From Alphaproteobacteria bacterium (GTDB lineage Bacteria; Pseudomonadota; Alphaproteobacteria; UBA8366; Aestuariispiraceae): a stretch of DNA of 64,000 nucleotides. Both the position numbers and the translations under genes were made by a program. The stretch spans positions 1,240,001 through 1,304,000 of the forward strand of contig JAWPMN010000001.1 in NCBI GenBank assembly GCA_033344895.1, given 5' to 3'. Shown piece after piece: positions 1 to 64,000 of the stretch. Below the pieces are notes generated by a model. The model made no database searches, was not told the DNA's origin, and worked only from the letters and a program-made list of their open reading frames with translations. Positions within the stretch are counted from its first letter, which is position 1; each line of letters starts with the position of its first letter.

Positions 1-722
1 ACATCGGAATGGCCGTGGGTCGACAAGGTCCCGATCACGTCCCGAGCCCATTCCTTGCCCAGATAGGACACCATATGGGCCTTCCGCCCGACCGCGCGGT
101 AGAACAGGCTTCCCGGGGCGTTGGATTCGGAGAGCATCAGCGAATAGGGCGCCATGTCCCGATAGGGACTGTCGAAATGTTCCAGCCTCCCCGGGCGGCT
201 GGCCTTCCAGCGCTCATAGGCGAGTTTGATCAGGGGCTTTGCCCCTTTCAGGTCGTTCAGGGAATGGGCCTCATAGGCGATCATAGTGCGTGGCGTTTCG
301 CCCCGGAAATCGTCCAGCTCGGCGATCCTCCGCGCTGCCGCGTGGGGATTGTGGAAGCTTTCCGTCGCCCAGCCTCCATAGCGGAATCTCAGTTCCACCC
401 GACCGCCGAGATCCATGCCGTCGATCGAACGCATGACCGACCGAACGGCGCCGGGCTCCGCATTCTGGATGTCCCATTCGACACCGACGCCGCCACGAAT
501 ACGTTCGACCCGCACCATACCGAGGCGCCGCATGGCAAGTCGGGATCCATTGCCGCCCCTGGGAAAGGGATCGCCTTCCCCGTCATAACCGGTGCGCGGG
601 TGATCGTTTGCCGAGGCACGGTATGCCCTGAACGCGCCGGCGTCGTCGACCCACCATCCGACATTCCGGACGGGGTCCCGAAGATCCGAAAACTTTCGTA
701 GAACGCCTCGCGCCAACAGCAC
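1..722 (-). CDS. Unrecognised protein, 3' end cut off by window edge
   Basis: An open frame of about 240 codons runs off the left edge, so the C-terminus is missing. I chose the GTG at 722-720 as start because GGGAGGG lies 4 nt upstream and no ATG lies nearby in frame. Visible stretches include WWVDDAGAFRAYR near the N-terminus, MVRVERIRGGVGVEWDI in the middle and LAYERWKASRPG further on. The last resembles, faintly, the W..RP pattern of the alphaproteobacterial PAS_5 family, but I cannot assign it. There is no signal peptide or membrane segment in the visible part. It lies 60 nt downstream of the XRE regulator on the same strand, with a perfect inverted repeat in the gap. Function unknown. 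Confidence 0.6.
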   Translation of the reverse strand, partial: MLLARGVLRKFSDLRDPVRNVGWWVDDAGAFRAYRASANDHPRTGYDGEGDPFPRGGNGSRLAMRRLGMVRVERIRGGVGVEWDIQNAEPGAVRSVMRSIDGMDLGGRVELRFRYGGWATESFHNPHAAARRIAELDDFRGETPRTMIAYEAHSLNDLKGAKPLIKLAYERWKASRPGRLEHFDSPYRDMAPYSLMLSESNAPGSLFYRAVGRKAHMVSYLGKEWARDVIGTLSTHGHSD

Positions 723-750
723 GATACCCTCCCGTAAGCACAATGTACGA

Positions 751-774
751 ATATCCGGCCGCCCAACCGGATAT
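751..774. promoter_or_regulatory. Perfect 8-bp inverted repeat in the gap before the edge gene
   Basis: ATATCCGG (751-758) and CCGGATAT (767-774) are perfect inverse complements separated by 8 nt. The site lies between the stop of the XRE gene (783) and the GTG start at 722. No T-run follows on the minus strand, so a classical terminator is unlikely. An operator or a small RNA hairpin is the more natural reading. The binding protein is unknown. Confidence 0.4.
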
Positions 775-782
775 CCGAGATG

Positions 783-1133
783 TCAGCCCGCCGAGGAGCA
801 GGCCTTGATCAGGTTCAACACCTGATTCCGAACGCCTTCGTCTTCAATTGCATCGATCTGCTTCGCCATATGGATGGTCCGGCGCGGCAGCAGGTTCTCA
901 TTGACGTCCGCGTCATACTCCATGCCTTCGAAGAAGAAGCTGACGGGAACTTCCAACGCATTCGCGAGCGCCCAAAGCCGACTGGAGCCGATGCGGTTCG
1001 CGCCTTTCTCATATTTCTGGACCTGCTGAAAACTGATCCCCAGCAGATTGCCGAGCTTTTCCTGGCTCAGCCCTTTCGCGGCGCGGGCTTCCCGCACGCG
1101 ACGTCCGACATGCGTGTCGATGGGATGAGGCAT
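783..1133 (-). CDS. XRE-family helix-turn-helix regulator
   Basis: A 116-residue transcription factor. The N-terminal half is a canonical XRE/Cro-type HTH (VGRRVREARAAKGLSQEKL, then a recognition helix around SFQQVQKYEKG), followed by RIGSSRLWALANALEVPVSFFFEGM. This arrangement is common in regulators of Rhodospirillales and Rhizobiales. The remaining 45 residues, after the last motif, have no known domain. An open frame extends upstream to 1349, but ATG 1133 is preceded by GGAAAGGA at good spacing and gives the family's usual length. The J-domain gene is divergent 299 nt away. An inverted repeat 24 nt upstream of the start could be its own operator. Its target genes are not known. Confidence 0.85.
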   Translation of the reverse strand: MPHPIDTHVGRRVREARAAKGLSQEKLGNLLGISFQQVQKYEKGANRIGSSRLWALANALEVPVSFFFEGMEYDADVNENLLPRRTIHMAKQIDAIEDEGVRNQVLNLIKACSSAG

Positions 1134-1156
1134 AACAAAGTCCTTTCCGTTAAACG

Positions 1157-1173
1157 TTCCGCATTTCGCGGAA
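1157..1173. promoter_or_regulatory. Inverted repeat upstream of XRE gene, candidate autoregulatory operator
   Basis: TTCCGC (1157-1162) and GCGGAA (1168-1173) form a perfect 6-bp inverted repeat with a 5-nt spacer, 24 nt upstream of the XRE start. XRE dimers usually bind short palindromes of this size close to their own promoter. The rest of the 299-nt region between the divergent genes (1134-1432) shows nothing I can call with confidence. Assignment to this regulator is inference from position. Confidence 0.4.
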
Positions 1174-1432
1174 TTCTGATCGCCCCCACAGCAATTCAGG
1201 TCGGTCACGCCAGTCGCACTTATTAGAATATCGCTCCAAACCTCTCGTTCCACAAGATTCTCGCAGAATCCGACAGGAAGGCCCCCGGCGATTGCAGCGG
1301 CTGTTTTCAACACGATAGCACGTTGTAGCGTGCGCAGTGTCCCGACCACGGTCCGACCCAGGATGGACAGAGGGAGGGGACTCCCGGATAACAGTCCAAA
1401 CGGGTTTCACGCGTCCGGATAAAGCTGGTGAT

Positions 1433-2113
1433 ATGAACGAGTCAACACGCACGGGTCACAAGCAGTCCTATTCCATTCCCTGCGCCTCGTCCTTTCGGGA
1501 CAGGGTTCTGGCAATGGCGGAAGCGCGGGGCGTCAATGCGGCCGATCTGGCCCGTTCGATCATTCTGATCCTGCCGCGCGACGCCATCGAGGCAGCACCG
1601 GATCCCGGGGATCCGGATCGCGAAGACCGCGAGACGATTACCCTGAAATCCGGCCCCGACGAAGGAAAACCCTGGAAACGCAAACCCCGGCTGCAGGTCC
1701 GCCTGCCCGCAGGTTACGACCCGATCCTGCTGCGCAAGGCACTGGGCCTCGCGCTGAGCCTGGACCAGGGCGAGCAGCGTCTGACACTGGAATCGGCAAG
1801 GAATCCGACGCGAGAGGTGGAGGCCGCCAGGATAAAGGCGGAGGCGGCCCAGGCCCATGAGAAGGCGGCGCGCCTGATGGCGGCGGTCCAGGTTCTTGCC
1901 GGTGAGCGGCTGCCACATGCCGTCCGGACCCGCGACGAGGCTCTGTTTGTCCTCGGCTTTCCGCCGGGCGCCCGCCCGGACGCCTCCGCTATCAAATCCC
2001 GCTATCGGCAGCTTGCGACCGTGCATCATCCGGACAGCGACACCGGCGACACCAGCCGGATGGCACAGCTGAATCAGGCCATGAGTTTCATGAGAGGATA
2101 TATCAAAAATTAG
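1433..2113 (+). CDS. J-domain protein with ribbon-helix-helix-like N-terminus
   Basis: A 226-residue protein. The last 60 residues are a J-domain: the diagnostic HPD tripeptide sits in TVHHPDSDTGD, preceded by a basic helix (IKSRYRQLAT) and followed by a helix with the usual hydrophobic pattern. J-domains stimulate the ATPase of DnaK-type Hsp70s. Residues about 10-45 (YSIPCASSFRDRVLAMAEAR, then NAADLARSIILIL) look like a short strand followed by two helices, as in ribbon-helix-helix DNA-binding proteins; this is a visual impression only. The middle is charged and helical, with KAEAAQAHEKAAR. ATG 1433 is preferred over upstream in-frame starts back to 1337, because the upstream extension is low-quality coding sequence. 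No zinc-finger or C-terminal DnaJ domains, so it is not DnaJ itself. Confidence 0.75.
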   Translation: MNESTRTGHKQSYSIPCASSFRDRVLAMAEARGVNAADLARSIILILPRDAIEAAPDPGDPDREDRETITLKSGPDEGKPWKRKPRLQVRLPAGYDPILLRKALGLALSLDQGEQRLTLESARNPTREVEAARIKAEAAQAHEKAARLMAAVQVLAGERLPHAVRTRDEALFVLGFPPGARPDASAIKSRYRQLATVHHPDSDTGDTSRMAQLNQAMSFMRGYIKN

Positions 2114-2143
2114 TTTTTCTGATTTTTATAAGTTAAATTTTTC

Positions 2144-2172
2144 TTGACCTTTCAGGCTGGTGGTTCATTAAT
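2144..2172 (+). promoter_or_regulatory. Weak candidate promoter for the HTH-prephenate dehydratase gene
   Basis: TTGACC (2144-2149), a 17-nt spacer, then ATTAAT (2167-2172) in an AT-rich gap. If used, transcription would start close to 2179-2181, giving a nearly leaderless mRNA, which would fit the absence of a clear ribosome binding site before ATG 2181. The -10 element lacks the conserved A at its second position, so confidence is low. Confidence 0.3.
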
Positions 2173-2180
2173 CCGCGCCC

Positions 2181-3308
2181 ATGAACCTGTCTCGCAGAAT
2201 AAAGGATGCCCGCACCGCCGCGGGACTAAGCCAGAAGGATCTGGCCGACCGACTAGGGGTCACCCAGTCGACCATCGCCTTGTGGGAGACGGGTAAAACC
2301 GCGCCGCGTCGCGCGCTGATGCCGAAACTGGCCGCCGCCCTGAAAGTGACGTCGGCCTTTATCGAGCATGGCATGCACGCGGCATCCGCGCCCGCGCAAT
2401 ACGCCGCCCCGCGCCGTATGGGCCAAGTCAGTCAGGACCGTGAAGCCATGATCGTGAACCCCGCGACCGAAAACCCCGTCATCGCCTTCCAGGGCGTCCC
2501 CGGCGCCTTCTCCCATCTGGCCTGCCGGGCAGCCTTTCCGGCAATGGAGCCGATGTCCTGCGCCTCTTTCGAGGATGCCTTTGCGGCGGTGGAGGAAGGT
2601 CGCGCCGGTCTGGCGATGATTCCGATCGAAAACTCGCTGGGCGGCCGGGTCGCGGACATTCATCACCTGCTGCCGGAATCGAACCTGTTCATCGTCGCCG
2701 AGCATTTCCAGCCGGTGCACCATTACCTGCTGGGTCCGAAGGGCGCGACGCTGGAGACGGTGAAGGAAGCACGCAGCCACCAGCAGGCGCTGGCACAGTG
2801 CCGCAACACGCTACGTGAATTGAAGATCAAGCCCGTCGCGGCCGCCGACACCGCCGGGGCCGCCATGATGGTCGCGGAGCTTAACGATCCGACCATCGCC
2901 GCCGTCGCCTCCTCCCTGGCGGCGGAAACATACGGCCTGGAAGTCCTGCGCCCGCGTATCGAGGACCGGATCGGCAATGTCACCCGCTTCGTCGTCATGT
3001 CACGAACGCGGATCGAACCGGACCCGCGCTCAGGCCCCTGCCTGAGCAGCTTCGTCTTCACCGTCCGCAGCGTGCCCGCCGCGCTCTACAAGGCGATGGG
3101 CGGCTTCGCGACCAACGGCGTCAACATGATCAAGCTGGAAAGCTATATCAGCGTCGGCGACGATTCCCGCGCCCGCTTCTATGCCGAGATCGAGGGTCAT
3201 CCGGCCGAGAAGGCCGTCGACCGCGCCATGGAGGAACTGCAGTTCTTCACCAACAATGTGAAACTGCTGGGCGTCTATCCCCAGGCGGAGTTCCGTCAGG
3301 ACGAGTAG
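2181..3308 (+). CDS. pheA: Prephenate dehydratase with N-terminal XRE HTH domain
   Basis: Prephenate dehydratase converts prephenate to phenylpyruvate in phenylalanine synthesis. The 375-residue frame has three parts. Residues 1-70 are an XRE-type HTH (IKDARTAAGLSQKDLADRLG, then TQSTIALWETGK). About 98-275 form the dehydratase domain, with FQGVPGAFSH, PIENSLGG and the NVTRFVV motif holding the catalytic Thr-Arg. About 285-365 form an ACT domain (ALYKAMGGFATNGVNMIKLE) for phenylalanine feedback. Without the HTH the protein would match the usual length of about 280 residues. The frame is continuous with no sign of error; an internal start near 2418 or 2448 would give a normal enzyme, but the HTH would then be unexplained. 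The AroQ chorismate mutase found in E. coli PheA is absent. The fusion suggests a gene-regulatory or DNA-linked role, which is inference. Confidence 0.88.
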   Translation: MNLSRRIKDARTAAGLSQKDLADRLGVTQSTIALWETGKTAPRRALMPKLAAALKVTSAFIEHGMHAASAPAQYAAPRRMGQVSQDREAMIVNPATENPVIAFQGVPGAFSHLACRAAFPAMEPMSCASFEDAFAAVEEGRAGLAMIPIENSLGGRVADIHHLLPESNLFIVAEHFQPVHHYLLGPKGATLETVKEARSHQQALAQCRNTLRELKIKPVAAADTAGAAMMVAELNDPTIAAVASSLAAETYGLEVLRPRIEDRIGNVTRFVVMSRTRIEPDPRSGPCLSSFVFTVRSVPAALYKAMGGFATNGVNMIKLESYISVGDDSRARFYAEIEGHPAEKAVDRAMEELQFFTNNVKLLGVYPQAEFRQDE

Positions 3309-3355
3309 AATATCGGGCACATAACTGCGCCATCCCGGATCGATCCAACGGTCTC

Positions 3356-3378
3356 GTGCTCCTGCGAAAGCAGGAGCC
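3356..3378 (+). repeat. REP-like palindromic repeat, copy 1
   Basis: A 23-bp unit with inverted core CTCCTGC-GAAA-GCAGGAG. It is identical to the copy at 3476-3498. The family resembles the short palindromes scattered in many alphaproteobacterial genomes between convergent genes. Here it lies between pheA and nudC, whose 3' ends face each other, and could act as a transcription stop for both. Confidence 0.7.
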
Positions 3379-3413
3379 TACGAGGGGCAGGCGCCGGAGC
3401 GAATACGACGAAG

Positions 3414-3433
3414 ATTCCTGCTTCCGCAGGAAT
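3414..3433 (-). repeat. REP-like palindromic repeat, copy 2, variant in opposite orientation
   Basis: A 20-bp unit with arms ATTCCTGC and GCAGGAAT around TTCC. The loop reads as the complement of that in copies 1 and 3 (TTCC against GAAA), so it points the other way. Alternating orientation at about 60-bp spacing is typical of REP/BIME clusters. Confidence 0.65.
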
Positions 3434-3475
3434 ACGGGAGTGAGAGGACCGTAACGATCCGGCATCCCCATCGCC

Positions 3476-3498
3476 GTGCTCCTGCGAAAGCAGGAGCC
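3476..3498 (+). repeat. REP-like palindromic repeat, copy 3
   Basis: Exact copy of the unit at 3356-3378, in the same orientation. It ends 39 nt from the 3' end of nudC. No REP-associated transposase (RAYT) is present in this window. Confidence 0.7.
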
Positions 3499-3537
3499 AT
3501 CGCGAATGGGCATCATGCGAACACAATGCTCGAGGCT

Positions 3538-4467
3538 TTAGCCCGCCGCCAGCCAATCCTGGATCAGGCGATAGGCGATGGAATCGCGGCGCGGCAGGGC
3601 GAAACTATCGTCTTCGGGGCTGTTCGCCACCTCGTCGCGGGTGACCCATCGGGCGGATTCCAGCTCGTCCAGGTCGACCTTAATGTCGGTCGCCGTCGCG
3701 CGCGCACTGAATCCCAGCATGATGGAGGACGGAAAGGGCCAGGGCTGGCTGGAATTGTACGTGACATCCGCGACCGGCAGACCGACCTCCTCCATCACCT
3801 CGCGGGCGACGGCGTCTTCCAGGCTCTCTCCGGGTTCCACGAAACCGGCCAGCACCGAACAGCGGCCCGGCGGCCAGTCGGCCTGCCGGCCCAGCACGAT
3901 CCGGTCGGCGCCGTCATGCACCAGCATGATCACCGCCGGGTCGGTGCGCGGAAAATGCACCGCGCCGCAGCTTTCATTGGTGCATTTGCGCTCATGCCCG
4001 CCGCGCGCCGGACGGGTGCTGGCCCCGCAGACGCCGCAATAGCGGTGACGCTGGTTCCAGTGCACAAGCCCGCGCGCATAGGCCAGGATCGATCCTTCGT
4101 CCTCAGCCAGCAGCGGCCCGACCTTGCGCAGATCCTCAAAGGCCGCGTCCTCGGCCAGAAGCGGCGGCTCCTCATGTTCCGACAGGTCGACGGCAAAATG
4201 CGGTGCCCCCTGAGGGTCGAACCCCAGAAAGACCGTTTCCTCGACGATCGACAGGATCTCGGTATGTGCGGCAGCGGGGCGCAGGCTGGACATCTGCTCC
4301 CCCATGACAACCAGGCTGCGGCCGCGCCAAACCGGTACAAGCCGTGCCGCGTCGTGTCGCAAGGCCGCCGCCAGGCCCTCGGCATCCATGCGCAGCTTGT
4401 CGGCCCGGTCCAGCGGACCGGAGGCATAGACGTTCGGCGGATGACGGTGATGCGGAACACGCTTCAT
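3538..4467 (-). CDS. nudC: NADH pyrophosphatase NudC
   Basis: A Nudix hydrolase of 309 residues that cleaves NADH/NAD+ to NMN(H) and AMP; NudC enzymes also remove NAD caps from RNA 5' ends. A zinc ribbon near residues 143-167 shows its four cysteines in YCGVCG and CTNESCG. The Nudix box follows (GFVEPGESLEDAVAREVMEE), and then the NudC signature SQPWPFPSS, which distinguishes this family from other Nudix enzymes. The N-terminal third is the less conserved NudC-like domain. Length matches the alphaproteobacterial proteins. It is convergent with pheA across the REP cluster and divergent from the lipoprotein gene at 4644. Confidence 0.95.
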   Translation of the reverse strand: MKRVPHHRHPPNVYASGPLDRADKLRMDAEGLAAALRHDAARLVPVWRGRSLVVMGEQMSSLRPAAAHTEILSIVEETVFLGFDPQGAPHFAVDLSEHEEPPLLAEDAAFEDLRKVGPLLAEDEGSILAYARGLVHWNQRHRYCGVCGASTRPARGGHERKCTNESCGAVHFPRTDPAVIMLVHDGADRIVLGRQADWPPGRCSVLAGFVEPGESLEDAVAREVMEEVGLPVADVTYNSSQPWPFPSSIMLGFSARATATDIKVDLDELESARWVTRDEVANSPEDDSFALPRRDSIAYRLIQDWLAAG

Positions 4468-4643
4468 GACGACGCGAGAGTGGCACGCGTCGCCAAGGGC
4501 ATCAACGCCGGAAAGCGGCGACGGATTTCGCCCTCCCTTGCGTCAAAACATGTGCAACGGCAAGATTCCGGGAAAAGCTGCCCGGTCCTGTCATAGCCCG
4601 TGCCGGTAACGCAGCCATGCGGACGCAAACGGGAGAGAGTGCC

Positions 4644-5657
4644 ATGGGTCATCGACACAGTTTCCGGGCCGGACCGGCCGTCTTCGCCATCGGGCTGGCC
4701 GCCCTGACGGCCTGCTCCGCGCAGGCGGAGCCGGTCCTTTCAGAGGTGGCCTTCGCTCAATCCTCCCCGCCGATGACGCAGGTCGATGCAGAGTCGATTC
4801 CGGTCCTGATCCTGGGGGACGATTCCGAGAAAGGGTCGATCAAGCGGTCGTCCGGTCTCTATCGGGAGGTCTCCGTAGCATTGCAGACGCAGCTCTCCCG
4901 CCACGGCTTTCATGTCGTCGATGCGGAATCCGCCGGCGCGCGGATCGGCTTCGATTTCCCGGACCGAATGGACCGGACGGACCTGTTCGACCTGTTCCGC
5001 GGCATCGACGGCGCCGGTCTGGCCAGCATGGATGTCAGGGCACTGATCCTGTTCCGCGTCCATGCCTCGGTAAAGCAGCAGGAATACGGCAGCCGCATTC
5101 AGACCCGCGTGACGGGCGAGATCTTCGACGGTGAGACCAACCGGATCATCAACAGCTTTGCCTTGCCGCCGGAGGCCTATCCCGGCCCCGCCGACTGTCT
5201 GGACAATCTGACCGATTGCGTCGACATGACGATCCGCCCGCGGGCTGGAGACATCGCCGCCAATCTGGGTGACGTCCTGTCCTACCAATTGGCGGCATAC
5301 GCACCCCCGAAACTGGCCGCGACCGACATTCCGGACGACATGATCGGCGCGGGCAGCCAGCTGTGTGCCCAGCCGCGCAGCATCTTCACGGTGGAACTGC
5401 GCCAGTTCACCACCGATGAGGCGCGGTCGATCACCCGCGTGATGGACGAGGAATTTCCCTGCCGCATCGCCATCGACCTGATGACGGGCAGCAATACCGC
5501 GGTGCGCCGCTACAAATACGTGACGGTCGCCAAACGCGACAAGATCGAGGAATGGATGCATATCCTGCTGCGCGACATGGGCTACGACACCGACGGTCCG
5601 GTGCGGATCAGCCTTCATTCCGGCAACATCCTGCGGGTCGACAAGATCGTACCGTGA
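4644..5657 (+). CDS. Unknown lipoprotein
   Basis: A 337-residue exported protein of unknown function. The N-terminus has a hydrophobic signal segment ending in the lipobox LTAC, so it should be lipid-anchored. An in-frame ATG at 4617 exists, but ATG 4644 is preceded by GGGAGAGAG at proper spacing and puts the signal peptide at the start. The mature part contains VQ-poor mixed alpha/beta sequence, a region LILGDDSEKGSIKRSSGLYR and four cysteines that could pair (DCLDNLTDC; further Cys near 240 and 285). The C-terminal LRVDKIVP is hydrophobic. The TRVTGEIFDGETNRIINSF stretch resembles the CsgG/penicillin-binding activator type of periplasmic lipoprotein only loosely. It lies upstream of the urease operon in the same direction, with 75 nt between, but a functional link is not evident. 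Confidence 0.75.
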   Translation: MGHRHSFRAGPAVFAIGLAALTACSAQAEPVLSEVAFAQSSPPMTQVDAESIPVLILGDDSEKGSIKRSSGLYREVSVALQTQLSRHGFHVVDAESAGARIGFDFPDRMDRTDLFDLFRGIDGAGLASMDVRALILFRVHASVKQQEYGSRIQTRVTGEIFDGETNRIINSFALPPEAYPGPADCLDNLTDCVDMTIRPRAGDIAANLGDVLSYQLAAYAPPKLAATDIPDDMIGAGSQLCAQPRSIFTVELRQFTTDEARSITRVMDEEFPCRIAIDLMTGSNTAVRRYKYVTVAKRDKIEEWMHILLRDMGYDTDGPVRISLHSGNILRVDKIVP

Positions 5658-5732
5658 TCCGGGCCCCGGCACGGCAGCATGCCCGCTGACACATCCGGGT
5701 AGAGCCGTGTCACCACTTTTTTGCACCGCAAC

Positions 5733-6641
5733 ATGTTGCGCGGCAGCACAGGTTCGGTCTACCGTTTCCGGATGGATGGAGACAGGGCCCTCGCTACATT
5801 GACCACCGCGCCGCGCCACCAGCGCGCCAGGGGTCGCGCCCTCGTCAGCTTCCGGAAGGACCCATCGCGAAACGGGACACATCTGTCCGACCTGTTCCAA
5901 AGCCATCCGATGCGGGTGCTGTTCCCGCGGCCGGCCAGGGGCGACCCGATCACGGCGGTTCTGACGACCGTGTCTGGCGGCATTGCCGGGGGTGATCAGG
6001 TCAATATCGAGATAGTCGGCGAAGACGGCACCGATTCCTTGGTCATGGCGCAGGCGGCCGAAAAGATTTATCGCGCCCCGGACCCGGCGGCGGCGCGTAT
6101 CGACTTCACCCTCCGCGCAGGCGACGGGGCCGCGTTGGAATATATCCCGCAGGAAACCATCCTGTTCGATGGCGCGCGCCTGCAGCGCAACACGGTGCTG
6201 GAGCTTGCGGTCCCGTCCGCCCATGTCCTGGCCGGGGAGATTGCCGTTCTGGGCCGCGGCGCGATGGGAGAGGTGCTGCGTGACGGCACTTTCCGGGAGA
6301 CCTGGCGTGTCCGGATCGGTGGGCGCACGGTCTGGCGCGACGCATTCGACCTGACGCAGGCCGCCCGTGACAGCCGTTTCGGTCTGAACGGAGCGACCGC
6401 CCTCGGCACAGTTGTCTGCGCCGCCGCCGATCCCTCCACGCTTCGCGATAAGGTTCGGGCCGTGCTCCCGGGGGACGGGCCGGTCGCGGCGACGGCGGGA
6501 TGTGTCGGGCCCTTGCTGCTGGTGCGGTTCCTGAGCCGCGACCCTGCGGCCCTGCGCGCGGCCTATTTCGATGTCTGGGCGCAGCTGCGCGGGGCCGCCC
6601 TGAACAGACCGGCCAAACTGCCGGCACTGATCCATTGTTGA
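5733..6641 (+). CDS. ureD: Urease accessory protein UreD
   Basis: UreD (UreH) is the scaffold that binds apo-urease and, with UreF and UreG, delivers nickel to the active site. The family is recognised from [38 protein letters not shown] and the stretch [15 protein letters not shown]. It is the first gene of a complete ureDABCEFG operon, 25 nt before ureA. The start is uncertain: TTG 5721, ATG 5733 and ATG 5772 are in frame, none with a good ribosome binding site; 5772 would leave only about 13 residues before the conserved QRARGR. Length about 302 residues is normal for the family. Confidence 0.9.
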
Positions 6642-6666
6642 CGGGAAAGAGGAGGGGCGCGGCACC

Positions 6667-6969
6667 ATGCATCTGACACCGCGAGAGAAGGACAAGTTGC
6701 TGGTCGCGATGGCCGCCGAGGTGGCCCGCAAGCGTCTGGCCAGAGGGGTGAAGCTGAATTACCCGGAAGCGATCGCGCTGATCACCGATCATGTGGTGGA
6801 AGGCGCCCGCGACGGCCGAAGCGTCGCCGAGCTGATGCAGGAAGGCGCAAAGGTTCTGGGCCGCGACCAGGTCATGGACGGCATCGCCGAGATGATCCAC
6901 GAGGTCCAGGTCGAAGCCACCTTCCCCGACGGCACCAAGCTGGTGACCGTCCACACCCCGATCCGCTGA
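6667..6969 (+). CDS. ureA: Urease gamma subunit UreA
   Basis: The smallest structural subunit of urease, 100 residues, the usual size. It begins with the family-typical [20 protein letters not shown] and contains [20 protein letters not shown] and the C-terminal [18 protein letters not shown] lies upstream of the ATG. It assembles with UreB and UreC in an (alpha beta gamma)3 complex in the cytoplasm. Separate ureA and ureB genes, as here, are the common bacterial arrangement. Confidence 0.98.
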
Positions 6970-6982
6970 CGGGAGGCCGACG

Positions 6983-7300
6983 ATGATCCCTGGAGAGATC
7001 CTGTGCGCCGAAGGCGAGATTGAACTGAATGCAGGGCGGCGCACGGTGACCGTCACCGTATCCAACACCGGCGACCGACCGGTGCAGGTCGGGTCCCATT
7101 ATCATTTCGCGGAAACGAATGCGGCCCTGGACTTCGACCGGGCAGCCGCACGCGGCTGCCGGCTGGACATTCCCGCGGGAACGGCCGTGCGTTTCGAGCC
7201 GGGACAGAGCCGGACCGTGACGCTGATCGACTATGCCGGGGACCGCAGGGTCGTCGGCTTCAATGCGGCCGTTCAGGGGCCGCTGGATGAGGGGAGTTGA
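6983..7300 (+). CDS. ureB: Urease beta subunit UreB
   Basis: Structural subunit of 105 residues. Diagnostic stretches are [39 protein letters not shown] and [12 protein letters not shown]. It starts 13 nt after ureA with GGGAGG before the ATG, and its stop is 3 nt before the ureC ATG, which suggests tight translational coupling of the three structural genes. Confidence 0.98.
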
Positions 7301-7303
7301 ACC

Positions 7304-9013
7304 ATGCCGGTCAGGATAGAAAGACAGGCGTATGCCGACATGTTCGGCCCCACCACCGGGGATCGCGTACGGCTGGCCGATACCGACCTGATCATCGAGG
7401 TCGAGTCCGACCGCACGACCTATGGCGAGGAGGTCAAGTTCGGCGGCGGCAAGGTCATCCGCGACGGCATGGGACAATCCCAGGCGACCCGGGCGGAAGG
7501 CGCCGTGGACACGGTGGTCACCAATGCGCTGATCGTGGACTACACCGGCATCTACAAGGCGGATATCGGCCTGAAGGATGGCCGTATCGCCGCGATCGGC
7601 AAGGCGGGAAACCCCGATGTCCAGCCCGGGGTCGACATTATTGTCGGACCGGGAACCGAAGTCATCGCGGGCGAAGGCCGTATCGTGACCGCCGGCGGCA
7701 TCGATGCCCATATCCACTGGATCTGCCCCCAGCAGGCCGAAGACGCCCTGATGTCCGGCATCACCACCATGCTTGGCGGCGGAACCGGCCCGGCGGAAGG
7801 AACCAATGCCACCACCTGTACGCCCGGGCCCTGGCACATGGCGCGCATGCTGCAGGCCGTCGACGGCATGCCGGTCAATATAGGCTTGTTCGGCAAGGGG
7901 AATGCATCGCGCCCGGATGCCCTGATCGAACAGGTCGCCGCCGGGGCCATCGGCCTGAAGCTGCACGAGGACTGGGGCACGACCCCGTCCGCCATCGACT
8001 GCTGCCTGTCCGTCGCCGAGGAAACCGACATTCAGGTCGCGATCCATACCGACACGTTGAACGAAAGCGGATTCGTCGAAGACACCATCGCCGCCTTCCG
8101 GGGCCGGACAATCCACGCCTTCCACACCGAAGGCGCGGGCGGCGGGCATGCTCCGGACATCATCAAGGTATGCGGCCTGTCCAACGTCATCCCGTCCTCG
8201 ACCAATCCGACGCGTCCCTACACGGTGAACACGGTCGACGAACATCTGGACATGTTGATGGTCTGCCATCACCTGGACCCGAAGATCCCCGAAGACGTCG
8301 CCTTCGCCGAAAGCCGCATCCGCAAGGAAACCATCGCGGCCGAGGACATCCTGCACGACATCGGCGCCTTTTCGATCATCTCCTCCGACAGTCAGGCCAT
8401 GGGTCGGGTCGGGGAGGTCATCGCCCGGACCTGGCAGACCGCGCACAAGATGAAGGTCCAGCGCGGGGGCCTGCCGGGGGAGGCGGGCGACAACGACAAT
8501 TTGCGGGTCCGCCGCTATATCGCGAAATACACGATCAACCCGGCCAGAACCCATGGACTTTCGGCCCATATCGGTTCGATCGAAGTCGGCAAGCTGGCCG
8601 ATCTGGTCCTGTGGAAACCGATGTTCTTTGGCGTGAAACCGGACATGATCCTGCGCTCGGGCGTCATCGCGGCGTCTGCCATGGGCGACCCCAACGCGTC
8701 GATCCCGACCCCGCAGCCGATCCATTACCGGCAGATGTTCGGCGGGTTCGGCGGCGCTCTGGCTGCCAGCAGCGTGACCTTCATGTCCCAGGCAGGGGTA
8801 GAGGGCGGCCTGAAACAGACCCTGGGGCTGAGCAAGACCGTCCTGCCGGTATCCGGTTGCCGCAAGGTGACCAAGGCCGATATGGCCCTGAACGACGCGA
8901 CGCCGGACATTTCCGTCGACCCTGAGACCTACGAGGTGCGGGCTGACGGTGAATTGCTGACCTGCGAACCGGCGGCGGAACTGCCCATGGCGCAGCGCTA
9001 TTTCCTGTTCTAA
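7304..9013 (+). CDS. ureC: Urease alpha (catalytic) subunit UreC
   Basis: Catalytic subunit, 569 residues, hydrolysing urea to ammonia and carbamate. All nickel and catalytic residues are visible: H136 and H138 (DAHIHW), carbamylated K219 (GLKLHEDWG), H248 (AIHTD), H274 (HAFHTEG), D362 (SSDSQAMG), and the mobile flap C321-H322-H323 (VCHHLD). Relative to Klebsiella urease numbering all are shifted by two. The ribosome binding site GAGGGGAG precedes ATG 7304. Nothing suggests inactivity. Confidence 0.99.
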
Positions 9014-9015
9014 CC

Positions 9016-9528
9016 ATGCGGCGGGCGATTCAGGCATATCCGGCCGGGCAGTGGCCGACAGCGGAAACAACCGCAACGGCGACCCTCGATTTCGACCACA
9101 GGAACCGACGGCGCATCCGCCTCACCGATGATTCCGGCACGGCGTTTCTGCTGGACCTCCCGAAAGCAACCGTGCTGCGTGGCGGCGACGGGCTGGCGCT
9201 CGACGAGGGTGGCTATATCCGGATCGCGGAGGCCCCGGAACCGGTGGCCGACGCGGCGGCGGACACGCCCGCGGCGACGGCACGGCTGGCCTGGCATCTG
9301 GGCAACCGCCACCTGCCGGTACAGATTCTGGCGACCGGTGCCGTACGCTTTCGGGCCGATACTGTAATCGAGGCAATGGTGGAAGGTCTGGGCGCGCAGG
9401 TCACCCGGCATGAGGCGGGTTTCTCACCGGAACCGGGCGCCTATGCCGGGCAAGGCGGCGGGCACGGCCATCATCATCACGATCATGATCACGGTCACAA
9501 TCACGGGCCAGCGGGAGCGGATCGGTGA
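9016..9528 (+). CDS. ureE: Urease accessory nickel chaperone UreE
   Basis: A 170-residue metallochaperone that supplies Ni2+ to UreG and urease. It has the N-terminal beta domain (DFDHRNRRRIRL, FLLDLPKATVLRGGD) and the metal-binding domain with the conserved His in LGNRHLPVQ. The C-terminal tail is very rich in histidine (GHGHHHHDHDHGHNHG), a nickel storage tail as in Klebsiella UreE. It begins 2 nt after the ureC stop and overlaps ureF by 4 nt. Confidence 0.96.
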   Translation: MRRAIQAYPAGQWPTAETTATATLDFDHRNRRRIRLTDDSGTAFLLDLPKATVLRGGDGLALDEGGYIRIAEAPEPVADAAADTPAATARLAWHLGNRHLPVQILATGAVRFRADTVIEAMVEGLGAQVTRHEAGFSPEPGAYAGQGGGHGHHHHDHDHGHNHGPAGADR

Positions 9529-10205
9529 CGGCCTGGCTTCAGACCATCCTGTTCTGGACCTCCCCCGCCTTTCCAGTTGGCGCCTTCAGCTATTCCCATG
9601 CGCTGGAATGGTTGGTGGAAGCCGGCGCGGTCGCTGACCGGAAAGACATGGAAGATTACATCGACGCCCTAATCACCTTTGGGGATCTGCAGGCGGATGC
9701 AGCATATCTGGCGGCAGCCCATCGGGCGGAGCCGGAAGACCTGCCCCATATTCTGGAGGAGGCAACCGCCCTGCGCGGCGCGGCGGAACTGGCCGCGGAA
9801 TCCACCGACCAGGGCCGCGCCTTCGTGAAGGCCCTGACGGATAGCGGGCAGAACCATCCCCGCCTCACCACCCTGAAAGACGCCGCAAAGGAACGGACAG
9901 GCGGGCTGCTGCCGCATGCCGTGGTGTTCGGGGCGGCCGCGCGGGATGCCGGAATTCCCACCGGTGTCGCCGTGGAATCCTGGCTTCATGCGGCGGCCGC
10001 CAATCTGGTGTCGGCCGGACAACGTCTGGTGCCGTTGGGTCAGCGCGACGGCGTGACTGCGCTGACCAATCTCAAGCCGGCCATTGAGGCGGCCGCACGA
10101 CAGGCCCAGGACACGGCGATCGAAGACATCACCAATGCCGGCATCGCCGTCGACATGGCTGCCATGCTTCACGAAACCCAATACACGAGGCTGTTCAGAT
10201 CATGA
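9525..10205 (+). CDS. ureF: Urease accessory protein UreF
   Basis: A helical accessory protein, 226 residues, that forms the UreD-UreF-UreG activation complex and acts on the UreG GTPase. Recognisable from [20 protein letters not shown] near the N-terminus and from [19 protein letters not shown] in the second half. It starts at GTG 9525, overlapping the ureE stop (GTGA) with GGGAGCGG upstream, and overlaps ureG by ATGA. Length is normal. Confidence 0.96.
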
Positions 10206-10837
10206 CCCAGTTCCCCAATCATACCGGCCCTGTACGCATCGGCATTGGCGGGCCCGTAGGCTCCGGCAAGACGGCGCTGATGGACCGGCTGTGCAAGGCG
10301 ATGCGCGAAACCTACGACATCGCGGCCATCACCAACGATATCTATACGCGCGAGGATGCCGAGTTCCTGACGCGCAGCGGCGCCCTGGTGCCGGAACGGA
10401 TCGTCGGCGTGGAAACCGGCGGCTGTCCGCATACGGCGATCCGCGAAGACGCATCGATCAATCTTGCTGCCGTCGACGACCTGGTGGAGAAGTTTCCGGG
10501 ACTGGAAGTCCTGCTGATCGAATCCGGCGGTGACAATCTGGCCGCCACCTTCTCCCCCGATCTTGCGGATATCACGATCTATGTGATCGACGTCTCGGCC
10601 GGCGACAAGATTCCGCGCAAGGGCGGGCCGGGGATCACCCGGTCGGATTTGCTGGTGATCAACAAGATCGACATTGCCCCGCTGGTTGGCGCCGATCTTT
10701 CGGTGATGGATCGCGATGCCAGGAAGATGCGCGGCGATCGACCCTTCCTGTTCGCCAACATGAAGGCGGAAGAAGGCGTCGCGGAAATTGTCGCCTTCAT
10801 CGAAAGGACCGCCGGGCTGAAGGAGGAAGCCGCCTGA
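10202..10837 (+). CDS. ureG: Urease accessory GTPase UreG
   Basis: A SIMIBI-class GTPase, 211 residues, whose GTP cycle drives nickel insertion into urease. P-loop GGPVGSGKT, nickel-binding Cys-Pro-His motif in [26 protein letters not shown], and the NKID guanine-specificity motif are all present. Last gene of the operon, ending 22 nt from the convergent hybrid kinase gene. No urea (urt) or nickel transporter gene follows in this window. Confidence 0.98.
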
Positions 10838-10858
10838 GGCGGAGGCCCGGAGTGTCGA

Positions 10859-13800
10859 TCAACTGCCTAGCGTGTCCAGATCGCCCAGGAGATCGTTCAG
10901 TTCGGCTTCGGCTTCTTCACTTAAAACGGGCCCCTCGTCCGCCTTCGGTTCGTCGGCATCGGCCCTTTCGGCTCCGTCGCCTGCGGCAACGCCGGTATGC
11001 CGCAGGATCACGTCCGCGAGCTGTTCGATCTGAACCGGCTTCGTCACGTAGTCGGACATCCCCGCCGCCAGATAGCGCTCGCGGTCGCCTTCCAGCGCAT
11101 TGGCGGTCAGGGCGACGATGGGCAGATCAGCCCAGTCCAGACCGGATGCCCGAATCCACTGGGTTGCGGTCGGACCGTCCATCTCCGGCATCTGAACATC
11201 CATGAAGACCAGATCATAGGGTTTCACACGCAACGCCCTGACACCGGCAGCGCCGTTCTCCGCCGTTTCCACCTTGTGGCCCAGCTTGCTGAGCATCGTA
11301 CCGATGACGATCTGGTTGACCTCGTTGTCTTCGACCAGCAGCAGCGACAATTGTCGTGTCTCCCCCTCGGCCGCCGTTACTTCGATGGCCGCCGGTTCGA
11401 CGCTGTCATGGCAGACCGGCAGGGACAGTGTGAACCAGAAGGTCGAGCCCTTGCCATATTCGGACTCGAAGCCGATCTCGCCCCCCATCAGTTCGACCAG
11501 CTGCCGGCAGATGGCCAACCCCAGCCCGGTCCCGCCGAACTGCCGCGAGGTCGAACTGTCCGCCTGGGTGAAACTGTTGAACAGGCGGTCCTTCGCTTCG
11601 TCCTTGATCCCGATGCCCGAGTCTTCGATCTCAAGACGAATGTCGGCATTTTCCGCGGACCGGTCGATACCGACACGGATGATGACGGTGCCGTCGTCGG
11701 TGAATTTCAAGGCATTGCCGACCAGATTGAACAGGACCTGTCGGACCCGGGTGGGATCGCCTTCGACCAGGGTATCGACGCCCTCGGCAGCCTCCATTTT
11801 CAGATCGACGCCCTTCTCCCGGGCTTGCGGCAGCAGCAGTTCCGTCACCCCGTCAACGATATCGATGACCCGGAAGGGCACGAGGTCCAGATCAATCTTC
11901 TTCGCTTCCAGTTTCGAGAAATCCAGAATGTCGTTCAGGATGGTGAGAAGGTCCGACGCCGATTGGCGTGCGACCTCGGTATAATGGCGCTGTTCGTCGG
12001 TCAGATCGGTGTCCAGCAGCAGGCTGGTCATGCCCAGCACACCGTTCATCGGTGTCCGGATTTCATGGCTCATTGCCGCCAGGAACTCGGACTTGGCGCG
12101 TGTCGCCGCCTCTGCCTGATCGCGCGCCACCGCGATATCCTCCGCCATCTGGACCAGTTCCTGACTTTGCTGTTCCAGGCGCTCCTGGGCGCGCTGCTGC
12201 TCGCTAACGATATTCTGGAGTTCCAGCTCCGCCTGCTTGCGCTGCGTAATGTCCTGGAACGTGCCGTCAAACCCGGTGCAGTTGCCGTCCTCGTCGAAGT
12301 TCGGTCGGCCGAACTCCTGCAGGTGTCGTACCGATCCATCAGGCAGGGACAGTGTCACCTCATCACTGTAATCCCTGGGGTCGTCGCGCATGGCCTGCGC
12401 GCGGTCGCGGAACCGGTCAGCGCCGCTTCCGGCAACCATTGCGGCCAGGCTCCGATAGGATACGCCTGGTCCGTCTGCTGCCCCGTCGAAAAGCGCCTTC
12501 GCCTGAAGGGACAGATGCGTGAAGCAATCCTGTTCCAGGTCGTATGAGAAATCCCCGATCCGGGCCAGTTTCTGGGCTTCCTCGACCCGGAACTGTGCCT
12601 CCGCCATGCGGGCTTCTCGTTCGACCAGTTCGGTGACGTCGACCCGCAGGCCGACCGTGCTGCCATCGTCCAGCTTCCGCTCTTCCGTCCGGATCGACCG
12701 GCCGTTCGCCAGCGAATGCACGAAGGATCCGCTGCCGGCCGCATGGGCTTCCAGCCGTTCGGCAATGAAGGTTTCGCACGCCGCCTCGTCGGCAGGATCG
12801 ACCCCGAACGCACCGGCATAGGTTCCCTGTCGGATGAGGTCGGCGAACCGGATCCCGGTTTGGACGAGATGGGCGGCATGGCTGTAGATTTTTCGGTAGG
12901 TGGTGTTGCACGTCACCAGCCTGTCTTCGGCATCGTACAGGACGAACCCTTCCGGTATCGCCTCGATCGCTGCCTCCAGAACCTCCTCAGCCCTGGATTG
13001 GGCGGCCAGGGCCTGCTCCAGCTGCTCTTCACGCTCAATCAATTCCGTCACATCGACGCGGAACCCTACGATGCCGCCATCCGCCGTTCGGCGCTCCTCG
13101 ATCTTCAGCCAACGACCATCATCGAGTTTCTGAAGGAAGGGTTCGCCGGGATTGAGGTGGCTGTGAACCCGCCGCTGAACCCACTCTTCCTCCGACTGCC
13201 CCTCATAATCGAACACATACTGCCCTCTGGCCGCGCCGGCCCGCAGCATGTCTTCGAACCGGGTTCCGACCTGGATGAGATCCGCGCTCTTGGCATAGAA
13301 TTCGACGTATCGGGAATTGAACAGTTTCAGCCGGTCCTCCCGGTCATACAGGACGAAACCTTCGCCAAGGGATTCGATCGCCAGCGCCAGGGTCGTTTCC
13401 GCTTCCTCCCTGGCCCGGGCATCGGACCGCGCTTCTTCCAACGCGGCCTCCGCTTCGGCCCGCCGGGCCGCCGCGACGGCCGACAGGCGGGCGGTGCGAA
13501 ACATCAGGACCGTCGCCGCCAAGCCAAGCAGCAGGATCACCTCCGGGAACCAGGCTCGCAGTTCGGCCGCAACCGGCGTCACCCTGCGTACGCGTACATG
13601 CCAGCCCGGATCAGCCAGGGCCATCGGCTCGACGGCATATGGGGCCGCTTCATCACCTTCCACTCCGATGGTAAACTCGGTCCCCGCGGGGTCGACGAGC
13701 ACGACATTCAGTTCGCTGAACTCCACCCTTTCGGAAATCACCTCGCCCAGTTCCTCGAGGTCGATGACCGCCATGATGAACCCCATCCGGATCCCGGATT

Positions 13801-14947
13801 CCGTAACCGGCCGGACCATGACCAGGCCTTGCTTCCCGGTCAGCAAAGTGAAGATGTCGGAATAGGCAAGCCGCCCGGTTTCCTGAGCGCGCTTCGCTGC
13901 ACTGCCGACGACATCGTTGTCGAAAATCGATATTCCGATGGCTTCCGCGTTGCCTTGTACCGGTTCAATCCACCGGATCGTCCCCGCCAGGTCGACCTTC
14001 TCGATCGACAGCAGGCCGGCATAGTCCCTGGCCAGGGCACGGGCGTCCCGGCGCCAGAACACCTCCTCCGCCTCCACGGCATAGCCCCATCGCTCCGCAA
14101 TCCGCTCAATACCATTGGCCCGTTGGCGCAGGGCCCCAGCAATGATCTGGGACGCCGAGCGTGCCTCCAGTTCCGTTTCGCGCCTTTCCGCCTGCGACTG
14201 GACCGAGGCCGCGATTTGCCACGCAATGACGCTGAGCATCAGCCCGACCAGGACGGAACCGCCAACAATGGCCTGCCTGCGAAAGTCACGGAACACCGGC
14301 GCGAACTGCAGGCTCGCCCCGATCAGGGATTTGCCGATCATCCCGAAACCAAGCGCGGTGACAGTTCCCATAAGGCCGACATAACCCGCCGATAGCATAT
14401 GGGACAGGCCGAAGAGCCAGGTCGCCATCGCGGCAACGGCCACCAGAACCAGCGCGCCGCCGACAATGCCAAGGACTGGCGCGCGCAGACCGAAAGGCCG
14501 GAAGGAGGCCAGTACGGCACAGGCGGTGACCAGAAGGCAGACGGCGGTCGGTGGCGACATCCGATTGGCCACGAGTGTCCTGTCCTGTGCCCCGCTGATA
14601 ACGAAGAGCCGATCGACCGAAAGGTCCAGACCGGTTGCGTTCTGCACCAGCGTCGCAAGGCCTATGGCGACCGCAATGCCGGCCGCCAACATGCCCGCGC
14701 CCCGGAACCGCATCGATATCAGGCTGGCTGCGGCCAGCCCCAACACGCCCAACCCGAAAGCCGCATTTGGCTGGGTCGGGGCGCTGCCGACCGACTGAAA
14801 GAGGCCGGACGGGTCACCAAGCAGCCATGCCAGAAACACCGACATGCCGATGGCACTGCCGGTCAGCGCAAGGATGAGCGCCCCCACACGCACTTTCGGC
14901 ATGAAGGATGGTTCGGTGTCCGTGACGGTATCGACCGTTGCGCTCAA
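10859..14947 (-). CDS. Hybrid sensor histidine kinase with membrane sensor, three PAS domains and receiver
   Basis: A 1362-residue hybrid kinase. Residues about 20-235 hold several membrane segments. About 245-470 form an extracytoplasmic sensor of CHASE/PDC type closed by a membrane segment ([15 protein letters not shown]). Two similar PAS domains follow ([20 protein letters not shown] and [20 protein letters not shown]), then a third ending in [12 protein letters not shown]. The HisKA motif is [14 protein letters not shown] with its His near residue 960, and HATPase boxes NALKF and GGTGLGLAI follow. The C-terminal receiver has its phospho-Asp in [13 protein letters not shown], near 1249, with the late Lys in DYVTKPV. 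Start is TTG 14947 with GAGGGG 6 nt upstream. There is no HPt domain, so phosphate must pass to a separate partner. The signal sensed is unknown. Confidence 0.93.
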
Positions 14948-15117
14948 GCGATCCCCTCTCTACAGGCGCCGGTTTCCCTGCGCGGACTGTACCATCGCGC
15001 GAAAATGATGAAAAATCCGTAAAAACAGATTGTATGGCTATTCATTCTCTCCCGCGTTTGGCCTATTCTGCCCCGCGAGAATGGCCGGCCGACAGGGCGG
15101 GCCGGTGAGGACGGACA

Positions 15118-16008
15118 GTGAAAATTAACAGACATACCCCACTGCGACATTTCGCATTCGCGGCACGGCTCGCCATGGCGCTCCTGCCGGCGATGGCGGT
15201 GCTTTCCGCGCCTGTACATGCCGACGAAACGACGCTGACGACGGTTTCAACCGATCACCGAACTGTCGTCGATGCCAGCCAGTATCCCTGGAGTGCCGTC
15301 GGTCGGGTCAATATCAGCGGGGTAGGAACGCGATCTCATTGCACGGGCTCGCTGATTGGAGAGCGTCTGGTCCTGACCGCCGCCCATTGCCTCTATTACC
15401 GGTCGACGAAGCGATATGTCGCACCGCAACTGGTGCATTTCGTCGCCGGCTATCAGCGCGGCGAATTCATTGCCCATTCAGTTGCCAACCAGATCATACC
15501 CGCCCCCGGTTTCGATGGAGAGGCCTGGGCAGCGCCGACGAACATGGAACACGACTGGGCACTGATCATCCTGAAGGAACCGATCGGCCTGAAAACCGGG
15601 TTCCTGGGCTTTCAGGCGCTGGATGAGCAGACCCTGAAAGACCTCGTGACGGAGAACCGCTTCTTCTCGCTGGCCGGCTATCCCAGAGACCGGGCGCATG
15701 CCATCTCCGTCGATCAGCGATGCAATATCGTCGGGTTCCTCGGACAAGGTGAGTTGCTGAGCCATTCCTGCCAGATTGTCGGGGGCGATTCCGGTGCCCC
15801 CATCGCGATCCCGACGGACAATGGCGGGCTTCAGGTGATTGGGTTGAACAGTGCAACCAACGTCCCGCTGACAGACGGCTCCACAACGAATACGGCGGTC
15901 CCGATCCGCACCATCCTGACCCTGGTGGAGCGCGCCATCCGCCATACGGAGGTCGCGCCGGGGCTGGAGCCCGGCATTCACCGCACCGGCAAACTGCCGA
16001 ATCCCTGA
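15118..16008 (+). CDS. Secreted trypsin-like serine protease
   Basis: A 296-residue S1-family protease. The signal peptide is FAARLAMALLPAMAVLSAPVHA, so it should be exported. The catalytic triad is complete: His in LTAAHCLYY, Asp in EHDWALIIL and Ser in GGDSGAPIA. The Cys pairs next to His (HC) and around IVGFLGQGELLSHSC are typical of the fold. There is no PDZ domain, so it is not HtrA/DegP; it resembles the V8/glutamyl endopeptidase-like bacterial group. Start is GTG 15118 with TGAGGA upstream. It diverges from the hybrid kinase across 170 nt. Substrate unknown. Confidence 0.9.
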   Translation: MKINRHTPLRHFAFAARLAMALLPAMAVLSAPVHADETTLTTVSTDHRTVVDASQYPWSAVGRVNISGVGTRSHCTGSLIGERLVLTAAHCLYYRSTKRYVAPQLVHFVAGYQRGEFIAHSVANQIIPAPGFDGEAWAAPTNMEHDWALIILKEPIGLKTGFLGFQALDEQTLKDLVTENRFFSLAGYPRDRAHAISVDQRCNIVGFLGQGELLSHSCQIVGGDSGAPIAIPTDNGGLQVIGLNSATNVPLTDGSTTNTAVPIRTILTLVERAIRHTEVAPGLEPGIHRTGKLPNP

Positions 16009-16030
16009 TCCGGAATCGGGTGGCGCTTCG

Positions 16031-16873
16031 TCAGCCGATGCTGCCTTCCACCGCCGCCCAGGCCATCCGGCAGGACGTCACGAACAGGAACAGCGCAAAC
16101 AACCGCCGCAGCAGTTTCGGCGGAATGGTATGCGCCAGTTTTGCGCCCAGCGGCGCAAAGGCGATGGTCGCCGGCACGATTACCGCGAAGGCAAGTAGAT
16201 TGGCATAGCCCAGGCTGAAGGGCGGCAGGTCGGGATTGCCGAAACCGCTGATCACGAAACCGATGACACCCGGCAGCGCGATGACCGGCCCGAGGGCGGC
16301 AGCGGTGCCGACCGCGCGGCGGATCGGTACATTGAAAGCGCTGAGCGTCGGCACACCAAGCGTGCCACCGCCGATTCCCATAACGACGCTGAACCCGCCG
16401 ATCCAGCCGCCGATCACGGCACGCCCAGGCCAGGCCGGCAGCGATTTCGCCACCGTCCAGCCTTCACGGCCGACCCCCATATGGATCGACACCAGCAGCG
16501 CCACTGCGGCGAAGATGATCTTCAGCGTATCGCCCCCGGCGCGGGTTCCGACAACGATCCCGATGGCAACGCCGAGAATGACCCACGGGCCCAGAAGCTT
16601 CAGCAGATCGATATCGACTCCGCCCCGTTTCCAATGCGACTGCGCCGAAACCAATCCGGTCGGAACGATTGTCGCCAGCGACGTGCCCACCGCCAGATGC
16701 ATCCGCACACTTTCCGGCACACCGAAGGCCGGCAGCAGCAGAAACAGGATCGGGACGATCACGATCCCGCCACCGACCCCCAACAGACCGGCCAGGGTCC
16801 CTGCGACCGCACCGGTCGCCAGCAGGGCAAGGGCGAAGGGCAGAAGAAAGGCGAAATCAAACTCGATGGGCAT
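16031..16873 (-). CDS. TauE/SafE family membrane exporter
   Basis: A 280-residue integral membrane protein of the sulfite exporter TauE/SafE family (formerly DUF81). Two homologous halves are visible: GAVAGTLAGLLGVGGGIVIV near the N-terminus and GFSVVMGIGGGTLGVPTLSA in the second half, each with the glycine-rich re-entrant motif. About eight membrane segments. Family members export sulfite, sulfoacetate or other organosulfonates, but the substrate cannot be read from sequence. It starts 6 nt after the MFS gene stop, with GAGGA inside the end of that gene, so the two are probably translated together. Confidence 0.9.
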   Translation of the reverse strand: MPIEFDFAFLLPFALALLATGAVAGTLAGLLGVGGGIVIVPILFLLLPAFGVPESVRMHLAVGTSLATIVPTGLVSAQSHWKRGGVDIDLLKLLGPWVILGVAIGIVVGTRAGGDTLKIIFAAVALLVSIHMGVGREGWTVAKSLPAWPGRAVIGGWIGGFSVVMGIGGGTLGVPTLSAFNVPIRRAVGTAAALGPVIALPGVIGFVISGFGNPDLPPFSLGYANLLAFAVIVPATIAFAPLGAKLAHTIPPKLLRRLFALFLFVTSCRMAWAAVEGSIG

Positions 16874-16879
16874 GGAAGA

Positions 16880-18079
16880 TCATTCCTCGATTGGGGTTCG
16901 TCGGGCCAGCCTTACCGCCCCGACAAAACATAGGAAACCGAAAAACACTGTCGCCACCATGGCGGCGATCACCAGGTCATAGCCGCCCCACGCCCAGAAC
17001 AGGCTGCCGACGCTGGGAGACAGCGCCGTCGCAGCGACAAACGGCAGTGCCAAGGCGCCGGATACGGCCCCGAACCCGTTTCGGCCCAGCAGCTCAGCCG
17101 TCACGACCGGACGGGTGATGCTGGTGACCCCATAGCCGGATCCTTGCAGGGCAACGAAGGCATAGACCAGCAAGGGTAGCCCGGCCGCCACGCCCAGGAC
17201 ACCGCCTGCGACAGCCATCATCACGAAGGTCACGCCACAGATCGTCACCATGCCGAGGCGACGCTCCGTCGCGATCATGACCACCCGGCCGACGACCTGC
17301 ATCGGGCCGATCAGGGAGACCGCCAGCACCGCCATGGCCGCGGGCACACCGCGCTCATCCAGCAGCGGCAGCAGATGATTGACCACCATGCCGTGATTCA
17401 GGGCGATCGTGGCGAAACCGATGGCCAGCAGCCAGAAGGCGGGGCGCCGCATCTGTCGCCGGACGACATTGCGCCCAGGCCCATCGGTTGCCGCAAAGGT
17501 CGGTTCCGGATCCTGCGGCAGCCGTCGACCACCGAACCAGAACAGTGGCGCGGCGACCAGTATGGTCAGTGCCGCAAAGGTCGCCGACGCGGTCTGCCAA
17601 TCCGCGGCAGCGGCGATGCCATTGGCCAGCGGGAAGGAAACGGTGCCGGCAAACCCAGCCACCAGAGTGATCAATGTAATCGCCGACTTGGCTTCGAAGC
17701 CGCGCCGATGGGTCAGAAAGGCAAAACATGGCTCGTACAGGCAGCCCCCCATGGCGATGCCGAGCCCGAGCCAGACCACAATGAACATGGCCTGACTTTC
17801 GACCAGGGTCAGGAGGCACAGCATGACGCCACCCAGTATCGCCGAGCCGGTCAGCACCACCCGCCCGTGTCCGCGGTCGATCAGTCCGCCGACCCTGGGC
17901 GCGACAAGGGCGGATGTCAGCAGTGCCAGCGTCGCCGCCAGGGTGATTTCGGTCTTGGACCAGCCGAAGGCGACTTCCCAGCGCAACAGCATGGCCGGAA
18001 AGAAGTAATAGAACCCGGCCCAGACCAGAGTCTCGGCAACGGCAAGGCACCAGATGCGTGGATCGGCCCGGGCGTTCAT
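16880..18079 (-). CDS. MFS transporter
   Basis: A 399-residue major facilitator with about 12 membrane segments. Visible are the loop 2-3 signature region (VAPRVGGLIDRGHGRVVLTG) and glycine-rich segments GLGIAMGGCLYEPCFAFL and GSGYGVTSITRPVV. The overall pattern is that of the OFA/monocarboxylate-like MFS group, but the substrate is unknown. The frame extends to 18115; ATG 18079 is preferred since TM1 then begins about 8 residues in, although its ribosome binding site is weak. Upstream member of a two-gene unit with the TauE/SafE gene. Divergent from glpK. Confidence 0.87.
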   Translation of the reverse strand: MNARADPRIWCLAVAETLVWAGFYYFFPAMLLRWEVAFGWSKTEITLAATLALLTSALVAPRVGGLIDRGHGRVVLTGSAILGGVMLCLLTLVESQAMFIVVWLGLGIAMGGCLYEPCFAFLTHRRGFEAKSAITLITLVAGFAGTVSFPLANGIAAAADWQTASATFAALTILVAAPLFWFGGRRLPQDPEPTFAATDGPGRNVVRRQMRRPAFWLLAIGFATIALNHGMVVNHLLPLLDERGVPAAMAVLAVSLIGPMQVVGRVVMIATERRLGMVTICGVTFVMMAVAGGVLGVAAGLPLLVYAFVALQGSGYGVTSITRPVVTAELLGRNGFGAVSGALALPFVAATALSPSVGSLFWAWGGYDLVIAAMVATVFFGFLCFVGAVRLARRTPIEE

Positions 18080-18227
18080 GGCGTTCTTAGTGCCCCGCGC
18101 CCGCATCCCGGTCAACGGTTAGGTAGCCGGGCCGGTCAACGCCGCTTGACGGGTCCGACGCATCGTCGCATCCCTATCCTAGAAGAATGTGTCGCCCGCA
18201 CAGGGCGCGAAAACAGGGAGCATACTC

Positions 18228-19724
18228 ATGGGCGCGCCGATCATGGCTCTGGACCAGGGCACCACCTCGACACGCACGCTGATTTTCGATGACCGGTATC
18301 ACGTCATCGGGTCCGGTCAGCAGGAATTCGATCAGTACTTTCCGTCTTCGGGGCATGTCGAACATGAAGCGGAGGACCTTTACCGGACCACCGTCGAGAC
18401 CATGCGGCAGGCCTTGAAGGACGCCAAACTGCAGGCAGCGGATCTGGCGGGGATCGGGGTTACCAATCAGCGCGAAACAACCCTGGTCTGGGATCGGGAG
18501 ACCGGCAAGCCGCTGCACCGCGCCATCGTCTGGCAGGACCGGCGAACCGCCGAACGCTGCGCGGCGCTGCGTGAACAGGGCGCGGAACCCGGAGTGACCG
18601 AAAAGACGGGCCTGCTGCTGGACCCGTACTTTTCAGCCACAAAGGCGGCCTGGATCCTGGATCAGGTCGAGGGCGCGCGGCAGGCCGCAGCCGACGGAAA
18701 ACTGGCCTTCGGCACGGTGGATACGTGGCTGATCTGGCGCCTGACCGGCGGAAAGGTTCACGCGACCGACGCGACCAACGCGTCCCGCACCATGCTGTTC
18801 GACATCACGAAACAGGATTGGGACGACGATCTGCTGGACCTGTTCGGCGTTCCCCGGGCGATGTTGCCGGAGGTTCGGGACTGCGCCGATGATTACGGCA
18901 CCACGTTGCCGGACATCCTGGGGGCGGCCGTCCCGATCCTGGGCGTTGCCGGCGACCAGCAGGCCGCGACGATCGGCCAGGCCTGTTTCAAACCCGGCGC
19001 CATCAAATCGACCTACGGCACCGGCTGTTTCGCCCTGTTGAATACGGGGGAGACCGCCTGCAAGTCGGAGAACCGACTGCTGACGACCGTTGCCTATCGC
19101 CTGAACGGCAAACCGATCTATGCCCTGGAGGGGTCGATCTTCGTCGCCGGGGCGGCGGTACAATGGCTGCGCGACGGGCTGGGCCTGATCGAGAATGCCA
19201 AGGATATCGGCGCGCTGGCGCGTCGGGCCGATCCCAATCAGACGGTCTATATGGTTCCCGCCTTTACCGGTCTCGGCGCACCGCATTGGGACGCGGAGGC
19301 CCGTGGCGCCCTGTTCGGCCTGACCCGCGCGACCGGCGCCGCCGAACTGGCCTGGGCGACCCTGGAATCCGTCGCCTACCAGACCGCCGATCTGCTGGAA
19401 GCGATGCACAAGGACTGGCCCGGCGGAGGCGAAGCGGAAACCGTGCTGCGCGTCGATGGCGGCATGACAGCCAGCGACACCGCCATGCAGCAGCTGGCGG
19501 ACCTGCTGGACGCGCCGGTCGACCGGCCGCAGGTTCTGGAAACCACGGCCCTGGGCGCTGCCTGGCTGGCTGGACTGAAGGCCGGGGTCTGGCCCGATGC
19601 CGATGGGTTCGCGGAAAGCTGGCGCCTGGACCGGACCTTTACACCGGCCATGCCGGACGATGTCCGGCAGCGGAAACTGGCAGGCTGGCGCGACGCCGTC
19701 CGACGGACACTGTCATCCACCTGA
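18228..19724 (+). CDS. glpK: Glycerol kinase
   Basis: Phosphorylates glycerol to sn-glycerol 3-phosphate in the cytoplasm. The 498-residue protein is a FGGY-family kinase with the N-terminal phosphate motif [11 protein letters not shown], then [13 protein letters not shown], the substrate Asp in GVAGDQQAA, and the adenosine motif [14 protein letters not shown]. GlpK-specific [18 protein letters not shown] and [12 protein letters not shown] are present. The frame opens at 18189, but ATG 18228 has CAGGGAG upstream. No glpF or glpD gene is adjacent. Confidence 0.96.
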
Positions 19725-19779
19725 ACACGGGCTGCGTACAAAGAAGGCATTTCGGATCAAGCGCGAAAGACCTTTCCCC

Positions 19780-20655
19780 GTGTTCAAACTGACTGAAACC
19801 CGCTTCGTCTGCGCCCTGATCGCGGCCGTCACACTGGGCGGCTGCTCTCCACTGGGGCTTTACAACGCGATCATTCCCTATGACGACGGCAGCCGGCTGG
19901 CGGAACGGAACCTCTCCTTCGGGGACGACCCCCGTCAGAAACTGGACGTTTACCTGCCCGAGGATCAATCGGACGAACCGCGCCCGGTGATCGTCTTCAT
20001 TTATGGCGGGTCCTGGCAGGACGGCGAAAAATCGCGCTATTCCTTTGCCGGACGCGCGCTGGCGAAGCTGGGCGCGGTGGTCGTGGTCGCGGACTATCGG
20101 CTGGTGCCGCAGGTGCGATTTCCGGGATTTCTGGAAGACAATGCGGCCGCCATCGCCTGGGCACGGTCCCATGCGGCCGATTACGGTGGTGATCCGGACC
20201 GGATCTTCCTGGCCGGTCATTCCGCCGGTGCCTACAATGCTGTCATGGTGGCGCTGGACGACCGGCGACTGCAGGCCGTCGGCGTGCCGCCGGACGCCAT
20301 CGCCGGCGTGATCGCCATTTCCGGCCCCTACAAGTTCAAGGCAGAAGAATACCGCGTGACGCGCGCAGCATTTGACGGACATTTCGACGACCCGAACACC
20401 CAGCCGCTGAATTTCGTCGATGGCAGCTCCCCGCCGATGCTGATCCTGCACGGTGCCGATGACACGACGGTCTATCCGAAGAATTCGCGGGCCCTTGCCT
20501 CGGCCCTGGAGGCGGCGGGCGTGCCCCATGAACTGCACATCTATCCGGATATTGCCCATGCGGGCGCCCTGCTGTCGATCAGCAAGCCGATGCGGGATCG
20601 GGCGCCGGTCTACGACCGCATTCGGGATTTTCTCGACCGGCCCAGCCGGCGCTGA
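19780..20655 (+). CDS. Lipoprotein alpha/beta-hydrolase (carboxylesterase-like)
   Basis: A 291-residue alpha/beta-hydrolase with a short signal sequence ending in the lipobox LGGC, so probably lipid-anchored in the cell envelope. The oxyanion-hole region is VFIYGGSWQDGEK, the nucleophile elbow is GHSAGAYNA, and the late acid and His are likely in GADDTTVYPKN and DIAHAGALL. This matches the BD-FAE/esterase-lipase group. Start is GTG 19780: it places the signal peptide at the N-terminus, whereas the upstream extension overlaps glpK in another frame. It is 55 nt from glpK, so cotranscription is plausible. Confidence 0.85.
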   Translation: MFKLTETRFVCALIAAVTLGGCSPLGLYNAIIPYDDGSRLAERNLSFGDDPRQKLDVYLPEDQSDEPRPVIVFIYGGSWQDGEKSRYSFAGRALAKLGAVVVVADYRLVPQVRFPGFLEDNAAAIAWARSHAADYGGDPDRIFLAGHSAGAYNAVMVALDDRRLQAVGVPPDAIAGVIAISGPYKFKAEEYRVTRAAFDGHFDDPNTQPLNFVDGSSPPMLILHGADDTTVYPKNSRALASALEAAGVPHELHIYPDIAHAGALLSISKPMRDRAPVYDRIRDFLDRPSRR

Positions 20656-20676
20656 CGCGACACCCGTGGCGTCGCG
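20656..20676. terminator. Hairpin between convergent lipoprotein genes
   Basis: CGCGAC (20656-20661) and GTCGCG (20671-20676) pair perfectly; two further C-G pairs are possible inside after one mismatch. It lies exactly in the 36-nt gap between two convergent genes, a usual place for a bidirectional stop. No T-run follows, so factor-independent termination is doubtful. Confidence 0.4.
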
Positions 20677-20691
20677 CCTGAAAGCGATGCC

Positions 20692-21270
20692 CTAGCGCAG
20701 GAATGCCCCGAAATACTGATGCAGGGAATCCTGGAGCTGGCGGTCCAGATCGGCCGCCATGTCCTCCGTCATCTTGTACCAGATGCCTTCCCGCTCATTG
20801 ATCGTAACATCCTCCGGAACGGTACGTTTCCGCTCGACGGAGGTCACGGCATTGGCCTGGGTTCCGCTTGCGGGATTGTCGGCGCGCATCTCCACCACCA
20901 GCTTGGCGTCGTAGCGCTCCGCCTGGTCCACGGTGACAAGGCCGCTCAGGCCTTCCTTCTTCTCCAGCGGGACTTCGATGACCGGCGCTTCGCGAATGGT
21001 GAACACCAGTTCCCCGCTGCTGCCGACCGCATTCAAGCGGTCACGGGCCCAGTTCCGCGCCATGCGCTGTGGCGGTATCGGAAATTCATGCTCGACATTC
21101 GGCAGCGCGCCCGGCCCCTGATAGGCTTCCACGACCGTCACTTTCGCGACATCCAGATTGATCTTTGGACGATGGCGGAAGGTGATATCGGCATAGCGCG
21201 GCACGGCAATCGGCGTTTCGCAGGCAGCCAATGCCCCCAGCGACGTCAAGAGGAACGTTCGGCGCAACAT
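20692..21270 (-). CDS. Small unknown lipoprotein
   Basis: A 192-residue protein with a twin-arginine-like start (LRRTFLLTSLGALAAC) whose hydrophobic segment ends in lipobox LAAC. The mature part contains FRHRPKINLDVAKVTVVE and PPQRMARNWARDRLNAVG and ends in a helix LDRQLQDSLHQYFGAFL. This looks like a conserved alphaproteobacterial lipoprotein without known role. ATG 21270 is supported by GGAG 8 nt upstream; longer in-frame starts lack one and would bury the signal peptide. It follows hslO on the same strand after 86 nt. Confidence 0.75.
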   Translation of the reverse strand: MLRRTFLLTSLGALAACETPIAVPRYADITFRHRPKINLDVAKVTVVEAYQGPGALPNVEHEFPIPPQRMARNWARDRLNAVGSSGELVFTIREAPVIEVPLEKKEGLSGLVTVDQAERYDAKLVVEMRADNPASGTQANAVTSVERKRTVPEDVTINEREGIWYKMTEDMAADLDRQLQDSLHQYFGAFLR

Positions 21271-21356
21271 GGACACGTCTCCATAGACGGTGGATTGGAT
21301 CGACATAGGCGTAAACGGCTTCGCGAACCGTTTCAACGGTGCAGGCTGCCCCGCGA

Positions 21357-22313
21357 TTACGGCGACTTTTGGGCGCGTGCCTGATCCAGTTGTGCGTCGG
21401 TGAAGACCTCCTTGCGCGAACAGAACTCGCAGACGACTTCCAGCGTGCCGTCCTCCAGCTTCAGGTCTTCCAGCGCCTCGCGCTCCATCGACGACAGCAC
21501 GGTCTCGATGCGGTCACGCGAACAGCGGCATTTCTCGACGATCGGGCGGGGCTCGAAGACCCGGACGCCGTCTTCATGGAACAGGCGATAGAGAAGGTCG
21601 TTCGGCAGCAGGGCGGGATCGAGCATTTCCTCCGCAGTCGCAGTCTCCATCAGCATGCAGGCACGCCGCCAGTCATCCTCGCCGGCATGGCCGATGGACT
21701 GGTCCCCACCTTCCTCCGGAAGCCGCTGCACCAGCAGCGCGGCAGCGCCCACCGACCCGTCGGGGCGGTGGCCGGCGGCCAGCTTGACGGAGGACGCGAA
21801 CTGATCGGACTGGGCGAAGTAGCGATGAACGCACTCCTCGACCGTTGCGCCTTCCAGTTCGACGATCCCCTGATAGCGTTCCATATGCTGGCCCTGGTCG
21901 ACGGTGAAGGCCAGATACCCTTTGCCCAGCAGTTTCGGCACCGGCGCCTGGACGACCTCATGCAGGGGCGGCACCTCGCCCTTGACCTGGGCATAGCCGC
22001 GCAACACACCGTCGCTGGTGACATCCGCCACCAGCATCGGCACGGGACCATCCCCCTTGGTCTGGAGCGTGAAAATCCCGTCGAACTTGAGCGCCGCCGC
22101 CAGTCCGGCCCCGAGCGCGAGCATCTCCGCCAGGAGTTGCTGCACGGCATCGGGATAGCCGTGACGCTTCAGGATCGCATCGACGGACGGGCCCAGCTTG
22201 ACCATGCGGCCATGCAGGCCGGTCGCGTCGATCATGAAAGGCTGAACGACATCGTCGGTCACGTGTTCGTTCGCCGCGTCGCCCGGTGTGGGGATGCGGA
22301 TTTCGTCGGCCAT
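21357..22313 (-). CDS. hslO: Redox-regulated chaperone Hsp33
   Basis: Hsp33 is a holdase chaperone switched on by oxidative unfolding. In this 318-residue protein the C-terminal redox switch is intact: KCRCSRDR supplies the CxC pair and CEFCSRKE the CxxC pair that bind zinc in the reduced state. The N-terminal domain shows the family pattern DATGLHGRMVKLGPSVDAIL and YQGIVELEGATVEECVHRYF. ATG 22313 is chosen since the conserved sequence begins shortly after it. It follows argF by 23 nt, the known argD-argF-hslO arrangement of alphaproteobacteria. Confidence 0.95.
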   Translation of the reverse strand: MADEIRIPTPGDAANEHVTDDVVQPFMIDATGLHGRMVKLGPSVDAILKRHGYPDAVQQLLAEMLALGAGLAAALKFDGIFTLQTKGDGPVPMLVADVTSDGVLRGYAQVKGEVPPLHEVVQAPVPKLLGKGYLAFTVDQGQHMERYQGIVELEGATVEECVHRYFAQSDQFASSVKLAAGHRPDGSVGAAALLVQRLPEEGGDQSIGHAGEDDWRRACMLMETATAEEMLDPALLPNDLLYRLFHEDGVRVFEPRPIVEKCRCSRDRIETVLSSMEREALEDLKLEDGTLEVVCEFCSRKEVFTDAQLDQARAQKSP

Positions 22314-22336
22314 GGCGGCGCTCCGGTTCTTCGGTT

Positions 22337-23245
22337 CTAGTTTCCGCCGAGGCACCACAGAAGGATGCCCTTCTGTGCGTGCATTCGGTTCTCGGCCTCG
22401 TCCCAGACCACGGATTGCGGTCCGTCGATGACGCCGGCGGTCACCTCCTCGCCGCGATGGGCGGGCAGGCAGTGCATGAATATGGCATCGTCTTTCGCTT
22501 TTGCCATAAGTGCCTCGTCAACCTGGAACGGCTGCAGCAGATTGTGTCGGACAGGCGCGTCCTTGTCGCCCATCGACACCCAGACATCGGTGACGACGCA
22601 ATCCGCGCCCTCCACCGCATGTCCGGCATTGTGCATGATTTCCAGATCGCATCCTTCGGCGACGGCCCAGTCCAGAACGTCGCGCGGCGGCTGCAGTTCT
22701 TCCGGGCAAGCAATGCGCAGCTTGAACTTGAAGCGTGCCGCAGCATGGATCCAGCTGGTCGCCATGTTGTTGCCGTCACCGGCCCAGGCGACCGTCTTCC
22801 CCCGGATCGAACCGCGATGCTGTTCATAGGTCATCACATCCGCCATCAGCTGGCAGGGATGGGTGCGGTCGGTCAGACCGTTGATGACCGGAACACTTGC
22901 ATGCTCCGCCAGTTCCAGCAGCTTCTCTTCTTCCGTCGTACGGATCATGATCGCGTCGACATAGCGGGACAGGACACGCGCCGTGTCGGCGATGGTCTCG
23001 CCGCGGCCCAGCTGCGTTTCCGCCGGAGTCATCACGACGACATGGCCGCCCAGCTGCTTCATGCCGACGTCGAAGCTGATGCGTGTGCGGGTCGAGGGCT
23101 TCTCAAAAATGCAGGCCAGTGCCTTGCCGGCCAGCGGTTTCGGCGCATCGGCCGGGGCGCCGCGATGGGCGTTCCCGTAATCCAGCATGGTGCGCAGGGT
23201 TGCTTCGTCGAACTTGTCGAGATCCAGGAAGTGCTTAGGCGCCAT
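22337..23245 (-). CDS. argF: Ornithine carbamoyltransferase
   Basis: Makes citrulline from ornithine and carbamoyl phosphate in arginine synthesis. The 302-residue protein has the carbamoyl-phosphate motif FEKPSTRTR, the HPCQ motif ([11 protein letters not shown]), the ornithine loop (VSMGD) and the catalytic [11 protein letters not shown]. The ATG at 23245 overlaps the end of argD by 11 nt, indicating translational coupling. Confidence 0.97.
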
Positions 23246-24434
23246 CGGACAAACTCCATTCCGATGCCGTCTTGTCCAGGATCGCAACGGCCTCGTCGAT
23301 ATGAGATTCCTCAACAATCAGCGGCGGCAGCAGGCGGATGACATTCTCGCCCGCGCCGACGGTCAGCAGACCCGCGTCCCGCAGCGCGTCGATGAATTTC
23401 AGGTTGGTGACGTCCTTCGTGCAGACCAGCCCCTGCATCAGCCCGGCCCCGCGATGCCCGGCGAAGACCTTCGGGTGTTTGGCGACCAGGTCGTCCAGAC
23501 GGTCCCAAAGATGGGACCCCACCTTCTCAACCCCGTCCAGGAAGCCCGGTGCCAGGATCACATCCATCACGGCATTGCCGACCGCCATGGCAAGTGGGTT
23601 GCCGCCGAAGGTCGTGCCATGGGTACCGGGCGTCAACCCTCGCGCCGCCTTTTCCGTGGACAGGATGGCCCCCATCGGGAAGCCGCCGCCGATGCCCTTG
23701 GCCGTGGCGATGGCATCCGGTTCGATCCCGGCCCATTCATGGGCCCACATCTTGCCGGTCCGGCCGTTGCCTGACTGGACCTCGTCCAGAATCAGCAGGA
23801 TGCCGAACTCGTCCGCCGCGGCGCGCAGATCGCGCAGATACTGCAACGCGCCGGGGCGAATGCCGCCCTCGCCCTGGATCGGTTCGATCAGGATCGCGGC
23901 GGTTTCCGGGCCGATGGCGTCGCGCAGGGCGTTCATATTGCCGAAAGGCACATTGTCGAAGCCTTCGACCGCAGGGCCGAATCCGTCCATGTATTTCTTG
24001 TTGTTCGCCGCCGCGATGGTCGCCAGAGACCGACCATGGAAGGCGCCTTCGACCGTGACCACCCGGAACTTCTCCGGATGACCGTCGACCGCGTGATAGC
24101 GCCGGGCCAGCTTGATCAGCCCTTCCAGCGCCTCGACGCCGGAATTGCAGAAGAAGACGCGGTCGGCGAAGGATGTTTCGGTCAGCCGCCTGGCCAGCCT
24201 CTCGCCGTCCGGAATGGTGTAGAGGTTCGTCGTGTGCCAGAGCTTCCCGGCCTGTTCGGTCAGGGCCTTGACCAGATGCGGATGGGCATGGCCCAGCGCG
24301 TTCACGGCGATCCCGGCATAGAAGTCGAGATATCGTCGCCCGTCCGTATCCCACAGATAGACGCCTTCACCCCGGTCCATCGCAATCGGCGACCGGGCAT
24401 AGGTGTTCATCACTGCGGATTGGGACTCAGACAT
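23235..24434 (-). CDS. argD: Acetylornithine aminotransferase
   Basis: PLP-dependent class III aminotransferase, 399 residues, converting N-acetylglutamate semialdehyde to N-acetylornithine; ArgD enzymes often also act as succinyldiaminopimelate aminotransferase. Visible are [28 protein letters not shown], the PLP-binding Asp in [14 protein letters not shown] and the Schiff-base Lys in [14 protein letters not shown]. It heads the argD-argF-hslO unit. The start may be ATG 24434 or the in-frame ATG eight codons later. Confidence 0.96.
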
Positions 24435-24578
24435 CTCCTCGTTCTCGCTCTTTCCTGAAAAGCCCTGAAACGCGTCGGGCGATCGGTTACCGCCCTGATC
24501 CCGCGCCGGGAACGCGGGAAATTGCAGGCCCCCGCGCCGTAAGTCAACAATCTGGGAAATCCGTCCGGTTGGGACGGT

Positions 24579-26558
24579 CTAGAAATTTTCCTTATGGAAG
24601 CCGAAGCGGAAATCGGCGGCGGTCGCAGCCAGGATTTTCGCCAGCGGGGCCGGACCGCAGAAATAGACGTCGACCTGTCTGCCGGGGTTCTCTTCGGCAA
24701 CCTGCCGGAAGATCGCCCGCCAGTCCGGTCGGTCCAGATTGGTGCGATTGCGCAGACCGGTGAACAGGTCGCGACCGATCTCGCTGTGATAGACATCCAT
24801 GGCCATATCCAGCGTAGCGGAAGTCACATCCAGCTTCACGCCGGTCAGATAGACCTGTGCATCCAGCAGCTTTCCATCTGGATCTTCCGCCTCCAGCCCG
24901 GAGATCATGTCCGAGAACCACTCGAAGGCATATTGATCCCGGTTCATCCAGACGAAATGCACCTTCTTCAGGCCAAGCCCGGCATCCCCCGCAGCCCGCC
25001 GACGAAAAACGGATTTCAGGATCGCCGCAAAGGGCGTGACACCGATCCCGGCACCGATCAGCACCGCGACTTCAGATTTGAAGATATGCGTGCTGGGCGT
25101 CCCGTAAGGACCGTCGATGAACGCCTCGCCCAATACCGCGGGTTGTTCCTTGGCATGGCTGTGAAGTTTCCGCGTCCAGTTTCCCAGTCCCCGAACATGC
25201 ACCGACAGAATGCCGTTTTCCTCCGGGCAGGTCGTGACCGTGAACGGGTGCCATTCGCGCCTGGAAATCGGCGGATACCTCACAAAGACATAATCACCGG
25301 GCTGGTAGGTGTAGCCATCGGGCAACTGCACCTCCAACCGCGTCACCGAGGACGGCAACGGTTCCGCCGCGCTGACCGGGAAGGCCCGGCGCGTGTGGCG
25401 GAAACGGATCAGCCGTTCCGCGACATAGCCCAGAATTGGTATGCCCGCCCAGATCCAGAAGACCGGCCCGTGCATCACGGCCAGCACGAACCACACCAGA
25501 TAGAGCATATGGGTGAAATAGAAGAGCTCGAACCGACCGCTGCGCCGAATCCAATCCAGCGCGCAAATCCACATGACCAGAAAAGCGATCATCAGGACCA
25601 TGCCCGTCAGCCCCGCCGAGGTGCCGAACAGATGGGCGGGAATACCGCCTTCAAGGGTCGCGTAGTTCGCCAGATGCGCCGCGGTGTGCAGACCGGCAAA
25701 GCCCATCATCACGTGGCCGACCAGTTTATGGAAGGCGATGGCGTGATCGACCGGCACGATCTCGCCCAGCACCGAATGCCGAACCCGTGTCAGCAGGTGG
25801 CGCAGCATCGGAATCAGGATCAGGGCACCATTAAAATTCAGACACGCCCCGCCGCCGCGCGCCAACTGGACGTATATATTGGCCCCGGCCTCGGCATAGG
25901 TGACAATGGCATTGGCGAACAGGGCGATATTGGCGACAAAATAGAGCAGCAGCAAGGTAGACGCCGCGCGGTTGCTGGCAATCCTCTGCCCCAGAATACG
26001 CAGCCGATCGCCGAGACTGGGCCCACGTTTCGGGCGGGGTGGAGGCGGCATCAGCAGGGCGGTCGCCGAACGCGACATTTGCGCCTTCAACTTCGGATAG
26101 GCGTCCAGCACGCCCTGAAACTCCACGAAGTCGATCCCGCCATCTCCATCCGCGTCGGCGCGCCGGAACAGCGCGTCCGTCAAACCGTTCACGGCGACGT
26201 CCGGCAGGCTGGCGCCGTGTTGGGCTAGGCTGGCCGTCAGGATGCGATGCAACTCGTCCCAGTCGATCTCACCGCTGTCATCCGGATCGTGCAGGTCAAA
26301 GGCAAAACGCAGCCGGTCTTCATCCGTTCCCTGGACGATCCGCTCCGCGAAGACGACGAATTCCGCCGTATCAATGCGACCGCTGCCGTCGCGGTCCACC
26401 ATCGCAAACAGGCGCTTGGCGTAATAGGGATCACGCAGGCCCAGAGCGGCTCCCAACTCGCCCAGATCGATCGAGGCATCCGCCCCGGCGATTTCATTGA
26501 AGCGCTGACGCATCGTGTCGAGGAACACACGGTCCTCGGACGTGATTTCGCCGGTCAT
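24579..26558 (-). CDS. EF-hand NADPH oxidase, NOX5-like
   Basis: A 659-residue predicted calcium-regulated superoxide-producing oxidase. Three canonical EF-hand loops lie at residues 55-66 (DRDGSGRIDTAE), 91-102 (DPDDSGEIDWDE) and 135-146 (DADGDGGIDFVE), after a degenerate one near 28-39. About six membrane segments (200-385) carry the ferric-reductase haem histidines H277/H291 (FHK...HTAAHL) and H350/H363 (FTH...MHG), spaced 14 and 13 residues as in human NOX enzymes. RRSGRFELFYFTH resembles NOX5. The FAD site is HPFTV near 437, the NADPH sites are GAGIGVTPFAAIL and CGP, and the protein ends FGFHKENF, like the KENF end of NOX2. ATG 26558 has GGGGGA upstream. Activity and calcium control are inferred. 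Confidence 0.93.
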   Translation of the reverse strand: MTGEITSEDRVFLDTMRQRFNEIAGADASIDLGELGAALGLRDPYYAKRLFAMVDRDGSGRIDTAEFVVFAERIVQGTDEDRLRFAFDLHDPDDSGEIDWDELHRILTASLAQHGASLPDVAVNGLTDALFRRADADGDGGIDFVEFQGVLDAYPKLKAQMSRSATALLMPPPPRPKRGPSLGDRLRILGQRIASNRAASTLLLLYFVANIALFANAIVTYAEAGANIYVQLARGGGACLNFNGALILIPMLRHLLTRVRHSVLGEIVPVDHAIAFHKLVGHVMMGFAGLHTAAHLANYATLEGGIPAHLFGTSAGLTGMVLMIAFLVMWICALDWIRRSGRFELFYFTHMLYLVWFVLAVMHGPVFWIWAGIPILGYVAERLIRFRHTRRAFPVSAAEPLPSSVTRLEVQLPDGYTYQPGDYVFVRYPPISRREWHPFTVTTCPEENGILSVHVRGLGNWTRKLHSHAKEQPAVLGEAFIDGPYGTPSTHIFKSEVAVLIGAGIGVTPFAAILKSVFRRRAAGDAGLGLKKVHFVWMNRDQYAFEWFSDMISGLEAEDPDGKLLDAQVYLTGVKLDVTSATLDMAMDVYHSEIGRDLFTGLRNRTNLDRPDWRAIFRQVAEENPGRQVDVYFCGPAPLAKILAATAADFRFGFHKENF

Positions 26559-26656
26559 GGTATTCCCCCAAATCGTCCCCGACGACACTATAGCCCGCGT
26601 TTCGGGGATTGGGGTCTTTAATCCATGCGGCAGGCGAAGCGCATGCGGTCCGGTAG

Positions 26657-27835
26657 CTACGGACCGTCGTAGAGCCAGGCCAGCCCTTCATAGGACTGTT
26701 CCGGCGTGCGCATGCCCAGTACGTGATTCCGCAGGTCGGCACGAACATCGGCGGCGTGGTAGATCTCGCCCAGCAGCCGGGCCATCAGTTGGACCCGTGC
26801 CGTGCGCAGATAGCGGGCATCACGATAGGCCTCGAAGGCCCTGGGGAAGTCGTCGCCGGCCTGTTCAAGCGCATCCGAAAGACAGACCGCATCCTCTGTC
26901 GCCATGCAGGCGCCCTGCGCGAAGTACTGCAACATCGGATGCGCGGCATCGCCCAACAGGGCGACATTGCCCTGGAACCACTCGCGGATCGGTTCGCGAT
27001 CGCACAGGACCCAATACCGCCAGTCGGTGATACGCGACAGAAGGCTGGCGGGGCGCGGATCGACGCCTTCGAACCGCTGCATCAACTCGTCCCGGTCGCC
27101 GGACAGATCCCAGCCTTCGACGTAACGGTCACTGTGAAAAACCGCGACCATGTTGAACAGTTCCTTCCGGCGCAGCGGGTAATGCACCAGATGGGTTTTC
27201 GGCCCGGCCCAGAGGCTGGCGGAATCCCAGCGCACATTCTCCGGCACCTGGTCATAGGGCAGCACCGCCCGATAGGCGATGTGGCCCGACACCCGGGGCG
27301 GGCCGTCATTCAACATCTGAGCACGCACCCTGGACCACAGGCCATCCGCGCCGATCAGGGCCCGGCCCTCGCGCGTGGTCCCATCGGCCAGCCGAAGGGT
27401 AACCCGGTCGCCCTGGTCGGAATACCCCGTGACCTTGGCCTCGGTTTCAAGAACGACGAGGTCGTCCAGTTCCTGACAGGATTTCAGCAGGGTCGTGTGC
27501 AGATCGCCGCGATGGGTGACGGCATAGGGTTTGCCGAACCGCGCCTCGAAGGGCTGTTTCAGCGGAACCTGCATCACCCGCTCGCCGGTCAGGCTATCCA
27601 TGAAACGGATGTCGTCGACGAAGACGGCGTCGGCGCGGATCGCATCCTCGATCCCCAATCGTTCGAACATGCGAAAGACGTTGGGGCTCAACTGGATGCC
27701 CGCCCCGATCTCGCCGAAGGCGCGCCCCTGTTCCAGCACATGGACCCGCCGCCCCTTCAGAGCCAGCGCCCGAGCCGTCGCCAGGCCACCGATGCCGCCG
27801 CCGACGATCAGTATGGGGGCGTCCTGTGCCGCCAT
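26657..27835 (-). CDS. FAD-dependent aromatic monooxygenase (3-hydroxybenzoate 6-hydroxylase-like)
   Basis: A 392-residue class A flavoprotein hydroxylase. Motifs: Rossmann fingerprint ILIVGGGIGGLATARAL, the DG motif LIGADGLWSRVR and the FAD-binding GDAAHPMLQYFAQGACMA. The combination with GEIGAGIQLSPNVFRMFE is characteristic of salicylate / 3-hydroxybenzoate hydroxylases, which add a ring hydroxyl using NAD(P)H and O2; the closest guess is 3-hydroxybenzoate 6-monooxygenase, making gentisate. No gentisate-pathway genes are nearby, so the substrate is uncertain. GAGGG precedes ATG 27835. Confidence 0.85.
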   Translation of the reverse strand: MAAQDAPILIVGGGIGGLATARALALKGRRVHVLEQGRAFGEIGAGIQLSPNVFRMFERLGIEDAIRADAVFVDDIRFMDSLTGERVMQVPLKQPFEARFGKPYAVTHRGDLHTTLLKSCQELDDLVVLETEAKVTGYSDQGDRVTLRLADGTTREGRALIGADGLWSRVRAQMLNDGPPRVSGHIAYRAVLPYDQVPENVRWDSASLWAGPKTHLVHYPLRRKELFNMVAVFHSDRYVEGWDLSGDRDELMQRFEGVDPRPASLLSRITDWRYWVLCDREPIREWFQGNVALLGDAAHPMLQYFAQGACMATEDAVCLSDALEQAGDDFPRAFEAYRDARYLRTARVQLMARLLGEIYHAADVRADLRNHVLGMRTPEQSYEGLAWLYDGP

Positions 27836-27869
27836 TTCTACCCTCCCCTTTCGCGTTTACCGGGCAGGA

Positions 27870-28784
27870 TTATGCCTTCGCCCGACGCCTCGGCAAGACC
27901 TCCATAATGCCGGCGGCGGTTATCAGCACAGCACCGATTCCCTGGCGCAGGCCGAACGGTTCCTCCGGCAGCAACAGCGCCGCGGAAATGACCGCGACGA
28001 CGATCTCACCCAGCAACAGGATACCGACCGTCGCCGGCGGCAGCCGCTTCGCACCCCAGATGGTCAGGACATAGATCGGGATCAGCAGGGCTATGGCCAG
28101 CAGCGCAAAACCGACATCCACCCCCAGGATCCTGTCCATCCCAGGATAGTGGCCGATTTGCGAAGCCGGAATCAGCGCGATCAGCAATGCGCTGGTCAGC
28201 ACGGTGCCGGTGACAAAGGCAAAGGACAGCTCGAAAGTCGGGACTTTCCGGCCGACGAATATCCGCGTCGACCCGACGGACCAGGCCATGCCTGCCGCGA
28301 TGGCCATCCAGTCCCCCAGCGTCTCCGGCAGCGGCAGGCCGCTATCCGCCTCCAGGACGACCATCAGGCCGGCAAAACCGAACAGCAGCGCCCCTGCGCG
28401 CCGGGCCGTCATACGTTCTCCCAGCCAGATCAGGCCGATGGCCGTGCTCCATGCCGGTGACAGGTAGAACAGCAGGATCGCGCGCACGACTTCGGTCAGG
28501 TTTAGGCTGATGCCGTAGAGGCTGAGCGCCAGTCCCATCAGCAACCCGCTGACCGCCATGCCCCCGGTGCCGACCAGCAGCCTGCGCCAGCGCCACACCG
28601 CAATCGGCAGAAGCAGGCCCAGAACCGCGCCGTTGAGAACCAGCGACGGCCACGCCTTCTCGATGCCCTCCGCCTCCATCTGGCGCATCGGAATCCAGTA
28701 CAGCCCCCACAGAACGGAGCTGAGCAGAATTGCGAGCGCGGGCATCAAGGGCGTGGCGGCGGCGGGCACCGTGCGGTCGGTCAT
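27870..28784 (-). CDS. EamA/DMT-family transporter
   Basis: A 304-residue membrane protein with ten hydrophobic segments in two similar halves, each an EamA domain of the drug/metabolite transporter superfamily. Typical features are the WGLYWIPMRQMEAEG start and the repeat junction near LGDWMAIAAGMAWSVGSTRI. Substrate unknown. It sits between the monooxygenase (34 nt downstream) and the uracil-DNA-glycosylase gene (29 nt upstream) in an unbroken minus-strand run. Confidence 0.87.
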   Translation of the reverse strand: MTDRTVPAAATPLMPALAILLSSVLWGLYWIPMRQMEAEGIEKAWPSLVLNGAVLGLLLPIAVWRWRRLLVGTGGMAVSGLLMGLALSLYGISLNLTEVVRAILLFYLSPAWSTAIGLIWLGERMTARRAGALLFGFAGLMVVLEADSGLPLPETLGDWMAIAAGMAWSVGSTRIFVGRKVPTFELSFAFVTGTVLTSALLIALIPASQIGHYPGMDRILGVDVGFALLAIALLIPIYVLTIWGAKRLPPATVGILLLGEIVVAVISAALLLPEEPFGLRQGIGAVLITAAGIMEVLPRRRAKA

Positions 28785-28813
28785 CGTGCCATCCCGGTTC
28801 GTGAAAGGACCTT

Positions 28814-29398
28814 TCAGTCGATAATCATCCGAACCCTGGACCGCAACTCCGGCAGTACTTCTTCATCAAACCAGGTGTTTTTCCGCTGCCAGGCATTGGT
28901 GCGCCAGGACGGGTGCGGCAGCGGCAGGAAACCCGCCGTCAAATGGGTCCGGAAGTCGCGCACGCTCTCGGTCATCGTTCGCCCCGCCGCATCGCCAAGA
29001 TACCGCTTCTGGGCGTATTGGCCGATCAGCAGGGTCAGTTCGATCCCAGGCAAATGGGCCATCAGCCTGTCGTGCCAGGCCGGGGCGCATTCGGGCCGGG
29101 GCGGGTTGTCGCCTCCCTTCGGATTGCGGCCCGGATAGCAGAATCCCATGGGCATTATGGCGATACGCGCCTCATCGTAAAACCGGTCCCGATCAACCTG
29201 AAGCCAATCCCGCAGGCGGTCGCCCGAAGGGTCGTTCCAGGGGATACCACTTTCATGCACCTTGGTGCCCGGTGCCTGACCGATGATCAACAGCCGTGCC
29301 GACGGCTTCATTCGCACGATGGGTCGGGGACCGAGGGGCAGATGCGCGGTGCAGATCGTGCAGGAACGGACCTCTTTCAGAAGCGGCTCGAGACTCAT
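28814..29398 (-). CDS. Uracil-DNA glycosylase family protein
   Basis: A 194-residue protein of the uracil-DNA glycosylase superfamily. Motif 1 is IIGQAPGTKVHESGIPWND, motif 2 is the late HPSWRTNAW. Two N-terminal cysteines are present (CTICTAH), but the four-Cys iron-sulfur arrangement of family 4 is not obvious. The group is common in proteobacteria and its exact base specificity is poorly defined. Its ATG overlaps the sirtuin stop codon (ATGA), so the two are translationally coupled. Confidence 0.8.
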   Translation of the reverse strand: MSLEPLLKEVRSCTICTAHLPLGPRPIVRMKPSARLLIIGQAPGTKVHESGIPWNDPSGDRLRDWLQVDRDRFYDEARIAIMPMGFCYPGRNPKGGDNPPRPECAPAWHDRLMAHLPGIELTLLIGQYAQKRYLGDAAGRTMTESVRDFRTHLTAGFLPLPHPSWRTNAWQRKNTWFDEEVLPELRSRVRMIID

Positions 29399-30129
29399 CC
29401 GCCGCCATACCTCAAAATCTGGTCAACGATCTGAGGCACCATTTCGGTTGCCGGTCCATAGACCGTATCGTGGAAAAGGGTCGCCCCTTCCGACGGCTCC
29501 AGATTGATTTCAACGGTCTGCGCCTGCCCGGCCTGGCGGACAATCTGCACGAAGCCCGCAGCGGGATAGACATTGCCCGACGTACCGATGGACAGGAACA
29601 GACCGCATTCCTGAAGGGCGGAATCGATCGCCTCCATCATGAAGGGCATCTCACCGAACCAGACGACATGGGGCCGCATCGCCCCTTTCCGTCCGCAGGA
29701 CGGGCAGGCGGTCTGCACCGTCATGTCCAGGGTCCAGGAACATACCGTTCCGCAACGCTCGCAGCGGGCCTTCAGCAATTCACCGTGCATGTGGATCAGG
29801 TTCATGCTGCCCGCGCGTTCGTGAAGGTCGTCGATGTTCTGCGTAACGATCAGCACGTCGCCGGGCCATTCCCTCTCCAACCGTGCCAGCGCTTCATGGG
29901 CGGCATTCGGCCGGATCGCCGGATCGGTCAGGCCGCGTCGGCGATCATTGTAAAAGGCATGAACCCGTTCCGGGTCCCGCGCGTAGGCTTCCGGCGTGGC
30001 AACATCGTCGATATTCACCGTCGCCCAGATGCCATCTGCATCGCGAAAGGTGGACAGACCGGACTCCTTGGAAATCCCGGCACCGGTCAATACGACAATG
30101 GAGAAGGCTTCAGGACTGCTTTCCGACAT
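29395..30129 (-). CDS. cobB: NAD-dependent protein deacylase (sirtuin)
   Basis: A 244-residue Sir2-family enzyme removing acyl groups from lysines with NAD+. Motifs: GAGISKESGLSTFRD, TQNIDDLHERAG, HMHGE with the catalytic His, and a zinc site from CERCG and CPSCG. The FYNDRRR stretch has a Tyr and an Arg three residues apart, matching the Y-x-x-R pair of SIRT5/CobB that recognises succinyl- and malonyl-lysine. This points to a class III deacylase rather than a pure deacetylase. It is divergent from the phosphatase/fructosamine-kinase unit with a 49-nt gap. Confidence 0.93.
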   Translation of the reverse strand: MSESSPEAFSIVVLTGAGISKESGLSTFRDADGIWATVNIDDVATPEAYARDPERVHAFYNDRRRGLTDPAIRPNAAHEALARLEREWPGDVLIVTQNIDDLHERAGSMNLIHMHGELLKARCERCGTVCSWTLDMTVQTACPSCGRKGAMRPHVVWFGEMPFMMEAIDSALQECGLFLSIGTSGNVYPAAGFVQIVRQAGQAQTVEINLEPSEGATLFHDTVYGPATEMVPQIVDQILRYGGG

Positions 30130-30178
30130 GATGCGGTCATGCTACCCAGAGTCTCCGCATAGTTCGAGAGGCCAGATC

Positions 30179-30664
30179 ATGACAAAATCGCGAGCGGCAC
30201 GGCTGTTGATGGTGTGCACGGGCAACATCTGTCGATCGCCTTCCGCGGAGGGTGTCCTGCGACACATGGCGGCGGCAGCCGGCCTGTCGGATCGGATCGA
30301 AATCGACAGCGCGGGGACCACCGACTGGCATGCCGGCGACCCACCCAGCAATCCGGCCCTGGCGGCGGCCAAGGCGCGAGGTTACGACCTCACGGAACTG
30401 CGCGCCCGTCCGCTGCGGCGCGAAGACTACTACGAGTTCGACTGGATGCTGGCGATGGACGAGGGCCATATCGCCCATCTGACCCGCCATCGCCCGGCCG
30501 ACGCCACGGCGGAAATCGTCCTGTTCCTTGATCCCGCACCGGAGGTCGGACGCGGCGACGTGCCGGACCCCTATTATGGCGGCGCAGAGGATTACGAATA
30601 TTCCCTGGATCTGATCGAAGCGGGATGCCGCGGCTGGCTGGAGCGGCTGAAAGGCGGCGCGTGA
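30179..30664 (+). CDS. Low-molecular-weight protein tyrosine phosphatase family protein
   Basis: A 161-residue LMW-PTP. The P-loop near the N-terminus is CTGNICRSPSAEG (C-x5-R-S), and the general-acid Asp is in VPDPYYGG. The next gene is a fructosamine-kinase homologue that overlaps it by 4 nt (GTGA). In animals a LMW-PTP (LMW-PTP-A) dephosphorylates protein-bound ribulosamine 5-phosphate, producing the substrate for ribulosamine 3-kinase, and such pairs occur in bacterial genomes. I infer a protein-deglycation role over tyrosine signalling. Upstream in-frame ATGs are ignored; ATG 30179 has GAGAGG upstream and starts just before the conserved core. Confidence 0.92.
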   Translation: MTKSRAARLLMVCTGNICRSPSAEGVLRHMAAAAGLSDRIEIDSAGTTDWHAGDPPSNPALAAAKARGYDLTELRARPLRREDYYEFDWMLAMDEGHIAHLTRHRPADATAEIVLFLDPAPEVGRGDVPDPYYGGAEDYEYSLDLIEAGCRGWLERLKGGA

Positions 30665-31542
30665 CCCCCGCACTGCGACGTCGGCTGGAGCGCATACTCG
30701 GCACCACCATCGCGCAGAGCCGGCCGCTGTCCGGCGGCAATATCGCCGATTGCACCCGCATCGTGACGCAGAACGGCCGGGCCTTTGCAATCAAGACCAT
30801 GGCTCCCCGGCCACAGCCGACCGACCTGCCACAGGCCACGCTGAAGGATGAGGCCTTCATGCTGGACCGGCTGCGCGCCGCCGGGAAGGTCCCGGTTCCG
30901 GCGGTCCACCACGCCGACCGCGATCTACTGATCATGGATTACATCCCCTGCGACGACGGGGTCGCGACCTCGACGCAACAGGAAGATCTCGCCGACATCG
31001 TCGCCGACCTGCATTCCGTGACCGTGTCTCGATATGGGTTCGACCGACCGACGCCGATCGGACCGCTACAGCGCCCGAATGACTGGTCTGATAGGTGGAT
31101 CCCCTTTCTGCGCGACCGCCGGCTGATGTTTCTGGGCCGATTGGCGCATCAGGCGGGCCGGCTGCCGGAGGGCTGCCTTGGCCGATTGGAGACATTGTGC
31201 AGCCGGCTGGATCGCTGGATTCCGGAACACGGCGCGGCCTCGCTGATCCACGGCGACCTTTGGATCGGCAACATCCTGTTCAAGGACCGCCGGGTCGCTG
31301 CCCTGATCGATCCGGCCTGCTACTTCGCCGACCCGGAAATCGAGCTCGCCTTCCTGACCTTGTTCGGCGGGGTCGGCGACGCCTTCTTCTCCCGCTATCG
31401 TGAACGGCGGCCCATCGATCCCCTCTTCTTCGAGGAGCGTCGCGGGCTTTATCATCTGGAACCGCTGCTGGCCCATGCCTGGTTTTTCGGGGGCGGCTAC
31501 GGCATGCGGACGGACGAAATCCTGATACGGTATCTGGGATGA
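30661..31542 (+). CDS. Fructosamine/ribulosamine 3-kinase family protein
   Basis: A 293-residue protein of the fructosamine-3-kinase family, which phosphorylates the sugar of glycated lysines so that the adduct falls off. Motifs: nucleotide region LSGGNIADCTRI with the Lys in FAIKTM, the catalytic loop LIHGDLWIGNILF and the metal Asp in ALIDPACYFADPEIELAFL, followed by LFGG. Bacterial members studied prefer ribulosamines and erythrulosamines. Start is GTG 30661, overlapping the phosphatase stop. It in turn overlaps the next gene by 4 nt (ATGA), giving a tight three-gene unit. Confidence 0.92.
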   Translation: MTPALRRRLERILGTTIAQSRPLSGGNIADCTRIVTQNGRAFAIKTMAPRPQPTDLPQATLKDEAFMLDRLRAAGKVPVPAVHHADRDLLIMDYIPCDDGVATSTQQEDLADIVADLHSVTVSRYGFDRPTPIGPLQRPNDWSDRWIPFLRDRRLMFLGRLAHQAGRLPEGCLGRLETLCSRLDRWIPEHGAASLIHGDLWIGNILFKDRRVAALIDPACYFADPEIELAFLTLFGGVGDAFFSRYRERRPIDPLFFEERRGLYHLEPLLAHAWFFGGGYGMRTDEILIRYLG

Positions 31543-32423
31543 CACGACGCGAAAGATGGATCCGGCGCGAACTGGCCTACGGCCTGACAGCCGCGCTGGT
31601 CCTTATCGGGTTCCTGGTTGCGCCGGACCGACCGCCGGAAATGGGGTCGGGCAGCCGGTTCATGGGCTACGCGCCGCCGGGCGTCACCCGGGCGGCCCCC
31701 TTCGCCCTGGACGACCCGTCAGCCCACGTCCTGATCGTCTATCTCAATGGATCCACGTCCGAGCCGAAGCCCGATCCCTGTGATACCAGCCGTCCCGGCA
31801 TCAACATCCCGCGCACCGCAACGGACCTCGCCGGGAAACAGGTCAACGGTTACCGCATTGCCCTGTTCGCCTTCTGCACGCGGACCAAGGTCGGCGGCTT
31901 CAATCAGCCGGACGGTGACGGCGTGCCAAAAGTGGTGCGCCGCGCAGAGGAGCTGGAACACCTGCTGCACCACATCGCCGATAGCGGCATCCCTCCGGAG
32001 CGCATCTTCGTCATGGGACAGTCCGCCGGCGGCTGGGCCGGATTGCTGGTGCAGCGCAACGGTCACGCGCCCTATGCCGGGCTGATTGCCTTCGCGCCGG
32101 CCTTCGCCGGTTTCCATGGTCGCCGGATCGACGTCTGGCAGAAGGAACGCGACAGGCAGGCCGCCTTCATCGCCGAGGCGGAACGCCTGAACGCCCTGAT
32201 CTTCGGCTTCGAGCAGGACCGGTACGAGCCGGTCCGGGCCATGACCTGGCTGGCCGGTCGCCCCGGCGTCACCTATGTCGCCCTGACGGGGGTGACGATC
32301 GACGGCATCGAATGCAGCGGAAAATACACCCATGGGACCGTGTTCAAGGAATGCTTTCGCCGCACCCAGGCAGACCGCATCCTGAACTTCATCGCGGACA
32401 ATCTGCCCGCGGCGGGAAGTTAG
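31539..32423 (+). CDS. Membrane-anchored alpha/beta-hydrolase-like protein
   Basis: A 294-residue protein starting with a basic stretch and a single hydrophobic segment (ELAYGLTAALVLIGFLVAP), so anchored in the membrane with the body probably outside. The body has a nucleophile elbow GQSAGGWAGLL after IFVM, and a possible catalytic His in YTHGTVFKECF. Four cysteines (CDTS, FAFCTR, IECSG, KECFR) could form disulfides. No close family is recognised. It is the last gene of a unit with the phosphatase and kinase, with 4-nt overlap, but a role in deglycation is not evident. It converges on hemF with a 1-nt gap. Confidence 0.75.
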   Translation: MTRRERWIRRELAYGLTAALVLIGFLVAPDRPPEMGSGSRFMGYAPPGVTRAAPFALDDPSAHVLIVYLNGSTSEPKPDPCDTSRPGINIPRTATDLAGKQVNGYRIALFAFCTRTKVGGFNQPDGDGVPKVVRRAEELEHLLHHIADSGIPPERIFVMGQSAGGWAGLLVQRNGHAPYAGLIAFAPAFAGFHGRRIDVWQKERDRQAAFIAEAERLNALIFGFEQDRYEPVRAMTWLAGRPGVTYVALTGVTIDGIECSGKYTHGTVFKECFRRTQADRILNFIADNLPAAGS

Positions 32424-32424
32424 C

Positions 32425-33303
32425 CTAGGGCCATTTCGCCTCAGGCGGCAAAGACATCAGCACGGCTTCGGGATTGCCGCCGGTCATCAGGCCGAAACGG
32501 GTGCCGCGGTCGTAGACGAGATTGAATTCGGCATAGAGGCCGCGCTTCTGAAGTTGCCATTCGCGGTCTTCCGCAGTCCAGCTCTCACCGAGATGACGCC
32601 GGACCAGGGTCGGGTAAATGTCCAGGAAACATTCACCGACCCCGCGCACGAAGGCGAAGTCGTCCTCCCAGTCGCCGCTGTCCAGATAGTCGAAGAATAT
32701 CCCCCCGACGCCACGCGCCTGATTGCGGTGCTTGATGAAGAAATATTCATCGCACCATTCCTTGTAGCGCGGATAGTCGGCACAGGCATGGGCGTCGCAT
32801 GTCCGCTTCAGCGCGGCATGAAAATCCGCGGTGTCCTGCGGCACCTCGACCATCGGGTTCAGATCGGTACCGCCGCCGAACCAGTTCTTCGACGTGACGA
32901 TCATCCGGGTGTTCATGTGGATCGCCGGGACCTTGGGACTGCGCATATGCGCGACCAGGGAAACGCCGCTGGCCCAGAAGGCGCCGCCGCTTTCCTCCGC
33001 GCCGGGAATTTCCTTCCGGAACTGTTCGGAGAAGGTGCCTTCGACCTTCGAGATGTTGACGCCGACCTTCTCGAAGACACGCCCGCCACGCATCACCGCC
33101 ATGGTGCCGCCGCCGCCATGCCCGCCGCCATCGTCCGGGCGCTGCCAAGTCTTTCGTTCGAAGCGGCCCGGTTCAAGCTCCGCATGCGGCATGCCGTCGC
33201 CCAACTCGGTTTCCAGTGTCTCGAATTCCGCACAGATCCGATCGCGCAGCGTCGCGAACCAGTCCGAGGCTTTCGTCTTCTTGTCATCCAGACTGTCGGT
33301 CAT
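32425..33303 (-). CDS. hemF: Oxygen-dependent coproporphyrinogen III oxidase
   Basis: Makes protoporphyrinogen IX by oxidative decarboxylation in aerobic haem synthesis. The 292-residue protein shows the family signature FGGGTDLNPM, KEWCDEYFFIKHRNQARGVG, FFDYLD and the C-terminal YAEFNLVYDRGTRFGL. Its gene follows trmL by 33 nt and is near petABC, whose products need haem. The Gly-rich DDGGGHGGGGTMAVMRGG region is typical. Confidence 0.96.
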   Translation of the reverse strand: MTDSLDDKKTKASDWFATLRDRICAEFETLETELGDGMPHAELEPGRFERKTWQRPDDGGGHGGGGTMAVMRGGRVFEKVGVNISKVEGTFSEQFRKEIPGAEESGGAFWASGVSLVAHMRSPKVPAIHMNTRMIVTSKNWFGGGTDLNPMVEVPQDTADFHAALKRTCDAHACADYPRYKEWCDEYFFIKHRNQARGVGGIFFDYLDSGDWEDDFAFVRGVGECFLDIYPTLVRRHLGESWTAEDREWQLQKRGLYAEFNLVYDRGTRFGLMTGGNPEAVLMSLPPEAKWP

Positions 33304-33336
33304 GGCTTGCCTTTTCCTGAATTGAGATCGCGAGGC

Positions 33337-33801
33337 TTACACATCGCCGCCCGGACTGGGAAGTCCGCCGGTCTGGCGCAATGCCTCGGACAGGATGATC
33401 CCGGCGCTGACGGCCAGATTGAAGGAGCGGATGTTCGGGCGCATCGGAATACGGATCCGGCAATCGGCCGCCGCGTGAACATGCTCCGGCGCGCCGCTGC
33501 TTTCGGAGCCGAAGACCAGGATATCCTCCGCGTCGAAGGCAAAATCGTAGATCGACTCGCTCGCCTTCGTCGTGGCCAGCAGCAGCCGCCCGGGGCATGC
33601 CGCGCGAAAACTTTCCCAGTCCGGATGAACCGTCATATGCGCCTTGGCGATATAATCCATCCCGGCCCGCTTCAATTTTGCATCCGTCATCTGAAAGCCG
33701 CAGGGCTCGATGATTTCAAGCGGCACGCCGAAGCAGGCGCAGAGGCGCAGAATGCCGCCCGTGTTCTGAGGAATTTCCGGATTGTGGAGGGCGATACGCA
33801 T
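33337..33801 (-). CDS. trmL: tRNA (cytidine(34)-2'-O)-methyltransferase TrmL
   Basis: A SPOUT-class methyltransferase of 154 residues modifying the wobble base of tRNA-Leu species. Motifs: ALHNPEIPQNTGGILRLCA, LVFGSESSGAP and the knot motif IPMRPNIRSFNLAVSAGI. ATG 33801 is chosen since conserved sequence begins at once after it; the frame extends upstream to 33948 without support. Adjacent to hemF, a pairing known in alphaproteobacteria. Confidence 0.94.
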   Translation of the reverse strand: MRIALHNPEIPQNTGGILRLCACFGVPLEIIEPCGFQMTDAKLKRAGMDYIAKAHMTVHPDWESFRAACPGRLLLATTKASESIYDFAFDAEDILVFGSESSGAPEHVHAAADCRIRIPMRPNIRSFNLAVSAGIILSEALRQTGGLPSPGGDV

Positions 33802-34149
33802 GACTGACGGGCATCCGTGGAGTCCAACCTTCGACAGAGGCGCATAAGCCCCGGCGCGAGCGGGCCTGTCAACCGGTGCATATGGTTGAAATCGCGCAAC
33901 TAAGAACCACTCGCAACAGCTTCGGCGACCTTTTCTTCCGCGCAACAATGCAGTATACGGTGCGGCGGTGCCGGGGGGCGCTGACGGGAGAGGACTCCAA
34001 AGGCATCTTCGCAGACACGCCCCGATAGTGACGTCTTGCGGCAGGTTGTCGCAAATGGTCTCGATATTCCCGGCGAAGATTCTATGGTAGCGTGGAAAGC
34101 TGGGAAACCCGGCTTTTCTAGGGTTTTACGAGTTTCGAGGGGATTCGAA
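33802..34149. other. Intergenic region between trmL and petA
   Basis: 348 nt without a gene, expected to hold divergent promoters for trmL-hemF and petABC. The only structure I see is TTGCG-N9-CGCAA near 34035-34053, a 5-bp inverted repeat. I could not find a convincing -35/-10 pair in either direction. An open frame reaching from 34036 into petA is not supported by coding signals. Confidence 0.5.
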
Positions 34150-34701
34150 ATGGCGGAAGCGACACAGTCCGGTCATGATGCCGATGAGGGCACCGGCCGG
34201 CGGGATTTCCTGAACTATCTGGCCGTCGGGGTCGGTGCCGTGGGCGCCGGCGTTTTCGCCTGGCCCTTAATCAACAGCATGAACCCGTCCAAGGACGTTC
34301 TGGCGCTCGCCTCGATCGAGGTCGATCTGAGCCAGGTCGATGTCGGGTCCGCCATCAAGGTGTTCTGGCGCGGCAAGCCGGTTTTCATCCGGCACCGGAC
34401 CGAAGCCGAGATCCAGGAGGCACGGGCGGTCGACCCGCAGAGCCTGATCGATCCGGAATCGGATGCGGAGCGCGCCGAGCGTCCGGAATGGCTGATTCTG
34501 GTCGGTGTCTGCACCCATCTGGGCTGCATTCCGACCGGCACCGCCGAAGGTGAGACCAAAGGCGAGTTCGGTGGCTGGTTCTGCCCGTGCCACGGTTCGC
34601 ACTACGACACGTCCGGGCGTATCCGCAAGGGCCCGGCGCCGGCCAACCTGCCCGTGCCGGAGCATGAATTCCTGACCGATACGACGGTTCGGATCGGTTA
34701 A
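34150..34701 (+). CDS. petA: Ubiquinol-cytochrome c reductase Rieske iron-sulfur subunit
   Basis: The Rieske subunit of the bc1 complex, 183 residues. A twin-arginine motif ([11 protein letters not shown]) precedes the membrane anchor, as usual for TAT-exported Rieske proteins. The 2Fe-2S ligands are in CTHLGC and [12 protein letters not shown] 34150 has GAGGGG upstream, and the product then has the usual length. First gene of petABC; the cluster domain lies in the periplasm and carries electrons from quinol to cytochrome c1. Confidence 0.97.
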
Positions 34702-34715
34702 CGGAGGCTTCCCCT

Positions 34716-36032
34716 ATGAGCGATCATCCCGCCCCCAACTTCAAGAATCCGGTGATCCGTTGGGTTGATTCCCGACTGCCGGTGTTCTCTTACGTGCATG
34801 CCGAATACGGCGTGTTCCCGATGCCGAAGAACCTGAACTATTTCTGGAACTTCGGTGCCCTGGCCATGGTTGTTCTGGTGACGATGATCGTCACCGGCAT
34901 CATCCTGGCGATGCAATACACGCCGCATGTCGACATGGCGTTCGATTCCGTCGAACGCATGATGCGCGACGTCAATCATGGCTGGATGCTGCGTTACATC
35001 CACATGAACGGCGCGTCGATGTTCTTCATCGTCGTCTATATCCACATTTTCCGCGGCATGTATTACGGCTCCTACAAGGCCCCGCGTGAGCTTCTGTGGA
35101 TCCTGGGTGTCATCATCCTTGTCCTGATGATGGGCACGGCCTTCATGGGCTACGTTCTGCCCTGGGGCCAGATGAGCTTCTGGGGTGCGACGGTGATCAC
35201 CAACCTGTTCTCGGCCATTCCGCTGGTCGGCGACCAGATCGTCACGCTGCTGTGGGGCGGGTTCTCGGTGGACAATCCGACGCTGAACCGCTTCTTCGCA
35301 CTGCACTACCTGCTGCCCTTCGTCATCGTCGGCGTGGTCGCACTGCATGTCGTGGCGCTGCATGTGACCAAGTCGAACAACCCGGACGGCATTGAGCCGC
35401 GCGGGCCGCAGGACACGGTGCCGTTCCACCCGTATTTTACCGCTAAGGACACGCTGGGCTTGGCCGTTTTCCTGCTGGTCTTCGCCTTCTTCGTCTTCTT
35501 CGCGCCGAACTACATGGGTCACCCGGACAACTACATCGAGGCGGACCCGCTGGTGACGCCGGCGCATATCGTGCCGGAGTGGTACTTCCTGCCGTTCTAC
35601 GCGATCCTGCGGTCCTTCGTTGACGGCTGGTGGGTGCACGAGATCGTCTTCGGCTGGTGGGCGACCGCCAAGCTGGCCGGCGTGCTGGCCATGTTCGGGT
35701 CGCTGGTCATCCTGGCGCTGCTGCCGTGGCTGGACACGTCCAAGGTCCGGTCCTGCCGCTACCGTCCGATCTACAAGTGGGCGACGATCCTGTTCCTGAT
35801 CAACTTCATCGTCCTTGGCTGGGTCGGCGGCAAGCCGGCGGAAGAACCGTATGTCACGATCGCCCAGGGCACGACGATGTACTACTTCTTCCACTTCCTG
35901 ATCCTGACCCCGCTGATCGGCTGGATCGAACGCCCGAAACCGCTGCCTGCCAGCATTTCGGAACCGGTGCTGAAAGCCGGTGGCGGCGCCCAGATTGCCG
36001 GAGCCACCGCCGCGAAAATGGAGAAGGCGTAA
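34716..36032 (+). CDS. petB: Cytochrome b of the bc1 complex
   Basis: Integral membrane subunit, 438 residues, with two b haems and the quinol sites. Haem-ligand helices appear as [15 protein letters not shown] and [20 protein letters not shown]; the Qo-site motif is [15 protein letters not shown]. Eight membrane segments are expected. The C-terminal Ala/Lys-rich end ([13 protein letters not shown]) is longer than in E. coli-distant homologues but normal for this group. It shares one nucleotide with petC (TAATG). Confidence 0.97.
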
Positions 36033-36943
36033 TGCGTAAACTCGGTCTTTCCATCGCAACGGCCGCCCTCGTCGCCTTCGGCGCGGGCCCGGCCAGCCAG
36101 GAGGCGGCGGCTGCCAGTGCGGCCCACCCGCCGCAGGGCGACTACGAGTTCACCGGCTTCTTCGGCAAGTTCGACCGGGATGCGGCTCAGCGCGGCCTGC
36201 AGGTCTATCTCGGTGTCTGCGCCTCATGCCACGGCCTGGACCTGATCCGCTATCGCGAACTCTCGGCCCTCGGCTACAGCGAAGATCAGATCAAGGCCTT
36301 CGCCGCGCAGTTCGAGGTCGAGGACGGTCCGAACGAAGACGGCGACATGTTCACCCGTCCGGGTGAGCCCAAGGACCGCTTTGTGAATCCGTACCGCAAC
36401 GTGCAGGAAGCGGCGGCGGTCAATGGCGGGAAGGCCCCGCCGGATCTGTCCCTGATCGTCAAGGCGCGCGCCCATGGTCTCGGGTCGATCGGCGCGAATT
36501 TCCTGGACATGCTTCAGGGCGGCGAATTCGCCAGCGGTGCGTCCTATGTGTCGGCGCTGCTGGGCAACGGCTATGTCGAGAATCCGACCCTGGAAGACAA
36601 GAAGCTGTGCAAGCCGCAGCCGGCCGGGAAATCCACGGAAGAGTGGGAAGCCGACCTGAATGCCTGGTCTCTGCCGCCGGGCGCATACTTCAACAAGTGG
36701 TTCCCCGGCTGCGCCATCGCAATGCCGAACCCGCTCTATGAAGATGCGGTCGAGTATGCGGACGGCACGCCGGCCACGCCGGAACAGATGGGCCACGATG
36801 TCTCCGTCTTCCTGGCCTGGGCGTCCGAGCCCAGCCTGGAAGCCCGGAAGGAAACCGGCATTGCAGTCATGCTGTTCTTGGCCGTGTTCACCGGTCTGAT
36901 GATCGCGGTGAAACGCCGGACCTGGGCCAACGTCAAACACTGA
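36032..36943 (+). CDS. petC: Cytochrome c1 of the bc1 complex
   Basis: A 303-residue periplasmic cytochrome with signal peptide (LSIATAALVAFGAGPASQEA), haem motif C63-A-S-C66-H67 and axial Met in CAIAMPNPLYED. A C-terminal membrane anchor (TGIAVMLFLAVFTGLMIAV) is followed by KRRTWANVKH. ATG 36032 overlaps the petB stop by one base. A strong terminator follows 27 nt downstream. Confidence 0.97.
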   Translation: MRKLGLSIATAALVAFGAGPASQEAAAASAAHPPQGDYEFTGFFGKFDRDAAQRGLQVYLGVCASCHGLDLIRYRELSALGYSEDQIKAFAAQFEVEDGPNEDGDMFTRPGEPKDRFVNPYRNVQEAAAVNGGKAPPDLSLIVKARAHGLGSIGANFLDMLQGGEFASGASYVSALLGNGYVENPTLEDKKLCKPQPAGKSTEEWEADLNAWSLPPGAYFNKWFPGCAIAMPNPLYEDAVEYADGTPATPEQMGHDVSVFLAWASEPSLEARKETGIAVMLFLAVFTGLMIAVKRRTWANVKH

Positions 36944-36970
36944 TCCCGGCCCGGTTCACCGAAAATGATC

Positions 36971-37003
36971 AAGGCCCGCGCCAAGGCGCGGGCCTTTTTC
37001 TTT
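36971..37003 (+). terminator. Rho-independent terminator of petABC
   Basis: A perfect 12-bp stem, AAGGCCCGCGCC (36971-36982) with GGCGCGGGCCTT (36985-36996), closed over a minimal loop and running into TTTTTCTTT. It is the clearest intrinsic terminator in the window. The opposite strand ends in A-rich sequence on the far side, so it could also slow transcription from the exonuclease gene, which ends 19 nt away. Confidence 0.9.
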
Positions 37004-37021
37004 GCCCGAATGGGCGAAAGA

Positions 37022-37651
37022 TCAGATCGTGCCGCGTTGCCGCAGGACCCGCAGCGTTGCGGCGATTGCCTGCGAGTCGTCCATGGCGTCATGGGCGCGC
37101 CCTGTCATCTCAAGGCCCACAAGGGTCGGCAGCTGGTAGGATGTGGATTGACCGAATTCCGGCCCCGCCCGCCGCGCCAGACTGCCATCCAGTTCGCCAT
37201 AGCCCCGCCAGTCGGGGGCAGCGATCCCGTGCAGGCGGCAGTTCTCGGCCAGCACATCCGGATCGCCGCTATAGGACAGGACCGCTCGCGCGCCGTCACA
37301 AAAATCCAGAAACACCTCCAGCGCCTCCGGGAAATCGAACCCTTCATGATCAATCGTCGACTGATCGATGCCGGTCAGGTCGACGATATAGGCGGACAGT
37401 TCGGGATTGCGGACAGGGCTGACATAGCACAGCAGCCGCCCGAGCTCCGTCAGGTTGGCATCGTCCCGCACCCGCACGGCGCCGATCTGGATGATTTCGC
37501 GATGCTCCCACGGTTCGGACCAGCCGCGCTCCAGACTGCCTTCCCAGGCGGTGAACTCAAGATCGAACAGCACGATCTCTCCGCCCCGGTGGGCCGGGTC
37601 AAGCGGATCGAAGGCGGGATCGACAACGGAAGGGACAGGACTGTCGTTCAT
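37022..37651 (-). CDS. DEDDh-type 3'-5' exonuclease domain protein
   Basis: A 209-residue protein with the exonuclease fold: motif I FDLEFTAWEG, a Thr-Gly-Ile-Asp motif II region (DLTGIDQSTID) and motif III HDAMDDSQA. Family members include oligoribonuclease and the DNA polymerase III epsilon proofreading domain; this one is a stand-alone member of unknown substrate. Its ATG overlaps the MocR gene stop by 4 nt, so it is the second gene of that unit. It converges on petC across the terminator. Confidence 0.82.
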   Translation of the reverse strand: MNDSPVPSVVDPAFDPLDPAHRGGEIVLFDLEFTAWEGSLERGWSEPWEHREIIQIGAVRVRDDANLTELGRLLCYVSPVRNPELSAYIVDLTGIDQSTIDHEGFDFPEALEVFLDFCDGARAVLSYSGDPDVLAENCRLHGIAAPDWRGYGELDGSLARRAGPEFGQSTSYQLPTLVGLEMTGRAHDAMDDSQAIAATLRVLRQRGTI

Positions 37652-39141
37652 GGTTCCAGTGCATTGGCCAGCCGTTCGACGGCGTCGGGCATCTTGTCGA
37701 TCGGTACCGCAGAATAACCCAGCAGCAAACCCCGGTCCGCGGTCGGGCCGGCATAATAGGCGCTGAGTGCCGACACCGTAACCCCGTGCCGGGCCGCCAG
37801 CGTCTGAATCTCGCCATCGGAAAGACCGGGGGCCAGGTCCGGGGCGAGGCGTGCCAGCAGATGCATGCCCGCCTCCGACGGGGCGATGGCGATGCGATCC
37901 CCGAACCGCGCTTCCAGCGCTTGCGCCAGGGCCGTGCGCCGTTCCGAATAGAGCTTCCGCATCCGCCGAAGATGGGCCGCGAAATGCCCCTCCTCAATGA
38001 AGGCCGCCAGGGCGGGCTGGGCAATGGTGGACGGATGGTCGTCCAACGCCGCGCGCGCATGCCGGAAGGGTTCCGCCAAATCCGCCGGCACGACCAGATA
38101 GCCGATCCGCAACGACGGAAACATGACCTTGGAGAAGGAGCCCGCATAGACGACGCGACCATCGCGATCCAGCCCCTGCAGGGCCGAAAGCGGCCGCCCG
38201 GCATAGCGGTACTCGCTGTCATAGTCGTCCTCCAGGACCCAACCGTCACGCCGCTGCGCCCAATCCAGAAGCTTCAGGCGTCGGGCCAGCGTCATGGTCA
38301 CGCCCAGCGGGTACTGATGGGACGGCGCGACACAGACCAGCCGGGCCTCCGGGGCGGCGGTCTCCCCGGCATCGATGTCCAGCCCTTCCTCATCGACCGG
38401 CGCCATTTCCGTACGTATGCCCGCGCCCAGCAGGGCACCGCGCACGCCGGGATAGCCGGGCTCCTCCATCAGGGCGACATCGCCCTCATCCAGCAGGACA
38501 TGGCAGGCCAGACCAATCGCCTGCTGAACGCCTGCGACGACGATCACCTGCTCCGCTTCGCAGCGCACACCCCGCGCGGTCCGCAGATAGTCGACGATGG
38601 CCCGGCGCAGTGGCAGATAGCCTGCCGGCTCCGCCTGTGCCAGCAGATCGCGCGGCGGGCGGCGCCAGGCCTTGGTCATCAGGCGCGACCAGACATCGAA
38701 GGGGAAACTGTCGAGATCGGGCAGGCCCAGCGAGAACGCCGGAGTCTGGCGCGATGACCGATTGCCGCGCAAGGCGGCCAGACGCGCGCCGCGCTTGGAC
38801 AGCCCCTGCCGGCGCGGATGGCTTTCGCCCGGGATCACCGCACTCTGGCGGGGAGACAACGCTTCTTCCGGCAGTTCGTCGGACACGAAGGACCCGGCGC
38901 CGATCTTGCCGACCAGATAGCCCTCCGCGAACAGCTGGTCGAAGGCGGTGGTGACCGTGTTGCGGGAGATATCCAGTTCCCGCGACAAGGTGCGGCTGGA
39001 CGGCAGTCGCGCGCCGGCCTTCAGACGCCCGTCCAGAATCAACCCACGCAGCTGGTCGTACAGCTGGCGGTGCATCGGCTCATCGGCCCCGCGATCCAGC
39101 GACAGCGGCAGTACGGTTCCATCGGCAACGCGGCGGGGCAT
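37648..39141 (-). CDS. MocR/PdxR-type regulator (GntR HTH fused to aminotransferase domain)
   Basis: A 497-residue transcription factor. The first 75 residues are a GntR winged helix (QLYDQLRGLILDGRLKAG, LPSSRTLSRELDISRNTVTT). From about 130 on is a fold-type I aminotransferase domain with the PLP lysine in YAGSFSKVMFPSLRIG and DDYDSEYRYAGRP. MocR proteins sense PLP or amino compounds and usually act on the divergent gene. Here that is an FMN split-barrel protein of the pyridoxamine-phosphate oxidase family, 116 nt away, which points to vitamin B6 metabolism. Specific ligand unknown. Confidence 0.92.
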   Translation of the reverse strand: MPRRVADGTVLPLSLDRGADEPMHRQLYDQLRGLILDGRLKAGARLPSSRTLSRELDISRNTVTTAFDQLFAEGYLVGKIGAGSFVSDELPEEALSPRQSAVIPGESHPRRQGLSKRGARLAALRGNRSSRQTPAFSLGLPDLDSFPFDVWSRLMTKAWRRPPRDLLAQAEPAGYLPLRRAIVDYLRTARGVRCEAEQVIVVAGVQQAIGLACHVLLDEGDVALMEEPGYPGVRGALLGAGIRTEMAPVDEEGLDIDAGETAAPEARLVCVAPSHQYPLGVTMTLARRLKLLDWAQRRDGWVLEDDYDSEYRYAGRPLSALQGLDRDGRVVYAGSFSKVMFPSLRIGYLVVPADLAEPFRHARAALDDHPSTIAQPALAAFIEEGHFAAHLRRMRKLYSERRTALAQALEARFGDRIAIAPSEAGMHLLARLAPDLAPGLSDGEIQTLAARHGVTVSALSAYYAGPTADRGLLLGYSAVPIDKMPDAVERLANALEP

Positions 39142-39257
39142 CGGTCAGAATCCCTCAAATCAAGTGGCACCATAACTTCGACCGAAGCGGCCCTTTTGAA
39201 CAAGCCATTTTTACGGCATCTCAACCGCTGCCCGCCCTTCGTCAGGAGTTCCGCAGA

Positions 39258-39926
39258 ATGCCCGATACCGCCGAATCCTTTGCGCCGACCGACCGGTCGC
39301 GTGTGCGCCGATCCCATGATCGGGCGCGATATGACAAGGACGCGGTCTTTGCCGTGGTCGATTCCGCGCCGCTCTGCCACGTTGGCTATGCCATCGACGG
39401 TCAGCCCTATGTGACGCCGACGATCCATTGGCGCCAGGGGGATCGGCTCTATTGGCACGGTTCATCGGCAAGCCGCATGCTGCGCGCGGTGAAGGGCGGC
39501 ATTCCGGTCTGCGTGACCGTCACGCATTTCGATGGATGGGTCATGGCGCGGTCCCCGTTCAATCACTCCGCCAACTACCGCACCGCCATGCTGTACGGTC
39601 GCGCCCATGCGCTGGAAGACCGCGACGCCAAGGAAGCATCGCTGAAGGTCATGATGGACGGCCTGTTCCCCGGTCGGTGGGAGGAAGTCCGCGGCAACAC
39701 CGAACAGGAACTGAAGGCGACCACCGTGGTCTCGATGGAAATCGAGGACGCCGTCGCCAAGATCAACAGCGGCCCGCCGACCGACGATGAAGCGGATTAC
39801 GGCACCGTCGATTGCTGGGCAGGTGTGCTGCCGCGCCGGGAGGTCTGGGGACCGCCGGAGCCGGACCCGAGAATGGACCGCCCGCATCCGGTCCCCCCCT
39901 ATTTGAAGGAGCCGATTTATGAATGA
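39258..39926 (+). CDS. Pyridoxamine 5'-phosphate oxidase family protein
   Basis: A 222-residue FMN-binding split-barrel protein. Typical stretches are VDSAPLCHVGYAIDGQPYV, WHGSSASRMLRAVKGG and HSANYRTAMLYGRA. The family contains pyridoxamine oxidases, haem oxygenases and F420/FMN reductases, so function is not certain; the divergent MocR gene favours a role in B6 chemistry or in reduction of an amino compound. AGGAG precedes the ATG. It overlaps the following GNAT gene by 8 nt. Confidence 0.85.
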   Translation: MPDTAESFAPTDRSRVRRSHDRARYDKDAVFAVVDSAPLCHVGYAIDGQPYVTPTIHWRQGDRLYWHGSSASRMLRAVKGGIPVCVTVTHFDGWVMARSPFNHSANYRTAMLYGRAHALEDRDAKEASLKVMMDGLFPGRWEEVRGNTEQELKATTVVSMEIEDAVAKINSGPPTDDEADYGTVDCWAGVLPRREVWGPPEPDPRMDRPHPVPPYLKEPIYE

Positions 39927-40371
39927 CCTGACCATCCGTCCCGTGCGGGCCGAAGATTACGAGGCGTGGGACCCGCTCTATCTGGGATATTGCAATTTCT
40001 ACAAGGTAACGAGCACCCGGGAGTCACGACGCGTTGCCTTCGACTGGCTGATCGACCCGGATGAGGTCCTGGAAGGACTGGTCGTGGAACGGGACGGCAC
40101 GCTCATCGGCCTTGCCCATTATCGGGAGATGCCGCGTCCGCTGCATGGCCAGAAGATGGGTTTTCTCGACGATCTGTTCATCGATCCCGACGCGCGCGGC
40201 GGCCGCATCGGGGAGAAGGTCTTCGATGCGTTGCGCGACATCTGCCGCGATCGCGGCTGGCAGGTCATGCGCTGGCTGACACAGGACCACAATTACGCCG
40301 CGCGCACGCTTTATGACCGGGTGGGCGGAAAGAGCCTGCTCAATCTCTACGAAATGATGGTGAAGGACTGA
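39919..40371 (+). CDS. GNAT-family N-acetyltransferase
   Basis: A 150-residue acetyltransferase using acetyl-CoA. The acetyl-CoA-binding loop is DLFIDPDARGGRIGEKVFD, and the late NYAARTLYDRVGGK is typical of the fold. AAGGAG lies 8 nt before the ATG, inside the end of the preceding gene, which it overlaps by 8 nt. Substrate unknown; coupling with the FMN protein suggests a common substrate, perhaps an amine, but this is inference. Confidence 0.87.
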   Translation: MNDLTIRPVRAEDYEAWDPLYLGYCNFYKVTSTRESRRVAFDWLIDPDEVLEGLVVERDGTLIGLAHYREMPRPLHGQKMGFLDDLFIDPDARGGRIGEKVFDALRDICRDRGWQVMRWLTQDHNYAARTLYDRVGGKSLLNLYEMMVKD

Positions 40372-40375
40372 CGCT

Positions 40376-40648
40376 TCAGAAATCGAAACAGCGACCGGCC
40401 TTTTCCCAGTCACCGTAGCGCGTCGGCTCCAGCCCCTTGGGGCCGCCGATTTCCTTCTCGCCCTTGCCGGATTCAGCAGCCGCCTTGCGGGCCCGCTCAC
40501 CGGCGGCCTCCGCCTTCAGTTCCGCCAGACGCCGTTCGTCGACGCCTTTCAGATCTTCCGGCTCCACACCTTCCGGCAGTTCATCGGAACTGGGCAGGCG
40601 CGGCGGCTTCGGCTTCGAGGTCTTGAACAGGTTCGACAGTTTGCTCAT
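40376..40648 (-). CDS. DUF1674 / SDHAF4-like protein
   Basis: A 90-residue protein ending in GGPKGLEPTRYGDWEKAGRC, the hallmark of the DUF1674 family that includes the succinate dehydrogenase assembly factor SDHAF4. In eukaryotes that factor aids assembly of flavinylated SdhA. The N-terminal half is Lys/Pro-rich and probably disordered. ATG 40648 is chosen since sequence upstream of it in the frame (to 40891) is compositionally odd and overlaps the htpX promoter region. No ribosome binding site is visible, so a leaderless or weakly translated message is possible. No sdh genes are nearby. Confidence 0.75.
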   Translation of the reverse strand: MSKLSNLFKTSKPKPPRLPSSDELPEGVEPEDLKGVDERRLAELKAEAAGERARKAAAESGKGEKEIGGPKGLEPTRYGDWEKAGRCFDF

Positions 40649-40911
40649 GAAGGGTGATATAGTGGAAAAATCCGTATCGACAATCCTGCGGGCTCTCTCA
40701 GGTTCGAATTGCGGTCGGGTGAGGTGGCGGCAGCACAGTCGTAGCTGGTCGCATATTGACTGTGGGACGGTGAGGCCCGCTGCCCAAGGCAACGCCCCAA
40801 CTCGTGCGCGACGGGCGGGCTGCAGGCGTCGATCCATCTTGATCCGACCGGCCGCATTCCCATTTCTTATGCGATTGTGCGAGACCGGCATGAAGAGGAC
40901 TGATTTCCAAG

Positions 40912-41859
40912 ATGAACACGCTGCGCACCGGGATGCTGATGGCCGCGATGACCGGCCTTCTGGGGGTTTGCGGCTATCTGATCGGCGGCCAGACCATGAT
41001 GCTGATCGCGCTCGCCTTCGCTGGCGTATCCAACATCATTGCCTTCTGGAACGCGGACAAGATCGTCCTGCGCATGCACAATGCGCGGCAGGTCGACGCC
41101 CAAAGCGCGCCGGGCCTGTACAAGACCGTCGCGGAACTGGCAAAGCGCGCCGACTTGCCGATGCCGAAGGTCTACATCATCGATACCGAACAGCCGAACG
41201 CCTTTGCGACCGGCCGGAACCCCGAAAATGCGGCTGTTGCGGCGACAACCGGTCTGATGCGCATGCTGTCGGCGGAAGAACTGGCCGGCGTCATGGCCCA
41301 CGAACTGGCCCATGTGAAGAACCGCGACACCCTCACCATGACCGTGACGGCGACTATAGCCGGCGCAATCTCGGCACTCGCCAACATGGCGATGTTCGCC
41401 AGCCTGTTCGGCGGCAATGACAATCGAAGCAGCCCCTTCGGCGCGTTGGGCGCGATCCTGGTGATGTTTCTGGGGCCCCTGGCGGCCGCGCTGGTCCAGA
41501 TGGCGATCTCCCGCACGCGTGAGTATTCGGCCGACCGGATGGGCGGAGAGATCTGCGGCAATCCGCTCTGGCTCGCCTCCGCACTGGACAAGCTGCAGGC
41601 GGGCGCCTCCCGAATCGACTATGCGGCGGCAGAGCGTAATCCGGCCACGGCCCATATGTTCATCATCAATCCGCTGCACGCCAACAAGATGGACGGGTTG
41701 TTCACAACCCACCCGAAGACCGAGAACCGCATCGCCGCCCTGGTGAAACAGGCAGAGGAGATGGGCGTCGCCGGACGAACTACCCGGTCCCGTGTGCAGT
41801 CGCCGACCCGATCCAGCCGGATTCCGGTCACCAGGCCGCGCGGCCCCTGGGGCCGTTGA
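40912..41859 (+). CDS. htpX: Membrane zinc metalloprotease HtpX
   Basis: An M48-family inner-membrane protease, 315 residues, degrading misfolded membrane proteins. The zinc site HELAH (in [15 protein letters not shown]) and the third ligand Glu in [12 protein letters not shown] are intact. Two N-terminal and two central membrane segments are visible. The C-terminal tail ([20 protein letters not shown]) is basic and probably disordered. The 263-nt gap before it should hold its promoter; I see none clearly. Confidence 0.95.
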
Positions 41860-41885
41860 TCAGAGGTAGGTTGCCGGATCTCACA

Positions 41886-41900
41886 TTAACTGGTTGTTAA
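41886..41900. promoter_or_regulatory. Short inverted repeat upstream of solute-binding protein gene
   Basis: TTAAC (41886-41890), 5 nt, GTTAA (41896-41900), followed by an AT-rich run (ATATTTTTT). It lies in the 149-nt gap between htpX and the next gene. It could be an operator or part of the promoter. The stem is too AT-rich for a terminator. Confidence 0.25.
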
Positions 41901-42008
41901 CGAAATATTTTTTCTCGCCAGAGGGTAGACAGGCTGCGATGCGGTGTGTATACAGACCTCGCAATCGAGTGACATAGCCTGGGTGGGGACCAATGGAGCG
42001 GTCCCGTT

Positions 42009-42797
42009 ATGGCGAAGTCCCTTTGCGCCCTCTTTATCCTGATGATCTCGATCTGCGGCACAGCGTCGGCCAAGACAATTTCCGTCGCGGTCTTCGACTA
42101 CCCGCCGATCTTCGTGCTCGGTGACGACGAGAACCCTGGGTACTGTTTCGAGATCATCGAGAAAATCTTCGAGGCGCGCGGCTATCGCGTCGAGAAGCAT
42201 GAACTGCCGCTGGCCCGCGCCATCCGTTCGGTGGAAACCGGCGCGATCGACATGATCTGTACGATCAACCCGCATAACAGCTGGAATCTTGTTCCGGCCT
42301 ATATCCCCAATGTCAGTCTGGAATTCCTGTTCTGGAAGCGGGCGGACGACGATTTCCAGTTCGCGGGCATCGACTCGCTGGCGGACCGCACCGTTCTGAA
42401 CATTGTCGGATTCAACTACCGGGCGATCAGCCCGATGTATCAGGCCTACCTGAAATCCGACGACGGCACGGTGCTGAACCTCTCGGGCGAGGCACCGATG
42501 CTGAGCGCCTTCCGCATGATCGACCGCGGGAATGCCGATGTGATCTGCCTGGACGAGCACTCCGCCACCTATCTGCTGAACAAGCTGGGACTGCAGGACC
42601 GGATCGTGCCGGCGGGCGGTTTCAAGACACCCTTCCTGGCCTATCCTGCCGTCGGTCCTGACCATCCGCGAGGGGCGGAACTGCTCCGCGAATACGAGGC
42701 GGGGTATGAAATGCTGCGGCAGACCGGATTCGTCGAGAAGGTAGTCAGCAAGTATCTCGACGGATCCGACATGCCCATTGTGGTCAGCGGGTCCTGA
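42009..42797 (+). CDS. Periplasmic solute-binding protein, family 3
   Basis: A 262-residue protein with signal peptide (LCALFILMISICGTASA) and the two-lobed fold of family-3 binding proteins: VAVFDYPPIFVLGDDENPGY, then AIRSVETGAIDMICTIN and RMIDRGNADVICLDEHSA. Such proteins deliver polar amino acids or opines to ABC transporters, but no permease or ATPase gene is adjacent, so it may be an orphan or a sensor-like receptor. GGAGCGG precedes the ATG. Convergent with gltB, 7 nt apart. Confidence 0.82.
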   Translation: MAKSLCALFILMISICGTASAKTISVAVFDYPPIFVLGDDENPGYCFEIIEKIFEARGYRVEKHELPLARAIRSVETGAIDMICTINPHNSWNLVPAYIPNVSLEFLFWKRADDDFQFAGIDSLADRTVLNIVGFNYRAISPMYQAYLKSDDGTVLNLSGEAPMLSAFRMIDRGNADVICLDEHSATYLLNKLGLQDRIVPAGGFKTPFLAYPAVGPDHPRGAELLREYEAGYEMLRQTGFVEKVVSKYLDGSDMPIVVSGS

Positions 42798-42804
42798 CCC
42801 CGTC

Positions 42805-45800
42805 CTATTCCGCCGGTACGGCCGCCGGCTGATCCGCGGACAGCGGATTGTCCAGCATCTTCAGGATCTCATGCGGCACGACATGCTTGATCGACCGCCG
42901 CGTGATGTCCCAGTCGTGCAACAGCCCGTCGGCCCATTTCGAATGGGTCGCCGCGACGTGATCGACCAGCATCCTGCGGCATTCCTCCGCCCAGTAATCG
43001 GTTTCCAGGGCATAAACCCCGACCGATTCCGGGTTCAGGTGCAGCGACAGCCTGTCGTCGGGGTCGTAGATGAAAGCCATCCCGCCGGTCATGCCCGCCG
43101 CGAAGTTGGCCCCGACCTCTCCCAGAATGCAGACCCGGCCGCCGGTCATGTATTCGCACCCGTTCGATCCGATGCCTTCGACCACCGAATAGGCCCCTGA
43201 ATTGCGCACGGCAAAGCGGTCACCCGCCATACCGGCCGCAAACAACCGCCCATCGGTCGCACCATAGAGGCAGGTATTGCCGATGATGGCGTTGCGGTTG
43301 CTTTCCAGCGGGCTGGTGGTGATCGGACGGATCACGATCTCGCCCCCGCTGAGCCCCTTGCCGACATAATCGTTGGCATCGCCAAGGACCTCGAGCTTGA
43401 GCCCCTGCACCGCGAAGGCGCCCAGGGACTGACCGGCCGACCCACGCATGCGCACCGTCAGATGCCCCGGCTTCAGCGTCTTCATGCCGAATGTCCGGGT
43501 GATCTTGGAGGAAATCTTCGTGCCGATGGCGCGATAGGTATTCCGGATATTGTACTGAAGCTGCATCTTCTCCCGGTCGCGGAACAGGTTCTCCGCATCC
43601 TGAATCATCAACGCATCCAGTGTTTCCGGGACCTCGTTCCGACCTTCGGCATCCGCCTTGTGGTTGGCGCGCTGCATGCCGGGCTGGGCCAGAAGCGGGT
43701 TCAGATCCAGATCGTCCAGATGGGATGCGCCGCGGCTGACCTGGGCCAGCAGATCGGTCCGTCCGACAATTTCCGCCAGGGTCCGCGATCCCAACCGGGA
43801 CAGGATTTCACGCACTTCCTCGGCGATGAAGCTGAACAGGTTCATCACCTTTTCCGGAGAGCCGGTGAACTTGTCGATCAGGCGTTCATCCTGCGTGCAG
43901 ACACCGACCGGACAGGTGTTCGAATGGCACTGACGCACCATGATACAGCCCATGGCGACCAGGCTGGCCGTACCGATGCCGAATTCATCGGCGCCCAGGA
44001 TGGCGGCGGTGACCACGTCCCGGCCGGTCTTGATTCCCCCATCGACGCGCAGACGCACCCGGTGGCGCAGACCGTTGAGGGTCAACACCTGATGCGCCTC
44101 CGCCAGGCCCATTTCCCAGGGCAGACCGGCATACTTGATCGAGGTCTGAGGCGACGCGCCGGTGCCGCCGGAATGGCCGGAAATCAGGATCGTGTCCGCA
44201 TGGGCCTTGGCGACCCCAGCCGCGACCGTGCCGATACCCGCCTTGGAAACCAGCTTCACGCAGACACGCGCTTCCGGGTTGATCTGCTTCAGGTCGTAGA
44301 TCAGCTGGGCCAGATCCTCGATCGAATAGATGTCGTGATGCGGCGGCGGGCTGATCAAAGTCACGCCCGGCGTCGAATGCCGCAGCTTGGCGATGATGCC
44401 GGACACCTTGAACCCCGGCAGTTGTCCGCCTTCGCCGGGCTTTGCGCCCTGCGCCATCTTGATCTCGATCTCACGGCAATTGTTCAGATACTCCGCCGTC
44501 ACACCGAAGCGTCCCGATGCGACCTGCTTGATCGCCGAAGACGCATTGTCGCCGTTTTCCTTGGGCTTGTAGCGGGCCGGATCCTCGCCGCCTTCGCCGC
44601 TGTCGGACTTGGCGCCGATGCGGTTCATGGCGATGGAAAGGGTCTCATGCGCGATCGGCGACAGGGCACCCAGCGAAATCCCCGGCGCGACCAGGCGCTT
44701 GCGAATCTCGGTGATGCTTTCCACCTCGTCGATCGGTGCGGCCGGACCGTCATATTTGAAGTCCATCAGATCGCGCAGGCTGATCGGCGGCAGCTTGGCC
44801 ACCTGCTCCGCATAGCGCCGATAGACCGCATAGGAATCCGAGCCGACGGCGGTCTGCAGCGTGTGGATCAGGTTGCCTTCCCAGGCATGGGCCTCACCGC
44901 CGCGACGATAGCGGTAGAACCCGCCGACCGGCAGGGCCGCGACCGCCTCGTCATAGGCGGGGCGGTGCCGGTCCAGAACGTTTTCCCGCAGGCCGGTCAG
45001 GCCGACACCCGAAATCCGGCTGGGCAGGCCCGGGAAGAATTCCGCGACCAGGGACCGGCTGAGGCCGACCGCCTCGAAATTGTAGCCGCCTCGATAGGAG
45101 CTGATGATCGAAATGCCCATCTTGGACATGATCTTCAGCAGCCCGTCCTCGATGGACTTCTGGAAATTCGCGACCGCGTCCTCAAGCGACAGGCCCGGCA
45201 GCAGATTGCGGCGGTGCCTGTCGGCGATGGCTTCTTGCGCCAGGTAGGGCACGACGGCCGTGGTTCCGACCCCGATCAGGACCGCGAAGGAATGCGTATC
45301 CAGCGCTTCGGACGTCCGCGCGATCAGGCTGGCAAAGGTCCGCAGATCGGCGCGTACCAGATGTGTATGCACCGCGCCGGCCGCCAGGATCATCGGGATC
45401 GCGGCCCGGTCCGGCGTGGTCCCGGAATCATCCAGAATCAGATGCTGCGCGCCTTCCCGGACGGCGTCTTCAGCCTGCGTCTGGATGGCGTGTACCGCGT
45501 CACGCAGGGCCGACGGGTTGTCGTCGACGGGGAAGGTGCAGTCGATCTCGACCGCCACATCGCCCAGATGACGGCGGAGAGCCTGATAATCGCCGTCCAG
45601 CAGAACCGGTGACGGCAGTTGCACGATTTCCAGCTGGCGCGCGTCTTCCTCCAGGATGTTGCCCAGATTGCCGAGGCGCGTTGCCAGCGACATGACATAG
45701 CGTTCGCGCAGGCTGTCGATCGGCGGGTTGGTCACCTGACTGAAGTTCTGACGGAAATAATGATGCATGCCACGATAACTGTCGGACAGAACCGCGACCG

Positions 45801-47337
45801 GCGTATCGTCCCCCATGGAGCCGGTGGCTTCCTTTCCGCCTTCGGCCATCGGCTGCAGGATCAGTTCCAGATCCTCCATCGACCAACCGTTGGCAACCAT
45901 GCGCCGGCGCAACTCGTCCTTCGGCATCTCACCACAGCTGCCGGTCCCGGAGCCGTCCAGTTCGGACAGATTGGTGATGCCCTTGACCCATTCGCCGAAC
46001 GGGCTCAGCGCCGCGACATGATCCTTCAACTCGCGGTCGTGGCACAGACGGCCTTCGCTGAGGTCGACGGCTATCATCTGACCCGGCCCCAGACGGCCCT
46101 TCTCGACCACGGTCGTCTCATCGACCTTGACCATGCCGGTTTCCGACCCGACCACCAGCAGCCCGTCGCCGGTGACGACATAGCGCAGCGGGCGCAGACC
46201 GTTCCGGTCCATTCCCGCCAGTGCCCAGCGGCCGCCATAGGCGCAGATCGCCGCCGGTCCGTCCCAGGGCTCCATGACGCCATTGGCATATTGATAGAAG
46301 TCGCGATGGGCCTGCGGAATGGTCTTCGACTGCTCCCAGGCTTCCGGGATCAGCAGCGACTTCACTTCCGGCAGTTCGCGATGGGTGCGGGCCAGGACTT
46401 CGAAGACGGCGTCCAGGGATGCGCTGTCGGAACTGCCGGGCTGCACGATCGGCTTGATATCGTCGACATAGGGGCCGAGTTGCGGATCGTCGAGCTTGGT
46501 CTCGTGGCTCTTCATCCAGTTGGTATTGCCGGTGATCGTATTGATCTCACCGTTATGGGCCAGAACCCGGAAGGGCTGGGCCAGCGGCCAGCTGGGGAAG
46601 GTGTTGGTCGAGTAGCGCTGATGGTAGATCGCGAAGTTCGACGTGAACCGCTCATCCTCCAGATCCGGATAGAAGGAGGTGAGCTGTTCCGCCAGGAACA
46701 GGCCCTTGTAGATCACCGACCGGCAGGAAAGCGAACAGATATAGGCTTCGGTAATGTTCTCGGCCAGAACCGCCTTCTCGATCCGGCGGCGGATGACGTA
46801 AAGATCGGCCTCGAACTGCGCGACCTTCACGTCGCGGGCGTTCTCGACCATGATCTGCTCGATTTCCGGCCGGGTAGCGTTGGCCTTTTCGCCGATGACA
46901 GAGATATCCACCGGCACCTGGCGCCAGCCATAGATTCGGTGGCCCATGCGCAGGATTTCGCTTTCGATGATCTGGCGTGTGCGCTCCTGACGCATCAGGT
47001 CCGTGCGCGGCAGGAAGACCATGCCGACGGCCAGACGGCCCTTGCCGAGCTGATGGCCGGTGCGCTGAACGTGCTCCTTGAAGAAGTCCTGCGGGATCTG
47101 GACATGGATGCCCGCTCCGTCGCCGGTCTTGCCGTCCGCGTCGACTGCGCCGCGATGCCACAGAACCTTCAGCGCCTCGATGGCGCGCAACACGACCTCA
47201 CGCCGCGGCTTGCCGTCGATGGCCGCCACCATGCCGACGCCGCAATTCGCCGTCTCCGTCTGCGGCAGATACATGCCTTCCCTGGCCAGACGTTCGGCGT
47301 CGGCGCGATATTGTTCGACCCAGCTGTCATTTTTCAT
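42805..47337 (-). CDS. gltB: Glutamate synthase (NADPH) large subunit
   Basis: GOGAT alpha subunit, 1510 residues from the chosen start: it transfers the glutamine amide to 2-oxoglutarate. The N-terminal glutamine amidotransferase nucleophile is Cys in ETANCGVGMVAA, exposed after removal of a propeptide of about 31 residues. The FMN/FeS domain shows ISGHSGGTGASPQTSIKYAG and the 3Fe-4S cysteines around CIMVRQCHSNTCPVGVCTQ. The C-terminal beta helix has SGAYSVVEGIGSNGCEY. Two ATGs compete: 47346 has AGAGGA directly against it, whereas 47337 has it at 9 nt, so I prefer 47337. Second gene of gltD-gltB. Confidence 0.97.
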   Translation of the reverse strand: MKNDSWVEQYRADAERLAREGMYLPQTETANCGVGMVAAIDGKPRREVVLRAIEALKVLWHRGAVDADGKTGDGAGIHVQIPQDFFKEHVQRTGHQLGKGRLAVGMVFLPRTDLMRQERTRQIIESEILRMGHRIYGWRQVPVDISVIGEKANATRPEIEQIMVENARDVKVAQFEADLYVIRRRIEKAVLAENITEAYICSLSCRSVIYKGLFLAEQLTSFYPDLEDERFTSNFAIYHQRYSTNTFPSWPLAQPFRVLAHNGEINTITGNTNWMKSHETKLDDPQLGPYVDDIKPIVQPGSSDSASLDAVFEVLARTHRELPEVKSLLIPEAWEQSKTIPQAHRDFYQYANGVMEPWDGPAAICAYGGRWALAGMDRNGLRPLRYVVTGDGLLVVGSETGMVKVDETTVVEKGRLGPGQMIAVDLSEGRLCHDRELKDHVAALSPFGEWVKGITNLSELDGSGTGSCGEMPKDELRRRMVANGWSMEDLELILQPMAEGGKEATGSMGDDTPVAVLSDSYRGMHHYFRQNFSQVTNPPIDSLRERYVMSLATRLGNLGNILEEDARQLEIVQLPSPVLLDGDYQALRRHLGDVAVEIDCTFPVDDNPSALRDAVHAIQTQAEDAVREGAQHLILDDSGTTPDRAAIPMILAAGAVHTHLVRADLRTFASLIARTSEALDTHSFAVLIGVGTTAVVPYLAQEAIADRHRRNLLPGLSLEDAVANFQKSIEDGLLKIMSKMGISIISSYRGGYNFEAVGLSRSLVAEFFPGLPSRISGVGLTGLRENVLDRHRPAYDEAVAALPVGGFYRYRRGGEAHAWEGNLIHTLQTAVGSDSYAVYRRYAEQVAKLPPISLRDLMDFKYDGPAAPIDEVESITEIRKRLVAPGISLGALSPIAHETLSIAMNRIGAKSDSGEGGEDPARYKPKENGDNASSAIKQVASGRFGVTAEYLNNCREIEIKMAQGAKPGEGGQLPGFKVSGIIAKLRHSTPGVTLISPPPHHDIYSIEDLAQLIYDLKQINPEARVCVKLVSKAGIGTVAAGVAKAHADTILISGHSGGTGASPQTSIKYAGLPWEMGLAEAHQVLTLNGLRHRVRLRVDGGIKTGRDVVTAAILGADEFGIGTASLVAMGCIMVRQCHSNTCPVGVCTQDERLIDKFTGSPEKVMNLFSFIAEEVREILSRLGSRTLAEIVGRTDLLAQVSRGASHLDDLDLNPLLAQPGMQRANHKADAEGRNEVPETLDALMIQDAENLFRDREKMQLQYNIRNTYRAIGTKISSKITRTFGMKTLKPGHLTVRMRGSAGQSLGAFAVQGLKLEVLGDANDYVGKGLSGGEIVIRPITTSPLESNRNAIIGNTCLYGATDGRLFAAGMAGDRFAVRNSGAYSVVEGIGSNGCEYMTGGRVCILGEVGANFAAGMTGGMAFIYDPDDRLSLHLNPESVGVYALETDYWAEECRRMLVDHVAATHSKWADGLLHDWDITRRSIKHVVPHEILKMLDNPLSADQPAAVPAE

Positions 47338-47357
47338 GTCGGACATTCCTCTGCCCC

Positions 47358-48803
47358 TTATTCGGCGGCGGCCGGCGCGACGACGGCGCGGGCCTGGATA
47401 TAATCATGAATGGCAAGAGCGGCGTCGCGCCCGTCGCGGATCGCCCAGACGACGAGGCTCGCCCCGCGGACGATATCGCCGGCGGCGAACACGCCGTCCA
47501 TCGCGGTCATCTTCGTCTTGTGGTCGATCTTGACCGTGCCCCACCGGGTGACGGGCAGTTCCGCCTCGCCCCACAGGGTCGGCAGGTCTTCCGGATCGAA
47601 TCCCAGTGCCAGAATCGCCAGATCGGCATCATGGGTGTCCATCGCACCATCGACCGGCTGCGGTGTGCGACGACCCGTGGCATCGGGCTGGCCCAGGCGC
47701 ATGCGCTGGGCCTTCACGCCCTCGACCTTGCCGTCGCCGGTAAACCCTTCCGGCTGGCTCAGCCAGACGAATTCGACGCCTTCCTCTTCCGCATTCGCCA
47801 CTTCACGCTGCGATCCCGGCATGTTGGCCCGGTCACGGCGATAGAGACATTTCACGGATTTCGCACCCTGCCGGACGGCGGTGCGAACACAGTCCATCGC
47901 CGTGTCACCACCGCCGATAACGACAATGTTCTTGCCCTCGGCATGCAGCGTTCCGTCCTTGAACTGCGGCACATCGTCTCCCAGACCGGCGCGGTTCGAC
48001 GCGGTCAGGAAATCCATGGCCGGAATGATGTTCTCCTGGCCGACGCCCGGCGCCTTGAGGTCGCGCGCCTTGTAAACGCCGGTCGCGATCAGGACGGCAT
48101 CGTGCTGCGCGCGCAGGTCGGCGAAGGCGATGTCGCGGCCGATTTCGACATTCGTCTTGAACGTGACACCGGACTGAATCAGCCATTCCGTCCGTCTGAG
48201 GACGATGTCCTTGTCCAGTTTGAAGTTCGGAATGCCGTAGATCAGCAGCCCGCCGACCCGATCATAGCGGTCGTATACGGTGACTTGATAGCCGCGGCGG
48301 CGCAGCTGCTCGGCCGCGGCCAGACCGCCCGGCCCGGCGCCGATCACGCCGACGCTTTCGGTGCGTTCGCGCAGCGGCTTGATCGGCTGCACCCAGCCTT
48401 TCTCCCAGGCCGTGTCGGTGATGTACTTCTCGATCGCGCCGATGGTAACCGTCCCATGGCCCGACTGTTCGATGACGCAATTGCCCTCGCACAGTCGGTC
48501 CTGGGGACAGATGCGGCCGCACACCTCCGGAAAGGTGTTGGTCGCACTGGAAACTTCATAGGCCTCTTCCAGCCGGCCCTCCGCCGTCAGCATCAGCCAG
48601 TCCGGGATATTGTTATGCAGCGGGCAGTGCACCTGACAGAAGGGCACGCCGCATTGGCTGCAGCGTCCGGCCTGGTCGGCGGCGCCGGAGTCCGAATATC
48701 CGTCATAGATTTCGCCGAAATCGGCGCGGCGCTGTTCGACGGTGCGCTTGTCGGGCGTCGCCTGCTGCCGATCGACGAATTGAAGCATGCGTTTCGTGGT
48801 CAT
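47358..48803 (-). CDS. gltD: Glutamate synthase small subunit
   Basis: GOGAT beta subunit, 481 residues, passing electrons from NADPH through FAD and iron-sulfur centres to GltB. N-terminal cysteines for the 4Fe-4S centres are in CSQCGVPFCQVHCPLHNNIP and CGRICPQDRLCEGNC; the FAD site is GVIGAGPGGLAAAEQLRRRG and the NADPH site VIGGGDTAMDCVRTA. It lies upstream of gltB with 20 nt between. A TTG start at 48857 is possible, but ATG 48803 fits the family start (MTTKRMLQF) better. Confidence 0.96.
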   Translation of the reverse strand: MTTKRMLQFVDRQQATPDKRTVEQRRADFGEIYDGYSDSGAADQAGRCSQCGVPFCQVHCPLHNNIPDWLMLTAEGRLEEAYEVSSATNTFPEVCGRICPQDRLCEGNCVIEQSGHGTVTIGAIEKYITDTAWEKGWVQPIKPLRERTESVGVIGAGPGGLAAAEQLRRRGYQVTVYDRYDRVGGLLIYGIPNFKLDKDIVLRRTEWLIQSGVTFKTNVEIGRDIAFADLRAQHDAVLIATGVYKARDLKAPGVGQENIIPAMDFLTASNRAGLGDDVPQFKDGTLHAEGKNIVVIGGGDTAMDCVRTAVRQGAKSVKCLYRRDRANMPGSQREVANAEEEGVEFVWLSQPEGFTGDGKVEGVKAQRMRLGQPDATGRRTPQPVDGAMDTHDADLAILALGFDPEDLPTLWGEAELPVTRWGTVKIDHKTKMTAMDGVFAAGDIVRGASLVVWAIRDGRDAALAIHDYIQARAVVAPAAAE

Positions 48804-48971
48804 CTTTATCGGATCCGTAACCGGTTGCTGAAACGAAGGTGTGATACGCTGAGGCAATTTTGGGGCCGGCGGCCCTGAACGGCACCGCCTTTCGGGCTGA
48901 GAGCACCCTCCTCCACCATTGCCGGCGCGATCTATAGACGGATATGCATGCGATGGCCAGCAAAATCCATC

Positions 48972-48997
48972 ATTTAGTAATCATATCGGAACTAAAT
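48972..48997. promoter_or_regulatory. Inverted repeat in the gltD-uppP intergenic region
   Basis: ATTTAGT (48972-48978) and ACTAAAT (48991-48997) are perfect inverse complements, 12 nt apart, in the most AT-rich part of a 350-nt gap (48804-49153) between divergent gltD and uppP. Half-site spacing of about two helical turns suits a dimeric regulator. It lies about 170 nt upstream of gltD and 157 nt upstream of uppP, so the target gene cannot be decided. Confidence 0.4.
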
Positions 48998-49020
48998 TTT
49001 TCGGATTTCGGATCTGAGAA

Positions 49021-49042
49021 CGGTTCGCAGCGCTGCGATCCG
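49021..49042. promoter_or_regulatory. 22-bp near-perfect palindrome in the gltD-uppP intergenic region
   Basis: CGGTTCGCAGC (49021-49031) and GCTGCGATCCG (49032-49042) pair with a single mismatch and no spacer; the central 12 bp CGCAGCGCTGCG is perfect. It lies 24 bp from the other inverted repeat. As DNA it is a plausible operator; as RNA it would fold but has no T-run. No -35/-10 or sigma-54 element is convincing in this region. Confidence 0.45.
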
Positions 49043-49153
49043 CCAATTAGTCTCATTTTAATACCATTTCGGTACATTCTGTCCCAATCATGACAGATGC
49101 AACGGTGACCGGCCGGTGCTATACAATCGCTTGTACGATTTCAGGGGGTCTGC

Positions 49154-49966
49154 GTGCTACTCCACCATATCTTGGCACTCGCGGCAGTGCAGGGAATCAC
49201 CGAATTCCTGCCGATCAGTTCCTCCGGCCATCTGATTCTGGCCGGCCGGTTCATGGAATGGCCGGATCAGGGCCTGGCCGTGGACGTCGCCGTGCATATC
49301 GGAAGCCTGTTCGCCGTCTGCCTGTATTTCTGGCGCGACATGTGGCAAATCACCCTGGGCGTGGGCCGGATCGCGACCGGACGTGGCGGTCCGCAGGCCC
49401 GTTTGATCGGCAACATTGTCGTCGCCACGATACCGATCGTGATCGCCGGCTACTTCCTGAAGGACCAGGTCGAAACCCTGTTCCGAACCATGGAAATCAT
49501 CGGCTGGACCACCCTGGGGTTCGGAATTCTGTTATGGCTGGCCGATCGGGTCGGCATGACCATCCGCCGGGTCGAGCATATCGCATGGCCGACGGCCCTG
49601 ACCATCGGCCTGGCCCAGATCCTGGCCCTGGTTCCCGGCACCAGTCGCTCCGGCATCACCATGACGGCGGCCCGCTTCCTGGGCATGGAACGCGAGGATG
49701 CGGCCCGATTTTCAATGCTGATTTCGATTCCGACCATTCTGGCGGCCGGGCTGCTGAAGGGCTATGATGTCTATCTGGCCGGCGATCTGTCCATGACGGC
49801 GGATCTGGGCATCGCCGCCGCCCTGTCCTTCATCACCGCGCTGATCTCCATTGCGCTGATGATGGCCTGGCTGCGCCGCGCGGGATTCGGCCCATTCGTG
49901 CTGTACCGCATCGCCCTGGGCAGCGGCCTGCTCTACTGGGTTTACTGGGGTTCGGCGGCCGGCTGA
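49154..49966 (+). CDS. uppP: Undecaprenyl-diphosphate phosphatase
   Basis: BacA/UppP recycles the lipid carrier of peptidoglycan and LPS synthesis and gives bacitracin tolerance. The 270-residue membrane protein carries the two signature motifs: AAVQGITEFLPISSSGHLIL near the N-terminus and LVPGTSRSGITMTAARFLG in the second half. Start is GTG 49154, with AGGGGG upstream; nothing better lies nearby. Its 3' end contains a hairpin shared with the convergent neighbour. Confidence 0.96.
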   Translation: MLLHHILALAAVQGITEFLPISSSGHLILAGRFMEWPDQGLAVDVAVHIGSLFAVCLYFWRDMWQITLGVGRIATGRGGPQARLIGNIVVATIPIVIAGYFLKDQVETLFRTMEIIGWTTLGFGILLWLADRVGMTIRRVEHIAWPTALTIGLAQILALVPGTSRSGITMTAARFLGMEREDAARFSMLISIPTILAAGLLKGYDVYLAGDLSMTADLGIAAALSFITALISIALMMAWLRRAGFGPFVLYRIALGSGLLYWVYWGSAAG

Positions 49967-49977
49967 GGACAGCCGGC
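49958..49977. terminator. Hairpin at the convergent ends of uppP and the NDUFA9-like gene
   Basis: GCCGGCT (49958-49964) and AGCCGGC (49971-49977) form a perfect 7-bp stem with a 6-nt loop. It includes the uppP stop codon and ends 6 nt before the convergent gene's stop. It may end transcription in both directions, but no T-run follows. Confidence 0.45.
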
Positions 49978-49982
49978 GCGCG

Positions 49983-50933
49983 TCACACCGGCTGTACCGG
50001 GCTGTAGCGGCCGCCCTTGCGGTAAATGTCGACATAGGTCGGCAGAACGATCTCCGCCGCCTTCGGCTCGATCCCCAGATCGCGCAATCCCGGCAGGTCG
50101 CCGCTGCAGACATTGTCCGACTTCAGCAGTTCGACCTGATCCCGCGTCATCGGCGGCACCGGCAGCAGCTCCATGAAGAAGGCCAGCACCTTTGCCAGAT
50201 CGAAGGGCAGAGGCACCAGACCGACATGGCGGTCCGTTTCGCGCATGATCAGTTCCAGGATTTCCCGGAATGAATAGACGGTCGGCCCGCCAAGCTCGAA
50301 GGTTCGCCCCTTGTGCGATTCATCCGTCAGCGCCGCCAGAATGGCGTCGGCCACATCGCCGACATAGACCGGCTGAAACTTGGTGTGTCCGCCGCCGACC
50401 AGCGGCAGGGCCGGCGCGATGCGCATCATCGACGCGAAACGATTCACGAAATCATCCTGCGGACCGAAGACGACACTGGGCCGCACCACGACCGCCTCCG
50501 GGATCAACGATCGCACGGCTGCCTCGCCGGCAGCCTTGGATTGGGCGTAGGCCGACGTCGATTCAGGCGATGCGCCCAGCGCCGACAACTGAACAAAACT
50601 CGTGATGCCCTCGGCCTTCGCCGCCTCGGCAATGCGCCGCGCGCCGACTTCATGCACGGACTGGAAGCGCTGATTACCGCTTTCATAGAGAATGCCGACA
50701 AGGTTCACGACTGCATCGGCGCCCTTGACGGCGGCCCGCACGGACCCTTCATGACGAAGGTTGGCCTGGACCGGTGTGATCTGCCCGACATCGCCGGCCG
50801 GCTTCAGCGACAGCGCGCGCTCCGGGTCACGGCAGGCGACACGAACGCGGCAGCCAAGGGCCGCCAGTTCACGTACGACCTGACGACCGATGAAACCGGC
50901 GCCGCCGAACACAGTGACCAGATTGGGCGTCAT
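49983..50933 (-). CDS. NDUFA9-like NAD(P)-binding protein (atypical SDR)
   Basis: A 316-residue protein of the extended/atypical short-chain dehydrogenase group often annotated as complex I NDUFA9 subunit family. The Rossmann motif is VTVFGGAGFIGRQVVREL; NLVGILYESGN and the sequence YAQSKAAGEAAVR, which carries the Tyr-x3-Lys pair, follow. Mitochondrial NDUFA9 binds NADPH as an accessory subunit; bacterial homologues have no proven role and need not belong to complex I. CAGGGGGA lies upstream of ATG 50933, which beats the longer open frame to 51248 that overlaps the tRNA gene. Confidence 0.85.
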   Translation of the reverse strand: MTPNLVTVFGGAGFIGRQVVRELAALGCRVRVACRDPERALSLKPAGDVGQITPVQANLRHEGSVRAAVKGADAVVNLVGILYESGNQRFQSVHEVGARRIAEAAKAEGITSFVQLSALGASPESTSAYAQSKAAGEAAVRSLIPEAVVVRPSVVFGPQDDFVNRFASMMRIAPALPLVGGGHTKFQPVYVGDVADAILAALTDESHKGRTFELGGPTVYSFREILELIMRETDRHVGLVPLPFDLAKVLAFFMELLPVPPMTRDQVELLKSDNVCSGDLPGLRDLGIEPKAAEIVLPTYVDIYRKGGRYSPVQPV

Positions 50934-51110
50934 TGTCGCATCCCCCTGATGAATACCACGGCCTCGAACCCGCCGAAGCTCTTTCGACGGTATAGCGAAA
51001 GAAGGGTCCGCTTCCAAGTCTATGCTGTCCCGTGGCGGACGCGCAAATGGCCGCATTGCCGCGAATTTCCACCGTCCGAAAAAATCTTCACGCGGGGCTG
51101 AATCAGGCGC

Positions 51111-51139
51111 TTGACAAGCATCCGTCAAATCGACATGTT
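51111..51139 (+). promoter_or_regulatory. Promoter of tRNA-Leu
   Basis: TTGACA (51111-51116), a consensus -35, then exactly 17 nt and CATGTT (51134-51139). Transcription would start near 51146, about 15 nt before the mature tRNA 5' end. The -10 matches only three of six positions, but the position and the perfect -35 support it. Confidence 0.55.
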
Positions 51140-51160
51140 CCCGGCCCGCACCGACGGAAT

Positions 51161-51247
51161 GCCCAGGTGGCGGAATTGGTAGACGCGCAGGTTTCAGGTA
51201 CCTGTGGCCGCAAGGTCGTGGAAGTTCGAGTCTTCTCCTGGGCACCA
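51161..51247 (+). tRNA. tRNA-Leu (anticodon CAG)
   Basis: An 87-nt tRNA reading codon CUG. The acceptor stem pairs GCCCAGG with CCTGGGC, and CCA is encoded. The D-arm contains the TTGGTAGA type sequence. The anticodon stem CAGGT/ACCTG holds loop TTCAGGT with anticodon CAG at positions 34-36. A long variable arm, as required for tRNA-Leu, follows, and the T-arm carries GTTCGAGTC. A weak stem (ATCCG/CGGAT, 51258-51270) downstream might act as a terminator. Confidence 0.97.
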
Positions 51248-51461
51248 TCTCTTGACGATCCGTCGCGGATTTCCCTTCAAGGACCGCTTGTGCGCCGCAA
51301 GGCGTCCCTCACATCGGGTTCGGCCCAAAAGGCTGTACGCTGCCCCGCGATTCTTGATAGGATTCAGCGGATTGGCGGGTCGAACGGCGTTCAACCCGCC
51401 CGACGTGTTTTTGCCGATGCCCTTTTGGGGACGGTGCCGAGCATCGAAAGGGAGTGACCGG

Positions 51462-52076
51462 TTGAGCATCCATCTGCACAAGGGCGACCTGCCCGCCGAC
51501 GTTGATTTCGGCGCGGCCGTGGCGATCGACACTGAAACCCAGGGCCTCAACCCGTTGCGCGACCGGCTGTGCGTCGCCCAGCTTTCCGCCGGAGACGGGA
51601 CGAGCCACCTGGTTCAGTTCGCACCGGGGGAATACGACGCGCCGAACCTGAAGCGTTTGCTGGCCGATGAGTCGGTTCTGAAGATTCTGCACTTCGCGCG
51701 GTTCGATGTGGCGATCTGCCGGCAATGGCTCGGCGTTACCATGGGGCCGATCTATTGCACGAAGATCGCTTCCAAGCTGGTCCGGACCTATACGGACCGC
51801 CATTCGCTTTCCACCCTTGCGAAGGAACTGCTGGGCATCGATATGTCCAAGCAGCAGCAGTCTTCGGACTGGGCCGCGTCGGAACTGAGCCCGGCACAGC
51901 AGGAATATGCCGCCTCCGACGTCCTGTATCTGCACCAGATCAAGGACCGGCTGGATACGATGCTGGCCCGCGAGGGCAGAACGGACATTGCTCAGGCCTG
52001 TTTCGACTTTCTGCCGACCCGGGCCGAACTGGACCTGAAGGGCTGGGCCGACACCGACATTTTCGCGCATTCCTGA
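51462..52076 (+). CDS. Short ribonuclease D-type 3'-5' exonuclease
   Basis: A 204-residue DEDDy exonuclease: motif I AIDTETQGLNP, motif II LHFARFDVAICR, motif III YAASDVLYLHQI. E. coli RNase D is longer and has two HRDC domains; here they are absent, as in the short alphaproteobacterial form found next to kdsD. Start is TTG 51462 with AAGGGAG 8 nt upstream; the frame reaches to 51204 but would overlap the tRNA. Probably acts in RNA 3'-end trimming. Confidence 0.9.
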   Translation: MSIHLHKGDLPADVDFGAAVAIDTETQGLNPLRDRLCVAQLSAGDGTSHLVQFAPGEYDAPNLKRLLADESVLKILHFARFDVAICRQWLGVTMGPIYCTKIASKLVRTYTDRHSLSTLAKELLGIDMSKQQQSSDWAASELSPAQQEYAASDVLYLHQIKDRLDTMLAREGRTDIAQACFDFLPTRAELDLKGWADTDIFAHS

Positions 52077-52125
52077 GGCGCGCCGCCGCCCGGTTCGGGG
52101 GGCGAAACCAGTATTCGAGGTGACA

Positions 52126-53178
52126 ATGACGGCCCGTGAAACCACCGGCGCGAAACTTTCCCTGGCAACCGCTGAGCTCGGCACGAGCCAGGATCATCCG
52201 GATATTGCCGTCGGACGCGCTGTCCTGACCACCGAGGCCAATGCACTGACCGCCATGGCCGCGATGCTGGACGAAAAATTCGTCGCCGCGGTGAATATCC
52301 TGGACGAGGTCGCCCGGGAAGACCGCGAAAGCATGCATCCGCCGGGACGCGTGATCGTCAGCGGCATGGGCAAGAGCGGTCATATCGGCCGCAAGATCGC
52401 CGCTACCTTCGCCTCCACCGGCACGCCGGCGCAGTTCGTCCACCCGGCCGAGGCCAGTCACGGCGACCTCGGCATGATCACCGAACGGGACGCCGTGATC
52501 GCCCTCAGCAATTCCGGGGAGACCCGGGAACTGTCCGATCTGATCAACCATGTGAAGCGCTTCGGCATTCCGCTGATTTCGATTACCGGCAAGAGCGACA
52601 GCACCCTGGCCCGCGCGGCGACGGTGCCGCTGATTCTGGCCGACCACCCGGAAGCCGGCGCCCTCGGCCTTGCGCCCACGACCTCGACGACCATGACCCT
52701 GGCGCTCGGCGACGCCCTGGCGATCGCCCTGCTGGAGCGCAAGGGGTTTACCGCCGCCGATTTTCGCGTGCTGCATCCGGGCGGCAAGCTAGGCCATCAA
52801 TTGTCGATGGTCGGAGATTTCATGCACCGCGGCGACGAAATCCCGCTGGTATCCGAAGACTCCCACATGCCGGATGCCATGCTGACCATGACGTCCAAGC
52901 ATTTCGGCTGCACCGGCGTTGTGTCGGATGACGGCGTCCTGGTCGGGATCATCACCGACGGCGATTTACGCCGCCACATGTCCCCCGACCTGACGACCCT
53001 GCCGGTCACGGAGGTCATGACGGCCCATCCGGTGACGATCGGTCCGAACATGATGGCCGCCGAGGCCCTGAAGATGATGAACGGCCGCCGGATTTCCGCC
53101 GCATTCGTGGTCGACGATTCCGAACGTCCGGTCGGGATCGTGCATATCCACGATTTCCTGCGCTCCGGGGTTGCCTGA
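52126..53178 (+). CDS. kdsD: Arabinose-5-phosphate isomerase (KpsF/GutQ family)
   Basis: Converts ribulose 5-phosphate to arabinose 5-phosphate, the precursor of Kdo in LPS. The 350-residue protein has an N-terminal SIS domain (VSGMGKSGHIGRKIAATFAS, ALSNSGETREL) and two CBS domains near the C-terminus (TGVVSDDGVLVGIITDGDLR and ISAAFVVDDSERPVGIVHIH). ATG 52126 follows GAGG at 5-6 nt; GTG 52120 is also in frame. It precedes the lptCAB genes, linking Kdo supply and LPS transport. Confidence 0.95.
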   Translation: MTARETTGAKLSLATAELGTSQDHPDIAVGRAVLTTEANALTAMAAMLDEKFVAAVNILDEVAREDRESMHPPGRVIVSGMGKSGHIGRKIAATFASTGTPAQFVHPAEASHGDLGMITERDAVIALSNSGETRELSDLINHVKRFGIPLISITGKSDSTLARAATVPLILADHPEAGALGLAPTTSTTMTLALGDALAIALLERKGFTAADFRVLHPGGKLGHQLSMVGDFMHRGDEIPLVSEDSHMPDAMLTMTSKHFGCTGVVSDDGVLVGIITDGDLRRHMSPDLTTLPVTEVMTAHPVTIGPNMMAAEALKMMNGRRISAAFVVDDSERPVGIVHIHDFLRSGVA

Positions 53179-53194
53179 TCCCGCAATCGGAACC

Positions 53195-53872
53195 ATGGCC
53201 ATGGCAAGTACCGACACCAGACCCGGAGACCCGCCGCCCAAAATGCGCGGCGAAGGTATTCCGCTGTCTGTCGGGCAGCGCCGTCACAGCCGAGGCTATG
53301 GCAAAGTCGTCAGCTGGCTGAAAATCATGCTGCCGACCCTGGCAGTGGTACTGATCGGCCTTGTCGCCATCTGGCCCTATCTAGAGGATGAGGGACGGCG
53401 CATCACCGATACCCTGACCAATGCCGGCCAGCTGATCTCCGAGCAACTGGAAGTCAACCAGGCCAGCTATTCCGGGGTCAGCGAGGACGGACAGCGCTAT
53501 ACGGTAACGGCGGAAACCGTGCGGCAGCAATCGGTCGATGCGATGATGGTTGCCTTCACCCAACCGCGCGCCGATATCAGCCTGACGGACGGTAGCTGGG
53601 CCCTTGTGACGGCGGAATCCGGTACGCTGGATCGGGAAACCAACGTTCTGGAACTGAACACGACCGTGAATTTGTTCCACGATCAGGGTTACGAATTCCG
53701 TACCGAAAGTGCGACCTTCGATCTGATGGGCGGCAGCGCCTATGGCTTCGATCCGGTTTTCGGACAGGGGCCATTCGGTTATCTCCAGGCGGAGGGATTT
53801 CAGGCCGTCAATCGCGGCGAACGTGTTCAGCTGACCGGAAAATCCAAAGTCGTCATATACGGCACCGACTGA
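53195..53872 (+). CDS. lptC: LPS export protein LptC
   Basis: A 225-residue bitopic inner-membrane protein handing LPS from LptB2FG to LptA. After a basic N-terminal stretch, one membrane anchor (LKIMLPTLAVVLIGLVAIWP) is followed by a periplasmic OstA-like beta-jellyroll with YTVTAETVRQQSVDAMMV and FRTESATFDLMGGSAYG. ATG 53195 is preferred; a TTG at 53171 overlapping kdsD is possible but has no ribosome binding site. The 45-residue cytoplasmic part is longer than in E. coli. Confidence 0.9.
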   Translation: MAMASTDTRPGDPPPKMRGEGIPLSVGQRRHSRGYGKVVSWLKIMLPTLAVVLIGLVAIWPYLEDEGRRITDTLTNAGQLISEQLEVNQASYSGVSEDGQRYTVTAETVRQQSVDAMMVAFTQPRADISLTDGSWALVTAESGTLDRETNVLELNTTVNLFHDQGYEFRTESATFDLMGGSAYGFDPVFGQGPFGYLQAEGFQAVNRGERVQLTGKSKVVIYGTD

Positions 53873-53885
53873 CGAAAGAGAGACA

Positions 53886-54683
53886 ATGCGTTCAGCCTTC
53901 CTGATCTTCGGCTTCGCCGTCCTGTTCGGCCTTGCATCGCCGCATGGCGCCGTGGCGCAGGACGGAATCGTGTCGAACGACGGGGACGGCGCGATCGAAA
54001 TCGAGGCCGATGACGGCATCGAGTGGATCCGCGACTTGCAGCAATACCGCGCCTATGGCAACGCGACCGCCCGGCGTAGCGGCGTGACCATCGTTGCCGA
54101 TACGCTGATCGCCTATTACCGAGAGGAAGACGGACGTCAGGTGATCTTCCGACTGGATGCCGAAGACAACGTCGTCATCACGTCCGACGGGTCCGAGGCG
54201 TCCGGCGACAAGGCGGTCTATCACATGGACAAGAAGGTCGCGGTGCTGGTCGGCGAAGACCTGCAGATGGTCACGGATCGCGGCACGATCACGGCCGAGG
54301 AAAGTCTGGAATACTGGGAGGAGCGCCGAATCGCGGTGGCCCGGGGCAATGCGCTGGTCATTCAGAACGAACGCCGCCTGAAGGCGGGCGTGCTGACCGC
54401 GTTCATCACCGACGATCCGGAAACCGGCAGTGCCCGCGTCACCCGGATCGACGCCACGGATGGCGTTCACATCTCCACCCCGACGGACATCGTCACTGGG
54501 AAGGAAGGCGTCTACATGGTGGACGAGGAGAAGGCGACTCTGTGCGGCGGCGTCAAGATCACCCGCGACAACAACCAGTTGAACGGGTCCTGCGCCGTGG
54601 TGAACATGACCACGGGGCGCAGCACGCTGACCGGCGGCGGCGAGACCGGAAAGGTCAAGGGCCTGATCCTGCCGACGCAGTGA
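53886..54683 (+). CDS. lptA: LPS periplasmic bridge protein LptA
   Basis: A 265-residue protein with signal peptide (SAFLIFGFAVLFGLASPHGAVA) and an OstA/LptA beta-jellyroll: EIEADDGIEWIRDLQQYRAY, YGNATARRSGVTIVADTLIA and VHISTPTDIVTGKEGVYMVD. It is longer than E. coli LptA (about 185 residues). It starts 14 nt after lptC. The last residues (GGGETGKVKGLILP) match the usual C-terminal pattern of alphaproteobacterial LptA. Confidence 0.93.
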   Translation: MRSAFLIFGFAVLFGLASPHGAVAQDGIVSNDGDGAIEIEADDGIEWIRDLQQYRAYGNATARRSGVTIVADTLIAYYREEDGRQVIFRLDAEDNVVITSDGSEASGDKAVYHMDKKVAVLVGEDLQMVTDRGTITAEESLEYWEERRIAVARGNALVIQNERRLKAGVLTAFITDDPETGSARVTRIDATDGVHISTPTDIVTGKEGVYMVDEEKATLCGGVKITRDNNQLNGSCAVVNMTTGRSTLTGGGETGKVKGLILPTQ

Positions 54684-54748
54684 CCCGGGACAGAGGCCGG
54701 AAAATCGCAGTTTGGGTGCAATTCTGGTGCCAACCCGGCGGGTTCGTC

Positions 54749-54777
54749 TTGGCGAAGTGACGCAAACTCGTTAGACT
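54749..54777 (+). promoter_or_regulatory. Candidate promoter upstream of lptB-rpoN
   Basis: TTGGCG (54749-54754), 17 nt, TAGACT (54772-54777; four of six matches to the -10). It lies in the 165-nt gap after lptA and would give lptB-rpoN a promoter of their own. A small hairpin (GGGCG/CGCCC) just upstream of the lptB ATG at 54849 might affect its translation. Confidence 0.4.
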
Positions 54778-54848
54778 CCCAGCCGATTCGCGCGGATTGC
54801 GCGGATGCGGGGTAGCAATCATTTGTTTGAAAGGGGCGACAGCGCCCG

Positions 54849-56498
54849 ATGTCGGATCGCAACGACGAAGACGATACCAAGGAAGCGAACACGGATCGGC
54901 AAGCCCCGCAATTGGGCCTGCCCATCGACGCACCGAAACCCGATGGTTCCCCGAAGCTGCGCGAGCCGCGCATGACGCGCACGCCCTCTTTTTCGGCGCC
55001 GGCGAATGACAGGCCTGGCGGTGATCGGGCACGCCTGTCCGCGCCGCCGCGTGCCGATGGCGGCTTGTTCGACCGTCAGCCGCCGCCCTTCCGCCGCCCC
55101 AGTTCCGCGCCACCGCCACTGCCGCACGCGACCAATGGCGGCGCATCCTCCAACAAGACGGCGCTGCCGGAAGCGCCGAGTTCCCCGACCGCAAACCCGG
55201 AAATGGCGCAGAATTCGGACAGGCCGGAACGGGTCGTGCCGGAACTCGAAAAGCCGGTGGTCGACTCCAGGGAACCGACTCGACAGGCACCCGAGGTCAC
55301 AAGCGCCGACCGCATGGACTTCAGTCCGCCAAAGGCAGCAGAACGTCCCGCGGCGCGCCCGCGGCCGGAACCGCGCGCCACATCGGATTTTCAGGATCTG
55401 CCCGAACCGCCGCGGCCGCGGCTAAGCGTATCCGACGAAACAGCGCCGGTGGCACAGAAGCCCCCTCCCGCGACGAAGCCGCTGGAAGCGCCGGTCAAGC
55501 CGGCCGCGACGGTCACCCCGGAAAAGCCGATACAGGGCGAAACACCAATGAAGCGGCAGGCGGCGGCCCAGAATCCTTCGTTGCAGAAACCTTCGTTGCA
55601 GAAGGCCCCGCAGCAGCAGGCCTCACCGCAAAAACCCTCGCCGCGGAGTTCCGAACAGGATCGTGTCCGCGAGGAGCCGGCGCGCGAGCCGACTCCCCTG
55701 CGACCGCGCCGTGGAGCGGACGGGTCGGGCGCCGCGAAGCAGAAGACGCAGGCAAGACCTGTCCTCATCGCCAAGAATGAAGGATTGATCGTCCATTCGC
55801 TGGGCAAACAGTTCAAGAAGCGCCCGGTCCTGCGTGACGTGTCCCTGCGGGTTCAGCGCGGGGAAGCCGTTGGCCTGCTGGGGCCCAACGGTGCGGGCAA
55901 GACCACCTGCTTCTATATCGTCACCGGCCTGATCTCGGCCGACTATGGCCAGATCGTGCTGGACGGTGTCGACATCACGGAATTGCCGATGTACCGGCGA
56001 TCCCGGCTGGGCATCGGCTATCTGCCGCAGGAATCGTCGATCTTTCGCGGCCTGACCGTCGAGCAGAACATCATGGCGGTCCTGGAGCTGATCGAGAAGA
56101 ACCGCGAGCGGCGTGAGATCACTCTGGAGAACCTGCTGGCCGAGTTCTCGATCAGCCATCTGCGGCGCACGCCCGCCATCGCACTGTCCGGCGGCGAACG
56201 GCGCCGGTTGGAAATCGCCCGTGCCCTGGCCAGTCAGCCGAACTTCGTGCTGCTGGACGAGCCCCTGGCCGGGATCGACCCGATTGCCGTTCGGGACATT
56301 CGCGAATTGGTCAGTCATCTGAAGGATCGCGGGATCGGCGTGCTGATCACTGATCATAACGTCCGTGAGACGCTGGATATTGTCGACCGGGCCTACATTC
56401 TTCACGACGGCAATGTGCTGATGGAAGGCACCCCGGATGAGATCGTCGCCAATCAGGAGGTGCGGCGGGTTTACCTCGGCGACCGCTTCTCACTGTAG
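54849..56498 (+). CDS. lptB: LPS export ATPase LptB with long disordered N-terminal extension
   Basis: LptB is the cytoplasmic ATPase of the LPS extraction machine. The ABC domain starts near residue 312: Walker A GPNGAGKTT (about 343), signature LSGGERRRLEIARA, Walker B FVLLDEPLAGID and the switch His in ITDHNVRET, as in all LptB. The rest is unusual: residues 1-310 are rich in Pro, Ala, Arg and Gln without any domain, including PSLQKPSLQKAPQQQ. LptB is normally about 240-260 residues. The frame is open throughout with no stop and good codon usage, and internal ATGs (for example 55548, codon 234) lack a clear ribosome binding site. So the extension is probably translated, but an internal start cannot be excluded. 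Confidence 0.92.
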   Translation: MSDRNDEDDTKEANTDRQAPQLGLPIDAPKPDGSPKLREPRMTRTPSFSAPANDRPGGDRARLSAPPRADGGLFDRQPPPFRRPSSAPPPLPHATNGGASSNKTALPEAPSSPTANPEMAQNSDRPERVVPELEKPVVDSREPTRQAPEVTSADRMDFSPPKAAERPAARPRPEPRATSDFQDLPEPPRPRLSVSDETAPVAQKPPPATKPLEAPVKPAATVTPEKPIQGETPMKRQAAAQNPSLQKPSLQKAPQQQASPQKPSPRSSEQDRVREEPAREPTPLRPRRGADGSGAAKQKTQARPVLIAKNEGLIVHSLGKQFKKRPVLRDVSLRVQRGEAVGLLGPNGAGKTTCFYIVTGLISADYGQIVLDGVDITELPMYRRSRLGIGYLPQESSIFRGLTVEQNIMAVLELIEKNRERREITLENLLAEFSISHLRRTPAIALSGGERRRLEIARALASQPNFVLLDEPLAGIDPIAVRDIRELVSHLKDRGIGVLITDHNVRETLDIVDRAYILHDGNVLMEGTPDEIVANQEVRRVYLGDRFSL

Positions 56499-56515
56499 CG
56501 CGGGGCTGTCCGGCG

Positions 56516-58048
56516 ATGTCCATTTCCCAAAGACTGGATCTTCGGCAAAGCCAGAATCTCGTCATGACGCCTCAGTTGCAGCAGGCGATCAAGCTGCTGC
56601 AGCTTTCAAGCATGGATCTGGCCGCCTTCGTCGAGACGGAACTGGAACAGAATCCGATGCTGGAGCGGGACGAGGGCCCGTCTTCCGGTCGGGAGGAAGC
56701 GCAGCGTTCCGACGATGACGGTCCCGGAATCGACGCCGGATCGGCGGACAGTGCGGATCTTCTGTCCCCGGACGCCATGCCCGGAGCCTCCGCGGAAAGC
56801 CCGCTGGACACCGACTACTCCAACACTTTCGACGGTGAGATCGCCGGCCCTGGAATGGAGGATAACGGCGAATACCGTCCGGGCTCCTCCGGCCCCGACT
56901 TCGCCAAGGGCGGTTATGACGACGATCTGCCCGGCCTGGAAGCCACACTGAGCCGCGAAAAGACCCTGACCGAGCATCTGGAAGAGCAGTTGCAAGTCGA
57001 GATGGAGGGCCCTCAGGAGCGCCTGATCGGCCGCCATCTGATCGATGCGCTGGATGAGAACGGACGGCTTGCGGAACCTCTAGAAGAGATCGCGGACCGG
57101 CTAGGATGTGCCCTGGAGGAGGTTGAGCAGGTGCTCGCCTCGGTTCAGAAATTCGATCCGCCGGGCATTTTTGCGCGGTCGCTGCAGGAATGCCTGCGCC
57201 TGCAATTGGAGGACCGCAACCGTTACGATCCGGCCATGGCAGCGCTGCTGGATAATCTGGAACTGCTAGCCCGTCAGGACGTTTCGAAGCTGTTGCGGCT
57301 ATGCGGTGTCGATTCCGAGGATCTGGCGGAGATGGTGTCGGAGATTCGGGCCCTGAATCCGCGGCCGGCGGCAGAATACGGTTTCGAGCCCGCCCAGCCG
57401 GTTGTCCCGGACGTCCTGGTGAAGGTCGGGCCGGACGGCGACTGGCTGGTCGAACTGAATCAGGATTCCCTGCCCAAGGTTCTGGTCAACGAACGCTATT
57501 ATGCGCGGGTCGCCGGCAGCGCCCGGGACAAGACCGATAAGGATTTCATCGCCGAGCGCTTCCATACCGCGAACTGGCTGGTGAAGAGCCTGCAGCAGCG
57601 CGCGACGACCATTCTGAAAGTGTCGACCGAGATCGTGCGGCAGCAATCCGCCTTCCTGCATCACGGGGTCAGCCATCTGAAACCGCTGATCCTGCGCGAC
57701 ATTGCCGAAGCGATCGAAATGCACGAATCGACCGTCAGCCGGGTTACGTCCAACAAGTACATGGCTACACCGCGCGGGTTGTTCGAGCTGAAGTATTTTT
57801 TCACCACCGCCATTGCCGGCATGGATGGCGACACCCATTCGGCGGAATCCGTGCGGCATCGGATCCGGAGTCTGATCGATGCGGAGCCGCCGGACGCCAT
57901 CCTGTCCGACGACAAGCTAGTCGAGATGCTGAATGCGGAAGGTATCGATATCGCCCGCCGGACGGTAGCCAAGTACCGGGAAGCCATGCGAATTCCCTCT
58001 TCGGTCCAGCGTCGGCGGCAGAAGAAAGCGGCCTTCCAGGCGAAATAA
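56516..58048 (+). CDS. rpoN: RNA polymerase sigma-54 factor
   Basis: A 510-residue sigma-54, needed for nitrogen and other enhancer-dependent genes. Region I (QRLDLRQSQNLVMTPQLQQA) binds the activator, an acidic linker follows (about 45-140), then the core-binding region. The DNA-binding part has the HTH VSRVTSNKYMATPRGLFELK and the RpoN box ARRTVAKYREAM near the end. ATG 56516 lies 17 nt after the lptB stop. The order lptB-rpoN-hpf-ptsN is conserved in proteobacteria. Confidence 0.97.
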   Translation: MSISQRLDLRQSQNLVMTPQLQQAIKLLQLSSMDLAAFVETELEQNPMLERDEGPSSGREEAQRSDDDGPGIDAGSADSADLLSPDAMPGASAESPLDTDYSNTFDGEIAGPGMEDNGEYRPGSSGPDFAKGGYDDDLPGLEATLSREKTLTEHLEEQLQVEMEGPQERLIGRHLIDALDENGRLAEPLEEIADRLGCALEEVEQVLASVQKFDPPGIFARSLQECLRLQLEDRNRYDPAMAALLDNLELLARQDVSKLLRLCGVDSEDLAEMVSEIRALNPRPAAEYGFEPAQPVVPDVLVKVGPDGDWLVELNQDSLPKVLVNERYYARVAGSARDKTDKDFIAERFHTANWLVKSLQQRATTILKVSTEIVRQQSAFLHHGVSHLKPLILRDIAEAIEMHESTVSRVTSNKYMATPRGLFELKYFFTTAIAGMDGDTHSAESVRHRIRSLIDAEPPDAILSDDKLVEMLNAEGIDIARRTVAKYREAMRIPSSVQRRRQKKAAFQAK

Positions 58049-58098
58049 TCCTGAATTATCAAAATTTTAACACATTCGTGTTTGATTGTGACTCAGGC

Positions 58099-58127
58099 TT
58101 GACACTCCGGCAGGGCAACACTAGGTT
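58099..58127 (+). promoter_or_regulatory. Promoter upstream of hpf
   Basis: TTGACA (58099-58104), consensus -35, then 17 nt and TAGGTT (58122-58127). A start near 58134 would leave an untranslated leader of about 200 nt before the hpf ATG. This leader holds a small hairpin (CACCA/TGGTG near 58184-58200) and no open frame of note. The 292-nt gap shows no other feature. Confidence 0.55.
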
Positions 58128-58340
58128 CCGCCCGCGCTTGAGGAGGGCCTGCTGAACGTCCCGCTTCGCGCTGGGGGCACACACCAAAAAATGTGGTGCG
58201 GCCCGTCAAGGTTTCGCAGTAGCATGGACGGTCAGAGGGCGGCCCATCGGTGCATCGGGTCCCTCCGATACGCGGGCCGTCGATAAACGGCCGTCGGTCA
58301 ACGGCGGCCAGAACGACCGTGAAAGGGTTACGGACGCACC

Positions 58341-58919
58341 ATGCAACTCTCCGTCAAAGGAAAACAGGTCGATATCGGTGACGCACTGCGCACACATATC
58401 GAAGACACACTGCCGGACGCAATCGGCAAGTATTTCGACAACACGACGGACGCCACCGTCACGATTTCCAAGGATGGCGGCCGTTTCAGCGTCGATATAC
58501 AGGTGCATGTGTCCAAACGGGTTCTCGTCCATGGACATGGCGCCGGAAACGATGCCTACGGTGCACTGGAAGAAGCGACCGAACACGCAACCAAGCGCCT
58601 GCGCCGCTACAAGCGCCGCCTGCGCGATCACAAGCACAAGCTGTCCACGGCCGAAGCCGTGCCGGCCCTTCAATATGTCCTGCAGGCCGAAGCGGAAGTG
58701 TCGAATGACGACGACGTACAGGAGCAGGACGAACCGATCATTGTCGCGGAAATGCCGACCGAGGTGGAAAGCATGACCGTCGGCGAGGCCACGATGCGGA
58801 TGGATCTGGCAAGCCACCCGGCCTTCCTGTTCCGAAATGTCAAGAACGGGCGGATCAACATGGTCTATGTCCGTCCCGACGGAAACATCGGATGGGTAGA
58901 CCCGCAATCGGGCGCATAA
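58341..58919 (+). CDS. hpf: Long-form ribosome hibernation promoting factor
   Basis: A 192-residue protein of the long HPF type, which pairs 70S ribosomes into inactive 100S dimers. The N-terminal S30AE domain carries SVKGKQVDIGDALRTHIEDT and ATKRLRRYKRRLRDH; a linker leads to the C-terminal dimerisation domain (SHPAFLFRNVKNGRINMVYV, RPDGNIGWVDP). AAAGGG lies upstream of the ATG. Between rpoN and ptsN as usual. Confidence 0.95.
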   Translation: MQLSVKGKQVDIGDALRTHIEDTLPDAIGKYFDNTTDATVTISKDGGRFSVDIQVHVSKRVLVHGHGAGNDAYGALEEATEHATKRLRRYKRRLRDHKHKLSTAEAVPALQYVLQAEAEVSNDDDVQEQDEPIIVAEMPTEVESMTVGEATMRMDLASHPAFLFRNVKNGRINMVYVRPDGNIGWVDPQSGA

Positions 58920-58948
58920 TCAAACCCCTGGCCAAATGAGAGCGTACC

Positions 58949-58973
58949 GCGCCGTCCGGCTTCCGGACGGCGC
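58949..58973 (+). terminator. Strong hairpin between hpf and ptsN
   Basis: GCGCCGTCCGG (58949-58959) pairs perfectly with CCGGACGGCGC (58963-58973) over a 3-nt loop. No T-run follows, so it may act as an mRNA-stabilising or attenuating structure and separate hpf from ptsN expression rather than as a full terminator. Confidence 0.5.
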
Positions 58974-59010
58974 CGGGCGCGGGCGAGACTCGAAGAAAGA
59001 GTGAAACGTT

Positions 59011-59478
59011 ATGGAATTGTGCGATCTGTTGACGTCCGAATCGGTGATCGAGAAGCTTGCCGTCACGTCCAAGAAGCAGGCGCTTCAGGAAGTGGCACGG
59101 CGCGGCGCGACCATCACCGGCATGGACGAACGTGCAATTTTCGACACGCTGCTGGAGCGTGAGCGCCTGGGCACAACCGGTGTCGGGAACGGCATCGCCA
59201 TTCCGCATGGCAAGCTTCCCGGGTTGGAGCGGCCCTACGGCATTTTCGCGCGCCTCGCCCGTCCGATCGATTTCGACGCGATCGACGATCAGCCGGTGGA
59301 CATCATCTTTGCCCTGCTGGCGCCCACCGATGCCGGTGCCGATCACCTGAAGGCCCTTGCACGCGTGTCGCGTCTGTTCCGTGACCGCGAGATGTGTGAG
59401 AAACTGCGCGGGTCGGACCGTGCGGACGCTCTGTACGGTCTGCTGACGGAGCCGACTGCGACCAGTCACGCAGCCTGA
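59011..59478 (+). CDS. ptsN: Nitrogen PTS EIIA component PtsN
   Basis: EIIA-Ntr, 155 residues, the final phosphate acceptor of the PTS-Ntr regulatory chain, affecting potassium and nitrogen-linked processes. The phosphorylated His is in GNGIAIPHGKLPG; LLERERLGTTGVG and FALLAPTDAGADHLKALAR are family signatures. The product binds and regulates rather than transporting sugar. It ends the rpoN-hpf-ptsN cluster. Confidence 0.96.
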   Translation: MELCDLLTSESVIEKLAVTSKKQALQEVARRGATITGMDERAIFDTLLERERLGTTGVGNGIAIPHGKLPGLERPYGIFARLARPIDFDAIDDQPVDIIFALLAPTDAGADHLKALARVSRLFRDREMCEKLRGSDRADALYGLLTEPTATSHAA

Positions 59479-59481
59479 TCC

Positions 59482-59533
59482 GGCACCTTTGCATGGACGA
59501 CCGGCCGCCTCCCAAGATGGCCGGGGCCGTGCC
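59482..59533. terminator. Nested hairpin between convergent ptsN and response-regulator genes
   Basis: An inner stem CCGGCC (59501-59506) with GGCCGG (59519-59524) is enclosed by GGCAC (59482-59486) with GTGCC (59529-59533). It fills the 54-nt gap between two convergent genes and is a plausible bidirectional stop, though without a T-run. Confidence 0.45.
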
Positions 59534-60804
59534 TATCCCGCCAGAACGACCTGATTGCGCCCATTGTGTTTGGCGCCGTACAGCGCCTTGTCCGCTGCTT
59601 CGGCCAGGGATTCGACGCCATCGTTCCCGGGAAATCCGGCAATGCCGCAGGACAGCGTGACCCGAAAGGGCCCCTGCTGGCTGGGCTGTTCGATTTCCGA
59701 GAACCCTTCGCGAATATCGTTCAGCACGCGCGCCGCATTGTCCAATGGCGTTTCGGGCAGGGCGACGACGAACTCTTCGCCGCCATAGCGCCCGATAATG
59801 TCCGTCGTCCTCAACCGCTGCTTCAGCAGCAGCGAGAGGGACCGCAGCACCTGATCCCCGACGGGATGCCCATAGGTGTCGTTGACGCCCTTGAACTTGT
59901 CGATATCCAGCATGGCAAAGGCCAGGTCCTTGCCGCGCCGGCGCGCACCGGACAGGGCGATCGCGACCTGTTCCTTGGTGGCCGTATGATTCAGCAATCC
60001 GGTCAGGCTGTCGCGCACCATCATCGCACGCAGGGAACGGAAGCGCCGCGCGCGCAGCAGGACGGCGCCCAGCAGGTGATCCGGCCGGATCGGCTTGGTC
60101 AGGAAATCGTCGCCGCCGATCCGCATCACCCGCTGCTGAACGTCGCGATCCCCTTCCCCCGACAGGAAGACGATCGGGATGGAATCGTATGCCGGTTCCT
60201 GCCGGATCGCGGCGGCCAGTTCGCGGCCGTCGAAATCGGGCATGTAGAAGTCCATCAGGATCAGTTCCGGTCGGAAATCCGTCATGACATTCAGCGTCTC
60301 GGCGGCATCCGGTACGATCACCGTCTGGATGTTGGCGTGATGCAGGATCGCCTCGTGATAGCGGGCGATCTGGGGGTCATCGTCCACGATCATCACACGA
60401 TAGGGCTGATCCTGATGAACACCCCCGAGCGATTCCAGACGGTCGACGATGTCGAATGCACTGTAGGGCGCGACGATATAGGCCGTGGCGCCACTGCGGA
60501 TGGCGTTCACCCGCGCCGCCAGCGCGGCCTGGTCGGCCAGGAAAACGATCGCTGTCTCGGGGATTGCCTCGCACAGATCCAACAATGCCTTGCGCGTCGC
60601 TTCCGCCAGTTCAGGCCGGCGGGTACGCACTAGTACAAAAGGCGCATCGGCAAGCCGGACCGTATCCTGCAGTTCTTCCGCGGACGGGGCATGGGTAACG
60701 GAATATCCGAAAGGCGCCAACTGGGCGTCCAGGGTTTCGGACTCACCGGCGCAGTCGTCGAGAACGACGATTCCGGTCGGGTTAACCTCGATGGATTCTG
60801 TCAC
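59533..60804 (-). CDS. PleD-like diguanylate cyclase with pseudo-receiver, receiver and GGDEF
   Basis: A 423-residue response regulator making cyclic di-GMP. The order is receiver-like domain, receiver, GGDEF, as in Caulobacter PleD. The second receiver (about 135-250) is complete: acid pair in MIVDDDPQ, phospho-Asp in LILMDFYMPDFDG and Lys in FLTKPI. In the first (about 10-125) the phospho-Asp is replaced (FVLVRTRRPE) and the Lys too (YIVAPYS), so it is probably a dimerisation adaptor. The active motif is GGEEF, and RTTD five residues before it is a product-inhibition I-site. GTG 60804 start with GGCGGAG upstream. Confidence 0.93.
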   Translation of the reverse strand: MTESIEVNPTGIVVLDDCAGESETLDAQLAPFGYSVTHAPSAEELQDTVRLADAPFVLVRTRRPELAEATRKALLDLCEAIPETAIVFLADQAALAARVNAIRSGATAYIVAPYSAFDIVDRLESLGGVHQDQPYRVMIVDDDPQIARYHEAILHHANIQTVIVPDAAETLNVMTDFRPELILMDFYMPDFDGRELAAAIRQEPAYDSIPIVFLSGEGDRDVQQRVMRIGGDDFLTKPIRPDHLLGAVLLRARRFRSLRAMMVRDSLTGLLNHTATKEQVAIALSGARRRGKDLAFAMLDIDKFKGVNDTYGHPVGDQVLRSLSLLLKQRLRTTDIIGRYGGEEFVVALPETPLDNAARVLNDIREGFSEIEQPSQQGPFRVTLSCGIAGFPGNDGVESLAEAADKALYGAKHNGRNQVVLAG

Positions 60805-60870
60805 GATACTCCGCCCTGCCCAACGCTCCTTCTTGGGTTTTACCGTGCGCGGCAGGGTGCGACAACATGG

Positions 60871-62040
60871 TTAGGTTGGCCCGGAACGGCGGTACGGTCC
60901 CATATCCGAGAGAGCGTCACGCAATTGCGCCTCATGAGCGCGCTCCCCCTCCAGAAAACGGGCGACGGCATCGCGGAATCCCGGGTCGGGCAGCAAATGG
61001 GCGGAGAATGTCGTCACCGGCATATAGCCGCGCTGAATCTTGTGCTCGCCCTGGGTGCCGGCCTCGACCCGACCGAGGCCGCGGTCGATCGCGAAGTCGA
61101 TGGCCATGTAGTAGCAGAGTTCGAAATGCAGAAACTTGTAGTCGGCGACGCACCCCCAGTTCCGACCGTACAGGGCATCGCCGCCAATCAGGTTCAGTGC
61201 CCCTGCAATCGGCCGGTCCGACGAATCAAAGGCCAGCATCAGCGCCACGCGATCCCGCACTCGCGCATGCAGCAGGTCGAAGAACTCCCGGGTCAGATAG
61301 GGCCCGCCCCATTTCCGATCGTAGGTGTCGGTATAGAAGGCATAAAAGGCATCCCAGAGGTCGGGGGTGATCGCGTCCCCGGTCACCGCCCGCGTGCTCA
61401 GCCCCGCCTCCGCCACGGCGCGCCGTTCCTTGCGGACCGCCTTGCGCTTCCGGGATGACAGCGCCGCCAGAAAGTCGTCGAAATTCCCATAGCCGTCATT
61501 ACGCCAATGGAACTGATGCCCATGCCGGATGAGGAATCCGGATTGTTCCAGGATATCGGCCTGGCCTTTCTCCAGAAAGTTCACATGCAGGCTGGAAGCG
61601 CCGTGCCGTTCCGTCAGTTGCGCCATGGCGCTGACCAGATATCGGATGGCGAGGTTTGCATCCGGCGCTGCCCGGATCAGCATGCGCGGTCCCGGCACCG
61701 GCGTGAAGGGCACGGCGGACAGCAGTTTCGGATAATACTGCCCCCCGGCATTCTCGTAGGCATGGGCCCAGGCGTAGTCGAATATATACTCGCCCTGGGA
61801 ATGACCCTTCAGATAGAGCGGCATCGCCGCGATCAGGGACCCGGCCTCGTCCCGGACCAGAAGATGCTGCGGCAGCCATCCGGTTTCCGCGCGAACCGAG
61901 CCGCTTTCTTCCAGACTGGACAGGAAGGCATGCGACAGGAACGGGTTGTCCGGCCCGGCACAGGCATCCCAGTCCGCCGCCGGGACTTCCGCCAACGACG
62001 CGCAGACTTCGACAATCGCTGAATTCTCGCCGTCGGGCAT
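60871..62040 (-). CDS. COG3146 / GNAT-like acyltransferase family protein
   Basis: A 389-residue protein of the COG3146 group, related to GNAT/FemAB-like transferases. Recognisable parts are GPDNPFLSHAFLSSLEESGS near the start, YIFDYAWAHAYENAGGQYYP, SSLHVNFLEKGQADILEQ and the late RVEAGTQGEHKIQRGYMPV. Biochemical function is not established for the family; peptidoglycan-related or amino-acyl transfer has been suggested by similarity only. GAGGATCGAT precedes ATG 62040. Gene organisation shows no obvious partner. Confidence 0.83.
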   Translation of the reverse strand: MPDGENSAIVEVCASLAEVPAADWDACAGPDNPFLSHAFLSSLEESGSVRAETGWLPQHLLVRDEAGSLIAAMPLYLKGHSQGEYIFDYAWAHAYENAGGQYYPKLLSAVPFTPVPGPRMLIRAAPDANLAIRYLVSAMAQLTERHGASSLHVNFLEKGQADILEQSGFLIRHGHQFHWRNDGYGNFDDFLAALSSRKRKAVRKERRAVAEAGLSTRAVTGDAITPDLWDAFYAFYTDTYDRKWGGPYLTREFFDLLHARVRDRVALMLAFDSSDRPIAGALNLIGGDALYGRNWGCVADYKFLHFELCYYMAIDFAIDRGLGRVEAGTQGEHKIQRGYMPVTTFSAHLLPDPGFRDAVARFLEGERAHEAQLRDALSDMGPYRRSGPT

Positions 62041-62088
62041 ATCGATCCTCGCACTACGTCAACAAGCTTGTTCCGCAGCGCAGCAGAT

Positions 62089-63822
62089 TCAAGATGCGGA
62101 TGACAGGCTTTCGTCCGACGGGGAGAACCTGCCATGGTCCGTGAGGTCCCGGGCAAAGGCGAAGCCGTTCTTGCCGGCCTCCTTCGCGGCATATAGCGCG
62201 CTGTCCGCACGGTCGAAAAGTTCGGTTACCGTCGTCGCATCCCCGGGCAGGAATGCGATCCCGACGCTGCAGCCCACCTTGGCCGATGCGTCATCTGCCT
62301 GAAACGGATCCGTTATGGTCTGGACGATGCGCCCGGCAATGGCCCGGGCTTCGGACTGGAAATCGTCATGGTCGACCAGCACCACCAGCACGAACTCATC
62401 GCCGCCGAGCCGGGCGGCGATTTCCCCGCCGCGCACGATGTCGGTCAATCGGCGGGCGACGTCTTTCAGGACACTGTCCCCGGCGGCATGGCCCAGCCTG
62501 TCGTTGATCGGTTTGAAATTGTCCAGGTCGATATAGAGCAACGCAATCTGCTTGTTTTCCCGCTTGGCACGGGGAACCGCCGTTTCAAAATAGTTGTCCA
62601 GCGCCATGCGGTTCGGCAGTCCTGTCAGACGGTCGTGAAGCGCGGCAACCGACATCGTGTCCAGTGCCGTTTCCGTGCGCCGCAGACTGTGAATCAGGCG
62701 GTTCAGCGTCTCGGCCAGGGTCGCAATTTCCTTTGGCCCTTTGAAATGCGGAATTTCCGTCGCGTCGCCGGTGCGAATGCGATCCGACGACAGCGCGATC
62801 TCCGCCAAGGGGCGTGTCAGCATTCCGATCGCGATCCAGCCCAGAAGCGCCGCGGTCAGGGCGACCCCCATGCCCCAGAGGGCGACCTGCTGCTTCAGGC
62901 TTCGGATCGGTTCAAAGGCCGTACCTGTCGGTTGCCGCGTCAACACGGTCCAACCAAAGCCCTCGAAATCCAGATGCCCGTCGGCATAGGAATAGCCCGT
63001 CACGTATTCCCTGCCGTTCGGCCAGGTCTCCATCACCCAGCCGCTGCCCTTGCTCTCCTGGGCTGCCCTAAAAGCCTGCAGATCCAGCTTCCTGCCGGTT
63101 TCTCCTTCGTCATCGGCCAGCAGGACCGTTCCGTCACGCGCGATGATGTAGATGGAAACGTCGGCACGTAGGGCCGCGCTCTGCAGCAGAGACCGGCGCA
63201 CCTCCCGCGCCCAGGCCCAACTGAGATGGGTGGCCAGAACGCCGACCGTCTCACCCGCCGCGGTGCGCAGCGGATACGCGATATCGACGAATTTCATCGG
63301 CTCACCCGTCGGATTCGGCAGCAGCGAGGCCAGCAGGACCGCATCGTGGACGTCGCCGATGAACCGGTCCCGGATACCCTCCTGGTATACCGGGCGGTGC
63401 GCGATGTTCGCGCCTTCCAGAATACCGTCCGACCCGACCACCACTGTTCCGTCCCGGGACAGCAACCCGATCCAGGAGAATGCGGGAATTGCGTCCTGCA
63501 GGGCCTCAATCAGGCGCCGGGCCTGCCCTGGATTCGCCATGTCCGCCAGGTCATCGATGATCGTGAGGGTCCTGACCTCACCGGACCGGGCCCACATGTC
63601 GCGGTCCAGCTTGTCGGCCATCTGATGGGACAATTCAGCCAGCCCGTTGCCGATATCCGTCTGCAGACGATTCGCCACAAGCTGGGTGACAACCAGTCCG
63701 ATCGCCAGACTGACGGCAAGAATCGCGGCAGCCAACGCCAAGGCTGTCTGAAGTCGCAAACTCATGCTGTTTCGGGGGCTCTGAAGCCCCATTCCCTTAC
63801 TCACCCATTCGGAGGCTAGCAT
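62089..63822 (-). CDS. Membrane diguanylate cyclase with extracytoplasmic Cache-like sensor
   Basis: A 577-residue sensor. One membrane segment near 22-48 is followed by a periplasmic Cache-like region (about 55-290, with WIGLLSRDGTVVVGSDG and YIIARDGTVLLADDEGETG), a second membrane segment (GVALTAALLGWIAIGML), a HAMP-like linker and a GGDEF domain. The catalytic motif RLGGDEFVLVV is intact. The usual I-site position reads RGGE instead of RxxD, so product inhibition by that site may be lost. In-frame ATGs at 63822, 63792 and 63765 are all possible; the first has GGGGAA upstream. Confidence 0.9.
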   Translation of the reverse strand: MLASEWVSKGMGLQSPRNSMSLRLQTALALAAAILAVSLAIGLVVTQLVANRLQTDIGNGLAELSHQMADKLDRDMWARSGEVRTLTIIDDLADMANPGQARRLIEALQDAIPAFSWIGLLSRDGTVVVGSDGILEGANIAHRPVYQEGIRDRFIGDVHDAVLLASLLPNPTGEPMKFVDIAYPLRTAAGETVGVLATHLSWAWAREVRRSLLQSAALRADVSIYIIARDGTVLLADDEGETGRKLDLQAFRAAQESKGSGWVMETWPNGREYVTGYSYADGHLDFEGFGWTVLTRQPTGTAFEPIRSLKQQVALWGMGVALTAALLGWIAIGMLTRPLAEIALSSDRIRTGDATEIPHFKGPKEIATLAETLNRLIHSLRRTETALDTMSVAALHDRLTGLPNRMALDNYFETAVPRAKRENKQIALLYIDLDNFKPINDRLGHAAGDSVLKDVARRLTDIVRGGEIAARLGGDEFVLVVLVDHDDFQSEARAIAGRIVQTITDPFQADDASAKVGCSVGIAFLPGDATTVTELFDRADSALYAAKEAGKNGFAFARDLTDHGRFSPSDESLSSAS

Positions 63823-63900
63823 GTTCCCCGGCGCCTTGTCTCCCGCCGTGGCCGGGCGTATTGCTCTATCCGCTTTCGCGCGAACTGAAAGTGTGTTTGT

Positions 63901-63916
63901 TTGAGTGGTCGCTCAA
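63901..63916. promoter_or_regulatory. TetR-type palindrome upstream of the oxidoreductase gene
   Basis: TTGAGTG-GT-CGCTCAA, arms with one mismatch, 25 nt before the ATG at 63941. Palindromes of the type TGAGTG...CGCTCA are typical TetR-family operators. It is followed by an A-run. A TetR gene would be expected nearby, beyond the right edge. Confidence 0.4.
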
Positions 63917-63940
63917 AAAAATTTAATCGGGGATGACGAC

Positions 63941-64000
63941 ATGACGGTGGATTCGACGGACGCGATCGTGATCGGCGCAGGCCATAACGGACTGGCCTGT
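63941..64000 (+). CDS. FAD-dependent oxidoreductase (phytoene-desaturase-like), start only
   Basis: Only the first 20 codons are in the window. They read MTVDSTDAIVIGAGHNGLAC, an N-terminal dinucleotide-binding fingerprint (GAGHNGL) typical of the phytoene desaturase / PYROXD2-like FAD oxidoreductases. GGGGA lies 9 nt upstream of the ATG. The gene continues past the right edge; function beyond this is a guess. Confidence 0.75.
   Translation, partial: MTVDSTDAIVIGAGHNGLAC

What the first reader, a model, noticed from the sequence alone, without database searches (positions are those of the whole stretch)
24579..26558. Bacterial NADPH oxidase with NOX5-like EF-hand domain
The protein combines three canonical EF-hand loops (12-residue D-x-D-x-[DS]-G pattern, final Glu), a degenerate fourth, six membrane segments with paired haem histidines at the NOX spacing, and FAD and NADPH domains ending in KENF. 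Known bacterial NOX proteins include SpNOX (no EF-hands) and a cyanobacterial NOX5 homologue; an alphaproteobacterial Ca2+-gated NOX is uncommon. The gene sits just upstream of the argD-argF-hslO unit, whose last gene is an oxidant-activated chaperone.
Basis: partly seen in the sequence, partly recalled or inferred. Interest (0 to 1): 0.82.

Follow-up and report, generated by a model that had tools for sequence, protein, structure and literature searches.

The report
Bacterial calcium-switched NADPH oxidase, NOX5 type
An alphaproteobacterium encodes a complete relative of the human calcium-activated enzyme NOX5, which makes superoxide on demand; such enzymes are well known in animals and reported from a few cyanobacteria, and are rare in the bacteria sampled here.

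Summary
Confirmed, with one addition: the gene is on the MINUS strand (ATG 26558, stop 24579-24581, 659 aa). It is an intact NOX5-type NADPH oxidase: four EF-hands (three canonical), six predicted membrane helices with four haem histidines, FAD and NADPH domains. It also keeps the oxygen-site residues (R234, H295) and both aspartates (D577, D597) through which the EF-domain activates csNOX5. Its predicted domains match csNOX5 and human NOX5; the tree sets it apart from six bacterial FRD-FNR proteins (100/99). dN/dS is about 0.09. Best reading: a Ca2+-gated enzyme passing cytosolic NADPH electrons to periplasmic O2; gating and superoxide are inferred. The argD-argF-hslO neighbour is incidental. 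Passages I saw in papers name EF-hand NOX among bacteria only in cyanobacteria; I find it also in Alphaproteobacteria and in Burkholderiales, Spirochaetes and Myxococcota MAGs. The window genus has a second EF-hand NOX in 6 of 6 genomes, with both oxygen-site residues replaced and a divergent cytochrome c gene beside it. The window gene is a new member of a known kind.

The parts
24579..26558 (-). EF-hand NADPH oxidase gene (NOX-A), 659 aa, complete
   Evidence: purifying selection against the L015 orthologue, dN/dS 0.093
26049..26558 (-). N-terminal regulatory EF-hand domain, about residues 1-170; loops at 27-38 (degenerate), 55-66, 91-102 and 135-146 (canonical)
   Evidence: Pfam EF-hand models; loops read across 18 sequences
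25392..25973 (-). six-helix haem-binding membrane domain, about residues 196-389, with H277, H291, H350, H363 and oxygen-site residues R234 and H295
   Evidence: Pfam Ferric_reduct, residue map, predicted helices, fold match to csNOX5 membrane domain 5o0t, target-normalised TM 0.90, rmsd 1.8
24582..25391 (-). dehydrogenase domain, about residues 390-659: FAD_binding_8 and NAD_binding_6; putative EF-binding segment about 577-600 with D577 and D597; ends KENF
   Evidence: fold match to csNOX5 DH (8cap_C, target-normalised TM 0.90)
23235..24434 (-). argD (neighbour, not part of the system)
   Evidence: NCBIfam PRK01278 and TIGR00707 over cut-off
22337..23245 (-). argF (neighbour, not part of the system)
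   Evidence: NCBIfam TIGR00658 over cut-off
21357..22316 (-). hslO/Hsp33 (neighbour; linkage to NOX judged incidental; the start is uncertain)
   Evidence: Pfam HSP33 over cut-off, NCBIfam Hsp33 models below theirs; argF and hslO follow argD in 13 of 13 argD loci
26657..27835 (-). upstream neighbour: 3-hydroxybenzoate 6-monooxygenase-like flavoprotein
   Evidence: NCBIfam PRK08163 over cut-off; also upstream of the orthologue in L015

Best explanation
The gene encodes a single-chain, NOX5-type transmembrane NADPH oxidase. When cytosolic Ca2+ rises, the calmodulin-like N-terminal EF-domain orders and binds the dehydrogenase domain at the segment holding D577 and D597. This allows hydride transfer from NADPH to FAD; electrons then pass one at a time through the inner and outer haems (four histidines) to O2 in a pocket lined by R234 and H295, releasing superoxide on the periplasmic side. 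Shown here: domain make-up, cofactor and switch residues, predicted fold, placement among NOX, purifying selection. Inferred: Ca2+ gating, the identity of the acceptor, the topology (EF and DH domains inside) and any physiological role.
For: Human NOX5 E 3.3e-133, csNOX5 DH 1.7e-82 and csNOX5 membrane domain 9.3e-59. Model mean pLDDT 85.7; top Foldseek hits are human NOX5, DUOX1, NOX2 and csNOX5. Residues equal to csNOX5 R256, H313, H317, W378, D611 and D631 are all kept. csNOX5 is Ca2+-activated, and its D611H, D631A and D631R mutants lose most or all of that activation (PMC7317449, passages); R256S and H317R are reported to lower the oxidation rate at least fivefold (PMC8129163, passage). 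NOX clade at 100/99 against 6 FRD-FNR outgroups. dN/dS 0.093 over 659 codons; EF-domain 0.093, core 0.094.
Against: No biochemical data. Identity to characterised enzymes is moderate (46% to the Cylindrospermum NIES-4074 protein, a close homologue of csNOX5; 36% to the human NOX5 core). Whole-chain TM to human NOX5 structures is only 0.44-0.66. The CXXC zinc insertion of NOX5 orthologues is absent (4 Cys, none in CXXC). No partner gene was recognised beside it, and the neighbourhoods of the group A genes in L016 and L020 differ. Deep branching of the tree is unresolved and the outgroup branches are long.
Confidence: 0.78

Rival explanations
1. The enzyme is a Ca2+-gated transmembrane reductase whose physiological acceptor is not O2 but Fe(III), a quinone or a periplasmic cytochrome; superoxide is a side product.
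For: csNOX and SpNOX are said to have free access to the outer haem and may use other acceptors (PMC11031084, passages). The paralogue in the same genome has lost the O2-site residues and sits beside a cytochrome c gene.
Against: The window protein, unlike the paralogue, keeps both O2-site residues and the NOX signature His and Thr (H295, T318). Of 12 neighbouring frames scanned, none matched a cytochrome or iron family; 2 of the 12 had no match at all.
Confidence: 0.14
2. The EF-hands are structural or locked and do not switch the enzyme: a constitutive oxidase.
For: The bacterial NOX SpNOX is constitutively active (PMC11031084, passages); Ca2+ signalling in this genus was not examined.
Against: Three full canonical loops and both EF-contact aspartates are conserved, and the EF-domain is under the same constraint as the core (dN/dS 0.093 against 0.094). 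The nearest characterised bacterial relative needs its EF-domain and Ca2+ (PMC7317449, passages).
Confidence: 0.08
3. On origin: the gene is a late arrival from a eukaryotic NOX5 lineage (as claimed for cyanobacteria) rather than part of an old bacterial EF-NOX family that spread among phyla.
For: Published view for cyanobacterial NOX5 (PMC9421330, PMC5676040, PMC3591440, PMC11564096; passages). Holding bacteria plus human NOX5 together is not rejected (p-AU 0.408). GC (0.614) and GC3 (0.756) of the gene are a little below the window mean (0.635) and below GC3 of four neighbours (0.776-0.816).
Against: Related genes occur in Alphaproteobacteria, cyanobacteria and in Burkholderiales, Spirochaetes and Myxococcota MAGs. 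In the trees the human proteins fall within this spread: weakly with FRD-FNR outgroups, and human NOX5 beside cyanobacteria and the Burkholderiales row at 84/88 when rooted on NOX2. The composition difference is small.
Confidence: 0.35
4. NOX, argD-argF and hslO form one oxidant-response unit.
For: Same strand, 144 bp apart; Hsp33 is oxidant-activated (recalled).
Against: argF and hslO follow argD in 13 of 13 argD loci of the family; NOX-A is beside argD in only 2 of those 13.
Confidence: 0.03

Closest known systems
Cylindrospermum stagnale NOX5 (csNOX5; 5o0t, 5o0x, 8cak)
   Same: EF-domain, membrane and DH order; all haem, O2-site and EF-contact residues (mapped through the homologue L018); folds at target-normalised TM up to about 0.9 for both solved domains
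   Different: About 46% identity to the NIES-4074 homologue; alphaproteobacterial host; a loop before residue 479 is about 11 residues shorter
Human NOX5 (6sz5, 8u7y, 8u85-8u87)
   Same: Same architecture, with three canonical EF-hands and one non-canonical (PMC7317449); best sequence and fold hit
   Different: Lacks the two long inserts of the human dehydrogenase domain visible, including the CXXC insert; has Arg where human NOX5 has Lys at the O2 site (by eye); 36% core identity
SpNOX and SpNOX-like bacterial NOX
   Same: Membrane-plus-dehydrogenase NOX core
   Different: No regulatory domain and no canonical O2-site residues (PMC11564096, passages); much weaker fold hit, 17% identity. SpNOX itself was not in my trees
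Own-genome paralogue NOX-B (G000:C1:70050-72032, L002)
   Same: EF-hands, four haem histidines, DH domain; 44-45% identity
   Different: O2-site Arg to Gln and His to Tyr; Glu at the D611 position; seven extra residues after the third membrane helix; head-to-head with a cytochrome c gene

Membership tests
NADPH oxidase (NOX) family | Six-helix ferric-reductase domain with four haem His (NOX2 101/115/209/222 positions) | tested here: met
   H277, H291, H350, H363 invariant in 18 of 18 rows; Ferric_reduct over cut-off; helices in the model
NADPH oxidase (NOX) family | FAD_binding_8 and NAD_binding_6 domains | tested here: met
   fold match to csNOX5 DH
NADPH oxidase (NOX) family | NOX rather than ferric-reductase signature (His119 and Thr178 of NOX2) | tested here: met
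   H295 and T318; signature as described in PMC3591440 (passages)
NADPH oxidase (NOX) family | Groups with NOX, not with ferric reductases, in a tree | tested here: met
   100/99 against 6 bacterial FRD-FNR outgroups, with long-branch warnings; no eukaryotic ferric reductase and no SpNOX in the tree
NOX5-type (EF-hand NOX) | N-terminal calmodulin-like domain, four EF-hands, EF2-4 canonical | tested here: met
   pattern as described in PMC7317449 (passages)
NOX5-type (EF-hand NOX) | Both aspartates of the EF-binding segment of the DH domain | tested here: met
   D577 and D597
NOX5-type (EF-hand NOX) | Ca2+-dependent superoxide production | not testable with these tools
   needs an assay
NOX5 orthologue of the human kind | INS2 insert with CXXC zinc motif | tested here: not met
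   4 Cys at 239, 332, 444, 634, none in CXXC; motif from PMC11088703 (passages)
DUOX | N-terminal peroxidase-homology domain | tested here: not met
   No An_peroxidase among the 11 Pfam matches
SpNOX-like bacterial NOX | No regulatory domain; constitutive | tested here: not met
   EF-domain present; constitutive activity not testable

The most novel reading that the evidence does not exclude
EF-hand NOX enzymes are an old, multi-phylum bacterial family, not a cyanobacterial curiosity borrowed from eukaryotes. In the window genus the family has split into two Ca2+-gated transmembrane electron exporters: one (the window gene) feeding periplasmic O2 to make superoxide, and one that has lost the oxygen site and feeds a dedicated periplasmic cytochrome c.
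Probability: 0.25. Interest if true: 0.78.

Novelty: new member of a known kind. Interest (0 to 1): 0.52.

Why it matters
The enzymes behind extracellular superoxide in marine bacteria were, in 2019, identified only as an animal-type haem peroxidase in one Roseobacter strain (PMC6414704, passages). A Ca2+-gated oxidase in a genus with at least one named strain (Pacificispira spongiicola KN72, which carries NOX-B; marine origin of the genus is recalled, not from a call) is a testable candidate. It would also tie a Ca2+ signal to an oxidative burst in a bacterium. The wider spread of EF-hand NOX bears on whether NOX5 passed from eukaryotes to bacteria or the other way.

Tried and rejected
Link to argD-argF-hslO: rejected, the three genes stay together without NOX. 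Ferric-reductase identity: disfavoured by tree and residues. Weak NCBIfam hit to XopAW (43 bits against a cut-off of 120, residues 46-152): EF-hand similarity only. Plasmids: 76 records match, none covers 80% of the protein; the 20 listed are 23.5-27.9% identical and annotated as ferric-reductase-like, FAD-binding or ferredoxin-reductase proteins; 56 were not listed. Viral contigs: none found with the short peptide patterns that were used. The 544-aa ORF on the opposite strand (24594-26228): no Pfam match, judged a shadow frame. Promoters and terminators: no more than in shuffles. Cu/Zn SOD as partner: no match in 14 of 14 family genomes; the control rang in 4 of 14. Animal haem peroxidase as partner: no match in the 6 genomes of the genus, 2 of 14 in the family; the control rang in 0 of 14. 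Direction of transfer: not decided (p-AU 0.408; only three human NOX proteins at hand). One or two losses of the O2-site His: parsimony gives 2 changes, one clade not rejected (p-AU 0.144).

Full report
WHAT IS THERE. The open frame at 24579-26558 is on the minus strand, starts with ATG at 26558 after an SD-like GGGGGA, and encodes 659 aa without interruption. Pfam finds EF-hands, Ferric_reduct, FAD_binding_8 and NAD_binding_6, all above their cut-offs. The best match among 177,635 distinct PDB sequences is human NOX5 (E 3.3e-133), followed by the C. stagnale NOX5 dehydrogenase domain (1.7e-82); NOX2, DUOX1 and the C. stagnale NOX5 membrane domain (9.3e-59) also score far above chance.

RESIDUES THAT MATTER. 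I aligned 18 EF-NOX sequences and mapped published csNOX5 residues through the close homologue L018 with an offset of 24; the six published residues (R256, H313, H317, W378, D611, D631) land on the expected letters. The window protein keeps R256, H313 and H317 of the proposed O2 pocket (R234, H291, H295), the inter-haem Trp (W356), and D611 and D631 (D577, D597). In csNOX5 D611 and D631 are needed for Ca2+ activation (PMC7317449, passages); another paper gives two csNOX5 aspartates other numbers, 639 and 649 (PMC11088703, passages). R256S and H317R are reported to cut the oxidation rate at least fivefold (PMC8129163, passage, reporting Magnani 2017, which I did not see). The protein lacks the CXXC zinc insert described for NOX5 orthologues (Cys positions).

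FOLD AND SELECTION. The AlphaFold2 model from these 18 sequences has mean pLDDT 85.7 and pTM 0.78. Foldseek ranks human NOX5 first; by domain, the csNOX5 membrane structure 5o0t aligns at target-normalised TM 0.90, rmsd 1.8, and the DH domain at up to 0.90. Whole-chain TM to the four human NOX5 entries is only 0.44-0.66, perhaps because the domains are placed differently; the second structural aligner was not available. Against the 90% identical orthologue L015, dN/dS is 0.093 over 659 codons, with the same constraint on the EF-domain (0.093) and the core (0.094).

WHERE IT OCCURS. The window lies in a 4.64 Mb single-contig genome. An EF-NOX is found in 6 of 6 genomes of the genus and 0 of 8 of the other genera of the family; in 6 of 43 of the order, all of this genus; in 2 of 385 sampled from the class, both of this genus; and in 1 of 398 sampled from the phylum, the window's own genome. 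The true orthologue (group A) is in 2 of the 6; relatives of group A are in two Rhodospirillaceae MAGs (L016 at 61%, and L020 at 67% in its best segment, whose frame is broken in the record). The genome-contig scan used only two short peptide patterns, so its 20 loci are a lower bound: 9 alphaproteobacterial loci, 4 cyanobacterial, 1 Burkholderiales MAG, 1 Spirochaetes MAG, 4 loci from 3 Myxococcota MAGs and 1 unassigned MAG. Assignments rest on record titles, except that the three loci titled Mesoflavibacter are counted as alphaproteobacterial for the reason given under Noticed in passing.

TREE. With six bacterial FRD-FNR outgroups the 22 NOX rows, window included, form one side of a 100/99 branch; the program warned of long outgroup branches. 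The window gene groups with L015, L016 and L020 (100/98) and less firmly with the paralogue group B (89/87; 95/96, 89/88). The position of human NOX5, NOX2 and DUOX1 among the bacterial groups is weakly supported (49/56), and a tree holding bacteria and human NOX5 together is not rejected (p-AU 0.408). Rooted on NOX2 with DUOX1 left out, human NOX5 sits with cyanobacteria and the Burkholderiales row at 84/88. The published view of transfer from eukaryotes to cyanobacteria (PMC9421330, PMC5676040, PMC3591440, PMC11564096; passages) is thus neither confirmed nor refuted, but the family is broader than those passages say.

NEIGHBOURHOOD. Downstream on the same strand lie argD, argF and hslO; upstream a 3-hydroxybenzoate 6-monooxygenase-like gene. 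A search for argD in 14 family genomes found it in 13; argF and hslO follow it in all 13, NOX precedes it in only 2, the window genome and its nearest relative (the loci reach at most 1.5 kb upstream of argD). The two Rhodospirillaceae MAGs with group A genes have none of these neighbours in the stretch held. So the gene appears to stand alone, and its place beside an oxidant-activated chaperone gene says little about its function.

THE PARALOGUE. The same genome carries a second EF-NOX (NOX-B, 44-45% identical). In the five NOX-B rows of the alignment the O2-pocket Arg is Gln and the His is Tyr, while all haem ligands remain; the sixth, from G009, shows the same letters in its translation (by eye). 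In 6 of 6 genomes it is head-to-head with a small cytochrome c gene (exported-looking by eye) followed by a 166-aa protein; Pfam was run on one of the six pairs and gave Cytochrom_C over its cut-off (E 5.1e-6) and no match for the 166-aa protein. This points to a different acceptor, and by contrast supports O2 as the acceptor of the window enzyme. Myxococcota EF-NOX have also lost the His (Phe or Tyr; 3 of 3 rows). Caution: human NOX5 has Lys, not Arg, at the Arg position (by eye), so the His is the better marker.

HOW IT PROBABLY WORKS. Shown: an intact gene under purifying selection with the cofactor, oxygen-site and switch residues named above. Inferred: Ca2+ binding to EF2-4 docks the EF-domain on the dehydrogenase domain, electrons flow NADPH to FAD to two haems to O2, and superoxide appears outside the inner membrane. 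No Cu/Zn SOD match was found in any of the 14 family genomes (control positive in 4 of 14 genomes), so periplasmic superoxide might not meet that enzyme. The role is unknown.

NOVELTY. The searches (listings) in the held open-access library, and passages of the papers named above and of PMC9524095, PMC11031084, PMC8228183 and PMC10574481, showed no mention of EF-hand NOX in bacteria other than cyanobacteria. One paper says only that a few bacterial sequences, 'for instance' Acaryochloris, fall among eukaryotic NOX (PMC5676040), so others may sit in its tree or supplement, which I could not see; subscription papers and preprints were not searchable. I file the window gene as a new member of a known kind (NOX5-type NADPH oxidase). 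NOX-B would be a new variant if its acceptor is confirmed.

Noticed in passing
G000:C1:70050-72032 (L002); L021, L019, L023, L026, L032/L009: Second EF-hand NOX in all 6 genomes of the genus, with O2-site Arg to Gln and His to Tyr and seven extra residues after the third membrane helix (aligned rows: 5 of 6); in 6 of 6 it is divergent from a cytochrome c gene and a 166-aa gene of unknown family.
   Followed up: partly
L028, L031, L033 (Myxococcota MAGs): EF-hand NOX proteins in which the NOX signature His is Phe or Tyr, as in NOX-B; two losses on the tree by parsimony, one not excluded.
   Followed up: partly
L015, L021, L022 (record CP051228.1): A record titled Mesoflavibacter (Bacteroidota) matches by coordinates genome G011, placed in the window's genus, so the organism name looks wrong; its two near-identical NOX-B copies near the two ends suggest overlapping ends of an unclosed assembly.
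   Followed up: no
whole genomes of the family: No Cu/Zn superoxide dismutase match in 14 of 14 family genomes, although 6 of the 14 encode EF-hand NADPH oxidases.
   Followed up: no
L020:5995-7975; L032:5986-8029: Two MAG copies of EF-NOX genes have a broken frame in the record, possibly assembly errors; left as they are.
   Followed up: no
window 24594-26228 +: A 544-aa open frame runs antisense to the NOX gene; no Pfam match, most likely a GC-rich shadow frame.
   Followed up: yes
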